Assembly: GCF_018143015.1 (NCBI RefSeq)
Contig: NC_054743.1
Span: 25,915,934 to 25,979,933, forward strand
Length of the DNA: 64,000 bases
DNA from: Lytechinus variegatus
Lineage: Eukaryota; Echinodermata; Echinoidea; Temnopleuroida; Toxopneustidae
Direction of reading: 5' to 3'
The notes under the pieces are model-generated. The model ran no database searches. It had not been told where the DNA came from and saw nothing but the letters and a program-made list of their open reading frames with translations. Below, piece by piece: positions 1-64,000 of this stretch (the first letter of the stretch is position 1; each line of letters starts with the position of its first letter). Position numbers and translations under genes: made by a program.

Positions 1-439
1 TCTCTTTGGTCTTAAAATTCATGAACAGATGGCACTTACAACCCGATATACTCCCGAGATATGATTTGGTATTTGAATGTTCTTGACAGAGAGTATTTGA
101 GGATATCAATGGGTCCAATACATATGGGAGTTGTGACTTTGGAGGGATATGGAGTTGGGCCGTAGTGGCTTTGAACTGACTAATTTGGGACATTTGAACC
201 GCTGGGATACATGTATGGCAGTAGTTTTATGTCTGGGGATTATTTCATGAAACAAAACAGTCAGTGATGTTCACAGACAAATGTTATAAGCTTCTGAAAT
301 GCTTGCATCTGATTGGCTGAGAGCATATTTGCCAATGAAAATCACTGGCAAGATGCTTCATGAAACGGTTCCCTGTATTGACGACGTCACCAAGAGAGAA
401 TAAAGATTTGCAAAGTTCATTCATGTTGTGATTATTTCA
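1..439. other. Non-coding stretch with a MITE fragment
   Basis: No coding exon is visible. Around 283-375 there is a segment with the phrases ctgattggctgagagc and cttcatgaaacggttccc. These match the body and end of the GTTTCAT-type MITEs seen at 34912 and 51236, so this is probably a decayed half copy. A (GT)n run lies at about 448-462. Confidence 0.4.
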
Positions 440-626
440 TTGAGAGCGTGTGTGTGTGTGTTTGTATTTGAGTTTTGTCAGACATGTATCAATCACATAG
501 GATTATTTACATCTGGGACCGACCTTTAATGTCACCATCCGAAAGACGTGACCAGGGCTCGAACCTCTGCATCAATCTGGAACTTCCCCACAGCTTGGAT
601 TACAGGCGCACGCCACAACGCCCAGT
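440..626 (-). repeat. SINE with a 7SL-like head
   Basis: On the minus strand, starting near 626, the sequence reads like the 5' (Alu) domain of 7SL/SRP RNA: a GGGCGTTGTGGCGTGCG stretch, then CCTGTAATCCAAGCT (compare 7SL CCTGTAGTCCCAGCT). About 28 nt further on is a good RNA polymerase III B box, GGTTCGAGCCC, at the spacing 7SL has. Downstream comes a non-7SL body (cacgtctttcggatgg...) and a (CA)n tail near 450-462. The B box and tail make a SINE likely. The 7SL origin rests on alignment by eye; a tRNA-derived head with chance likeness is the alternative. Confidence 0.5.
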
Positions 627-1222
627 TGTTGAGAGCATTTTTTGCTAGGTACCAGGATACTGCATGTTTGGTATAAAATGCGTGATAATTTTTTTGGGGG
701 GTAAATTTTCAAAGATGTAAATAAGTAGAGTTGTACTTAATATTGATTTTTGTGCCTCCCCGACTTCAAATTTTTATTTGAAGCCCACAGAATTGATTTA
801 TCTTGTGCACACATACTGCAAATGTGCTGAAGTTCGACCAGGAGAGTAGGAGACACATGAACTAATTTTAGACCTACATACACTCTTCTCTCCTATCACT
901 GTCTGTTTTACTTCCTCAATTCAAAGTAATAATTTTATTTTCAAGTATGCGTAAATGTGGTATTCTGCTTAATTTTTATTGTCTCCTCATGTTTCCTCCT
1001 CTGCCTGTATTGGTGTCGGTAATTACATCCACAAATGAACTGCAGGCGTATCATAATTTGTTTTATGTATGATTTGAATTGTTTGATTTACATGTTTCAT
1101 GTTTTTATCCTCAATGCTTTTATCAATACTCAACACTCATGGATTTCCTCAACTAAGCAACGTAAACACCCCCAAAAAAGGGTCCAAAATGGGTCCGAGT
1201 CCTGGACATGTAATCACCTCTT
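627..1222. other. Non-coding stretch
   Basis: I see no exon with good splice sites, no RNA gene and no clear element ends here. The sequence is AT-rich with ordinary short runs of A, T and G. Confidence 0.4.
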
Positions 1223-1537
1223 TAGGCGGTTTCAGACTGCCTTGAAGTTCGTCAGTTCGAAGTATTTTCTGATCAGGAAATTTATCCCAATCAGAAAATA
1301 CCAGGTAATTTTGGCAGCGTGAAAGCAAATCACGGGAATTTTTAGCCCAGCGTGTAGTTGGGCGCGAGCACCTTGCTTGCTTATCAGACCGTACTGCGCA
1401 TAGCCGCATGCTTGTATCCTGGAGGGTATGTTTAGGTGCTGTGAGAATGCGATTATAATGAACAGGTATTTCATAGCCTTGAAAAAATAATTGTTCTTTG
1501 ACTGGGATTCTTGTGATTGAGGCAGTTTGAAACCACC
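1223..1537 (+). mobile_element. Non-autonomous inverted-repeat element, AGGTGGTTTCA family, copy 1
   Basis: The ends are imperfect inverted repeats: AGGCGGTTTCAGACTGCCT on the left and the complement of AGGTGGTTTCAAACTGCCT on the right. Inside is a hairpin, tctgatcaggaaatt/cccaatcagaaa, and a segment with gcttatcagaccgtactgcg. The copy at 26447-26923 has the same ends, hairpin and segment in the opposite orientation, so this is a repeat family. There is no coding capacity. The terminal TA at the second copy fits a Tc1/mariner-type target, but superfamily is inference. Confidence 0.6.
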
Positions 1538-2096
1538 TCTTGTAATCACTTTGCAGGTCATATGAGAGAGAAAGAGAGAAAAAAGAGATGTACAGCTACA
1601 CTACAGCTTTCATCGCTTTCATCTGTACTTTTTGTTTATCTCTTCCTCGTAGTCTAAACTGTCTCATCACTCACTATAGAGGTGAATAATATATCTTTGT
1701 TCAACCCTCCTAAATCTCCAAAAACTTTTCCCCAAAAGTCAAAGAAACTTTTTGTCCCAAATGAATAAGTTCCAGAGGTTTGGAAACAACTTCCTGCAAT
1801 ACATTAAAGAATAAATTAGGATCGGTTTCTAATTTCAAAAGGCCAGCCTAAGTAGTTTGCCACTGCTGCTGGTAGGACATAGCGACAGAAGATGATATGT
1901 TTCCGCATCGGGCAGGATGTACAAGGTGTTGTTAAATTGAGGTGTTGATAAGAAAAGACATTAATTACCCAAGAAATTATTTGAGATAAATAAGAAGTAA
2001 TGACCCTTTAATCTTATCTTGCAGGATCCATAATTGATGTTTCCATATGTTATGTACCCAATTCTACAAATGCTCAAACTTGAGCAAGTTCAAGTC
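1538..2096. other. Non-coding stretch upstream of an LTR element
   Basis: No gene is visible. A short GA-rich run lies near 1564-1590. The rest is AT-rich, featureless flank into which the LTR element starting at 2097 inserted. Confidence 0.4.
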
Positions 2097-2249
2097 TGTT
2101 ACGATATCAGTATGGATATCTAAGCACTCCATACACCTCCCGCAACATGGATACCATGCCTGTTGATTGACCTGCCTAGCTGGCCTGTATAATAAACCTG
2201 TATATACGTTCATACCAAAGTCTCCACCAGAGTCCTTTGTATTGGATCA
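2097..2249 (+). repeat. 5' LTR of the Mag/SURL-like element
   Basis: 153 bp, starting TGTTACGATATC and ending TTGGATCA. It matches the 3' LTR at every position I compared. It contains an AATAAA at about 2190-2196 and a short AT-rich stretch suited to an LTR promoter/polyadenylation region. Confidence 0.92.
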
Positions 2250-2882
2250 TGGTGGCAGCTGAAACAAGTGATCGCTTTTGAAATGACAAGGATCAAGTAA
2301 CCAGCTACTGAGTACTGTAGTGATGGGAAGTAAACTGCATGTCTTTTTACCGAAATTCGCATGCTTCATAACCTACTTACTAACCCAACGGGTGCCCGCT
2401 AGCCCCGGCTATCGCATCGCTACTGTACCGTACTGTGCATACCCAATGCACTGTCACAGCAAATCACACAGTGTTGTGAGAAGGAGCGAGATGCTAACGG
2501 TAACTGTAAACAATCAAATATAGCCTGAATAAGTTATAACTGTGTTCAATCACTGGCACAGAGGTCTGCATCATAAGATCAACATACACTAAAAGTTGAT
2601 AAAACCTAAATTACTTAATTTTCTGGACTGGAGTGTGAACAATGAATTAATATTTTCCTAATATTAATTGTAAATCTGGAGTGTGAGAAGTGAGTGGGAG
2701 TGACCAGCATTTTCACTGCATGAAACACCTAATGACATTCACACAGGGCTGTGAGTGCGTTACAGGTATCATCACCAGTCGACCTGTGACTGTAAGGAGC
2801 GTTCACACGTGGATATAATCAGACATTAATATCTACACTCATTCATTTAAATACCTAATAATACGTACAGCGAACATACACA

Positions 2883-3720
2883 ATGAGTAGTGGAAAATAT
2901 CCAGAAATGAACTGGGAGGCAACAGACCTACCAGAAGAGTTCCAGCTTTTCAGACAAAGAATGGAGCTGATTCTAGCAGACCAAGACATAACTGATCAGA
3001 GAAAAGTGGCTATAAAAATCAAGATTGCTGTAGGCAATGAAGGCTTGCGTCGAATCAATGCATCGGGGCTATCAGAGACCGATAAAGAAAAACCGCAAGA
3101 GCTATGGAGACTATTAGAGGCACAGTTAAAGGTCAATATCAATTTTCGCATACACCGCTTAGAGCTAATGCGGTACAGGCAGAAACCAGATGAAACGATC
3201 GATGAATTCGTTACCAGGTGTAGGGACAAAGCCAAAAATTGCGATTTCGAGGAAGCTGAGTTAAATGAGCGAATCATGGAGTTAGTGATTGCGTCAACTC
3301 CAAGTCTCGAATTCCAAAAGTCATTGCTAGATCAACCGAAAGGTTACAAGGTCGAACAAATTTTGGTAGAAGGTCGTAAATACGAGGCAGTTGCTGCGAG
3401 CCGACAATGTCTTGAGACACTAGACCCTCAACAGAATATCGATTCGTTCAAGCGTAACCAGGGACGAAAAGCATGTGGTAACTGCGGACGTTTCCACAAA
3501 CCTCGTCAGTGCCCTGCGTATGACGATGAGTGCCGTGCCTGTGGCACCAAGGGCCATTGGGCCAAATTCTGTCGTAAATCGAAAAATGATCGTAGTCGTA
3601 AACAGAATCGTAGATCAGATGACCGAAGATCCGACACGGTATCTGATGATCGTAAACCAAGACAAAACAAATCACGATCAAAGTCGAAAAGTCGAAAGAG
3701 TAAACCAATAAGCGAAATGG
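2883..3720 (+). mobile_element. Gag part of the Mag/SURL-like element
   Basis: The gag part opens at an ATG at 2883. It begins with a helix-rich capsid-like region (phrases HRLELMRYRQKPDETIDEF and RDKAKNCDF). About residue 198 onward come two nucleic-acid-binding zinc knuckles, CX2CX3HX4C then CX2CX4HX4C, followed by an Arg/Lys/Ser-rich tail. Gag would form the virus-like particle and package element RNA. The double knuckle is typical of Mag-type Gypsy elements. Confidence 0.85.
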
Positions 3721-3889
3721 ACATAACACATGATACTACCACAGATCATGATCATTATCAATCTACAGATAGTCCATTCAACGTAGCACAATTCGACACC
3801 ATACACACTAGTGGACCACACACAGTTGTAAATCCAGAAGGTACTGTAGCATTTGCTAACATTGACATAATATGCCCACAGAGAGAAGG

Positions 3890-6800
3890 TCAACATAAGC
3901 TTTACCTAAAAGTGGACTCGGGGGCAAGTGCTAACACTATCACAGTACGTACCGCCAAAGCAATATACGGTCCAAAGTGGGAATCAGTAGTGAAACAAAC
4001 AACAATAAAACTTATAGCTTACGGAGAGACACAAATTCCATGTAAGGGTACACTAGACATAAAGTGTAGATACAAGAGTACAAAATGGTCAACACATACA
4101 TTCTATGTAGCAGATGTCAAGGGTCCAGCGATCCTAGGGTTGTTAGGTTGCACTGACCTTGGAATTATCACAATTCACTCAATGGACAACAAAACACCTA
4201 CAACCAATCCTAAACCTAAGCAAACACCTATCACAAGTGTAAGGGATCTCAAACAAGCATATCCGAATCAGTTTGACGCTATTGGTAGTTTCCGAGGGAA
4301 GGCAATGCTTCATATAAAGGATGATGCTAAACCTACCATAGACGCACCCCGCAAGTGCAGCGTACACTTGAAAGACAAAATCAAGGCGGAACTGGACAAA
4401 ATGGAGCAGCAAGGAGTCATCAGAAAAATTGAGTACCACACCGATTGGTGCAGCTCCATGACCACTGTTGTGAAGAAAGATGGATCCATCAGGATTTGTC
4501 TTGACCCCAGGAGGTTAAATGATGCCTTGAAGAGATGCCCACACAAGGTACCAACCTTGGAAGAGGTCCAACCTGTCTTCGCAGGAGCTCAGTACTTCTC
4601 TAAGTTAGACGCGAAGGCTGGTTACTGGTCGGTTCACCTAGCAGAGGAGTGCCAGGATCTCACCACATTTCGTACACCATTTGGAAGGTACTGCTTCCAA
4701 AGACTACCATTTGGGTTATGTACTAGTCAGGATATCTTCCAGCAGCATATGGATAGGATTGTCCAAAATGTGCCAGGCTGCATATGCATCGCAGATGACA
4801 TAGCGATCGTAGGAAGAACGGAGGAGGAACACGATAGGAATCTCTACCTACTCATGGAGACGGCAAAGCAAGAAGGCTTAGTTTTCAACAGCTCCAAATG
4901 TACTATCAAGAAGGAAGCCATCAACTTCTTCGGTTCCAAGTACACTAGATCAGGTATCTACCCAGATCCGAGCAAGGTAGAAGCTATCACATCAATGCCA
5001 TCACCCAAGGACAAAGAAGATGTTCAGAGATGCCTAGGATTATTCACATACCTAGCAGCATACATTCCTAACTTCTCAGAGAAGTCAGCGCCACTTCGAG
5101 AACTTCTACACAAGGAAGTACCATTCATCTGGGACGATGATCATGAACATTCCTTGAACAGCCTGAAAAGTGCAGTATCGTCAGGTGCATGTCTACAATT
5201 CTATGACCCAAAGAAAGAGACAACTCTTGAGGTAGATGCATCGATGAAAGGGCTAGGAGCATGCCTGCTCCAGCAAGGCAAACCAGTTGCATTTGCATCC
5301 AAAAGTCTTTCCACTGCACAATCCAACTATTCCAACATAGAGAGGGAAACCTTAGCCCTAGTGTTTGGTATTAACCGCTTCCATACATATCTGTTCGGAA
5401 GGAATTCACCGTCATAACAGATCACAGACCATTGGAAATGATATGGAAGAAACCTCTTAGAAGTGCACCACCACGTCTACAGAGATTGCTTATCAAAGTC
5501 CAAGGATACCGATTTCAAGTCAAGTATCGACCAGGAAAAGACATGATTCTTTCCGATACCTTGAGCCGACTTCCTAATCCCAAGGAAGCACGCGATGTTC
5601 CGCTAGATGTCAGAGTGGAATCCATCTGCTCTGAAGCCGAAGATTCGCACCAGATTGACTTGATATACTTCGGACAACACAAGAGAACAGAGCTTCAGAG
5701 AGAAACAGCTAATGATCCTGTTCTCAGATCACTATGGCAAATAGTCACTCAGGGATGGCCTGAGACCATCCAAGAATTGCCGACATCCCTTCGTCAATTT
5801 TGGTCTTACAGAGATGAAATTGGAGTATCACACGGAGTACTCTTCAAGGGAAGTCAAGTCATCATACCGAAGACACTAAGGAATGACATCCTTAGACAGC
5901 TTCATCTAGGACACATGGGAATCGAAAGCACGAGACGACTTGCTCGTGAGACAGTGTTCTGGCCAAACATCAACAAGGACATTGATCAGTTGATAAAGCA
6001 GTGTGAAACATGCCAGAAACACCAAGCAAGACAGCAGAAAGAGCCACTGCATCCCCATGATGTACCACCAGCACCATGGACCAGACTGGGAACTGACTTG
6101 TTCATGCTCAATAGACAAGAGTATCTACTCGTTACTGATTACTATTCCAAGTATCCCATCATTGCTAAGCTAACCGATACATCCAGTGCAGCTATAGCAA
6201 GACAGATGACGGGAATCTTCAGTCTGTTTGGTCCACCAGAAGAGATTGTGTCTGACAACGGTCCACAATTTGTCGGGAAACCATTCCAAGACATGTGCAA
6301 GAAGTGGAATATCAAGCACATCACTTCTTCACCGCACTATCCAAGATCCAACGGATTAGCTGAGAGAATGGTTCGTACAATCAAGAATCTGTTGACAAAG
6401 TGTTCTCAAACTAGCCAAGACAGTCAACTTGCCATGATGCACCTGAGAGCAACACCAGTTGACAATAACTTGAGATCACCAGCAGAGATGTTGTTTGGAA
6501 GACCCATCCGAACCACATTGCCAAGTCACTATCTTTCGAGAGATTCTACTGCCACCGAGTTTCTCTTGAATAGGCAAGACAAAATGAAGGAAGTGCATGA
6601 TCGACATGCAAGTTCTGATCTGCCACCACTGCATGTAGGACAGCCAGTGAGAGTTCTGCATCCAAGAGACAACACTTGGATACCAGCCAAAGTATCCAAA
6701 GTCTGTGAAGAACCTCGATCCTATGAAGTTTCAACGCCGAATGGAGGAATCTTGAGGAGAAATAGATCTCACTTGAGGGAAATTCCATCCACCAACCCAA

Positions 6801-6973
6801 CTCCAAAGCGTGTGAGGTTCGAAGAAGACCATTCCACAGAAACTCAACCAGAGGAAGACAACGTCCAACGAACACCAATGTCTAACTCTAATCAATCTCA
6901 ACAGACATACTCACAAACCACGAGGTCTGGACGCACTATTCGCAAACCAGAGAGATTCATGTTTGAAGATTAA
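3890..6973 (+). mobile_element. Pol part of the Mag/SURL-like element
   Basis: Domains in order: aspartic protease near 3905-4160 (motif VDSGAS, then ILGLLG); reverse transcriptase about 4350-4960 with the active-site phrase IADDIAI; RNase H about 5190-5560; integrase about 5890-6560 with an HHCC zinc finger (LGHMGI...CETCQ), then the catalytic aspartates in GTDLF and SDNGPQF and the glutamate in GLAERMV. The order PR-RT-RH-IN is standard for Gypsy. A basic C-terminal tail follows. The region is treated as a fossil with about one break. Confidence 0.88.
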
Positions 6974-7410
6974 ACATTATGAACACTCTAAACTCTCAAG
7001 CAAAGAAGAGAAAGAGAAGAAAGAAGACAACACTGAAGACATTAGTGTAGTTTTAAGTTATGTGCATGTATAAACATTGTACATTATTTTTGGTATGTCA
7101 AGATAGTGTTGACGAAATTATCAAAAGACACTATAACCAAAACTTATTGTTTGGAAATATTGATTTCAGGATCAATCCGGTTATCCAAATTATTTTTTTC
7201 AGTTTTGCACGAGATTGAAGTTATGTAAAATTGAAGATGCATACAGTTTATCACAAATTGGTATTATTCTCACAAACCAAACAATTTCTATATTATATCT
7301 GATAAATCATAACTAAGCCAAATTACCAAAATTTGCAGACTACCAAAAGTATTGTTTGAAAACAATATCATTGAAATTTGAAATTCTCAATCTTATCAGA
7401 AGAAGGGGGA

Positions 7411-7563
7411 TGTTACGATATCAGTATGGATATCTAAGCACTCCATACACCTCCCGCAACATGGATACCATGCCTGTTGATTGACCTGCCTAGCTGGCCT
7501 GTATAATAAACCTGTATATACGTTCATACCAAAGTCTCCACCAGAGTCCTTTGTATTGGATCA
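7411..7563 (+). repeat. 3' LTR of the Mag/SURL-like element
   Basis: 153 bp, identical by eye to the 5' LTR. It is preceded directly by a polypurine tract, the primer for plus-strand synthesis in this family. Identity of the two LTRs points to a recent insertion. Confidence 0.92.
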
Positions 7564-9017
7564 CATGTCTGATAGTGAAAGGTATTTTCTTGAAGTTAAG
7601 TTTTGCTTTGAGTAATCCCACTCATTGAAATTCAGTCGTTTTCTGATTTGTATTTGAAATAATGCTAGTTGCTAGGCATATGTTTTTTGTATCTTATATA
7701 GGCAGTTTCGAAGTTCTGACTATAGAAAACTATATATTACCAAGTTATGCACTGCCTTTTATAAAGAACTTCAAGTGTCCTCTCTTTGGTGAAATTGATA
7801 ATCAATCCATCCACCCCCTCCTCCATGAAAAAGAGAAAGTACCCCATCTGCACATGGGTGCATTTATTCCAAACTCCATGGTTATGAACATGTAGCTCCA
7901 TGTTTATGAACACAAATGGAAAGAGACAAATCTTGATCTCATCTGCTTACTCTTTGATAACCTTCGTCCTCTTAAAAATTCAAGAGGGAGGGAGGGGTGG
8001 TATTGAGCAGTGTTGAAACAGACGCCATCAATAAGTCAGTGGCGTCTGATATGATACTAATATCCATTAATCTGAATTTATAGTATTTAAAGAAACACTC
8101 CATCAGAAGGAAGGCTGAGGTATGTGATTAGTGCTCTACTAGTCTTCCACCCAAGTCGCACTAGTCCCTGGGATGAGTTCAAGCTATTTTTTCAAAGCGA
8201 CAACCTCCAACATGGCCCACCAGTCAACCGTACTGGAAGAAAAAAAGAAATCCAATTTTCATATACATAGATGCAAACATTGTATATCAACTGGGCTGTC
8301 TCGAGCTGCCATGATTCAGTTTTTCGGCTTAGCCACGGTGGATTAGCTGGAAAAAGAAATCAAATGAAATATGAAACCCACAGGCCTATGACTTAAAGAG
8401 AAGATACATGAATAGACAATACTGCATGATTTACAAGTGGTGGAAAGTGCCCGCCACATGTCCTTGACAGTTATGGAGCGACTATTTGAATCACATTAAA
8501 ACATGCTTGTGTGTGTTGTGGTGAGTGCAGCATTTGTGCATAACAATTTGGTGCAATGGCTCGCGTACTTGTATTATGGCAACTCTGAATAATTTCATTT
8601 TTCCCATTTTGAAAGAAAAATGCTTCTTCCATTTTGTATATATGGTAGTAAATTTAGCCAGGCAATTGGCCTCGTCTATGTAGGTTTTAAAATAGAATCC
8701 TGGTTAAGTTTCATCCCAGAAACATCCAAACAACTTTGGTGCTCTTCCAGAGGCCTTTGGCGCATGTTGGGTGATAAATCTCCAGTGGTTACGAAGGAAG
8801 TGTTTGGATTGTGGGTATGTGCCAGTTTCACACTGATAAAACATGCGAAGAGGAAATCCAAAGGAAAACTGTTCGGCACATTTATTTTTAAAAATAACTT
8901 GAAGTATTGATGTAGCGAGTGATAAAGCAAAAGTGAATGTTCTGTATTGACATTCAAAGACTGTTGATACAATGTATATTGACTAGATGGGACAGGCATG
9001 CATGTATTTTCTTGAAT
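7564..9017. other. Non-coding stretch
   Basis: No convincing gene. A G-rich run (gagggagggaggggtgg) lies near 7984-8000. Open frames here (for example 8620-8910) have no recognisable motif, no supporting splice context and ordinary base composition. Confidence 0.4.
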
Positions 9018-9488
9018 TTAAAGGATGGTCCAGGCTGAAAATATTTATATCTTAATACAAAGAGTAGAATTCACTGAGCAAAATGCCGAAAAATTTCATC
9101 AAATTCGGATAACAAATAAGAAAGTTATTGAAGTTTAAACTTTAGCAATATTTTGTGAAAACAGTCGTCATGAATATTCATAAGGTGGGCCGATGATGTC
9201 GCATCTCCACTTTCCGTTTTCTTTTGTTATTACATAAAATCATATTTTTTTCATTATTTCATACTTGTGTGAAAAATATGTCTCCCTTAAAATGAAAAAG
9301 TTGCAGCAATAAATACCTAATGCACTAAATCAGTTGTCAATCCAATTTTTCTAGTTGTTGGAGGAAGAAATTGGAATAAACCTAATTTCATATAATCTGA
9401 TTTCGTTGAAATTTTCAGCATTTTGCTTAGTGAAATTCTACTCTATTTATTAAGCTATAAACATTTTCAGCCAGGACCATCCCTTTAA
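9018..9488 (+). mobile_element. TTAA-flanked hairpin MITE, AGGATGGTCC family
   Basis: TTAA at 9018-9021 and at 9485-9488 flanks ends AGGATGGTCC and its complement. The two arms match over about 100 bp, so the element can fold back. Inside each arm is the phrase atttcatcaaattcggat followed by aataagaaagttat, which recurs in MITEs with different ends at 30595 and 57065. The TTAA target suggests piggyBac-type mobilisation (inference). No coding capacity. Confidence 0.75.
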
Positions 9489-11059
9489 GTTGCTCCTGTA
9501 AACTCAAAACCTTTGCAAGGATATCAACATCTTTAGTTTGGTAAATGGTAAATGCCCCATTTTGATGATCTGAGTGTTTAAAAATTCGTACAGTGTTTGT
9601 GCCCTCGCTGCTGGACATACTATTTCATTGATACACCATCTCAATTTTTTTGTTGCAATTTCAATAAAACTTTTTAATTTGGCAAATCATGTAAACAATA
9701 TTTTGTTATTAACTGTATTTTGCACCATACTTGGCATACTTCAGACTTTTAGTAGTTGGAGCTGGAGCCTGGTCAGAATTCAAACGAACCCGTCAAAACT
9801 TGTCATAGGAGTCTTGAACTTGGGAGGGAAAGGCCCCTTGTGGGCAATAATGGTTTCTAAAGTAAATAATCCCAATTAAATAAGCCATGGACAGATTTAC
9901 AACCGGTCATCTCTGATGTCCTTACTGCAGGACAGTGAAGATGCTGTGAGACGACCCACAAATTATCCATATAATATTATGTCAACAACCTCTGGATATT
10001 TTTACGAGTTGTCACAAGTTCATTTCAACTTGTGGAATATAATTTAAATTTGTCTCGTTTTTGTTTGGTGTACAAGTTTTTTGAGAGCCTAAAGTCTCAC
10101 CAGAGGGTCTTTTTGTATTAGGAATAAGTAGAGTATGAAATGATTGCCATATGTCTGAAATGTAACACAAAATTTGTGTATTTCAAACTGTAATAAGGAC
10201 TACTATTTACAAGATTTTTGATGGGGGGGGGAGATTTTTTTAGAGCTCAGTATTTCAAATCCCCATCTCTTTGCATGAAGTTCAGATTGAATTTGTAAAA
10301 GTTCATTTTATTTTAGATAATCTCCTGATTCTACTGGAACTTTATGGATATCTATTAATATGGATGCTACTTTTCAGACTGAAGTCTAAATTCTTAGCTT
10401 AATTCAAAATGTATTAAACATATTTCCAACTGTAACCCCCCCCTCACATCTTTCATGTATAAACATGGTCATACTAGATGATATTCAGACTTTTAAATGC
10501 AGCCTTTGTTGCATTCCTGTATCAAAATCATTATACATGTATTTTACTTACAGTTACTGTGATACTTTAATATGCTTTTGAGCGTAAGTTCGTACTTGCT
10601 TCTTTTAAATTATATTCTGGCATGAGCCCCAACAATAGACCACTTTGTAAGTTTTTTTTTCTGAAAAATTTCACAACTTTACTACAAGTCTCCTTGAAAA
10701 CTTTTGAAACCTGTGGTGTTAAAGGAAAGTTTTCAGATGGTACAACAAGCATAGAAATGACTTTATCATCCTTTGGTGTGCTAAAACTCTTTCTTGTAGG
10801 GCACCTTCAGTTTACAAAAGGAGAACTGAACATCTTCTTCTTTTTATTTGATTTTAAAATAAAAGTTTGTTCCCCCCCCCCCCCCCCCGCTTCCCCCAAC
10901 CATCATTTATGAAACAGATGCGTAGGGTTGGATCTCTTATACTTTTTTTTCACTGCAACTTTAATATACTGCTATTCTTGATATGTCTTAACACTTTTTT
11001 TATTTTATCGAATTTACTGATAAGCTCATCATAACAATCTCGAGAAAATGTAAAATGGA
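9489..11059. other. Non-coding stretch
   Basis: AT-rich sequence with homopolymer runs (G near 10222, C near 10437 and 10870-10887). I see no exon, RNA gene or element end that I can support. Confidence 0.4.
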
Positions 11060-11340
11060 GATGCAATAAGCAGCCAATTTGTGGGACCTTTTCCCACTAA
11101 AATCAACTTTTTTATAAAAATCTTGAGATTAATCTCAAAAGGCGGTGCTGCACCATCCCAAGTTTGCTCAATCTTGAGATTTTAGCCCGATCGGCCCAAT
11201 CTCGAGATTAATCCAGCGAACTATCCCGATGATTGCGTCCCCATTACAAACAATCTCAAGATTTTTCTGATCAGGATAATTTGCCGGATCAGAAATAGCG
11301 CGCTAATTTGAAAATTTGGGCTGATGCAGACGGCCCTATA
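11060..11340 (+). repeat. Element fragment with repeated AATCTYGAGATT palindromes
   Basis: Five copies of a near-palindromic word, AATCTTGAGATT or AATCTCGAGATT, lie between about 11122 and 11260, with a further one near 11037. Near 11265-11300 is a hairpin, ttctgatcagg...ccggatcagaaa, of the same kind as in the 1223 and 26447 elements. It is probably a diverged relative of that family. I cannot place its ends. Confidence 0.4.
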
Positions 11341-11826
11341 GAGGGCAAGGAGTTAGACATTCCAGATTGAGCAACTTGGGCTGGTAGGAAGCCACATACT
11401 GTCATACATTTCTTTTTCCATCCATTTGTCTTATCCAGGCCATATTCTTATGTTCATCTATTAGGGCGATTCCACACTAGAACTTCAAAAATATCATAAA
11501 TTTCAACATGCTTTCAATAAGTCATAAGTAGTGTAATATTTTACTATGATACCTAAATTTTATGAAAATTATGAGTTTTAACCAAAAGTGAAGACAGATA
11601 TAGTTTTAATTGGGGGAACAATGGAATTTTAAATTTTCTATAATTTTGCTCATTGAATAGTCAAGTACAAACACCGCCTGAAACAATTATTTGCAAAGCA
11701 AGAGAAGATTGAAAACATTGCAGGTCAATAGAATAATATATCATTGATGGTTCCAAATAATATCTACAACATTTTCATGATCCATAATAGGGGCAGCCCT
11801 GATTTTTCCGAACCTATTTTTGGCAA
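11341..11826. other. Non-coding stretch
   Basis: AT-rich, with no gene or element ends that I can support. Confidence 0.4.
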
Positions 11827-13653
11827 TGTCCCGTACGACACATGACAATGCAAAAGTTTTTCCTACAATTTTATTTTTGATGATGCAATTTCATAAAATC
11901 AGTTTCTCTTTGTTTGACCCATAGGTGATCGATTTATCCCATAAGGATCTAATTACTGCCCTTCATTTTTCAATTATTGTCCTATCAAAAGTTGTCCCGT
12001 ACGACACACGCTGTGTCGTACGGGACATGTCCCGTACGACACACAATATAATAATGCATTTAATTGCAGGATTTGGATTCAGAAACCATAAATAGTAGGC
12101 ATATTTAAATTGATTTAACATAAAGTGAACTGAAAAAGTACTTTGTTTATCTCCATAGAACATGAAATAGGTGATTCTAAACATTTTAATTGATTTCATG
12201 TAGGCTTATTCTTTTGTGAATCCCTTCAGCTAAACTGGTGATTTTCACTGATCAGAGCAGGTTAATTTCTTTTCATTGAGCATGAAAAGAAAACTTTTAT
12301 AATTATTTCAACCTAGCCTGGAAGATGACTTCCTCTTGCATGCTAATGTGGAATTATTATAAGATGTAAAAAAATACATATCAATCATCATGATCATCTA
12401 ATTTGGACTTCCCTTGATGATCACTATTTTTTATATACAGTATTGAAACTCCTTACTTTTTTCAAGTTGTAAAAAAAATCTGGAAAATAAGACAAACCAT
12501 ATGGTTTCATGAAATGCAGATGGGTTTGAAAAAGTAGAACCGCATTTCTTTAGAAAAAAAATTGTGACAAAAAAGCAAAAAAAAAGTGACAGTTGTGACA
12601 TATATCATGTAGATATACATTTTATATAAAAAATTATAACATTTTAGCCCCATAATTTACACAAAGTTTCATTCATTCATTGTTTAAATAGTGTTTGGAA
12701 ATCATCAATTAATTCCCTAAAATATAACTTCACACAAAACCTCAAGTTTTTCAGCTCGTAAAAATGCTGTGAACACTTGTACATTTCCCATCATGAAAAA
12801 ATTATAACATATTGCTCCCAATTGTATATATTGAGGTTACTTAATTCTATTGTCCTGAATGACTACTTATTCAAAGATTTTTCATAAAAAAGGAAGAATT
12901 TAGGGGCAATGCTCCTTCTGATTGATAAAAAGTTCATTTTTTTTTATTCAGGCTGCCCAGTACAACACGCAAGTGCCTGTACAACACACAAGTGTCCCGT
13001 ACGACACACAAGTGTCCCGTACGACACACAAGTGTCCCGTACGACACAGAAGTGTCCTGTACGACACACAATTGTCCCGTACGACACATTATTTTGTTTA
13101 TGATATATTGACAGAAATATTCAGCTAATAGCGGTTTCTAACCTAATGAATGTCTTAGTTTGATAGGATTATCATTATCATCAGCCAAATAATGTGATTG
13201 AAGAAGTCAAAGTGACATAAAGTAAGAAAGTTTGGCTTCAATTTAGAGATGTCCCGTACGACACATTTTGGATGTCCCGTACGCCACAATGTTCTCGAAA
13301 ATTATAATTTGCTTTATTTATTCATGAATGTTTATTTTGCTTTCTTTTATAAATGTGTTTGTTCTTGGGTAATTGAGGGTCAATTTGAGTTCAGTTTCTA
13401 TGAAATTTATCTGCCCAACTCACAGACTTTTGAGTACGAACTTGAGGTTTCTAAAAAAGCCACTTTTTCTGCGTCCGTACGACACATTACTATTTTAAAT
13501 CTGTATTATACAGGATGTGAATTCAAGTCATGTTAAGTCTTGGTTTTTCTAACACTCTGGTAGTACTTGATGATCACCTATAGTTACTGGAATATTTTTT
13601 GTTTTTTCTTGTCAAAAACTGTCAAATGTTCTCTAAATGTCCCGTACGACACG
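11827..13653. repeat. Dispersed and tandem cluster of a CGTACG-centred 16-mer
   Basis: The word TGTCCCGTACGACACA or a close variant occurs about 15 times in 1.8 kb of otherwise AT-rich DNA. Starts include 11827, 11993, 12012 (inverted), 12028, 13250, 13273, about 13472 and 13638, plus a tandem block at 12954-13090. The two copies at 12012-12043 make a perfect 32-bp palindrome. The copies at 11993 and 12012 form a hairpin with a 3-nt loop. Spacer sequence between the dispersed copies is not repeated, so this is not one decayed satellite. Function is unknown. Confidence 0.8.
12954..13090 (+). repeat. 20-bp tandem repeat, seven units
   Basis: Seven units of about 20 bp (one is 19), each carrying the 16-mer TGTCCCGTACGACACA plus a CAAG spacer. 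The first two units are diverged (tgcccagtacaacacg, tgcctgtacaacacac) and the rest are nearly identical. Open frames through it exist only because the period plus low stop content keeps frames open. Confidence 0.85.
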
Positions 13654-14725
13654 TATGGAATCACCCATTACCCTTTTTGTTGGATGTAAATCCTGAATTT
13701 TTAAACAATCTCTCCATTCATAAAAACCATGGCCTTGTTTTTGAAGTCACTTTGTGGGGTGGCAATAATGACCCAATAACCATCACTGTGTCAAGGGTAC
13801 AAATACTCCTGCTGTGGATTTGGGGGTTCATTTACACTGGAAGATATTGATGCAAAACCTGTTCAAGGAAACAATTACTTTTGAAAAGGACATGCAGACA
13901 AAACAGGCCAAATTGTGTTTTATCTAATATATTTTGCCCCATTCATGTCTTGTTTTTAATTCATAATTTTCGTAGACAATTCAGAAGTCAGAAAGGGTCA
14001 CAAATTAATATATTTAAAAGAAAAACCTTACCAAAATATCCTATTATTTTAACATTGACATTACTTTTGAAAAAGCATGGATCCTCAGTGATACATTTTT
14101 TCTCAGAATTGAGTGATCTTCATTGGTGGTGTTTGCACTCATTGATAGTAAGCCACAATGTCCAATTATTTCATTTTAGTTAAAAGAATGTGAAGGTCTG
14201 TATTATTGTATCATCACATTTCAAACAAGAGAAGTGAATCTTTGTAGAAACTGTGTGGACCTAAAGCTTTCCAACTGTTTTACACAGAGAATTTTCCCCC
14301 TTGTCTGAATGTGTCCATGTATGTTTATACCCCAGCCATATGTCCACAAACATTGGGAGACAAGTTTATAGTGCAAGAGATCAGACATTTGGAAATATTT
14401 AAAGTTTTGAAATATTAGGATGTTATTGGAACCTGGAGCAATGCAGGGCCTCATTTCCTTGCATCCACAAATATAAATTGTCTTTAGATATTTGCAGCTT
14501 TACTTATGAAAAGTAATCTAATGCCCCCTCTACCTCATAATAATATGGTACCACTCTAACATCTAATGGATACCAAATAGGTTCATGGTTCTTATATAGA
14601 TTTAAAGAGATTAAAGGTTAAACAATTATTTCATGAGAAAGCTTTTAAATTCAAGGTTAAATGCTACCATATTATCATTCTGGTACATTGAAATAGATTT
14701 ATCTTTGTGAAATCATGAAATATTA
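13654..14725. other. Non-coding stretch
   Basis: AT-rich, with no supported exon. Apparent frames are short and without motifs. Confidence 0.4.
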
Positions 14726-15106
14726 TACCCCTTTCATAAACCTATCCTCCAATTAGCTGCCTAAGAGTAATGCGGATAATTCAATGAAAATTGCGTTCAT
14801 AAACTCCGAAAATAATCCACACTATTTTTATGAGCGCCCGTCCTGAAAAAGGAGGATAATCGTCATGGCAACGGCACACACCCTCTCCAATGCGGTTGCG
14901 TTGGAAAAGGGTGACCTTGTGACCGCTCCATAGCAATTATCCGCATTACTTTCGAAATGCGTTCATAAAGTCAAAATCTGGTCGCGATGCTGCTATTATA
15001 CGGATAATTGCAGCATCAAAATAATGCGGATAACTCTGGTCCTCCTCCGATTTTACGACCAAATTATGCTGCTATTAGCCGCATAATTGGGTTTATGAAA
15101 GGGGTA
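14726..15106 (+). mobile_element. MITE, TACCCCTTTCATAAACC family, copy 1
   Basis: The ends are TACCCCTTTCATAAACC and its near complement (gtttatgaaaggggta). The interior repeats the words gcggataat and gttcataaactcc in both orientations. The copy at 20692-21080 is the same element inverted. Flanks are TTA and TTT, a near match for a 3-bp target duplication. Non-coding. The second copy's TAA duplication suggests PIF/Harbinger-type insertion. Confidence 0.75.
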
Positions 15107-17198
15107 TTTGTTGAAAACCAATAATTCTGATGAACGTTAACACAAAAAAGGCACAGTATTAATATTGTTTGGAAAAATACCCAACATATGAAATTCCATG
15201 CTTATTTCGCTCATTTCTTTGCAATTACAGTTTCTTGTAGTATCTTTTACCTCATATTTTTTAATCATACATACAAACACTTGGGTAGTCATTTTATTGG
15301 ATTCTGTTCGGACTCATTTTGAGATCGTTACCACATCTGGTGTCTATCTTTAAGGAGTTTTTTTGGGGGGTGATTGCCACTATTTAGAAGATATTTGTAA
15401 AGTTGCAAATTTTGAGAAATTTTCGATGTGTGAAAAGCACACAATTGTGAGGCATGATCTAAAAGTGTGACCAATTCGCATTTGTCAGAAAATGTGGCAA
15501 ATTGGACTTTTGAGGCTTTATATGAATTGGCTTCAGTTGTGGTCTAGAGTTGTATTAAAGAACACTTTGTAATTTACAAGTGTATACTGTGACCCACTTT
15601 GAATGACAGGGTACGACTTTATGAAATTGATTCATAATTCTTTGGAAGACATGTACAAAATTGAGCCCTTGTTCTTTGAGCTGCACCCTGGAGCAGGCCT
15701 AGAGGGATCTATAAACTTTCCTTCAAAAGATCTATAGATCCGTACAACAATGAAAAGTCTGTGTGGTTTGTCGGATCTTGGAGGAGGTGAAGTGCTTCCA
15801 AAGTGCCTTGATCTACACCACGGAGTCTCCTCAGCAATCTTGAAACTTGTCTGTTTCCAGGTTAATTCTCCATGTTTTCTTATATTCCTCCTTGTTTCTT
15901 CCTTCCCCTTCCTTTGTTTTTGCCTGCTTATCGCACACTCTTCCTTTTATTTGCCCCTCTTCCAATATTTTTTTACCAGTCCTTGTTTGTATCTGGTACA
16001 GTTGTCCTTTCTTTATATGTCTTGTTTGCATTGCAACTGTGCCGTCATACTTCAACCCCAGCCTGGGCTGAGTTGCATTTAATATCAATCATTAACGCAA
16101 ACTTATAAAAGTTACAAACTTTATCATCTAATGGTAATTCCCATGGAATCCTTGATTTTGATGGGATGGTAGGTACAGACATCAAAGATATAATGATTTT
16201 TCTCTCTGTTCCCCTCTCTCTCCAACCTATTCTTTCATTGACATCAGAATTTTCGCATTGGAATACATGTATAGTAATATGATTCTTGTTCAATCTTTCC
16301 ATACTTACAGTTAAAACAAGAATATATTCTATTTAACCAGTTAACCAGGGTAGCTGCTGATTATAGAACTGATGTCTCGTAATACTACCCTTTCCCAATC
16401 TAAATTACAAGCCCAAAGCTAGCAGGCATCCCACTTGGGATTCAATACTCATATATCTGTTCTGGAGGCTTTACCAGTACCACTAAACCAACATGCCCTG
16501 TATCCCCTTGCATGCACTGGTGTCATCTTGATGCAACCAAACCTGCTGGTAATGGCCCATGCTAAAGGACACCACCCCTATTAATAGACTAGCGTGATGA
16601 ATTCCTCATAACTGTAAATTAATATTGGCTTTATTCCAATACCATCTGTGCATCACTGAACCTGTGGACATTTCAGATGTACATGTACCTCCAATGACAT
16701 GCCCATGGACCCATTCACACTTGAATATTCATTTGCTTTGTCAGAACTACATGTATTCGCCCAGGAAATTCCAGCCTTTTTTTTTGGGGGGGGGGGTATC
16801 CTGTCAAAACATGAAATGTGATGACCCATTAACATATACTACGTATTTGTATTTCCAGACATCAGATACATGGTGTATTTGGTTTACATTTTTACCCCCC
16901 CCCCCCCCCCCCCCGTATGAAGTAGATTTGTTTGATATCCAATGGATTTTCAAGTTAGTAATCTGAATTGAAATATTAAACATGGAGAAAATGTTGAAAT
17001 GAACTTCTTGGTCTATATATGAACACCACGCCCTGTATACTAATAGGGTGTTCAAAGACTTACATAAAATTTTATATGTGGGATTGGTACTTGGGGTTGT
17101 TGCTGATAGTGACATATCTAACAGACACTCTGTTGCCTTGCTATGACGTCAGAGGATGATCATGACGAATAACAGCATCTTGAGGAGATTCATCTTCT
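15107..17198. other. Non-coding stretch with repeat fragments
   Basis: About 15222-15354 is a diverged piece of the 400-bp TTAA repeat (phrases ttggattctgttcgg, gagatcgttaccac). On the minus strand about 16490-16400 is a tRNA-like head (TTTAGTGGTA... TTGAATCCC) that may be a SINE. There is a poly-G run at about 16787 and a poly-C run at about 16896. A consensus CRE, TGACGTCA, lies near 17142. No gene is recognised. Confidence 0.4.
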
Positions 17199-17335
17199 GG
17201 GGCCTGTTTCATAGAGACTTGTTATGATATCATATATGCTGTTTTAGTTAAAAGCTATTGAAATCATTCGATTTGATTGGCTGGAAGTAAATTTATTACC
17301 GGTACCTAGAAATTGGTCTTAATGAAACGGGTCCC
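17199..17335 (+). mobile_element. Short MITE, GGGGCCTGTTTCAT ends
   Basis: A 137-bp element with ends GGGGCCTGTTTCATAgAG and the complement of TTAATGAAACGGGTCCC. The interior phrase gattggctgg is shared with the GTTTCAT MITEs. Non-coding, probably a diverged member of that superfamily. Confidence 0.5.
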
Positions 17336-18173
17336 TTGCGAAAGCGCTGATAGAGGCATTGCTTTGAAAGTAGATGGAAAGTATCTCTTTCGATGGCGCC
17401 TGTTTTAATGAGCACTTTTTTGGAAATGCACGTCGACATAGTCAACTGGTACGAGATGACGTAATTTTTTAGCATTCCATATGCCTCGGGTCCTCACACA
17501 CGTCCACTATCAGAATCGAGAACCTCGCCACATCCATTTCGCGGTTCTCCTAATTCATAGTCGACGTGTACGTGAGTGACGTCATTTAACCGCTCAAGCT
17601 CAGCATGAAGTTCAAACTTTCCCTTTTAAAACACAGTTTTCAGTGACTTTTTCACAAAATTAATGTAAGTTGTACGATGCATTATGTTTATCATATTTGA
17701 AATTGCTTTCTGATCTCCAAAATTTATATCGATATATATCCTAACTCGCGTGAAAAGGAATCAAAGCAAGTGAAAGGGCAAGTGTGCACAAGTTGCACCT
17801 TCGCATCACCCGACCGGGTCGCCAGGCGAAGGTACGCCCAGATCTTCCGGGTCGGGCAGCGTGTCATGACCCGCTGGTTATCGCGCTGTTTCAAGTGGAC
17901 GTACGTACACGTACAAGTCGAGTGAAATCTAAAGTCAACCGATCTGTAGTGAACGAGGGCAGACGACGACGTTGACTCGAGCGATCAGAGGACTGCTACG
18001 ACGTTCTCGTTCACTACTCCTAAAAGTCTCTATTGGTGAGAGATCTGGGTCCTGTATCAGAAAGCTTATTCGTTGATCATCGGCCTGAAAAAAAAAACTT
18101 GATGGGTGGAAAATGCCCCATTCGTTTTTTTCATGTTTTATATATTCTAGTATGAAGAACTATCATACAATGA
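17336..18173. other. GC-richer, CpG-rich island of unknown role
   Basis: Between about 17400 and 18030 CpG density rises sharply against the AT-rich background. There is a CRE-like TGACGTCA near 17576 and inverted repeats GTAGTGAACGAG...CTCGTTCACTAC (about 17948-18017). A donor-like ttg/GTGAGAG lies at about 18035. It could be a promoter with a non-coding first exon, or one more old inverted-repeat element. No start codon with a convincing protein is present. Confidence 0.3.
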
Positions 18174-18354
18174 TGCTCAAAAGTTAGTGAACCCATGGAC
18201 CTACCACTCTGACTAGGTCCATGGTGAACTCCACCAGAAAAAAAGTGTTGAAGTTTCAGGTATTTAACTGTCAAGTCAGGGGGATAAAATATTTTCATTC
18301 AATAGTAAAGTTTGTTTCTCTGGTCTCACCAAATATTGTAATGATGTTGTCTAT

Positions 18355-18781
18355 GAGGCCGTTCTATACGCTTTCTAAAACTAGTTTACTGGAAACCGAT
18401 TCAGGAAACCAGTTTGGAAGATCGCTTTGCTAGCATTCCCACTTGATAACATGAAAGTGGTTTTCAAAATCACTACACGTAACGCGCTCTTGTTGCTATG
18501 GAAACACTCTCAGTGGGGTGACACGTTTCGCGCAAAATTCGAAACCGCAGCATAGGCATTCTACACCTGTCGTGTGGAGTAGCGCGCTCAAAATGTGCGA
18601 AGATCGCTTCCCGAAGAACGGTTGTGTCCTCACTTACGCTAAAACCAGTTTAACGAGGCAAAGCGAGGTGGTTTTCCAAACTGAATTGGAAGATCGCTTC
18701 CAAGACCGCTTTGACCGTTCTCACTACGCATTAAACTAGTTTCCACTAAACTAGTTTTAGGAACGTAGTGAGAACAGCCTC
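18355..18781 (+). mobile_element. MITE, GAGGCCGTTCT / AAACTAGTTT family, copy 1
   Basis: The ends are GAGGCCGTTCTATACGC and the complement of acgtagtgagaacagcctc. Both ends are followed by words containing aaactagttt and ccagt. The interior carries repeated gaagatcgctt. The right half recurs at 23282-23526. It abuts the palindromic element that starts at 18784. Confidence 0.65.
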
Positions 18782-18783
18782 TA

Positions 18784-19605
18784 CAGTGCGTCCCAGAATA
18801 AACGAAACCGAGATTTAGCGATCATTTATCATAACTTAATCATAAATAGAATAGACAAATGACCTACCAATTTAAAGCTTAGAATCTCCTCTTTCATCTG
18901 ATGTTACTTAGGTTATTTCTTATTCACGCATGAGTGAGTAAAAACAATTTGAAGAAAGGATACCAAAAACTCATTTGGCGGGGGTTATCTGGGCTTCAAA
19001 AAGAAAACCACATTTCTGAAAAGTTCAATATCTGCTCTTTAATTTGGTACCAAAATTACAAAAAAATGATCAAGAAATAAAAAAGTCCTGTTTATTTGAA
19101 ATAAGGCTTGTATTTCAATGATTTCATGAGATAAACGTGTTTTCATCGGTTTCCCACAGAAGCTTTCGCATGGTGAACAAAAGATTTAATGCATGGCTGA
19201 TCGTCAACAAAACAGGATGTCGAGAGAGTTTGAAAGCCATCCTGGAGAACCTCTTCATTTTATGAAATTATTGAAATTCAAGCCTTATTTCAAATGACCA
19301 GAACTTTGTTATTTCGTGATCATTTTCTGTAATTTAGGTATCAAATTAAAGAGGAGATATTGAACTTTTCAAAAATGTGGTTTTCTTTTTGAAACCCAGA
19401 TACCCCCCGCCAAATGAGTTTTTGATATCCTTTCTTCAAATTGCATTTGCTCACTCATGCGTGAATGAGAAATAATCTTAGTAATATCAGATGAAAGAGG
19501 AGATTCTAAGCTTTAAATTGGTAGGTCATTTGTCTATTTTATTTATGATTAAATAATGATAAATGATCAATAAATCTCGGTTTCGTTTTTTTCTGGGATG
19601 CACTG
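18784..19605 (+). mobile_element. Large palindromic (foldback) element with TA target
   Basis: An 822-bp element with ends CAGTGCGTCCCAG and CTGGGATGCACTG, flanked by TA at 18782 and 19606, as in Tc1/mariner insertions. The arms, about 340 bp each (18784-19125 and 19268-19605), are roughly 85-90 per cent complementary by eye around a loop of about 140 bp. There is no coding capacity. Transcribed, it would give a long hairpin RNA. Confidence 0.8.
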
Positions 19606-19857
19606 TATATGTACATAGCATGAGGGAGTGCTTTTTGTGATGGGTTCACTAACTTTTGAGCACAACTGTGGCACAAGGACATGATTTTTAATCTTATTTG
19701 CTCAATCTAGTTTTGCAACATTAGCAGTTCTAAAGTTTTACTTAGGTCCAGTAGACCATTTACCTCTGTCGATATGGTCATTCAATATCTGTATTAAAGC
19801 ATTCATGTTTCGGTTTTGAACATTTTCAAAAGGGTACTGTACTACGAATCCCGCCTG

Positions 19858-20128
19858 TTATAGGAATTGACACCATTCTGGGGTTTGAAAATAATAACAG
19901 ATCCTCCCATATGATCCTCCCTGCTCTGTAATCTCCAGACTCCTAAACCCATCACTTGCACTCCTAAGACGCCTCAACTCAAACAGAAGGGTATTTTTGT
20001 TTCGGGGGATGATGGCTGGGCTAAGAGGAACGGCTATATCCCTAAACATGAATGATGCCATATGTGATTCCAAGACAACTGCTACTTTCTGCCTTGATCT
20101 TGAGATCTTCACCCCCATCACCATCAGC
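19858..20128 (-). CDS. Possible 3'-terminal coding exon of an unrecognised gene
   Basis: On the minus strand a good acceptor (tttctctttaaactcag) opens at 20128 a 90-codon frame ending in TAA at 19858. The protein looks structured rather than random (phrases GVKISRSRQKVAVVLE, IIPRNKNTLLFELRR, GFRSLEITEQGGSYGR), with balanced composition and alternating hydrophobic residues suggesting a beta-rich domain. I do not recognise the family. A donor at 22811 lies in matching phase (AG|G). The acceptor tract is partly built from the end of a MITE at 20135-20535. It may be an orphan host gene, or a piece of a DNA transposon gene. Confidence 0.4.
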
Positions 20129-20134
20129 CTGAGT

Positions 20135-20535
20135 TTAAAGAGAAATTCCAGTAGTTGCAGTAAACACTGATTTCATGAGAAAGTCTGTAAAACAAGGCTT
20201 AATTGTCAGTATATCATCAAGGATCTAGATCTGGTACAGTTACATTAACTGAACTTTGTGAATCTTGAAATCTACGCTGAAAAATGTTCACACCGAAGAT
20301 CCCCAACACAGATAAGCGCACGTGGGACAATGTATAATCATTGCTTAGAGCGTCGTGCCCGACACTCTACCGAATCCTGTGCTTATTTGCTGATTTCTCA
20401 GCAATTACACAATTTCTTCCAGAATCCTTTGGCACATGCGTTTTATTTATACAAACAGACACTTTGGTGGTCATTTCATTGGATTCTGTACGAACTCATT
20501 TTGATATCGTTACCAAAACTAGCATTTACCTTTAA
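20135..20535 (+). mobile_element. 400-bp TTAA-flanked repeat, copy 1
   Basis: TTAA at 20135 and 20532 bounds ends AGAGAAATTCCAG and the imperfect complement AGCATTTACCT. A copy about 95 per cent alike lies at 52973-53374. Diverged pieces are at about 15222-15354 and, inverted, 36473-36600. No protein is encoded. The TTAA duplication suggests piggyBac-type mobilisation. Confidence 0.75.
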
Positions 20536-20691
20536 GGTATCCTGCAAATTATTCCTGATATGGACAACCTTTGGAGTAATTGTGTTGAAGATCAAATTAA
20601 CAGGTTTTTTTATAGGGTAGATAGTTCACTTGTAATCCTGAAGGTTATCCCAAAAGTTTGTTATTGCGAAACATTCAAGTTGCTTTACTAA

Positions 20692-21080
20692 TACCCCTTT
20701 CATAAACCCCATTAAAATGAATTAGGCGGCTAATAGCAGCATAATTTGGTCGTAAAATTGGAGGAGGACAAGAGTTATCCGCATTACTCTGATGCTGCTG
20801 TTATCCACATAATAGCAGCATCGGGACAAGATTTTGAGTTTATGAACGCATTTCCAAATAATGCGAATAATTGCCATGGTGCGGTCACAAGGTCACTCTT
20901 TTCCAACACAACCGCATCGGAGGGGCGTGTCCAGTTGTCATGGCGATTATCCGCCTTTTTCAGGATGGGCGCTCGTAAAAATAATGCGGCTTATTTTCGG
21001 AGTTTATGAACGCAATTTTTATTGAATTATCCGCATTACTCTTAGGCGGCTAATTGGAGGATAGGTTTATGAAAAGGGTA
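20692..21080 (-). mobile_element. MITE, TACCCCTTTCATAAACC family, copy 2
   Basis: Inverted relative to the copy at 14726. It is flanked by a perfect TAA duplication on both sides, a 3-bp TWA target as in PIF/Harbinger elements. The ends are TACCCCTTTCATAAACC and its complement with one change. It lies in the inferred intron of the minus-strand gene candidate. Confidence 0.8.
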
Positions 21081-21763
21081 TAAGATGTTTGTTCAACCGA
21101 TATTGAAGAATGGATCATTATCCAAAAATTCATCGTTAGATTGACAGACTGAAAAAGAGATATCTTCGGACTATGGAAATCATCAGATTAACAAAGCTTT
21201 GGATTGATGAATCTTTAGAATATTGAACCCTCTTATTATTCAAACCCTAAGAATTTCACATCTTTGGAAAATGATGAGCTGTCATAAACTATATCAATTA
21301 TTTCATTGCATGATGTGAACGATCCAGAGTCAAGCTAGAATCTAAAGATTGATTCAATTTGGGCTGATGGGGAGCGCCCTTTCATGTTGTCTGTATCCCT
21401 AGGCCTCATAGATCAACTTTTGTCTGTCATGTGGGTCTTTTCCTTGGTCATCTCTCATTTAAGACATCTTTAATATTCAACACATTGGTATGAAAGGGGA
21501 GGATTGTTAGAATAAATCTTGGGAGATATTTAATACAAAATCTGACATTTTACAGTTTCATCCAACCTCTGCCATCATGTATTTTGGGAAAGGGCCTCAA
21601 GCTTGGGGATTCCTCTCAAATTTGTTTGAGAAGAAGGATGGGGTTGTACGTTTAATATTCACCTATAAAATATTCATGAAAGATGAATATATACCACACA
21701 CACACACACAAGAAAATAAAGGAGATTAAGTAGTTTTATTTGTTTGTAAGTTTGGGTCTCTAT

Positions 21764-22298
21764 TACCCTTTTTACACAGGCTAAAATTTCCTTAACCCCG
21801 TACTATAGGTGGGGCTAAATTGCCATTTAGCCCCACCTATAGTACGGGGTTAAGCTTAGCCCACTTTCTTTTTACACAGCATTTTTGCAAAGTGGGCTAA
21901 CCCCACCTATAGTACGGGATTATTTGGCCCTGCAAAAAAGCAGGGTTATCCCAGCAATTGCGGTGCTAAGAGCGATAGTACGGGGTTAAGATCGCTAGTG
22001 TAAAACGAAAGTGGGCTAAGCTTAACCCCGTACTATTTAGCCCCACCTATAGTACGGGGTTAAGGAAATGTTAGCGTGTGTAAAAAGTGTACGAGTGAAG
22101 TACTTGTACTACGAATGATCGACAAAAACCAATAGTCCGGGGTTAGCGAGTTTCGTGTGTAAAAAGCAAGCATTCCTTATCCGGGGTTAGCAATAACAAT
22201 TTGGCATGTGTGAAAAGGAAAAAAAAATAGTACGGGGTTAAGGATAGTACGGGGTTAGCGATAGTCCGGGGTTAAGAAAATCCTGTGTAAAAAGGGTA
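21764..22298 (+). mobile_element. MITE built of AGTACGGGGTTA repeats
   Basis: The terminal inverted repeats are TACCCTTTTTACACAGG and CCTGTGTAAAAAGGGTA, flanked by TAT on both sides. The interior is made of the word TAGTACGGGGTTA and its complement, about a dozen times, mixed with gtgggctaa and tttagccccacc. This gives several nested hairpins. Non-coding. The 3-bp duplication suggests a PIF/Harbinger-like transposase. Confidence 0.8.
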
Positions 22299-22811
22299 TA
22301 TAATTCCTTGGCCCCGTCTTACAAATTGCGATTGATCCGATCAATCAATCACAACTATGTACGGCCAGCAACATCATCTAATATGCATGTTTGTTCAAAA
22401 TATTTTTTATATTCAAGCATTCATTGTTTTCATGAAAAGTCGCTGTGCTTCTCTTTATTTTCAAAAGGCATTGAGCAAATTTTCTAAAGAAAATTTATGA
22501 CATTGATGGATTTCCATATGCTTGAGATTGATTGGATCAATCGTAACTCTTTGTAAGATGGGGCCCACAATGGTATGCAATACTCTGTGGGGCCTACATG
22601 GAGAAATCAATGATTTGAATCCTAATGACTTGCATCAAGTTCATCTGTAGTTTAAAAACTCCCTCTCTTGTTATGATCGATCACCATTAAAGAAGAAGTG
22701 CGCATGCCACGGCCAAGGCATCTAAACTATTTAACCAGTTGTAAGTTTCACTCATCGGTTGCGTCTCAATAGGTCTAATTGGTGGAGATGATGGGTTTTC
22801 ACGATGCTTAC
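22299..22811. other. Non-coding stretch
   Basis: AT-rich. A pair of inverted phrases near 22320 (cttacaaattgcgattgatcc) and 22530 (gattgatc...ctttgtaagatggggc) suggests one more short inverted-repeat element of about 260 bp, from about 22310 to 22565. The ends are not sharp enough to call it firmly. Confidence 0.35.
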
Positions 22812-22950
22812 CTTGGTGTTGAAGTCAGAAAGGTCAGTGGGTCCAAATAAAATGCCATAGGAGAACATGTACATAGGTGAGCAATCAGGACATGCTCAAA
22901 GGTGCTTCCATCCATCTTGTAAATTAGATTGATTGCTGTTGTCCATACAT
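22812..22950 (-). CDS. Possible penultimate exon of the same unrecognised minus-strand gene
   Basis: A minus-strand open frame ends at a good donor (ACACCAAG/GTAAGC, 22812/22811) and contains the phrases NLIYKMDGSTFEHVL and MAFYLDPLTFLTSTP. The leftover AG joins in phase to the G at 20128. The 5' limit is uncertain; an AG at about 22950 after a T-rich tract is one choice. No family is recognised. The phase match has a one-in-three chance of being accidental. Confidence 0.25.
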
Positions 22951-23281
22951 TCATATTTTCCACAAAAAAAACAACAATTATTCGGGTGACAGGATATGTG
23001 CCCATGAATGCTACAATATTGTTCAAGGATTTGGTTTAGAATTAGGCTATATGATTAGGGTAAGTGTTAGGGTTAGCTTCATTGGCAAAGTTTAAAGTTT
23101 GGCTTTTTTGATAATTTTAAAGAGGAATTGTGGCAACAAATGTTGCTTTTAAAGATTAAAATAATCCCTTTTCCCTTCTTTATTTTCTGTTGCCACCTAG
23201 TTTTTTTTCTCCATCCTTGTAGATCCAACACTGTATTGTATGAGTATTGTGTAATGCATTTGTTGTTTTCAAGTAAAAATT
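22951..23281. other. Non-coding stretch
   Basis: No supported gene or element. Confidence 0.35.
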
Positions 23282-23526
23282 AAGTCAGTGGGGTGACCTG
23301 TCTTGTGGCGTAGCGTGCTCAAAAAGTGCGAAGAACGATTGTGTCCTCTCTTATGCTAAAACCAGCTTAACGAGGCAAAGCGATCTTGAAAGCTACATCG
23401 CGAGGTGGTTTTCTTAACCGGTTCGGAAGATCGCTTTGACTGTTCTCACTACACGTTAAACTAGTTTCGACTGAACTAGTCTCCAGTAAAACTAGTTTTG
23501 GGAAGGTAGTGAGAACGGTGTCTATG
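23282..23526 (+). mobile_element. MITE, GAGGCCGTTCT / AAACTAGTTT family, truncated copy 2
   Basis: Matches the right-hand 60 per cent of the element at 18355-18781: gtggggtgac, the agcgtgctcaaaa region, aaccagcttaacgaggc and the closing ggtagtgagaacggtgtc. The left end is missing, so the copy is 5'-truncated or decayed. Confidence 0.6.
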
Positions 23527-25059
23527 GTTTTAACCTGAATATTGATCTTGGGCCTATTGCAAGCAGAGTATGATCCTGTCCTTTTCCATGCACTTTTTCA
23601 TTGCCAAAGACCACATTAAAGCAACACATTACAGGTCACTCACCTTTGAATAGCAACAGCCACGCATTTTATGGCATCATAAAACTATAATTCAGTAATA
23701 ATTGTTTTCTCAAGGTTCTCTTAAAGGGGAAAAATTACAGAGAGAAGAGTAGCAGTGCTTCTCAACCATTTTTACTAGAGGACCACTTTGACTCTCAGAT
23801 TTTTTTTGAGGCCCACCCACCCAAAATTTATGATAAAGTCAATTTTGATGAAAAATATGTTGAAATTTGAAAACAAAGCTCTGAAACACAATTGTAACAA
23901 ACAGTTTAAGAACTAATCGTCCAGTAAAACAGTGCTACCTGTAGTAATATCAGTAAAGTGTAGATTCAAGAGCAATAAGGCAAATACCCTTTTAACCCCT
24001 TCTCATTTTTCTTTAAGTATATTAAACAGTTTTTAGATGTGATATTGATTTAATTGATGAAAGGGTTAAGCTTTGTACTCCTTTTGTACATGATAGTGAA
24101 CTATTCGACCTTGATCATATTTAAGCTTTGAAAGATAACCCGGTGTCGGGGATCGCAATCATTTTGCTAAATGCGACTAGATGACATCCCCAATCATAAG
24201 GTATCATCGTTATGGTAATAGAAGATGACCCAACCTGTCTTCATGGATACAGGGATATCTGGTAGCTCAGTGTTCCCTGTTCACATTAGTGAACTTCTTG
24301 TATAAGCTCTTTAATCATTGTGTTTTGGGGATGGTGTCTCTCCTTGATAGCAGGACATCATAAAGAAAATGATATTTGCTTTTATTTCACCATTTGGAAT
24401 GAATGAATCAAATGGATACATGTGTCTGTCTATAGGCCTACTGTAAACTTCACAATCAGATAAAATACCATAACTATTTGTGCTTAGCCCTTCATACAGA
24501 GTATCCACAGTAATGTGACAAATCTGTTGCATCTCTGGTGTATGATATCAGACAAAATACTGTCTTTGAACTTGCATCTTACAATGTTCAAGTTATAGGC
24601 CTACTTACATGTAGTTTACAAGGACAACTCTTTTGTTGTATAGAGGCTTTTGCTAATCCAAGAAAAGAAATTATTAATTTTGTATTGTGTGAATGACCCC
24701 TTCTTTGATGGCTAATCAAATTTGGTGTGTGGGTGATTTGTGCACTGCTCTGATTTCAATTTCTCTCAGGTCACTGGCTGGTGAATGAAGTTTGATTTGA
24801 TTATAGATGTATTTATCTCATTCATTGTTATTCCATTGATTGAGGACATGTTGATGATATTCTTTTGAAAATCAGAATGGTATTCTGTTCAGTAAATGCG
24901 AGCATCTCTGTTGCGCAAGGCTCATATTTCGTTGTATTTACAGTTTTACCTGACGACAACAATGAATTTCCTTACTCTATGGAAATTCTTCATCCCTTTG
25001 ATGGTATCGATCGCTATCGGTACAAGTACACGCGATCCGCCGATGCGGAGGCACGGCCA
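23527..25059. other. Non-coding stretch with one hAT-like end
   Basis: At 23753-23767 the word CAGTGCTTCTCAACC resembles the terminal repeat of Charlie-type hAT elements (CAGTGGTTCTCAACC), and the following agaggacca and gaggcccacc fit that family too. I could not find the other end. The rest shows no gene. Confidence 0.35.
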
Positions 25060-25284
25060 GAATTGTGTGACCTTTGACCGTGCGAGGAATTTTGGCCAGG
25101 GCCTGGTGCTGCTATCGTTCATAAACTCTTTGGCGGGCACCTGTTGCGGTCCTGGTGCTGATAAAAGCAGCACCAAAATAGCCCTGGCCTGGCTCAGACT
25201 ATTTTGGCCCGCGCCATTCATAAACTCAAAATTTTACAACTTAGCCCGGGCCTGGCCCGGGCCAGCGAGTTACTGAAAGGGGTA
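25060..25284 (+). repeat. GC-rich inverted-repeat fragment
   Basis: A GGCC-rich segment with internal inverted phrases (gttcataaactc...cattcataaactc; tggccagggcctgg...ggcctggcccgggcc) that ends in gaaaggggta, the same terminal word as the TACCCCTTTC MITEs. It is probably a further member or relative lacking a recognisable left end. Confidence 0.4.
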
Positions 25285-26446
25285 CAAATAAAGTAAATTT
25301 TGCATTGCTCTGGTTTTTCCTCACCAGTATGATTTACAGGACTTACACCTCCCTCTGGCTGCTAACAAATATTCTCCATATATTTAGTTATTATTCTACT
25401 GCTCCTTGGTCCTTATTACCTGACCCCTTGTATAGGATTTCAGGCCATAGGTCCTCTGGTTGTTTCTACCTCCATCTTAACAGGCCCTATTTTATTCAAT
25501 CTCTCTGCCATGGTTTGGTGGAAGGTTATTTCTTTCTGATCTCTGACTGGATTCACTCCATCATCTTATTTCTCATCCCTCCTCAGCTGACAAGCGTAAA
25601 CTGACCCTATTCCTGGATGGAATAGATAGAACAATGTTTCTCCTGTCTTTCCTCCATCCTCTCTGTTCTCTCAAAGTGCTCTCCTGGGCTGTCTGCCCTG
25701 GTTTCCTCTCAAGATAACCCCAGAGCTTTCCAATATTAAAGAGACAAATCGGGTGGTTCATGTGACTATAAAATCAGATTTGTTTCCATTCAATTTCATC
25801 ATGTAATCATACAAATGATCAGATAGAAATGCCAATTATATTTTCAATCCAATCATAGGCTTTCATGTAGAGATCTTTTTTCTTCAAATACGGATTGTGT
25901 ATATATAGGCCTATAGGCCTAGCTAAAGAATATAGTTGAACTATCAAATTAACAAATAGATAATAAACAGGTAGACATACATGTACATACGTGTATTTAT
26001 TACAGTCATTGTTTGTCGTCTCTGACTACATTTAGCTTCTATGTTTGTTTCTTGTAGTTGTTGTTTACTGTATAGACTATTACTAAACTTGCCGCTGTCA
26101 CTCAAATGTCCTGCAGTTTATGACTCGGGAGGTGAAGAAGAGGAGAAGGGGAAGGGGGGGAGGAGGTGGAGCCTTTTGTATGATGATATTATAAAGTATT
26201 TGTAGAACTATTGAAGAGGGAGGAGAAAAAAGTAACCCCAGACTCACCCCCCCCCCTCCATGTGAATTTTCTTTGAAGTTGATTGGATCATGGACCTACT
26301 ATTGGATGGAGCATACATAGGCTAGGCTAATCCTGTGTGTGCTTCATGGATGGGGAATTGTTTTTAGATATTCTATCCATCCATCAATCTAGATGATCAT
26401 ATTATCTGTTGTGGATTCCATTCCTGGAGTACCCTTCAATTCTCAC
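25285..26446. other. Non-coding stretch
   Basis: No supported exon. There is a purine-rich run (gaggtgaagaagaggag...) near 26130 and a C run near 26248. Confidence 0.4.
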
Positions 26447-26923
26447 TAGGTGGTTTCAAACCGCCTCGATCACAAGAATCTCCGTTAAATTACGAGAACT
26501 TTTTAAGGCTAAAAAATACCCGTTAAATATTCCTGCATTCACACCGCCCCGAAACACATCCTTCGGGATAAGTTCCCAAAGTTACGAGCATGCGCAGTAT
26601 GGTCTGATAAGCAGGCAAGGCGCGAGATTCAAAATCACTAGCCCAGCAGCCACCCACGCCGCCGCGCCCAACGACACGCTGGGCTAAAAGTTCCCGTAAT
26701 TTGCTTTCACATCGCCAAAATACCTGCGACCTTGGAAAAATCCCCACGAAAGTTCTCGTAATTTCGCCAAGTACCTACTATTTAGCGGGTATTTTCTTTC
26801 GGGGATATTACGCGTAGTTTGCTTTCACATTACCAAAATACCTGGTATTTTCTGATCGGGGTAAATTTCCCGATCAGAGAATACCTGGAACTGGCGAACT
26901 TCGAGGCGGTCTGAAACCACCTA
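26447..26923 (-). mobile_element. Non-autonomous inverted-repeat element, AGGTGGTTTCA family, copy 2
   Basis: Ends TAGGTGGTTTCAAACCGCC and the complement of aggcggtctgaaaccaccta. The outermost TA may be the target duplication. It contains hairpin gatcggggtaaatttcccgatc and the segment cagtatggtctgataagca, both shared with the 1223 copy in inverse orientation. At 477 bp it is longer than copy 1 and more symmetric. Confidence 0.7.
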
Positions 26924-27005
26924 ATGACCAGCAATTGATGCACCTGTGTTTACTATTCAAGAACTCATATGATTTGGAATTTCATAGTGGAGCATTAGTC
27001 CTGCC

Positions 27006-27511
27006 GGGGGGGGGGGGGGGGGGGGGGGCACTCGACCAAAAATGTGGGTGGGGGTGTGCCGCAGGCGAGACAAAAACGGGGGCCTTGGAGCGGGCTTATT
27101 GTAAAAAGGACGGTCCTCGGAACGACAAATGTTTGTGAAAACGGGGGTCCTTGGAACGGATCGCCAGCGTGTGAGTGCGTATGCATCCCTATGGAACGGC
27201 CATGCGTGCATGATGCAGCTAGCGCGGCCTCCGCCCGGGGAGCTCTGCGGCCGCTTTTCACCAAAATTGCAGCTCATTCAATGCGATCGGAGCGGTGTAA
27301 CAAAAATATGCGAAGCTTTGGAGCGGATTTCCCTCTTTTTTCTCGATAAGAAGAAAATGCTATGCCTTGGAGCGGCTTTCTTTGTTCTTTTTCTCAACAA
27401 GGCAAAAATGCTATGCCTTGGAACGGAAATTTGAGTGTGAAAATGGGGGTCCCCTCCGCGGCACATACCCACTATGCATTATATACTGAGTGCCCCCCCC
27501 CCCCCCCCCCG
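27006..27511 (+). mobile_element. Poly-G/poly-C ended MITE with CCTTGGAACGG repeats
   Basis: A run of G followed by CACTCG opens the element, and GAGTGC followed by a run of C closes it, making homopolymer-tipped inverted repeats. Just inside, gtgggtgggggtgtgccgc pairs with gcggcacataccca. The interior repeats CCTTGGAACGG or CCTTGGAGCGG about seven times. Open frames seen here follow from the low stop content of the repeats and are not genes. Confidence 0.65.
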
Positions 27512-29022
27512 GGATTCCTGCCTGGTCAATTCAGTACGTATAGATCCGTTAAAACCACTTGGGCCCAATTTTGTAGTGCCGTGAATGAGTGAATTATTGA
27601 ATAGATGAATAAATGAACAAATGATTGGGAGAATTATGAATGAGTAATTGAATAAATGAATGGATGGATGAATGAATTAATTAATTACTGAGTGAATGAC
27701 TGAATGAATAAGTGAGTGAAAATGGTAAATGAACAAATGGAATGGATAACTTAGTGAATGAATGAATGAATGAACAAATGAATGAATGAGCAAATGAATG
27801 GATGAAGGAATGAATGACTAAAAACAATAATAAATGAAGGGACAAAATTAAACAAATATGCCTACATGAAGATGAAGTAATGCCTTGTTAACTATTGGTT
27901 CATTTTATGAGCTATTGATCTGAATGCCTTGTGACAGGTATCCTTGCATAGCAGAACATGGAAAGTGAGAGCTGTGACCATGGCCTAGTCCCCATCTTCT
28001 AATCAAATCAACCATTTATTCTTGTTAATTACCTGTCATTTAATTGACTTGCAGCCACCACAAGTGTGATAGTTATTTGGATGTAGAATATCAAGCACTT
28101 TGGATATGACTTTTAACCAGTGTTGATTAATCATGTCGAAGTGTTCAATGTGTGATCACTAAGTCATGTCATCTTTCATTCTAATTAATCTCTCAATACA
28201 TCTTTCACAACTGTTTCAATTACATGGTTATGGCAAATGATTTCCTTATTGAATTGTCATGGACATTAATTTCTCTAGTCGTAATTAAAATGAGAAATTA
28301 CGTTGGAAAGATTTTGCTTCCTGAGTTTTAGGGGAACTGTATATGTATAGTACTTTGAGAAGACTTGATTTGAGAATTTGGTCCTAATCATTTGAAAAAT
28401 CTGTTGCCAAAATAGCTGTTGGCAAACTTTTATTTTAGAAAACATGGAACTTGTCAAGTTACAGAAATGAAACATCCCAGTTCTATACATGCACTTTTGC
28501 CCTTATTTATGATAAATTTCATAATGGTCCTACAATGGTGTGCTTGTAATGTGTATGCCTTTTCCTGAAATGCAAACTACTGTTTTATTTTTTAATTGTT
28601 TTGGATGTTTGACAATATATAATTGATACTGCACGATGGCCATAGAGTTTTATGAAGAAAATGCTTTCTGTGTGTGGTTGGTGATATTTTGTTTGCATTT
28701 CTGTTCATTTTGTCTACTTAGATTTTCTCTATTCTGTTTCATTGTTTTTCAAGGTATGTATAGCTTTATGGCCTATCGACTTCGAGCCATTGTATTTTAC
28801 TTTTTATAGCCATTGTATTCTACTTTTAAGGCCCACATTTTTTTCTATTATAGACCTGAACAGATATCATCATCATCCAAAATCCAATAGATACGAGCCA
28901 AGTGTTTATCTCCATGTAAGTCATGTAAGCCTGTGAATGCAATATGTGTTATACCATCAACATAACTTTCTGGATGAGAGCCTTTTATTGAACTGTCCTT
29001 GTCATGTCCTTGTCCATTACAG
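27512..29022. other. Non-coding stretch with a (GAAT)n minisatellite
   Basis: About 27585-27835 is a degenerate gaatgaatgaatga repeat. The remainder, up to the XPO4 exon at 29023, is AT-rich and probably XPO4 intron. No earlier XPO4 exon was recognised. Confidence 0.5.
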
Positions 29023-29199
29023 CTCCACCAAGATGACCAACAGTACATGGAAGCATTTGATCAGCTGTTAGAATGTTGGACATCCCTGCTAAGTGAGGCC
29101 ACCCACTTCCCTCCAGCATACTTCTGTAGCCACGCAATCCAGATATTCAACTGCTACCTCCAGAGTCACTTGGGGGCGCCAGATGGAACTAGGGATCAG
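29023..29199 (+). CDS. XPO4: XPO4 exon, first one visible
   Basis: Opens after tccattacag and closes before gtaagt, 59 full codons. HQDDQQYMEAFDQLLECW aligns with the vertebrate DKDDMVYMEAYDKLLESW, and the exon ends APDGTRDQ (vertebrate APDGTRN). It begins and ends in phase 0, so a preceding exon ending in phase 0 is expected upstream. Confidence 0.93.
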
Positions 29200-32100
29200 G
29201 TAAGTTTGACCAGAGACAATTTTTTTTGTGGGGGTGGAAACGAGGATATTGGTTACGGTTATATTTTTATTTGATACACTTTTCATCTAATGTCTGGAAT
29301 AGAATTTGAAAATTCTAGTGTTAATGTATACAGCACTTATATAAAATTAATGGAATTGAAACATATCAAATACCCTATCCCCATTTCATCACAAGGTTTA
29401 GTCAATTGCTGCTAGTGATTCATGCATGCCACATGTATGTTTTTCATTTTGTAGAATATGTGGATTTTATTTTTTCTTTTAGTTTTGTTATTTTTTTCTT
29501 GAGGGAGAATGTTACTTGTTGTGGGGTGATTATACTGGGTTAAGAAGCTAATTATGTTATTTTTCTGTGAATGAGTCAATATGCAATACTTATGAGAAAT
29601 TTATGTGAAATGTACTGCTCTTCTTTTAATCAAGTTTGTTTATTCATTTTCCCTCTTTCCACTTGAAATTAAGAAACAGAATGGAGATGCAAGTGAAGAT
29701 GATGAAGATGAAGAAATTAACGAAGTGGAGGAAGATGATAGAGATCTATATGCTGATCAGCTGATAAGTGTAGCAGCCATGGGCAGAGCAACACCACAAC
29801 ATAGTATACCTATATTAACAAAGTAAGTAAGCATTCTTTAGAAAGGGAAACTTGTCTGATCTATTGCTTGTTTTGTTGTTGTGATTTTTATTTTCTATGA
29901 AATGTCCACTCTTCTCCTCCTCCATGAACTCATCGATTTTGGGGGTAGTATTTTATACTGTGTTTGAATAAAATTACTGCATGATTTGGGGTTTCTTTTT
30001 CTTGAAAAAAATCACATTTTACTCGTTTCTATTGCAGAAAAGTTGAAAACACTTTCAGGTTGTCACCCAGAACTCTAGTTTAATCTGACTCAAAAACTGC
30101 TGTAATTATTTTCACAAGTTTGGCAGCCATACCATTAATATTTATTTGTCTTCTTTGAAAAAGTAGGGTTTTCTTTTATTAAATATCTTTACAGATATAT
30201 CCCTTGAATTTCCTCATTTAAAAATATTTTCCTCGTTTTGAAGTCCTTCAAATATTGCGATACAATGCATGTGTATTCTTTTAATTTCAAATATGTCTTC
30301 TCTTTTTCTGTTTTTTTTTTTTTCTTAGGTTTCTGGAAGACAGAGCACACAGATTACACAATCATCTAAATAGGCATCAGCACCAACAGCATCATAATGT
30401 AGATCTAGATATTAAAGGGCTTCATCAAATATTTGAAGACGTCCATTGGCTTACGTTAATAACAGGTAAGCTTATCAGGGGTCTGTCTTACAAAGACTCA
30501 CAATCAATTCAAATCAAGCTCAACCTGATAGTTATCAGGAATTGCTTACAGATAGGAAATAGATCATTCACGATTTCAGGTTTTTTTTAATCTGTTAAAG
30601 GAAACCAATACCCAAGATGATAAGCAATCTTACTGCAAAGAGTAAAATAAGAGGAACAATTTAAAACAAGTTTCATCAAAATCGGTTATGAATTAAGCAA
30701 GTTAGGGACGTTTAAAAACTCTCTATTTGCTTTGTACACTTTTTTTCAGATTTTTCCCTATTATATTGAAAATTGCATATTGCCTCATTCTGAGCATAAC
30801 ATATGTAATGGGAAAATATAATTCACACCACATATGTCAAGGTCAGGAGAAAATGATGTGAAATATGATGTAAAATAAAGGGGAAAATCTAAAAATATGT
30901 GTACAAAACAAATGTCGGGTTGTCCACAAGATCAGCCATTTTGAAGCATGTTTGCCAATTTGAGGATCCCCATAGAAAGTACAACCAGACTTTTTAAATC
31001 TCCATAACTCGCTTTAGTATTCTGTAACCGATTTTGATGAAACATTTTTTAAATTGTTCCTCTTATTTTACTCTTTCCAATAAGATTGCTTCTCTTCTTG
31101 GGTTTGGTTTCCTTTAAGACGTGGCGTAGGAATGGTAATCAGTAAGATCTTGATTTGTTCCGTAATGCAAAGTCAACCCAGTGAACTCCGTATGTGACCT
31201 CATATGATCACTTAATCGCTATTTTCTATCCTCCCTCATGTATGTATATATTCCCAAAACCATTTGAAGAAACCAAAGAATTTACAGTAGAAGTATACAA
31301 ATTAAGATATGACAATCCTTTCAAAATGTACTATGTACATCTAAACCGTTATATGCTGGGGCTATCGGAAATGATATGTGTTTGTTTTCTGATTATGAAA
31401 AGTTTTAAAGATTGGTTATTTTATGGAATCGCTCATAACGATGATGCAAATGATAGCAAAATGTGTCTTTTTACTACTTTGATCCTACTCCTACAGGCCA
31501 CCTTCTAGCAGACGACTTCCGTGGCGAGACACCGATCATTCCAGAGCAGCTTATACGATACTCCCAGCTAGAATCTCAACATGTAAATACAGATGTCACA
31601 CTAAAGGTTTTAGGTTCAATACAAGAAGACCCCTCTTCAATACCAGGTCATGAAAAGGCTGATAAAGTCATTAGGTAGGTACAAGAATACATTGAGTATT
31701 TAAACTTAATGCTTGTTATTTCAAGTGAAATTTGTCATGTTGACATTAGATGTTTTCCTTCTGTTATGACATGGAAAACTTCTGAATAAACATTAGTTCC
31801 CTTGACAATGATATTTTGTTGTAGTCATTGCAAGAAATATTTTTGTTTGCTGGATGGGTAGTGGTGCTAAAGGCAGAGGTCTGTTGAGGAAAGAGTGGGA
31901 ATCAATCGCAACTCTAAAAATCTAGGGTACTGGATTTTCAACCAATGACATTACAGCATTCAAGTAGCTTATAACAATACTTGCAACCTATCATTGATAA
32001 CAAATTTCATGAAACAATGCCCACTCACCCTTATATCATTAATTTTCAAATATTTTCAGGTTAGCTGCAGCTGTCCTCCGTATCTCTGAGATTGAGAGGA

Positions 32101-32929
32101 GGGCCGTTCAGGCCCAGCTAGGTGATCTATGGAGTCCTCAGGTCGGAAGTACGGTGGTTTGGTTTCTACGGCGATGGCTCTCATCTTATCTCATGCTCAA
32201 CGAATCTTACTATCAAGAGGTATAGTCAAAGGCTAGCATTTTGTAAATTATAGCATAATTTTCTTTTTATTTATTGATTTGTCTCATTTACATGGGATGA
32301 CCTTGTCAGTGACTTGAACACTTTTAATCTGAAAGAGAGAGAGGAAAGGACATAGAAGAAAATAAGAGTGTAAAGAAATTGTGTACCGGGTAACTCTGTC
32401 CTCTTATTGGTAAATTAAATCGATTTTCCTAAGTTTTAGGTCATTTTGCTGAAGGGCTGAATGAATATATTTTGATATGTAAATAATCTTTGTCACTATA
32501 CATTGTTGTTCTTTCAGCTAAGCGTACCCCTGGCAGTTTGTTTTGGTAAGGGTACTGAAGGGAGTAATTGGCTGACTGGTTTTCTTCTTGAGAAGTGCCT
32601 TTCAAATCTATCGGTGTGGAGCGGTGAACATGAGCTAGCCAACGATACAGTGGATCTTCTAGTAGCTCTGGTGGAGAAAAAAGAAAGGTAAAGTTATCAA
32701 AATGAAAATTGGGGGTTTTTCGAGTTTGGAAATAGCAACTACACGTTATCTATGTTGGTGGTGATGATGTTGATGCTGTCCCTAGGTGATGATAAAAGCG
32801 GTGGTATTAGTGGTGGTGATGATGGTGGGGTAGTGTTGGCGGTTGTAGGGATGATGGTGGTGATGATGAAAATGGTGGTGATTGTGGTGAAGTTCCTTTT
32901 GGTGATGGGGAAGTTGATTCTGGTGATGG

Positions 32930-32967
<38 letters not shown>

Positions 32968-32998
32968 CTGGTGATGATGATGATGATGATGCTGGTGG

Positions 32999-33071
<73 letters not shown>

Positions 33072-33073
33072 GG

Positions 33074-33104
<31 letters not shown>

Positions 33105-36100
33105 GATGATGCTGGTGATGATGATGATGCTGGTGATGATGATGCTGGTGATGATGATGATGATGAAGATGATGCTGGTGATGATGATGATGCTGGTGAT
33201 GATGATGACGATGATGAAGAAGGTGATAAGGACAATGATGATGATGATTATACTGTACACTTAACACATTGCATCCCTTATCCCAAGATAGAGAAAACCT
33301 CTTGTCTCTGTACATTCTACCTGATGTCATATCTGTTGTTATCCCCAGATGTATACCTGCTCTGCAGTGTGAGAGCTTCTGGACCATAGCTAAGCAGCAT
33401 GCAAGCAGTTCACCACCCCTAGACCTTCTCCCTCTGGACATCAAATCAAATCTGATGAAAGCATTGGTCCTGGCAGGGTCATTAGCGAACAACCAAGAGA
33501 TCAAAGACAGGTTTATGCAGGAGGTAACTTTTTATATTCTCGTATTTGGTTTGCCGATTTTCATGTTTAGTTGGGTTGATTGTATTTGAATTAACATACA
33601 TGTATGAAAATAAATGAAATGATATTAACTACTAGGCATTTTTATGTAATAATCAACCCTTTTGCACGTCCAACCCCCATTTTTCATTATTTTTTTTTCA
33701 TTCACTGTGCTGCTGTAATACTCCATGACAAATTTAGAGCACTACAACTTTTCATATAACCAACATGTAAGAAGCAAAGATATATCACTTCAGGAAGGCC
33801 TAATATATGCATATTCTGGGTTTGGCTTTATAGAAGTGCACAAGCATTTCATAATCCTCCCAGGTACCAATTTAGCTCACCTGGATTGAATGTAGCACAT
33901 TGAGAATATATTTCTTTCTGAAAGGAAATAAATCCATGTCTGGGATTTCGAACCCACAAACCTCAGTTTCAAAGTTTGGAGAGTTATCCACTTAGCCTCA
34001 ATACACTGCTGTGTGACAAGCTCAGGGGATAAGTCTCCGGACTTTGAACCACAAGGTCCTGGGTTTGAATCCTTGCCATTCTCCACCCAGGTGCTGAAAA
34101 TGGTTACCCGTAGAAAGGACTTCCTTGAATGCTCAAACATCTGATTTGTGTAGCAGTGCTAAAGCTGGGATAATAATGTGCAGCACGTAAAAACATTATG
34201 TCAAGTGTTATGATTATATTATGATTATTAATTAAGTCAAGTTCAATACATCATCTACTGCACTTTCCTTTCCACAGGTCCTTCTCCCAGTCCAGAATCG
34301 CTTCAAGGGATTGGTCCAGCAGGAGGACTTTGTCAGAAAATCCCAGGATGAATCCCTCAAGTCAACCCTCTGCATGCTTCTGAGCCACATCCGGGGCATC
34401 GTCATGGGAACCCGCTTCAACTCTGCCGATGAGCTTTTTCTCTTCACCATGCCCCTTGCCACGGAGTCGGTTTCACTCATCAGGACCTATCATAATTGCT
34501 CTGATGTTGTCGAGATGGTGTTGGAAATGTTTCTTGAGATGGGCAGGAGACAGCTGACCTACCTCAATAAGGTTGGTTTGTGATGATGATCGATGATACT
34601 TAGTTACAATTAGGAATGACGATGATGATGATGATGGTGATGATGTATGAGGATGAGAAGGGTTATGATGATGGTGATGGGAGTAGTGATGATGAGAGTA
34701 GTGATCCTGATGGTGGCTTTGATGGTTGCTGATGACAGTGAAAATACTTGATATTTTTTTAAAGTAACAGGACTTCAAAGCAAAAGGAATTCACACCTTA
34801 CTTTTTTTAACTCTCTAGATGTTCAAACTTGGTCACTCTATTGTTCTGACCTTGACTGCCTGGACATACACGTAACAAAGAATTATGGCTGTCACTGGCA
34901 TTGTCAATGCTCCTGGGGACCGTTTCATCAACATTTTTGTCTGACAAGTTGTCAGATCTGACATCTTTCCTTGATTCTGATTGGCTGAGAGGCACTGTTA
35001 CTATGGTAACTGTCGGATAAAATGGGACTTGTAGGATAAAACGTCCGACAAGTCCTTTCATGAAACGCTCCCCTGGGCTTTAACCTGGCCACCACGGTGA
35101 TGCACAGCCATTCCCAGGAATAAATATTCCACCCCATACCCATTCACTACTCTTGCGTCAAGTGCAATTATAATGTGAATAGATTTCCCATGGTTTGAAC
35201 TGATGACCCTCTAACTGCAAAGCAAGAGTTAGAACCACTAGACCGTAATGCATCAAGATCAACAGAATGTGGCCTGGCTGGCAGAAGGATGTCAGAATTT
35301 CAATTCAATTTGGTCATGTTGGTCAGGAAGAATGGCATTTAACCTGTGCATGTTTTGTACCTTGTGCTTGAGCTAATAACCAGAATTGAAATTCACACTG
35401 CACACACACACTGAACCTACCCCCCCTTCTGCTAGCCAGTTGACAAACTGGTCTGTCAGGTAGAACTATTCTTTTACCCAAACTAAGATATTTGAACTTG
35501 TCTTCTTTCAAACCCTCCTCCCAGGCAAACTCCTTCAAGCTGTACGAGATCTCATTGTCCCTCCTGGAGACCTACAACCAGTGCAATCTGGGTAAGCAGA
35601 CGCACGATGTCCTAGCGGAAGAAGAGCAGTACCACGACATATCCATCCTGATTGAATTACTTACAGAGATCATCTCCAAAGACATGACTGATTTCCTGCA
35701 TGATGGTAAGTCCTGGGGGTGTTCCAGAAAGCTGTTTGTAAATTTATGAATGGCTCTACGCTCTACCAGTGATACCTTCTTATGGTACAAATGTAAATTA
35801 ATGAAAAATAGATTAGCACCCAAGAATATGTTCCAGTCGTTCGTGAATTCATTTGCAACTTATGATCACCTTTATAGAATATTGATGTCAGTAGAGCATA
35901 AAGGTAGCAAATTCGTGTACATGGTTTACAATGAACTTAGAGGGTAGGATAATTTTACAATTGATTGTTACTCATTTATGTGTGATACATTTCACTGATC
36001 AGCCTACTTAACTCTTGCGTGTGTGCCTTGTAGCAAGATTTTTACTTTTACTCCTTCGTGTACCATACTGTGTCGGTGACAAAGAACTCTTGTATGTGCG

Positions 36101-39100
36101 TGTGGGTGTGTGCGTGCGCCTTGTAGCAAGATTCTATTTATACTCCTACTAGTACCATACTGTGTGGGTGACAAAAAAAATATAGAGGGTCTTACAGACA
36201 CATTTCTGAATAGATTGGTTTTGATAGCACATCCTGGTCTTTGTTCATGGCATAGCTATCCCAGTTGACTTTAAAAGATATTAGGTACCTGACCCACTTC
36301 AATGAAAAGAATAATGATCGTCATTTACATTTTGATGAGCCAACTCAACTTGCTTGATATTTAAAAGGCGCAACTGTCAGGCAGAACAACAATATTTTTT
36401 ATGATGTCTGTTCTCATAGTAAATTGCAATCACTTTTCAAGTAAATATGTCTCCCCCACCCCCCTCCCTCCAACACAGATGCCAGTTGTGATAACGATCT
36501 CAAAACGAGTTTGAACAGAATCCCTGAAAATGACCAGCCAAGTTGTATGTTCATATGCCAGGTGATTGTTGTAGAAATTGTGTAATTGCTGAGTGATGCA
36601 AAATAAGCATGACATTCTACTGAGGTGTAGGGTCTTTTTCCAGGCGATTAGTATATGCTGTGCCCATTTGCTTACACGTGGTTTACTATTAAATATGTAA
36701 TTTATCTCCATCTTAGATGAGCCAAATCCAGCAAGCAATGTTTCTGCCCCTGATGTTGTCCTGTATGGCCTCAACCTTCTTCTACCTCTTATTAATCATG
36801 AACTTCTCAGGGTAAGACTTGTAGCCATTGTACCAAATAAAAAAAAACAAAGTGAGATCTGAAGGTTTCGGAGGGGATGGGAAATTTGATGAGGATGAGT
36901 TTTGCGGAAACCCCAACTTTGTCCTAGCTTAACCCTAAAATGGCCTCAACATTTTCTGCGATCATTCTTTTTTTTGACCGCGCCACTCACAGAATTTATA
37001 CTTTTAAGTCTCGCGCATATTTTGAGACCAAATTTATGACACCCAGGTACGCGGTTCCGAAATTACGCAACATTTTGTAAGTGCATGTCAGACCAAAATT
37101 TTTTCCAAAACGTGATTTTGTGTACAAAGTCAATGCAAATTGAGTTTTCTCATCTTATTCATAAAGATATGATTATTTTTTACTTTAAACAGCTGAAATC
37201 AATTGATTTTAGCATAATTATGCTTCAAAAAGGTTGTGCAATAAATCTGGTCAAAAAACAAAAAAAACAAAAGGTTGAAAAACAAAGAAATACATTAGAA
37301 ATTCATAATACAATAAAATACATAAGAAATTGATTTCCAAACCAAAGTTTTTTTCAATTGCGATTGTTAAGAATGCTACAAAGAATATTTTTACCAAAAA
37401 TTAGCATTCTAGGAGCTTTATTTAGTGAATTAGAGCAAAAAGTATGATTTATGCATAAATTAGCATAATTAATTCATATAAAATAAAATCTCATTATTTT
37501 GAAAAATTTCACCCTACAGCCTTGTAGATTACATAGCACACTACCAGCGTGCAAATTTTTGAGGCGCTCGCGTGATCAGCGGCCAAGATCTCAGGGGGGG
37601 GGGTGAATCAAACCCCCCCGGCCACAAGAACTGCCAAAAAGCCTGGCCTAGTTAGGGTTAAGTCTCACTCTTAACGAAGAACGTTGCATGATAATTGAAA
37701 TGTCAACCCTATCAAAGTGAGCTTTGAAAATCTCATGACATTAGATTCTGTTGTTGAAAGTTTAGAAAAGCAGAGAATCATTGAAATATTTAATCTCAAG
37801 AGTCGTGTCTTTTCATTCTCCAGTTTCCAACCCTATGTCAGCAGTACTTTCGGCTCGTCACATCCATCGGTGAGCTGTATCCTGAACGTCTTGTTCGCCT
37901 ACGGGGGCGCTCTTCCAGAACCTCATGGCGTCGATGGAGGCAGGACTGACAGAGTTTGGTAGCGACGTTTCCTGTATGACCCTAGATGCCTTGACGTCCA
38001 TGGCCGAGCACTGTGCTAAGAATCGTCAAGTGGTGGCGGGCTCTCAGCTTGATCATGCCATGGAGCACTTTCTAAGGGTAAGGCTATTGTGGCACTCAGG
38101 GAGCATTTCATGAAAAGTTTAGTCAGCCAATCAGATGCAAGGATTTCTAGTAGCTTATAAAGTATTGTTATTAATAGTAATAACTTCTGACAATGATGAT
38201 ACTATTTATAATAGATATAATAATAATGAAAACAGGTTGATAATAACTAAATGAAAATAAAACAATTATATTAACAATAATAATAATATAGTAAAATATC
38301 AATAAAAGCAGTTATACAAATAAACAATATTAATGACAAAGATGATAAAGACCAAATACATGTATAATGATAAAATTGATAACTATATTGAGTAACTCGC
38401 TTGTTCATATGTTCACCTGTTTACATGATTTATTTATTTTGACTATGGAATATGAGAATTTATTGCAAGATTAATTGCAACCAAGATCTTTGCTATATAA
38501 TATATTATTCTGTTCTCTTATCTATTTAGTATTAAGTTCTATATTGTATGTCCTGCCTCGGCAGTAATAAGCCAGGACCTGGGCTACTTTTACTTCCTTT
38601 GTTAATTGTGTTTGTAAACTACTATGTAATTGTTTTATTTTATATGTTATCTGATCCTTTATGAATATTAAAATAAAGTGATACAAAATCAAAATTTGAT
38701 GGTGATAATCACTGACATTGTGCTTCTTAAAACACTCCACATGGATGTCGCTTTATAGACTATAAGTATTCATACTGTTTTCATTATATTTTAAGGGCAT
38801 ATTCTGAATTATTTCCCTCACGTTTCATTTATGCTAATTTATTCACTCATTCATTCATTCACTCACTTCCTCACTCACTCATTCATTCATTCATTCATTT
38901 ATGCTGTTACATATATGAATAATTGTAAAAGAATTTTAAAAGCAATTACATTTATCTATTAGTTATTTCCCTTTAAGGATAGCCAAGAATTGTAAAGAAC
39001 ATTCCAGGATGTCTTTTTATTATGCAGGCCTTGCCTATTTTAAAGGCCAAGGAGTTTTATTGTTGAATAAGGAAAAGCCAAACAATAGAATTGTATTGGT

Positions 39101-42100
39101 AGTGGAAATGAATAGGCTTAGGTATTTTGTTTACACTGTTGATTTCAATGAGGTCATTCAAGAGTGTTCTGGATTTTGACTGCTCCTGAAAGGAGAAAGT
39201 TCTTTTGGAAGACAATTCTAGAAGCTTGTAGATTAGTCGGAATTTGAGAATGATCTAGAACACTTGTAATTAGTATAAAGCTGCAGATTTTTCAAGATGA
39301 TCATCACATCATATTAGATCACTTGATCATCACATCATATGAGAGCAGGAGATCACATCATATTAGATCACACCATCACATCATATGAGAGCAGGAGATC
39401 ACATCACATCATATGAGATCACTTCACCAGATCAGATCAGAGTAGTTTATGCATCAATGAACTGTTTGCAGTTATTTTGAGAAATTATCAGTTCTCATCG
39501 AGATCATCAACATCATCAACCTGTTCAATGAACACGCTTCAACCCATGGATTACTGAAATTGACTGTTAATCATCATCAACATCGTCTTCACGGACATTT
39601 CAACTCGTTGCAGTGACTCTTATTATTCATCGGACTTCAACATCAGTTTCATCATCGCCATCATTGTGAATTTTCGCCAGTCAACTGGGATTTTATCATT
39701 TGGATTATTACTTGGATATAGCATCATCACTTCGGGATTTTACATCGGACACTTCAAGAGATTTATGTAAGATCATTATTTGTTTTATTTATGTATAATT
39801 ATTTCCTGTAATAAAAAAAAAAGGAAATTTAAATAAAATTTAATTGTTATTTGTTGCAGTATCGTAACAAATAATTTTGGGGGCTTGTCCGGGAAACAAA
39901 AGCCAATTTGTACAAGCCAATTTGAAACTAAAACAAGTTGTCCGGGAAACGAAAACCAAATTTGTACAAGCCAAGGCAATTTGAAACGAAAACCAAAATT
40001 GTATAAGCCAATTTGAAATTAAAAACAGTTTTTCAGGAAACAAAAGCCAATTTGAATTGGAAACATTTTGGAAAGTTCTAGAATATACTGTACTGTGTTA
40101 TTACGTGCTTGTATTTGTGTATATTCACTATGGCTACATTTGATGTTGAAGAATTTCTTGCAATGACAGAATTGTCATATGATCATTTGAAGTCACTGAA
40201 GAAAGATGATTTGATAACAATTTGTGATCATTTGGGTGTATCTCTAGCCCCAGGTTTAAAGAAGGCAGAGATAATTGACTTGTTAGCTAGTCACATGAAG
40301 CTTACAGAGGGGTCTGAAACTTCTATCAATATTTCAGATGATGCTCAGATTCAACTTGCAAAATATGAAATGGAAATGAAAATGAAAGAAAAGATTGAAA
40401 TGGAGAAAATAAACATTGAAAAGGAGAAAATGAGATTGGAGTACCAGTTAAAGTTGAAAGAAATGGAGTTAGCTCATGCAAATACTAACTCTACTAAAGA
40501 TAAATCTCCCAAGGCTTTGATGTGGCGAAAAATATTCGCCTTGTGCCAAAATTTGATGAAGAGGGAGTTGATACATATTTTGTGTCATTTGAAAAAGTGG
40601 CCAAGAGACTGAATTGGCCCGAGGAATACTGGACTCTTCTCCTTCAAAGTGTTTTTGTTGGAAAGGCTGCAAAAGTCTATTCTTCGCTCTCTGAAACGCA
40701 ATCATGTGACTATGCTACAGTAAAAGAAACAATTCTCAATGCATATGAGTTGGTACCAGAAGCGTACAGACATAAATTTAGGAACATGCAAAGACAATCA
40801 GGCCAGATTTATGTTGAATTTGCTAGGGAACAAGAGATGATGTTCGATAAGTGGTATAGATCACTGAAAGTTGACAAAGATTTTGTTCACCTTAGGGAAG
40901 TTGTCCTCCTAGAAGAATTCAAAAAGAGTCTTCCTTTTGGCATTAAATCTCACTTAGATGACCATAGAGTTACTGAAGTCAGTAAAGCAGCCATAGTAGC
41001 TGATGAATTTGAGGTCACACATAAAGGTAGTGGAGATAGGCCTCCTTTCAAGAATTATTGGAAAAAGAAAGGTAAAGGGTCATTTGAATCCCACAATAAA
41101 CTAGTGAGGGAAAATATGCAAGCAAGGATAAAGACGCTAACAAGAATCAGGCTAGTGGGGGCACAGAATCAACCAAAAGGTCTGAGAGTCGTAGTTCCAA
41201 AATTTGTACTCATTGTCATAAATCGGGACATTTGAAAGAATCATGTTGGAAATTGGTTGGAATGCCAACCAAAACTAAGAAAGACATGGGTTTTGTCAAG
41301 CAAACAAGTGTTCCCTCGATGGAGTTTGTTCCATCAGAGCCCAATCGAGATGTTGAGAGTGTTTCTCTAGAATTTGCTGATAAAGTCAAGCAGGTTGATG
41401 AAACTTTTAGAAGTTTTTTGCATGATGGTGAAGTATCCCCTTGTTCGACTGGTGCTGCTGGTAGGTCAGTGGTGATCCTTAGGGATACAGGGGCTGCACA
41501 GTCCCTGATGGTGCCAGGTGATTCGGCTCTTCCTCTGGAGAGTTCAGAAAAGGCCAACGTCTTAGTTCAAGGTATTGGCCCAAATTTCATGTCGGTTCCT
41601 TTGCATAAGGTCGACTTAAAGTGTGACCTAGTTAGTGGTCCTGTGACTGTTGGTGTCGTTCCAGAATTACCCATGAAAGGTGTTGATTTCTTGTTAGGTA
41701 ACGACTTGGCTGGAGATAAAGTTGTTGCATCTCCAGTGGTTTCGGAAAAGCCCGTTGAGGTAGCTGAAACTAAATTGTTGCAGGAAGATTTTCCAGGGAT
41801 TTTCCCGGATTGTGTTGTTACTAGGTCTCAGACTCGTAGAGCTGAAAAGGATGATGCGGAATCTGCTGATGTAGAGGAGAGTACTGATGTCTGGTTAGCT
41901 GAAACCTTTTTCAAGGATTTGAATGGGGATAGTGTTGAAGGCTCTGTTGCTAACAATGATAGTTTGTTTAGTAAATCCTCCCTTGTACAGGCACAACAGG
42001 CAGACCCAGAATTAAAAAGCTTGTCACAGAAAGTATGTTCTGTGGCTGAGGCTGATAAGGTTCCTGAGTGCTTTTATGTCAAAGATGACATTTTGATGAG

Positions 42101-45100
42101 GAAATGGAGACCTCCCGGAGACCAGCTGATGAAGATTGGTGTATAATTCACCAGGTTGTAGTTCCTCCTTGTTACCGCACAGATATTCTGAAAATGGCTC
42201 ATGAGTTACCTATGGCAGGTCATGTCGGTATTCGGAAGACAGAAGATAGAATTATGAGGCATTTTTATTGGCCTAAGATGCACAAAGATGTTGTGCATTT
42301 CTGTAAGACATGTCACACATGTCAGATTATTGGTAAGGCACAGCCTTCTATCAAGCCTGCTCCATTGATACCAATTCCTGCATTTGATGAACCTTTTACT
42401 AGGGTTCTTGTTGATTGTGTCGGACCCTTACCCAGAACGAGGTCGGGTCACAGATTTCTCCTGACGATTATGGACTTGTCTACACGGTTTCCAGAGGCGA
42501 TACCTTTGAGAAGTATCACTGCAAAGACAGTGGTGCAGGCGTTAGTGCAGTTTTTCACTAGGTACGGTCTGCCGAAGGAAATTCAATCTGATCAAGGGTC
42601 AAATTTCATGTCAGGAATATTTCAGCAAGTTATGAAGGAGTTGGGAATAAAGCAGATCAAGTCCTCTGCTTATCACCCACAGTCCCAAGGAGCGTTAGAA
42701 CGCTATCATCAGACTTTGAAGACCATGATTAGGGCTTATTGTGAAGACTATCCCGATGACTGGGATAAAGGGATCTCATTCCTATTGTTTGCAACTAGGG
42801 ATTCCCCTAATGAGTCCACAGGTTTCAGTCCATTTGAATTGGTCTATGGTCATGAGGTTAGGGGTCCTCTAAAGCTTATCAAAGAGAGGTTTATGGTTCA
42901 GGATGATGATGTAAACCTTCTAGACTATGTGTCAAAGTTTAGAGAAAGGCTCTCAAAAGCTTGTGATGTGGCTAAGGAACACTTGAAAGAGTCGCAGGGA
43001 AAAATGAAAGCTCAAGCTGACAAAAATGCAAAAGAGCGAAGTTTCAAGCCTGGAGACAAAGTGTTAGTGTTGTTGCCTTTGCAAGGTGAGCCCTTGAAAG
43101 CTAGGTTTAGTGGTCCCTACATAGTCAAAAAGAAATTGAATGATGTCAACTATGTGATCAGTACCCTGATCGAAGAAAGTCTCAAAGAGTTTGTCATGTA
43201 AACATGTTAAAAGAATACTTTGAGCGAGAGGCTAGTCAGCCAATAGGTACAACACAGGTCAAAGAAGAAGAAAAACATGTAGATGTTCATGAAGAAGAAT
43301 GCTATGAAAAGACAGATAATGAATTGTCTTATACAGATGTATCTAAGAACGAACCATGTGGTATAAAGTTGTCTAACTCAGAGATGTTAGGAAATATGGA
43401 TGAGGCATTAAAACACCTGCCTGAAGATCAGAGAAATGATATATCTGGCCTGTTAAGAGAATATGAGAATGTATGTAAAGACAAACCAGGTCGTACACCT
43501 TTAACTGTACATGATGTAGACGTAGGTGATGTAAGACCTATCAAACAGAATCCTTATAGGCTCAATCCAAGCAAGTTGGAAATGGTGAATAAGGAAATAC
43601 AGTTTATGTTAGATAATGACATAATCGAACCGAGTCAGAGTAGTTGGAGTTCTCCCATTGTAATGGTTCCAAAGCCAGACGGCTCTCAGAGATTTTGCAT
43701 TGATTACCGGAAGGTAAATGCAGTAACTAAGACTGACTCGTATCCAATTCCTAGGTTAGAAGATTGTATTGATAGGGTTGGAAATTCTGCCTATATCACA
43801 AAGATAGACTTGCTTAAAGGATATTGGCAAGTGCCACTGACTGACCGAGCCAAAGAGATATCAGCCTTTGTCACACCCGAAGGCTTATTTCAATGCAAAG
43901 TCATGCCTTTTGGAATGAAAAATGCCCCAGCAACCTTCCAAAGGTTGACAAATCAAGTGATTGCCGGACTTGACAATTGTGTCGTATACATTGACGACAT
44001 CCTAGTATACAGTGATACTTGGAATGATCATTTGAATCATTTGCGAGCACTGTTTGACAGGCTGGACAAAGCCAATCTAGTAGTGAATCTGATGAAAAGT
44101 GAATTTGCCAAGGCAAAGGTCACATATCTTGGTCATGTGGTTGGTCAAGGGCAAGTGCTACCAAGAGAAGCCAAGATACAAGCTATCTTAGACTTCCCAA
44201 TTCCCACAACTAAGAAAGAATTGCTCTTAGGTATGAGTGGCTTCTACAGGAAATTTGTTCCAAATTTCAGTACAGTGGTTAGTCCTCTGACAAACCTGCT
44301 GAAGGCAAAAGTGAAGTATGTTTGGTCTGACGAATGTCAAAGATCATTTGAGAAATTAAAGGCCATTTTGGTGAATGAGCCTATTTCGGCAGCTCCAAAC
44401 TTCACAAAGCCATTCAAAGTAGCAATTGATGCATGTGATGTTGGAGTAGGAGCAGTATTGCTCCAAGAAGATGAAGAAGGCATCGAAAAACCAGTGTGCT
44501 ACTTCTCTAAGAAACTCAATCGGTTTCAAAAGAAGTATTCAACTATTGAAAAAGAGGCCCTGAGTCTCGTACTAGCCCTTCAGCAGTTTGAGGTGTATCT
44601 AACCAATGGAGAGATTACAGTCTATACAGATCACAATCCTCTTGTGTTTTTGGAGAAATTCAAAACAAAGAATCAAAGACTGTACAGATGGAGCCTAATG
44701 CTCCAACCATTCCCTTTGAAAATTGTACACATAAAGGGAAAGAATAATGTAATTGCTGATGCTCTATCAAGAGTATAAAAACTGAAATTATTCATGATTT
44801 TGACCAAGTGTGTCATTTGAAGAAAACATCTTTGATGTTCATTTATTTTAACATGTTCGTTAAGTACTATATCTTTGTACACGATAACTGTAAATGATTT
44901 ATCAAGATGACTTTGAACAGTTAAAAGAAAAATAATCATAAAGAAACCTTTACTACGGTAAAGCTTTCTTTTCCCCGGTGGGGGAGGTGTTACATATATG
45001 AATAATTGTAAAAGAATTTTAAAAGCAATTACATTTATCTATTAGTTATTTCCCTTTAAGGATAGCCAAGAATTGTAAAGAACATTCCAGGATGTCTTTT

Positions 45101-48073
45101 TATTATGCAGGCCTTGCCTATTTTTAAAGGCCAAGGAGTTTTATTGTTGAATAAGGAAAAGCCAAACAATAGAATTGTATTGGTAGTGGAAATGAATAGG
45201 CTTAGGTATTTTGTTTACACTGTTGATTTCAATGAGGTCATTCAAGAGTGTTCTGGATTTTGACTGCTCCTGAAAGGAGAAAGTTCTTTTGGAAGACAAT
45301 TCTAGAAGCTTGTAGATTAGTCGAAATTTGAGAATGATCTAGAACACTTGTAATTAGTATAAAGCTGCAGATTTTTCAAGATGATCATCACATCATATTA
45401 GATCACTTGATCATCACATCATATGAGAGCAGGAGATCACATCATATTAGATCACACCATCACATCATATGAGAGCAGGAGATCACATCACATCATATGA
45501 GATCACTTCACCAGATCAGATCAGAGTAGTTTATGCATCAATGAACTGTTTGCAGTTATTTTGAGAAATTATCAGTTCTCATCGAGATCATCAACATCAT
45601 CAACCTGTTCAATGAACATGCTTCAACCCATGGATTGCTGAAATTGACTGTTAATCATCATCAACATCGTCTTCACGGACATTTCAACTCGTTGCAGTGA
45701 CTCTTATTATTCATCGGACTTCAACATCAGTTTCATCATCGCCATCATTGTGAATTTTCGCCAGTCAACTGGGATTTTATCATTTGGATTATTACTTGGA
45801 TATAGCATCATCACGTCGGGATTTTACATCGGACACTTCAAGAGATTTATGTAAGATCATTATTTGTTTTATTTATGTATAATTATTTCCTGTAATAAAA
45901 AAAAGGAAATTTAAATAAAATCTAATTGTTATTTGTTGCAGTATCGTAACAGTTCACATAATCATCCATTCATATTTTTATTTTGGGGGGAATTGCCTAG
46001 ACTCAATACTGTCACCAAAAAAAATGGCTCGAAGAATTTCAAGGATCTTTCTCCAATTCTTTTAATTGGCTTGTGTCTGACTCATGTCTTTACAGAAATA
46101 CATGTATGGAGGATTGGAAAGAATTAAGTTGCTAAACATGTAGACTGTGCCATGTCTTTCACAAGGGAATCCCTCAAGCATCTTATCATTGCCTATCATA
46201 TTATCATTTACAAAACATTGGGGAATGGGGGAAGCATCTGTGCAAGACAGGTTACACTTTTATTGTGTGACTCCTGCTAAATGAAGTGATATGGGTCCCG
46301 TAACACAAAGGTTAGCGATTGATCGTACGCCTGATTTTCACGATTGATTGTACATTGTAGTCAATGCAATCAACCGTAGAAAAATGTTCTACGATCGTTG
46401 CTAAGCTTTGTGTTACAGGCCCCTGGTTTTCATTGCTGCAGTCACACCAAGGAAACAGACTCCAAATGGATGGATGGTATGTCAAGTAATAAAGTAACAA
46501 CTTTATTTGGTGTGAAGTTGGTTCCTCTGAGTGATTGGAGCACTAGATTAAACCCCTAGGAGTTTTCCATGAAAAGGCATGGCCATCATTTACCACAGGA
46601 TTTTGTGAAAGCATGTTGGGTCTCTCTGTTGAATTCCATTGAGAGGTTTGTGATAGATCCACAATTTACATTTTTTGATTATTTTTTTTCTTCAAATTCT
46701 TGTAGGTTTTATTTGATACCATCGTGAGGCAGAGCTTTGATATGGATATCATTCCAGCGGCTGGAGTTGCTTTCTACACACTCATATGTAGCCATCATGT
46801 AAGTCCATCTGTGTTTCTACAATCATCTATCTTTCTTATTTCTTCAAACCTGTAGTATTTCCATCACAATAGTGTTCTGTCTTCCGTTTCTTTAAATCTT
46901 TTGTTTCATTCCTTCCAACATGGAGTCTTTCCAGTCCATAGTCATTTGTCCATTATTTCATTCTTTTATAGTCTTTATCTTGTTTTCATACCCTAGACTT
47001 CTAGTCTGTAGTATTTCATGCTTAAGCTGTAGACCTGATTAAGATATAATTCCATTTACTGTTTGCTATACTAAATTTAGGAGGAATAACCTTTCTATAA
47101 AAACTGTTCAGATGAAACAAATTTTCTCCACATACTATGTTAACTTTATTAGAGTGGTAAAGCTAATTTGGCAAGGGAATAAAGATGTTAGTTACTAATT
47201 CTGTGACAGTTGATTTCTCCTTTGTATATCTTTAATATCCTACTCCAAAATATGTGCAGAAGTTTGATGGAATACAGCCTTTAGTCTCCTGAATATAATT
47301 ATATAATATTGACTAGCCTTGAGGGGAACATCAAATATATTGCCAGCAAATGAATCATATTGGCCCGAGTCTTTAGACGAGGGCAATATGGGTCATTTAA
47401 GGGCAATATATTTGATGTTCCCCAAAAGAAGAGCTAGTCAATATTTTTATTATCATCCAAATCAGATATCTAGAGCAAAAATCATGATAATGGGATATTT
47501 CTTTTAAAAATAGAGTTCTATTGTGTCATGTTAATATCGGTCTAGGCTCTGCACTTTACCATTATGACGTACTTGCAAGCGCTCGGATCCAGCGTTGTCT
47601 TTATTATGACGTATATTGTTGGTGCGCGGATCCTTGAAGCGTATCTCTTTATTATACGCATCCTAAAATGCCCGGATGTGAGACCAGGGAAAATACAAAG
47701 GTATATTTTGTGTCGTCTCTTCATGCAAAGTAAATACGCGCATTGAGACCGAGCAAAATGCAAACAATATACCTACGCTTCTGATATTCAGAAAATGTAG
47801 TACAGTTTTGTAAATGACCAGCTCAGATGTCTGATACGGAGGATAATTGTTTTTATTTCCTTTCACCATATCCAGGAAAAGTACAGTGAGTTGGTTAACA
47901 GCATCCTCCGTCACCAACCAGATCCTTCCAACTATCAGCGATTAGCTACAGCTTTCAGTCAGCTTACACCAAACAATGAAGTCTTCAATCTGGACCGTGC
48001 CCATCGTATCAAGTTCCAGTCCCAACTGGAGAGTTTCCTAGTCAATGTCAGACCGTTGCTTATTGTCAAGTGA
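29023..48073 (+). CDS. XPO4: Exportin-4, C-terminal two thirds (13 exons)
   Basis: Importin-beta-family transport receptor; in mammals it exports eIF5A and SMAD3 and imports SOX factors, using RanGTP. Exons: 29023-29199, 29674-29822, 30329-30465, 31497-31674, 32060-32219, 32518-32687, 33349-33523, 34278-34571, 35525-35705, 36717-36811, 37824-38077, 46706-46798, 47876-48073. All have AG/GT borders and compatible phases. The protein follows vertebrate XPO4 without gaps from its DKDDMVYMEAY region to the C-terminus (YADQLISV, RHQHQQ, GHLLADD, LANDTV, CESFW, AEEEQY, DVVLYG, FPTLC). The sum is 2261 nt, one short of 754 codons; the missing base lies in a G run in exon 37824-38077. N-terminal exons (about 400 residues) were not found and should lie upstream. 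The gene is a HEAT-repeat protein, so no catalytic motif is expected. Confidence 0.95.
29674..29822 (+). CDS. XPO4: XPO4 exon with acidic linker
   Basis: Encodes an acidic stretch (EDDEDEEINEVEEDDRD) followed by ADQLISV, matching the acidic EEISELQEDDRDQ region of vertebrate XPO4. The acceptor could be at 29673 or six bases later at 29679; both keep the frame. Ends in phase 2 at AA/GTAAGT. Confidence 0.9.
30595..31117 (+). mobile_element. TTAA-flanked hairpin MITE in an XPO4 intron
   Basis: TTAA at both ends, then AGGAAACCAATACCC and its near complement gggtttggtttcct. The arms match over about 125 bp. Each arm contains tttcatcaaaatcggtta, the internal phrase also present in the differently ended MITEs at 9018 and 57065. 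Non-coding. It lies between XPO4 exons 30329-30465 and 31497-31674. Confidence 0.75.
32740..33255 (+). repeat. (GAT)n trinucleotide repeat, about 500 bp
   Basis: A long imperfect gatgatgatgctggtgat array in the XPO4 intron between 32687 and 33349. It gives open frames on both strands that would read as poly-Met/Val, poly-His or poly-Ser. It ends less than 110 bp before the next exon's acceptor. A second short (GAT)n patch lies at about 34574-34735. Confidence 0.95.
33845..34008 (-). repeat. tRNA-derived SINE, minus copy of a head-to-head pair
   Basis: On the minus strand: GAGGCTAAGTGGATAAC (A-box-like), then GGGTTCGAAATCCC (B box), then a body with CCAGGTGAGCTAAATTGG and ACCTGGGAGGATT. The same body occurs in the plus-strand copy beginning at about 34012, so the two are one family in opposite orientation. 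Lies in an XPO4 intron. Confidence 0.7.
34012..34200 (+). repeat. tRNA-derived SINE, plus copy of a head-to-head pair
   Basis: An A-box-like aagctcaggggataag and B box GGGTTTGAATCC, followed by a body with CCCAGGTGCTGAAAATGG and ttccttgaatgctcaaac, and a tail with gggataataatgtgc. It shares the CCAGGTG...AAATGGTACC core with the minus copy next to it. This is a SINE rather than a tRNA gene, because the acceptor stem does not close. Confidence 0.7.
34912..35076 (+). mobile_element. GTTTCAT-type MITE, copy in XPO4 intron
   Basis: Ends CCTGGGGACCGTTTCATCA and the complement of ttcatgaaacgctcccctgg, with inner inverted words tccgacaagt/acttgtcgg. The copy at 51236-51398 is about 90 per cent alike. 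Non-coding. The right end abuts a SINE at 35080. Confidence 0.75.
35080..35258 (-). repeat. tRNA-derived SINE of a second type
   Basis: The minus strand reads GGTCTAGTGGTTCTAACTC (A box), then CAGTTCAAACC (diverged B box), 30-40 nt apart as in tRNA genes, then an unrelated body. Its tail meets the MITE at 34912-35076. Confidence 0.55.
36473..36600 (-). repeat. Diverged fragment of the 400-bp TTAA repeat
   Basis: Reading the minus strand, the phrases caattacacaatttct, ttcagggattctgttc and tgagatcgttatcac match the interior of the repeats at 20135 and 52973 with many changes. An old, truncated copy just upstream of an XPO4 exon (36717). Confidence 0.5.
36928..37662 (+). mobile_element. MITE, CTTAACCCTAA ends, in XPO4 intron
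   Basis: Ends CTTAACCCTAAAATGGCC and the complement of ggcctagttagggttaag. The interior is AT-rich with a poly-G/poly-C hairpin (ggggggggg...cccccccgg) near 37595-37620. Non-coding, about 735 bp, between XPO4 exons 36717-36811 and 37824-38077. Confidence 0.6.
37824..38077 (+). CDS. XPO4: XPO4 exon with a one-base frame slip
   Basis: The exon begins FPTLCQQYFRLV in one frame and continues FQNLMASMEAGLTEF...HAMEHFLR in another, both matching vertebrate XPO4 in order. The frame changes within or beside the five-G run at 37903-37907. A sixth G would restore RLRGALFQNLM, the same length as the vertebrate protein, and would make the 13-exon sum divisible by three. Exon borders are good (ctccag/TTT, AGG/gtaagg). 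A missed base in a homopolymer is the simplest cause; a true mutation is the alternative. Confidence 0.9.
38905..39869 (+). repeat. 5' LTR of the Gmr1-like element
   Basis: 965 bp with TGTTAC/GTAACA ends. It contains an internal series of atcacatcatatgagagcag repeats (about 39300-39420) and an AATAAA-like A-rich stretch near its 3' end. Confidence 0.92.
40130..41250 (+). mobile_element. Gag part with a SCAN-like domain
   Basis: The likely start is the ATG at 40130. First comes a SAP-like N-terminal segment (LSYDHLKSLKKDDLI...), then a Glu/Lys-rich helix, then a region strongly resembling the vertebrate SCAN dimerisation domain (phrases EAYRHKFRNMQRQSGQIY, VEFAREQEMMFDKWYRSL, LREVVLLEEFKKSLP). 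Near 41200-41250 there is one zinc knuckle (CTHCHKSGHLKESC). The SCAN domain of vertebrate zinc-finger proteins is thought to derive from a Gmr1-like gag, so the likeness supports the family call. Treated as a fossil. Confidence 0.85.
41460..44778 (+). mobile_element. Pol part, order protease-integrase-RT-RNase H
   Basis: Protease near 41470-41710 (LRDTGAAQSLM, DFLLGNDL). Integrase about 42150-42900: HHCC finger (AGHVGIRKTEDR...CKTCHTCQ), catalytic aspartates in LVDCVGP and SDQGSNF, glutamate in GALERYHQ. Reverse transcriptase about 43540-44240 with YIDDILVYS. RNase H about 44400-44770 ending IKGKNNVIADALSRV. The C-terminal RNase H directly precedes the 3' LTR leader, with no second integrase, so the order is real and not an insertion of two elements. 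Confidence 0.88.
44988..45951 (+). repeat. 3' LTR of the Gmr1-like element
   Basis: About 964 bp, nearly identical to the 5' LTR. Preceded by ggtgggggagg, the polypurine tract. Confidence 0.92.
46293..46423 (+). mobile_element. Short MITE, GTAACACAAAG ends, in XPO4 intron
   Basis: 131 bp. GGGTCCCGTAACACAAAGG on the left pairs with aagctttgtgttacaggccc on the right, followed inward by gcgattgatcgtac / ctacgatcgttgct. A near-complete hairpin with a short loop. Non-coding. Confidence 0.65.
46706..46798 (+). CDS. XPO4: XPO4 exon after the element-bearing intron
   Basis: Opens after ttcttgtag and closes before gtaagt: LFDTIVRQSFDMDIIPAAG and AFYTLIC, matching the vertebrate AAGEAFYTLVC stretch. 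It lies 8.6 kb downstream of the preceding exon because the Gmr1-like element occupies the intron. Confidence 0.93.
47310..47443 (+). mobile_element. Short hairpin element in the last XPO4 intron
   Basis: ttgactagcc...ggggaacatcaaatatattgcc on the left pairs with ggcaatatatttgatgttcccc...gctagtcaat on the right, with a second short hairpin inside. Non-coding and probably a MITE; no target duplication is clear. Confidence 0.5.
47876..48073 (+). CDS. XPO4: XPO4 last exon with stop
   Basis: Opens after catatccag; EKYSELVNSILRHQPDPSNY and QRLATAFSQLT align with the vertebrate AEYSELVETLLSSQQDPVIYQRLADAFNKLT end, and the protein closes VNVRPLLIVK (vertebrate NVGGLLCVK). TGA is at 48071-48073. The last 84 coding bases recur, decayed, 217 bp downstream. 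Confidence 0.95.
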   Translation, partial: EKYSELVNSILRHQPDPSNYQRLATAFSQLTPNNEVFNLDRAHRIKFQSQLESFLVNVRPLLIVK

Positions 48074-48426
48074 TGGCAGTGTCCCAAGAGGGGTTGCATG
48101 AACCCTTGGTGTCAGAGGTAGTGCGATTGGTTCTTGAGGATCGTCTCCTCTTCGTGGTATGGCTTACTGCTCAAAGACGTTTACTCCGTTGAACTTGCCT
48201 GTATATCTGGATCGCGCCCATAGTGTCAAGTTCCAATCTTAGCAGGAGTGTTCCCTTGTCAATGTCAGAGCGTTTGCTCTTTGTGAAGTGATGACCATGC
48301 CTGAAGAAGAATTGACCCAAGATGTCAAGGTTAGCGCGATTGGTTCATTGTGGTTCTCGATATCCTCTTTGTGGAATGGTTTATTGCGTAAAGACTCTTT
48401 AATATCTATGTTGAACTTGCCTCTTC
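47990..48426 (+). repeat. Tandem duplication of the XPO4 gene end
   Basis: Two units with a period of about 217 bp. Unit 1 (47990-48206) covers the last 84 bases of coding sequence, the stop and 3' UTR. Unit 2 (48207-48426) repeats it with many changes: ctggatcgcgcccat for ctggaccgtgcccat, cttgtcaatgtcagagcgtt for tagtcaatgtcagaccgtt, gcgcgattggttc for gtgcgattggttc, gttgaacttgcct in both. The second copy has lost an open frame and is simply 3' UTR. Confidence 0.8.
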
Positions 48427-49450
48427 TGTTCATTATACGAACCACTTTGGCATTGACCACTTCTGTCTGGCTGCTCACCACATTCCATCTCTATCAGTGT
48501 TAGGGTTTCTAGAACTAAAGGTTCAAGAATTGAAGGTGTAGGAATTCAATGATTGTAACATAACAGTCTTGATAGTCTTTATTGAAGGTCATTGAAACTA
48601 TCAGCATTGTGAGGATCAAGGACTCGACAACTGAAGCATTTTTGTACATTGATGACCTAGATCGAAGATCTTGCCTGTTGAGGATGAAAACTAAGGTTTA
48701 AGAATTCAAGAATTTTTGTATCTTTATGATCTTGAACTAAAAGTTTATCATTGGTATCAACATTCAAGAATTCTTATTTGCCCGTGTTGAACTTGCCTCA
48801 AGAATAGTTGAAAGTACCAGAAGGGTAAGATTAAAAAACTGAAAGGTGTTACAATCTGAGCATTTTATAACCATGATGATGTTTATATGAAAATTGCAGA
48901 TTAAGTGATAAATGTGTAATTATTGTAAATCATGTTGTCTACAAAACACATTGTCTTCCTCTGTCTTGGTTTACTCTGTAAAACGTATCAGATTACCGTG
49001 AATGAATGTGTTGTAAGGGCTTGTCTCATGTTTGGTAACGTCAGCTTATCTTTACATCCCAGTGTTGTATAAGAACATGCCCTATGGTGACCATAGGAGT
49101 GTGTTCAGATGGAAATTCAAATATTCTGTATGGTCACTCCATGGTGGAGTATGAACATGACCAGTATTGATCATAGGAATGTGTTCAGATGAATTGATTA
49201 ATCCAAGTTTTCAAGTCTTTCAATACAACTTTAATGTACTTTATATTACTGTATAAACATGCCTTGAGAGCTGAGATGGAGCAATCATTGCTTGTTTTCT
49301 TAAATAGGCAAGTGTATGTGCTGAACATAATTTGGTTATTAGAGTAACCTGTGTGGGAGCAAAGGGAAATTTTGAAACATGAGAAATCTTGAAGAAAATC
49401 TCTTGCTCAAACTGTGTGTGAATAATAAAACAATGTATTTTGTACATGAA
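48074..49450 (+). other. Probable XPO4 3' UTR
   Basis: After the stop at 48073 no frame of note is seen. The best polyadenylation signal is AATAAA at 49424-49429, followed by a T/G-rich stretch (ttattatttgtatag). This would give a UTR of about 1.4 kb. The word gttgaacttgcct recurs a third time near 48786. A diverged direct repeat (gaccataggagtgtgttcagatg, gatcataggaatgtgttcagatg) lies near 49088 and 49170. Confidence 0.45.
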
Positions 49451-50887
49451 CTTTATTATTTGTATAGTTAAAGCCTTATTTCTGTATTTCTTTTTTTTTC
49501 TTTGCTGTTAGGTCGAGTGTTCATGTTATAGAAACTATTACAATTGAAAAAACAAAACTAAAACAAACATATTGATAATATACATGTAGACTACAATTTA
49601 AAATGTGAAGAGAAGTGATTATTAGGGGAAAGATGTTTTATGTAACTGCTTGAGAGCTACACACATTATGAATGCAAGGAACATGCTCTTTGTTACTAGA
49701 TCAGGTGCTACAATATGTCATTTAATTCCCATCTAGCTGCTAATCAAAGTTGAAATCCGATATCTGCGAAATAATACATGTATTCTCATCATTAAAAAGC
49801 ATCTCATTACAAAGTCATTAGTCAAAATGTTAGGTGGTTGATAGGACATTTAGCTTCATATGTTGTAAACAAGCACGTATTTGGGTTATCTGATTAATTG
49901 CAGAAGATCATGTCATGCATGATTAAGTCGTAGGTAACGTACAAAGAAATGTAAGAAACAATCGTTGTTGTCCTCTTTTGTGCTAGACATTTATTGGCAA
50001 TTACAAGTTAAATTGAGCTCTACTATTGTTACCAGTATATTTGTGTATTTATTTAATTATCTTCTTGTTCTGTAGACTGTAGCTACTTGCCAGTATAAAA
50101 ATATCCAATGTTAGGTTGGAAAACTGAAGAAAACAAAAGATACCCCTCCAAACACACACACAACAAAAGTGTGTTAACCATTCCAATGATGTGAGTAGAC
50201 AATGTACAGAATTACTCTGTTTATGTGTAACTTTGCTTTTAATTATTTATTATGTACATACATGTATACAGTAAATTCATACACTATCATTAAATTCATC
50301 TTTGAAATGAGTATGGCATGAAGTTAATGCAAAGACATGTATGGGCAGCCTATAGGTCCAAAATAATATATTTAAATAACAATTAACACACCAAGCAAAG
50401 GCTGCTCTGTGATAAAGACAATCAGTCAAGGATTCAATTTTTCTTATTATTTATATTCAATAATCAGAAATGTATGGGTAAACAGTAATGATGATAATGA
50501 TGATGATAAATATTTCTAAATACAAATATATCTTAATACAAATATATCTAAGCGCTTCATATTATTACCTTGATTAGCATGGCTGCCAATAAGCTCTTAA
50601 TAGCATTTGAGGAATGGATGAAGTTTGGCCCCAACGACCACTATACAGCGTTGGGCCTTGCCTTCCAATTAAAGATCAAAATTTGTATAAATGATATAGA
50701 ATGGTTAATTAAAGGATTATGTACGTCTTGTGAGCCCATTATTGATCAATTTGCCAGTGTAGAAGGACAATCATCTATCGATATTAAAATGAATGTTAGA
50801 AATCATTAGCCAGAGATCATGCTACCTATCCAATCTTTGATAAATATTCAACCATTAGAATTATTGTGCAAGCATTTAATCATTTTT
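49451..50887. other. Non-coding stretch
   Basis: AT-rich with an imperfect gatgataatgatgatgata patch near 50490. No supported gene. Confidence 0.4.
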
Positions 50888-51931
50888 GTCTCACCTGCAT
50901 AGCAGAGTGAGACTATAGGCGCCGCTTTTCCGACGGCGGCGGCGTCAACATCAAATCTTAACCTGAGGTTAAGTTTTTGAAATGTCATCATAACTTAGAA
51001 AATATATGGACCTAGTTCATGAAACTTGGACATAAGGTTAATCGATTATCACTGAACATCCTGCGTGAGTTTTATGTCACATGACCAAGGGCAAAGGTCA
51101 TTTAGGGTCAATGAACTTTGGCCGAATTGGGGGTATCTGTTGAATTCCCATCATAACTTTGAAAGTTTATGGATCTGATTCATGAAACATGGACATAATA
51201 GTAATCAAGCATCACTGAACATTTTGTGCAAGTTTCAGGGGAGCGTTTCATCAATATTTTCATCCGACAAGTTGTCAGATCTGACATCTTTCCTTGATTC
51301 TGATTGGCTGAGAGGCACTGTTCCTATGGTAACTGTCGGATAAACTGGTACTTGTCGGATAAAATGTCCGACAAGTCCTTTCATGAAATGCCCCCCTGGT
51401 CTCATGACTAAGGTCAAAGGTCATTTAGGGTCAATGAACTTTGGCCGATTTGGGAGTATCTATTGAATTACCATCATAACTTCGAAAGTTTATTGGTCTA
51501 GTTCGTTTAACTTGGACATTAAAGTAATCAAGTATCACTGAACATCCTGTGCGCATTTCAGGTCACATGACCAAGGTCAAAGGTCAATGAACTTTGGCCG
51601 AATCGGGTGTATCTGTTGAATTACCATCATAACTTTGAAAGTTTATGGATCTGATTTATGAATCTTGGACATAAGAGTAATCAAGTATCACTGAACATCC
51701 TGTGCGAGTTTCAAGTCACATGATCATGGTCAAAGGTCATGTAAGGCCGATGAACTTTGGCCATGTTGGGTTTTTTTGTTGAATAACCATCATATCTCTG
51801 TAAGTTTATTGGTCTAGTTCATAAAAAGTGAACATAAGAGTAACCATATATCACTGAACATCTTGTGCGAGTTAGAGTAGTTTTCAAAGTCAGCACTGCT
51901 GCTATATTGAACCGCGTGATGCAGGTGAGAC
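50888..51931 (+). mobile_element. Inverted-end element with five internal 155-165-bp tandem units
   Basis: GTCTCACCTGCAT at 50888-50900 and its exact complement at 51919-51931. Just inside the left end is a GC-rich gcgccgcttttccgacggcgg. The body is five head-to-tail units marked by catcataac(tttgaaag) near 50983, 51150, 51471, 51625 and 51788, each with cttggacataa, atcactgaacatcctgtgc and catgaccaaggtcaaaggtc. A GTTTCAT MITE (51236-51398) has inserted in the second unit. Non-coding. Confidence 0.75.
51236..51398 (+). mobile_element. GTTTCAT-type MITE inserted in a tandem-unit element
   Basis: Ends CAGGGGAGCGTTTCATCAA and the complement of tttcatgaaatgcccccctg. The inner body is nearly the same as the copy at 34912. 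On both sides the host unit continues (tgcaagtttca / gtctcatgactaagg), so the insertion is clean and later than the host repeat. Confidence 0.8.
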
Positions 51932-52972
51932 GGCCAGAGGCATTCCACTTGTTATTTTGTGCTGGGCTTTGTAGCCTACATGTAATAGTCATGCTGCATT
52001 TGAACAGGGTTCATAAGAAATATGCGCAACTGTAGTAGCTTACATGCATGTACTTGCATACTGCTACTGCCATAAATGTTAACTACTGGTTACTCTGCCA
52101 AAGTCTAACCTCTTGGGAGCAGAAACATCTGTTCTTCTTCGGCAAAATTATACTTAGAAGATTACGGTTTACAACACGTTTTGAATAATCTGGACTGAAA
52201 AATGCTTCAACTTAGGCGTTTCATGGACTGATGGAAGTTCGACTTAGGCAGATCTGTGTGTATTTTAGTAAATACTTGATTGATGTACCCTAAATGTGCC
52301 ATGTGACACACTGCCAGTAATTAATAGAATATTGGTTTTAAAGCGACCTTTTATTGACAAATCTTGGGGAAATCAAGACTTATCTAGGAACAGAGAAGGG
52401 ATTCAAGTCTTTCACTCGGCTGCATGCCGGAGGGTGTTATGTAATAGACGCCGGCATGTCTGTAGGCGAGCAATAGCAAGTAAACTAACCAACCAGAAGT
52501 AAACTGCGTGTTTTCACTTTGAAACATGTACCTTCACAGTGTTTATTTATTCTCTGTTAGCAATCAAGAGACTTGCTATGAGTCTAGGAATGGGGATTGT
52601 TGGAAACTGGAACTGCGATGATCCGAAGTATCAAGAGTTCGGTCGAATCCGTGCTGTCCGAACTTTAATCGCATTAGTACGACGGGCACTCATGACGGAC
52701 GGATTATATTATGCAAGTCAATTGGCCTTTTGCAAATTTCGTATTGTTTCAATTTTCCCATGATTTGTCAGTTGCTGGGTATTTTTCCCATATTGGGAAT
52801 GTTCATTTCTCTGATGAATCATTGAAGTAGAATTATATCATTCAGTTTAATGTAATGGAAGTTATATATTTGCATTTGCAATTCTCCCAATGAAACAATG
52901 GGACATACATTTTAGATTCACATATGAATAACTGATCAATAGAGGAAATAAATTTGAAGGGTTGTATATTTG
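51932..52972. other. Non-coding stretch
   Basis: No supported gene. A short inverted pair (catgccggagg.../...gacgccggcatg) lies near 52424-52460. Confidence 0.4.
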
Positions 52973-53374
52973 TTAAAGAGAAATTCCAGTAGTTGCAGTA
53001 AACACTGATTTCATGAGAAAGTCTGTAAAACAGGGCTTAATTGTCAGTATATCATCGAGGATCTAGATCTGGTACAGTTACATTAACTGAACTTTGTGAA
53101 TCTTGAAATCTACGCTAAAAAATGTTCACACCGAAGATCTCCAACACAGATAAGCGCACTCGGGCCAATGTATAATTATTGCTTAGAGCGTCGGGCCCGA
53201 CGCTCTACCCGAATCGTGTGCTTATTTGCTGATTTCTCAGCAATTACACAATTTCTTCCAGAATCCTTCGGCACATGCGTTTTATTTATACAAACAGACA
53301 TTTTGGTGGTCATTTCATTGGATTCTGTACGAACTCATTTTGATATCGTTACCAAAACTAGCATTTACCTTTAA
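52973..53374 (+). mobile_element. 400-bp TTAA-flanked repeat, copy 2
   Basis: TTAA at 52973 and 53371; same orientation and length as the copy at 20135-20535 and about 95 per cent alike. The closeness of the two copies and intact TTAA borders suggest recent activity. No coding capacity. Confidence 0.8.
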
Positions 53375-55489
53375 AGTCACTAAAAAAAAAGAGTATGTCA
53401 ATGTGAGCCACCCATGCATTTACAATAAAGATACTCTTTTGGTATTACTGAAAGGAAATTTTCTGTTGTTGAGTTAAATTTATTTTTATATATATGTAAA
53501 AAAAATTAAGCTTTGTGCATCGTGTTAAGATAATTATGTAACTTGTGAATTCGATATTTTTAGTGAAATATAAAAATATAAAGCAATTATGTTATAACTT
53601 CAATATAAATGTATTGCTTACATTCTTGTTCAAAATACAACAGTGCTCTGATTAACTCGATTCCCTTGTCTTGTCTGTACAAAGTTATGAACATGCTTGC
53701 AAGAATGAAGCATTTTTGTTGAAACGTATTATTTGAGTCTTTTGAAAATTATGGAAACCATTTGTACAAGTTTGTTCTATTGACTTTTTAATCAAGCGAT
53801 CAAATGTAACCTGAATTTCAACATTTTCTTTTGATTCTTTGCATTGCAAAGTTTTCATGCATCATTTGGAAAGTGTTCATGCGCATGAATGCTAATGTGA
53901 AATTTTCCTCTTTCTTTCAATCTTGTTATACTTGATTTGATGAGCTAAGTTTCATAAGGTACCACCTCTTGCGCAAACTACTAGTGTATGCAAGCACACA
54001 TTGTCCTAGATTTGGAAAGACTTGAGAATTGTGATTTTTCACGTCCTTTGTTTCAATAGTGGACGATGGACAAGACATAGTGCATTGCCTATCAATGATA
54101 TCACTACCTCGGAGTCCACTGTGTTAATGTACAAATCTAAACTCTGTCAGTAACTAAGTTTCTGTTGAATGTAGATGTAGTACCTTGTGCAACAAAGCTC
54201 TTATTTTTTTCTATAAAGAACATTCAATATCTTTGTCTTCTCTCCATAAATGCCTTCTATTTATTTTAAATGTAAATAAACTGAAAGCGAAATTCTGCTT
54301 TCATGAAAATGAGACTTGAATTGCCGGTTCAGTTTTGTGATCTGTGTTTCATGCTTCAATGCACGCCAAAGTAGACTTGTATGATACAGATTCTAAGACC
54401 CGATCTTTCCACGAATTGCAATTAATCCAATCCAATCTCATTATAGAAAGCCTGCAGCACTCGCCTTTTTTCTAGAAATTCTTTTTAAAGTGTTTTCTAA
54501 ATGTAAACAATCAGCCATGGTAATTGTTGATTTGATAAGTCAGTACTCCCGTCTTCCTCTTTGTTCATAAAGGGAAGGTACATACCCCCTCTTTGGTAAA
54601 GAATCATGAATTACTTTCCATATTTGAGATTGATTGCATCATTTGCAACTGTTTGAAAGACCAGTAGTAGAATCCATGATTTGTTTTCTATATCCATTAC
54701 AATGACCATACAAAAATAAAGGTTAATATTTCTTTTAAAGTTTTATTATTTGAAACAAATTTCTGAGGCATCCTCTGATGTATTTGCTTGGTTTATTGAA
54801 ACTATTCAAAGCAAGAACTACAGTTGATTTAGTTTTAAGAGCCTAAATTAATAAAAAAAATCAACACTTTGTTTAACATGATATTACGTGTAGACACATA
54901 GACTGTGATTTGGGAACTGTATTCATAAAATATGCATACGCTACATACATGTACAAAAATCTTTAGCCTGATTTTGCACATGAGAAGCTTAGCTCAAAGG
55001 GCACTCCTTTGTCATGGACTTTTTTACTATAATACAATGTCAGAATAAAATCAACTCCCCAAATTCAAAATATCTTAAAATCGCAGAGATACATGTAATA
55101 TTGTCCACAAACCTGTACCAGATGCACTACAAAAATTGGATTTATCAGTCAATTATATGCGATTTTATTTTATGAATTCTAAGTTTATATCGATTTGAAT
55201 TATGATAATAAACATCCTTTGTTGAAGCACCAGAGAATGGAAAAGAACAGGTAACTAGTCATTGGTAAAATCATGCATTAATTACGAACAGTTTTATGAA
55301 TCACTGCCCTAGTTTGCTAGAATGTCTGGTTACCATATCGTACCCCATAAAATCGTTGATTACGATCACAGGTTTGTTGTATACTTTGTAAATGCATCAT
55401 GAACCAATCAAATAATTCCCCAAAATAAAAACATAAAAATACTGTGTTTAGCAGTACATTACAAACTCTTTGCTATGATTAACAGGATA
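53375..55489. other. Non-coding stretch
   Basis: AT-rich intergenic sequence between XPO4 and TMEM242. I see no exon, RNA gene or element end that I can support. Confidence 0.45.
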
Positions 55490-55630
55490 CAGTTGTACTC
55501 AAAAGTTTGTTGACCCTGCCACAAAAGGTACTCCTTCATGCCGAGTGTTGAATGTAGACAGCAACACTACAATGTGGTTGGGGTTCACCAAGAAGATATC
55601 TCCTTGGGTTCCCTAAATTTTGAGCACCAC
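55490..55630 (+). mobile_element. Short TA-flanked MITE, Tc1/mariner-like ends
   Basis: 141 bp. CAGTTGTACTCAAAAGTTT on the left and the complement of taaattttgagcaccac on the right, flanked by TA at 55488 and 55631. The ends match the terminal word TGCTCAAAAGTTAGTGAACC of the 18174-19662 element, so they share a family. Confidence 0.7.
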
Positions 55631-56195
55631 TACGTATCTGCCGACCTTTGGACTTTGTGAAACTCTTGACCTGAACCTCGCCACCTAGATAATTTTTATT
55701 CATAGAGTTGTCACAATTTTTGTCATTACTTGGTAAAGAAAAAAAAAGAGCAAATATTTTTAAGCACTAGATCATACCAATCCTCTAATTTACCACCTCA
55801 GCCAGAAAATGTGTTTCTTACCAAACTGGTATACATCTGTTATCTAACCAGATTATTGAAGTCATTGATAATCACTAACTAGTCAAATAAATTGCATCCA
55901 TCTTTATTCTCTCTATCCCATCCATTTTTAGTTGTCTGTTGGATATTCCTAACTGGACTCCTTGATCATTTGATTAAATAGACAAAGATCATTCACCAGA
56001 ATCTCGTCTCAATGAATGACATCCGTCTATACAGTAATTAGCACTCTTCTAGGAGACTAGTCAATGCCCATCAAAGGACCAAATCCAGGTCACAGACTGG
56101 TACAAACTTGCCAAAAGTCGAGGCATAGGTCTCTTCATTATATGTTGTATAAACTCCTGTCATAAGGCAGTTATGAGTTACCAAAAGAATAGGTC
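55631..56195. other. Non-coding stretch, probable TMEM242 3' flank
   Basis: The 3' UTR of TMEM242 (minus strand) should lie here. On the minus strand no sharp AATAAA stands out close to the stop, so the UTR end is not placed. Confidence 0.35.
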
Positions 56196-59100
56196 TCAGT
56201 CTATATCATTTTTCGTCCTCTCATCCTTAAAGATTTCTGCTTTGAATCTTGCAATGATGACCTCCTCTGGTTCAGTCTCGTTTCGTCTGATAGCAGGGGC
56301 CACTGATTGGAATTTCACCTTGAATTCTTCTACCTGGAAGTGAAATAAAAATATGAAATTCAACAATAAAAGATAAATGAAGTTCACAACAAGACAGGAT
56401 TTAAACGAACAGTCTTATTTAAAGGAGAGAGTCAGAACCACAATACCCTGACGTAGGGAAACAATGGCATGTTCAATTATTTTTGTTCCTGGCTTCAGAT
56501 CACAATCAATGTAAGCAGTTGATTTATCTGGAATTTATACTGAAATTTGATTAGGAAACACAGGATATTAGCAAAGAAAGTAGAGAAAATGACAGAAGAG
56601 CAGTAAATGAAAGAAAGACAAGTGGGAGGGGAAAGACAGATTATGGGGTGCATTTTACTTGAAGGATCAAAGATGTACATAATGAATATTATTATTAATG
56701 TGACAGTAATATAACAAAAATAAAAGAGAAAGAAATTATAGAAAAGGGTATTAATTCAAGAGAAAAGGGAGAAAGGAGGAAGAAAGAGAGAAAGATAAAG
56801 AAGGAAACCAAGAATTTAAACAAGTCCTTTTTTTCAAGAAAGGGAGGGGAAAAATGAAAAAAAAAATAAGCAGCAATGTTTTTGTTGAACACTTACATTT
56901 TTAACTCCCAAGGCTTTGCAAACCAAGAAGGTAAGAGACCCAACCCCAACGATGGCCCAGAGGGTTCCCCACCGTAGGGCTCTCATCCCTAATGCTGCCC
57001 CACTCTCATGGAGCTCAACAGATGGATCAGGTATCAGTCCCTATTCAAAAACAATGATGAGACATTAAAGGTCAAGTCCACCTCAGAAAAATGTTGATTT
57101 GAATCAATAGAGAAAAATCAGACAAGCACAATGCTGAAAATTTCATCAAAATCAGATGTAATTAGAAATTATGACATTTCAAAGTTTCGCTTGTTTTTAA
57201 CAAGATAGTTATATGAACAAGCCAGTTACATCCAAATGAGAGAGTCAATGTCACTCACTCACTATTCTTTTGTTTTTTATTGTTTGAATTATACAATATT
57301 TAAATTTTTACGAATTTGACGATTAGGACCTCCTTGCCTGAAGCACAAAATGTTGAAATAATGGAATTCCACGTATTCAGGGAGGAATGAAACTTCATTT
57401 CACATGACAATGACAAGAAAATAAAAATATTTCATATTTCAAATAATATAATACAAAAAAAATAGTGAGTGATGTCATCAGTTCCTCATTTGCATACCGA
57501 CCGAGATGTGCATATAACTGTGAAATGAAGCGAAACTTTAAAATGCCATAACTTTCTTATTTTACATCCGAATTTGATGAAATTTTCACTGTTATGCTTG
57601 TTGGATTTTTCTCCTTTTATTAAGATCAACTTTTTGGTGGGGTGGGCTCGTCCTGTTATAATTAGACCTGTAGCCAGATGATGTCACTGGTCAGTCTACA
57701 GCAAGGAAGAAATAACACAGGGGCTTGGGGCCATTCTGCCCCTAAAAGATCCCTAGGGGCCGTTTCATAAAGTTGTTTGTAAGTTAGGAATGACTTTAAT
57801 ATCTACTGATTTTTCTTGTGGTATTAAAATGATATTCCCCATTAAATGTTCACCGGTGATTATTCAGCGTGTCAGAAAGGCTCACCAGTCATTCTTATAG
57901 TTGCTCTTAACTTACAAACAGCTTTATGAAAACACCCCCTGGAAATTAAAAAAAGAGCCCCGGAAATCCCTATTCACTGCAAGGACAAAAGGGTTTATTT
58001 TCAATTCGTCTAATGCCAATTCATCCAATTGTCAACTCGTCTACCATCATTTGGTCTACCATTAGTTCATCTACTCACTGCATGGTCAAATTTAGTCTAA
58101 TGCCATTCCGTCTAATAACCAGTTGGTCTAATAGCCAATTAGTCCATATACCATTTGGTAAAACTTTGCAAAATAATAAAAGAAACAACAATAATTGATG
58201 ATGATGATGTTAATACAAACAATAATAATATTAAACAATTAACACAAAATTCATCAAAAACAATAAAAGAAACTTAACTTGAAGTCCAATCAGAAGAGCC
58301 CATTTTGGACTAACATTTTCATTTATTTGTTCAGATTATATACACAAAACTTCCTCCAATTACATAGATCTAGATTCACAGACTATTCTTAGGATTACCT
58401 TGGAAAATGATCCAGGATGTCTTCTCTTGGCCTTGGCTAAAGTCATTCCAAACCCGGCAAATATAGCCATTCCACTGACTCCAGCCAGGAAACCAATTTC
58501 TGGGAAGATAAGACAAGAGGTTTTGAATATGAAGTTACATGTCAGAATCTGATGTTGCCAATCAAAACTCTTTCTTGGAAATGATGTAAGATGTCAATGG
58601 GCTGTATGCCAGTAGCATCATTAAGCCAAGAGAGGAATGCCAAGTGCTGGTGTCCTCATGCTCTCTTACTTTCTATAGCACCAGTAAGGGCCACTGTCTC
58701 TAAGCGTTCTTACAAAGAATGTGGCCCAAAAAACGTATCTGTCAATTTTTGGGCCAGCACCTCTAACATAAAGGTTAAGTCTATTATATCATCATGGTCT
58801 CTGCCAAAATAATTGGGCCTACTAAAAAAAAATAGATTCAGAATGCTGACCGTCGACTGTTGACTTGTCTCTAGTCATGCTACTTTTAGTAAACACAAGT
58901 CTTCATAAAATTATATTAAACAATAACATTAGATTTTAATATATCTTAAATGTTTGACCTAACTTTATCCACTGCAGTGGATCACCCACTCCACAGCCAC
59001 GATGCAACGGGAGCTAGCTGGAGTGGGGAAAATAAGTAATTTTGGTCACAAAAATGATCATCATCATCATCATCTGGTACGGGATGAAGGCGCAAGCCTG

Positions 59101-60603
59101 TAATTCCCGGTCGCTTCTTGTAAGATTGGTCACTGGAAACTACTACTTCATGAGCTTGCGTGAGGAGTCATGGAAGCTCAAAGTGCTTATTTTGCCAAAA
59201 TATATCAATATTTCTTTTAAATTTGTCTGTTGATGGCATTTGTATTAGGTTTTCAGGAAGACTATTCCAGTCATTAATTACTCTTCTACTAAAAGATTTA
59301 TTTCTCACATCCAGTTTGCTATGGGATTTCAATAATTTCATGGAGTGACCTCTTGTAGAGTTACTACCAGACTTGGAGAAGAAATGGTCTGGAGAGATGT
59401 TGACCAATCCATACAAAATCTGGTATTTGATATGATATTTAATGATTGTTTAAAAGTGTTTTCTCAATACAGCATTGGCATACCATAGTCCTACCTGTAG
59501 ATTCTCCACAGGCAGGATGGTAGCAGTGAACAAGTGGGTGAGTGAAGCCAACGGAGTTCAGCTGAACAACCAACATAACACTACAGAGACCGTAACCCAG
59601 GGAACTCCCGCCCGCGTAGCAGACGGGAGCCCAGGAGCTTACTGTGTAATTGACCATACTCGCGGGACAAGGGTAGATTATGGTAAAAATATCTAGCAAG
59701 ATAAATTATGAAAACAGAAATTATGCACTTACCACGATTATATGGATGATGGTCTAACGAGTGGCAGTTTTTCTGACATCTGGGCACAGACTGAAACCTC
59801 AAAAAACGAAAAGTTCTCTCCTTCTACCCCCGTCTCGATCTCGATTGGCCATTTTTGTTATGAATTGTAACAAAATGGCCGATCGAAATGGGGGTAGAAG
59901 GAGAGAACTTTTCGTTTTCTGAGGTTCCAGTCTGTGCCCAGATGTCAGGAAAACTGCCACTCATTAGACCTTCATCCATATATTATAATCGTGGTAAGTG
60001 CATAATTTCTGTTTTCATAATTTATCTTGCTAGATATTTTGACCATAATCTACCCTTGTCCCTTGAGTATGGGTAAATACACGGTGAGCTCCTGGGCGCC
60101 GGCCCGCTATGCGGGCCAGCGCTCCCTGGGTTACAGAGACCGAAGCTCTTGGACTTGGTCTAGATCTAGTTGTCCCTCTCTGGAGTCTCTGCTCTGTCCT
60201 CCGACTCCCTGATCTTGGCAAATATGAAATAGGGCTTCATGAAACTTTTAAGTGAAACGGTTAGCGGACAAGTATAGTAGCTCACTATCTCCAATTTAGT
60301 CAAGAAGTTAGACTTATGAGTGACGCGGTGTTGATAAACGGTTCCCTTGATAAACAGGCCCCTTACCCTGTCTTAGGGCCTACAGAAAATTCAAGCTGTG
60401 GGACTGAGTAAATTCAAATTTCTAGTTAATGAACCAAGTAGTAGGCCCTAGTAAGAAAAACTACGAACGAATTATATTTCTTAATGAATAAACAACTCAC
60501 TTTGAATTTTTGTGTTTTTTGATTGATCAGACTGGCAATTCGTGTCCATTTTGAGGGACATATTATTAGGTGATTCATTCGATGATTCCATGGGAGCGGC
60601 CAT
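56196..60603 (-). CDS. TMEM242: TMEM242, four exons, complete
   Basis: Small two-span mitochondrial inner-membrane protein; in human it works with TMEM70 in assembling the ATP synthase c-ring and helps complex I assembly. Exons on the minus strand: 60501-60603 (start ATG at 60603), 58399-58499, 56897-57040, 56196-56333. Phases fit (34 codons plus 1 nt; 2 nt plus 33 codons; 48; 45 plus stop), giving 161 residues against 141 in human. Exon 2 carries the first membrane span (GFLAGVSGMAIFAGFG, then LAKAKRR; human LAKKK). Exon 3 carries the second (ALRWGTLWAIVGVGSLTFLV, then KALGV, as in human ALGWGSLYAWCGVGV...KALGV). The acidic tail EEFKVKFQSVAP matches human NDFRSKMQSIFP. All borders are GT/AG. 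The N-terminus is unlike human, as is usual for it. Confidence 0.93.
57065..57650 (+). mobile_element. Hairpin MITE, AGGTCAAGTCCACC ends, in TMEM242 intron 3
   Basis: Left TTAA-AGGTCAAGTCCACCTCAG, right complement ggtggggtgggctcgtcct. Arms of about 120 bp pair and contain aaatttcatcaaaatcagat and its complement atccgaatttgatgaaattt. This phrase is shared with the MITEs at 9018 and 30595, although their outer ends differ. It lies in the TMEM242 intron between exons 58399-58499 and 56897-57040. Confidence 0.65.
57755..57940 (+). mobile_element. Short MITE, AGGGGCCGTTTCATAAAG ends
   Basis: 186 bp. AGGGGCCGTTTCATAAAGTT and complement of aacagctttatgaaaacaccccct; inward gtttgtaagtta pairs with taacttacaaac. 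A relative of the GTTTCAT MITEs. A half copy with tgttccagaaagctgtttgtaa appears at about 35718. Confidence 0.65.
58005..58165 (+). repeat. Degenerate GTCTAATNNCCATT repeat
   Basis: About ten loosely spaced units of the pattern (a/t)ttcgtctaatgccaa, ttggtctaatagccaatt and variants, 12-16 bp apart, in a TMEM242 intron. There is no exact period, so it looks like an old minisatellite. The open frame across it is incidental. Confidence 0.65.
59057..59416 (-). mobile_element. 3' tail of a non-LTR retrotransposon (LINE)
   Basis: On the minus strand the frame 59416-59168 reads as the conserved C-terminal tail after a LINE reverse transcriptase: a RGHSMKLLK segment, then FSRRVINDWNSLPENLI, then FKRNIDIFW. 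It resembles the FSxRVVNxWNxLPxxVV...FKxRLDxxW signature of many CR1/Jockey-type elements. The 3' UTR that follows ends in an ATGATGATGATGATC tract near 59057, a microsatellite tail typical of such LINEs. The reverse transcriptase itself is absent, so this is a 5'-truncated dead copy in TMEM242 intron 1. Confidence 0.8.
59590..60146. repeat. Long near-palindrome in TMEM242 intron 1
   Basis: Two arms of about 270 bp meet around 59857-59862 with almost no loop (ggccatttttgttat / gtaacaaaatggcc). Paired phrases run outward through ctctccttctaccccc, ctgtgcccaga, ataattatcttgctagata-type sequence and ctaccctTGTCCC to the ccaggagct...cccaggg words at the outer ends. Each arm ends its inner part with a donor-like cgtggtaagtg. 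Phrases from the outer ends (gaacaaccaacataa, agagaccg) recur near 59560 and 61400, so it is probably a mobile inverted-repeat element. Confidence 0.7.
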
Positions 60604-61554
60604 CTTGATTCTGGTCAATCAAATTTCTTTTAATTTTGCAAAGAAAAGAGACAAGCTCATATTGAATAAATTATTTAAAAATATTTTTTTCAATATGAAA
60701 TATATTATAATTTGCTTTAATGATAAAATCATTAATTTAAAATATTGTTTATTAAGGATAATTTTTTTCGAAATCTTATTTGCAAAACCGGCCATAACCC
60801 TTTGATGACTCGCGATCGGATGAGAGATCGAGAGAGAGCAAGAGAGAAGCAAAGCCAAGCCAAGGGTTGAGTTCATTTTATCCTCGTAGGGTGAATTATT
60901 TTGGAAAGGTATTGTATGATAATCTACAATGTTTTTTTAGGTTTGAAGTTTATGTTTGATTACTGTGGAGTTGTAGTATTCCGTACAAAAGCCCAACAAG
61001 AGCAAGACAAATTAATAAAAGTGTAAAACTTATGTTTGCAAACAGCTCTGTCTCCAGAAAGAATGTCCGTCACTTGTCAGGGAAACTGTTCGGGCAGTGT
61101 GTTGTCGCAACGGGACTTACCCGGCCGGCCCGTTGCACCGCGACGGTCAGGTCTCCGAGCCGTGCCTGGCCCAGTGGCAGTGAACTGCGCTGCTTTTGTC
61201 TTGCTGAATTTTAATACTGAATCTGGGATGAAGTAGGGTCTAGTCTAATTTTACATTTAACTTTTAAGAAACGGCAATGTCAGTCATGATTGATCAGACA
61301 GCTGGAGCTGGCAGCCGTCTGCTTCGAGGAATTTTTTAACATTTTTTTTAAATTTCTCGTATTTATAATATCCATATTGCCTGGTGAGTCGAGCCAACAA
61401 ACGGAGTTTAGCGGAACAACCAACATAATAAGAGACCGAAGCTTTTGTTCTAGATTGATCAGTACTAGTCTCTCCAATATCAGTTGTTTAGTTACATCCT
61501 GATCCTTGGCCTTTATGGCCTTGTTTATGATTAAGTGGTAACTTAGAATTTCCA
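60604..61554. promoter_or_regulatory. Divergent intergenic region and likely shared promoter zone
   Basis: Sequence upstream of both TMEM242 (left) and the ZDHHC gene (right). It contains AT-rich DNA to about 60780, then a GC-rich, CpG-rich island at about 61040-61200 with inverted phrase gcaacggg...cccgttgc. The island could be a promoter or non-coding first exon, or an element; I cannot tell which. A repeat-related phrase, ggaacaaccaacataa, lies near 61412. Confidence 0.35.
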
Positions 61555-62515
61555 TTCTTCAGGTAGAAATTTTCAGCTCACGCTTTGTTGCTCGCATTAT
61601 TTGAATGTTGAAATATGTAATGTCATCATTGCTAAATGCAACTGTAAGCAGCAGTCATGACAGCTAGTGATCCATTTTTGATCAGATCAAAACAAGTAAA
61701 ACAATTCTGCTCGCGCTTTGCGCTCGATGTGATTTTTTTTATACACATCTTCAGGATCACATTACATAGCCCAGAATGTTTAAAAATTAAAATACATGAC
61801 AAAATAGCTTGCACTATTCAAGGCTATTGAGATTATTATATTTTCATGTTAAGAATAAAGCTCAGAAGTGACTATTAGGATGACCCCTTCAAAGAAACAA
61901 ACGGAAATCAAATTCAAGCGGTTGATTGGGGAAAATGTGGCTTAAAAAGATTTCTGGTCCCCACCCCCCCCCCCCCCTATTGGCGAAGGCTGGATCTGCC
62001 CCTGCTTAATACATACATGTACAATGTAAAATAATGTTGGATTCTTCAGGTAGAAATGTCAAAATTTTCAGCTCGTGCTGCGTGCTTGCATTATTTGATT
62101 GTTGAAATATATGTCATGGCTAACTGCAAGCAGCAGTGATCCATTTTTTATCAGATCAAAGAATATATGAAAAAGTTTTGCTCGTGCTTTGCGCGCACAA
62201 TATTTTCTTTTATACACATCATCAGGATCAAAAACATAGCCCAGAATGTTCAAAATACATGAAAAAAATAGCTTGTGCTTTGCGCTCGCACTTTTCAAAT
62301 AAGGCTTGTGAGATTATTATATTTCGTATTAAGAATAAAGCTTAGAAGTGACTATTAGGACGTCCATTCAAAGAAACAAACGAAAATCAACTTTGAGCAG
62401 TCGATCAGGGAAAATGTGGCTTTAAAAGATTCCCCCCCCCCCCCCCCCCCCCCGCTGTTGGTGAAGGCTGGATCTGCCCCTGCTTAATACATGTACAATA
62501 ATACATGTTGGATAC
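61555..62515 (+). repeat. Direct tandem duplication, two units of about 487 bp
   Basis: Unit 1 starts at 61555 and unit 2 at 62042, both with ttcttcaggtagaaat. They then share ttttcagctc, gatccattttt, atcagatcaaa, tatacacatc, acatagcccagaatgtt, gaataaagct, agaagtgactattagga, a poly-C run and ggctggatctgcccctgctt. Several cgctttgcgctcg words are inside. The units differ by scattered substitutions and indels. Short minus-strand frames here are incidental. Confidence 0.85.
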
Positions 62516-62942
62516 CAAAAATGTCCACAATTGTACAGCTCTTCTCGTGTTAAAATCTTGCCCATTGAGGTCTTTATGAAGTTATAATGTTCATGTTGCA
62601 CAAAACATTTGTATAGAGCAAGCAGGCCTGTAAATTTTCAGAGTTTTATTTTAGGGAAGGGCCATTTTCCTGCAGGACACATCTAATGTATTGCACTAGT
62701 TGAACATACATGGAAAAAAAGGCACAACACATCCTTCAGACCAATTGTTAACAGGGGCCTTTAGGCCATTTGTGAAAAGTTAAGCCCTGGGTACATGCAC
62801 AGCACTTTTGAATTCCACACCAGTACAATGTTATTTCCAAGACAGTTCAAGTAGTTCGGCGAGTCTTTTTTGCAGTGTTCGAGTGTAATTCTTTATATTG
62901 TTTGTATTATCTCTAAACAGTTCTTGAGAAGGAGAGGGCTTG

Positions 62943-63271
62943 ATGGTCTCACCAGGAACCCTGGCTGCAGCCAACACCCAGACAAGATTACTGGATGATT
63001 CCTCTCCTACCCCCACCAACCAACCCCGAGACACCGACGCTGTGGAAATAAATCTGGAATCGCGTAACAAAGTGGTGCCGAGGAGCACGGATGCGACAAT
63101 GACCTCGCCCACCATGGCGACGACGAATGAGATGCGTAAGAAATGGCAGGTCTTGCCAGGAAGGAACTCATATTTTTGTGATGGTCGAATTCTCATGGCT
63201 AGGCAGAAGGGAATATTCTACCTAACTACATTTCTGATTCTTATGGTCAGCACAATGTTCTTTGCTTTTGA
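62943..63271 (+). CDS. ZDHHC9/14/18-type palmitoyltransferase, first coding exon
   Basis: The ATG at 62943 is preceded by an in-frame stop at 62925. The 109 codons hold a Ser/Thr/Pro-rich N-terminus, then [20 protein letters not shown] and MARQKG, then the first membrane span ([19 protein letters not shown]). This matches the conserved RKWEVFPGRN...C.GRIMMARQ.GVFYLT segment of ZDHHC14, 9 and 18. The exon ends GA/GTAAGT in phase 2, which would complete an Asp as in vertebrate FFAFDCP. The family attaches palmitate to cytosolic cysteines at Golgi/ER membranes through a DHHC domain, which should lie in exons beyond the window. Being beside TMEM242 favours ZDHHC14. Confidence 0.9.
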
Positions 63272-64000
63272 GTAAGTACTATTTTCATTTTGATGAAGGG
63301 TTCCTGTTATTTAGGCCTACTCAGTCAGTATATGTAACCAACAAAGGCATCATAAATGTATGTTTGTCCATCCCAACCTTCAACTTAGCATTTTACTGGG
63401 GCATTTTATGAGGTTTATTAGTCTGCAGGCATTTGGTCTATGTACTTCTCAGATAGCCTCATGTACATGTACCTATTTGGTCAACAATTTGGTCAAATTG
63501 CAAAGTGGTCTACACTACCCTACATGTAGGGCTAATACCTACATGTACTTTGTGTAATTCTTATTTAGTCTTATTTCAAGTTTAAGTTAAAGTTTAATTT
63601 ATTAAAAACCAGACATACATGTACATGTATGAGTACAAATCAATGAACAGATAATACAAAAGGATCATTTGACTAAACGGGTAGAGTTGTAGACCAATCG
63701 GCAATCTGTCCAGGAAATCTCTTTCATTATAAAATATGATTATCAAACAAACAGTTTGAGGGATCAACGTAGAACTTTGAAATGGAATCATGTAAAGACT
63801 GGAGATAATCTGCCAAGAGGTTATTATACTGTAGGTCGAAGGTCGCAAGAAAATACATTCTGAGATATTAAGAAGGTATGTGTGATGGATCATCTTTGAA
63901 CAAACTTTAATCATGTTCATAAAAATGGGGCAATAATGATATGTTCCTCAAATTTTGGGGTATTAATGAGCATGATGATGTAGGTCAAAGTTCGTCAGTG
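63272..64000. other. ZDHHC intron 1 (start)
   Basis: Non-coding, following the donor at 63272. From about 63590 the minus strand has a LINE-3'-UTR-like look (ttttaataaattaaacttt at the end), but no reverse transcriptase motif is present, so I do not call an element. Confidence 0.4.

Follow-up and report, generated by a model that had tools for sequence, protein, structure and literature searches.

The window analyzed here, a stretch of 64,000 nucleotides from the echinoid Lytechinus variegatus, contains an LTR element at 38905-45951 of the forward strand, on which all of its features described below also lie. The element is real, and the coordinates given for it in an earlier note on this DNA were exact. 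The 5′ LTR (965 bp, 38905-39869) and the 3′ LTR (964 bp, 44988-45951) aligned over 966 columns with 5 mismatches and 3 gap letters (99.17% identity) and have the termini TGTTAC...GTAACA, that is, TG...CA ends. Two further features were recognized by the appearance of the sequence: a primer-binding-site-like stretch (39878-39895), which begins with TGG 8 bases past the 5′ LTR and which is putatively tRNA-Pro-like, and a polypurine-tract-like stretch (44977-44987), which has one T inside and abuts the 3′ LTR. The direct repeats of the leader (families D5, D6, and D8; 39885-40070) take in part of the primer-binding-site-like stretch.

The coding region starts with a gag N-terminal piece (40130-40612), recognized from its open reading frame, homologues, models, and fold matches. 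The gag capsid piece (40504-41235) lies in a different frame and was recognized from its open reading frame and Pfam; it comprises both capsid lobes, a fold taken from the model of a related gag, P0001. The C-terminal lobe (40756-41025) matched the SCAN model PF02023 (E 9.5e-11, 41.8 bits, curated cut-off 27) and is followed by a CCHC zinc-knuckle motif (41205-41246). No Pfam model matched the protease piece, and the protease was called because there is a DTGA aspartic-protease motif (41484-41495) and because in two relatives, P0021 and P0067, a single protein contains SCAN, the knuckle, and DTGA. The integrase (42089-43201) has the HHCC motif (42200-42322), the DD35E residues (42413, 42590, and 42698), and a C-terminal domain, and matched Integrase_H2C2 (PF17921, E 1e-20) and rve (PF00665, E 1.7e-13). 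The last frame (43144-44778) holds the integrase end, the reverse transcriptase (RT; RVT_1, PF00078, E 1.1e-36) with YIDD at 43987-43998, and RNase H at about 44398-44712 (PF17917, E 6.6e-35; PF17919, E 1.7e-32). Pfam matches and motifs together bear out what the earlier note had read here, a single LTR pair enclosing gag, protease, integrase (HHCC and DDE), RT (YIDD), and RNase H. The SCAN, integrase, and RT matches all exceed chance by a wide margin. SCAN precedes the zinc knuckle, the protease motif, the integrase, and the RT, and is not joined to a C2H2 zinc-finger array.

A second gypsy element in the window, at 2862-6973, served as a control. It showed the standard order (gag, protease, RT, RNase H, and integrase) and had no SCAN match up to E 0.1; a single frame change was seen near 5393-5408. 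Elsewhere in the window, a long TGA trinucleotide repeat (32924-33248) produced spurious Asp-, His-, Ile-, Ser-, and Met-rich open reading frames, and a tandem repeat of ~153 bp was present in 2.9 copies (51415-51873).

Sibling copies and the interrupted frame

Searches of the own genome covered the 869.6-Mb assembly in 33 contigs, in which the window is G000:C4:25915934-25979933. The window integrase gave 1534 candidates; the 111 that were scored, the window included, were 97-100% identical. Clean LTR pairs were found in 12 of 20 sampled loci (L046, L047, L049-L056, L060, and L061), with 94.5-100% LTR identity; in the remaining 8, the LTR pair was absent or short, or other repeats were mixed in. 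The high identity of the integrase copies speaks for the youth of the element. Among 18 window-family loci examined, 15 siblings had both ends located, and 10 of these showed a 4-bp target-site duplication, for which the chance is about 0.5% per locus. No duplication was found in the remaining five, of which three (L048, L057, and L058) resemble tandem arrays in which window-family copies have LTRs in common. The open frame around the integrase of one further copy (G000:C5:43104652-43105707) extends to 2911 residues, almost double the usual length.

Two properties of the window copy were absent from the earlier note. Its coding region consists of five open pieces lying in successive frames, separated by four changes that all go in one direction. 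Three of these separate the N-terminal part of gag from the capsid, the capsid from the zinc knuckle, and the linker from the integrase, and the fourth falls near the integrase end. In addition, no target-site duplication was found flanking the element. Relatives cross the places of these frame changes in one frame, and of the 110 scored integrase copies of the own genome other than that of the window, 67 had an open frame of ≥1540 residues (about 1,560-1,610 among the unbroken siblings shown). A programmed frameshift as the source of the frame changes was rejected on both of these grounds.

Six other copies matched from the first residue of the window integrase piece, with open frames of 869-898 residues, and three others matched through its last residue; from these sequence boundaries, the former are read as having the third frame change of the window in common, and the latter as having the fourth. 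Some of the frame changes would thus be either inherited or recurrent errors. A doubtful but not negligible explanation is that all four are assembly indels and that the copy is really intact. The uniform direction of the changes speaks for it, with a fifth such case in the window's other gypsy element, as do the two sites seemingly common to other copies, which could be recurrent error, and the C and G runs of three, which are somewhat rarer in the window than under a Markov model (315 vs. 360 and 306 vs. 350 expected). However, runs of four were near expectation (79 vs. 84 and 75 vs. 77), 67 of the 110 other copies are open within the same assembly, and the common sites are equally explained by inheritance from a defective source copy. 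An assembly-wide homopolymer deficit was also considered and is unclear from the C and G runs of the window, threes being somewhat rare and fours near expectation. As assembled, the element is interrupted; it would need the proteins of sibling copies and is probably non-autonomous.

With regard to the flanks, a genome search with the 5′ LTR alone returned 1604 candidates, of which 40 were scored; the closest of these was the element's own 3′ LTR (99%), and the next was 97% identical. A single insertion, either atypical or with its flanks altered, is therefore the simplest reading, and recombination between two copies as the cause of the missing duplication is weakened by the same observation.

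The SCAN-like gag

The predicted structure of the related gag P0001 is a two-lobe capsid in which the C-terminal lobe is the SCAN region. Against solved SCAN domains, no significant similarity was found with the window gag alone (E 0.39), the first gag profile (E 0.042), or a divergent gag (E 0.35); only a wider gag profile was significant, and its best PDB matches were four SCAN domains. Together with the Pfam match, this ranking bears out the SCAN resemblance claimed for the gag. The gag N-terminus was modeled as a helical domain of ~60 residues followed by a predicted long helix; for the SAP-like N-terminus proposed along with the SCAN resemblance, the models offer a weak HeH/SAP/Rho-N-like shape.

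Of 1076 candidates in a protein search with the gag, 845 reached E ≤ 0.01. SCAN was already annotated by precomputed matches in 119 of the best 120; the exception was a Lytechinus pictus protein (93% identity over 57%). Other named relatives came from Ptychodera flava, Mytilus galloprovincialis, Solemya velum, Crassostrea virginica, and Holothuria leucospilota. When 35 of the 120 listed relatives were aligned and compared with Pfam at E ≤ 1, SCAN was found in all 35, zf-CCHC in 8, Retrotrans_gag in 2, and Ty3_capsid in 1.

Fold comparison of the gag model gave no Foldseek match at E ≤ 0.001, and the structural match with the highest Z was a Copia capsid (rmsd 11.4 Å). This match, despite its rmsd, and the copia-like domain order are what a true Ty1/Copia element, for which integrase-first order is normal, would have in its favor. 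Against such an element, the RT and RNase H matched RVT_1, RT_RNaseH, and RT_RNaseH_2, no copia-type RT model matched up to E 1, and the best solved structures were those of Ty3 for both the RT (E 3e-88) and the integrase (Ty3 Gag-Pol integrase region, E 9.5e-37). We consider a Copia origin extremely improbable and treat the element as gypsy-type below.

Domain order in the genome, in relatives, and in trees

A SCAN profile search of the own genome gave 441 first-look candidates, and all of the best 150, which were scored, exceeded the cut-off. Two samples of loci were read. The first consisted of 20 SCAN loci (every seventh row among rows 1-134 of the scored table) and showed the order SCAN-(protease)-integrase-RT in 20 of 20 cases (18 window family, 2 divergent). 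The second consisted of the 30 top-scoring SCAN rows, with integrase after SCAN in all 30 (13 window family, 17 others). Five rows were common to both samples, and the integrase was downstream of SCAN in all 45 distinct loci, a non-random set drawn from the best-scoring 150 of the 441 candidates; RT followed the integrase in the 20 loci that were followed further. The search for the same order in other copies, which the earlier note had proposed, thus found it throughout these samples.

Protein relatives of the RT pointed in the same direction. The search gave 3851 proteins among 7975 scored, and the best 120 include proteins named from Astyanax mexicanus and Paramuricea clavata; two others are named from a bivalve's bacterial symbiont and from a ciliate, probably through contamination. 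At least part of an integrase core was found in 45 of the best 120, upstream of RT in all 45 and downstream in none, and no core was found in the other 75. The integrase C-terminal tail preceded YxDD in 90 of the 120 (Paramuricea included) and followed it in none, with 30 undecided; these counts hold for the closest relatives in a search that admits proteins of ~299-952 residues, the frequency of the standard order further out being outside its scope.

Three contigs from other sources carry Gmr1-like elements (L001, 1-6369; L002, 1-6797; L003, 1-5472) in which gag to RT is a single open frame with integrase first (1586, 1718, and 1244 residues, respectively; the L003 frame begins inside gag). 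L001 is NZ_JASJAV010000046.1, filed as a Breoghania sp. MAG. The presence of these elements in Breoghania and Heimdallarchaeota (B3_Heim) MAG contigs probably reflects animal DNA contaminating prokaryote bins. Outside the own genome, L001 was the row nearest to the window in the RT and integrase trees (identity: gag 53%, integrase 70%, and RT 64%) and has the same order; unlike the split window copy, it is open in one frame.

One might still regard the integrase-first order as a chance rearrangement, a nested insertion, or an assembly artefact at one locus, given the interrupted frame and the missing target-site duplication of the window copy and the apparent tandem arrays of the family in this genome. 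Chance rearrangement is ruled out because the integrase follows SCAN in 45 of 45 loci and RT follows it in 20 of 20; the open frames of the three foreign contigs and the closeness of the two LTRs, which most simply indicates one insertion, also argue against any such local event, the probability of which we judge to be negligible.

In 25-row RT and integrase trees, the window, L001, and P0204 stood apart from the other 21 integrase-first rows. Trees of 29 rows were composed of the window, seven integrase-first loci of the own genome, L001-L003, 10 of the 120 RT relatives, and eight standard-order rows. These trees separated integrase-first from standard rows with support of 94/93 (RT) and 91/70 (integrase) relative to a small standard-order panel, L005-L011 and the window's other element, in which L005-L011 cover RT partly. 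Long branches were seen for L005, L006, and the window's other element. One change of order was needed on each tree.

The placement of L001 differed, being with the window family in the integrase tree (100/98) and with other relatives in the RT tree (83/73). This minor conflict, and a domain order unlike that of standard gypsy elements, are compatible with a recombinant that took its RT from one gypsy clade and its integrase from another. Both trees nevertheless group all integrase-first rows together and the window with its siblings, and we hold a recombinant to be very improbable. RT and integrase accordingly fall in one clade and not in unrelated ones. As for the placement among Ty3/Gypsy elements that the earlier note had sought, a single integrase-first clade was recovered, in which the Gmr1 side is represented solely by unnamed integrase-first relatives.

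Gmr1 assignment and the SCAN-type capsid

Gmr1 was reportedly named by Goodwin and Poulter as a deuterostome group. The sequence evidence supports the assignment to the Gmr1 type of this gypsy element with integrase before RT and a SCAN-matching gag, as made by order and by the unnamed integrase-first relatives. The Gmr1 reading of the earlier note is upheld with these caveats, the integrase being upstream of RT and the RT, RNase H, and integrase all gypsy-type. We are highly confident that the window holds a copy, young and probably non-autonomous, of a Gmr1-type Ty3/Gypsy family with many members in an echinoid genome, with its integrase-first order inherited from the ancestor of the clade. 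By homology, the LTR would drive a transcript, from which siblings with an unbroken frame would make one polyprotein (N-terminal domain, long helix, two-lobe capsid, zinc knuckle, protease, integrase, RT, and RNase H). The capsid lobes would assemble the particle, with a dimer contact provided by the SCAN-like C-terminal lobe; the protease would release the enzymes; and RT would copy the RNA from the tRNA-primed binding site to the polypurine tract, all likewise by homology. The DD35E integrase would then insert the DNA and leave 4-bp duplications such as those seen in siblings. The window copy, interrupted as assembled, would rely on sibling proteins, and the integrase-first order would have been gained once in the clade ancestor and then inherited.

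Already in print are the Gmr1 order, the derivation of SCAN from a Gmr1-like gag, and Gmr1 elements in protostomes; the present element is a well-documented new example. Passages of PMC2582038, PMC2774666, PMC6238403, and PMC8220671 describe Gmr1 as a gypsy lineage with copia-like order, and Gmr1 is listed with clades found in several phyla in a passage of PMC8556966. In the portions of PMC2582038, PMC8220671, and PMC4131045 on which the comparison by description rests, the lineage of Gadus morhua Gmr1 and its relatives likewise has a protease-integrase-RT-RNase H pol, a gypsy-type RT, and a SCAN-matching gag, with SCAN in over 50% of frog Gmr elements (PMC4131045); the echinoid host and the divergent integrase-first SCAN lineages within one genome distinguish the present case. 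Compared in the same manner, the crustacean elements GyRex4, Gychoro2, GyMaja1, and GyLiva4, named the first Gmr1-like ones in protostomes in a passage of PMC3587641, and the added annelid family LGF3 (a passage of PMC8220671) are, like the window element, invertebrate Gmr1 or Gmr1-related, but have protostome hosts.

That SCAN derives from the capsid portion of a Gmr1-like gag is attributed to Emerson and Thomas 2011 in passages of PMC3424704, PMC4592553, and PMC3406341. The SCAN fold is described as common to Ty3 capsid lobes in a passage of PMC6525542, and according to a passage of PMC11011659, human SCAN proteins escaped the capsid profiles used there. The SCAN of tetrapod zinc-finger proteins matches the C-terminal capsid lobe of the element in sequence; in the window it is part of a full capsid within a gag polyprotein with pol downstream, whereas the tetrapod SCAN joins C2H2 zinc fingers. 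With the present family, the Gmr1 group gains a young, high-copy echinoid member with many open copies, which is also an invertebrate set for testing the SCAN dimer contact against its capsid ancestor. Within this one genome, the 45 of 45 loci read tie the SCAN-type capsid and the integrase-after-gag order together.

The least expected part, and a mildly new one, is the coexistence of divergent integrase-first SCAN-gag lineages in one genome. At least three further lineages were found (L012-L016, L027-L029, and L031-L039), which are only 23-29% (SCAN region) and 39-45% (integrase) identical to the window family and have integrase after SCAN in 17 of 17 loci. The integrase preceded RT in L042 and L045, which represent two of these lineages and were the only two read far enough, and both branched first among the integrase-first rows in the RT tree and in the integrase tree. 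If this placement holds with reference elements, we suggest, tentatively and with somewhat less than even confidence, that the SCAN-type capsid and the switch of order had one common origin before Gmr1 spread through bilaterians and cnidarians; the vertebrate SCAN would then have been captured once, and late, from a capsid type of great age. As a minor observation, four SCAN matches lie near one contig end (G000:C8:42.6-43.4 Mb), three of them in short frames (147-213 residues), and the fourth, L021, is followed by an integrase.
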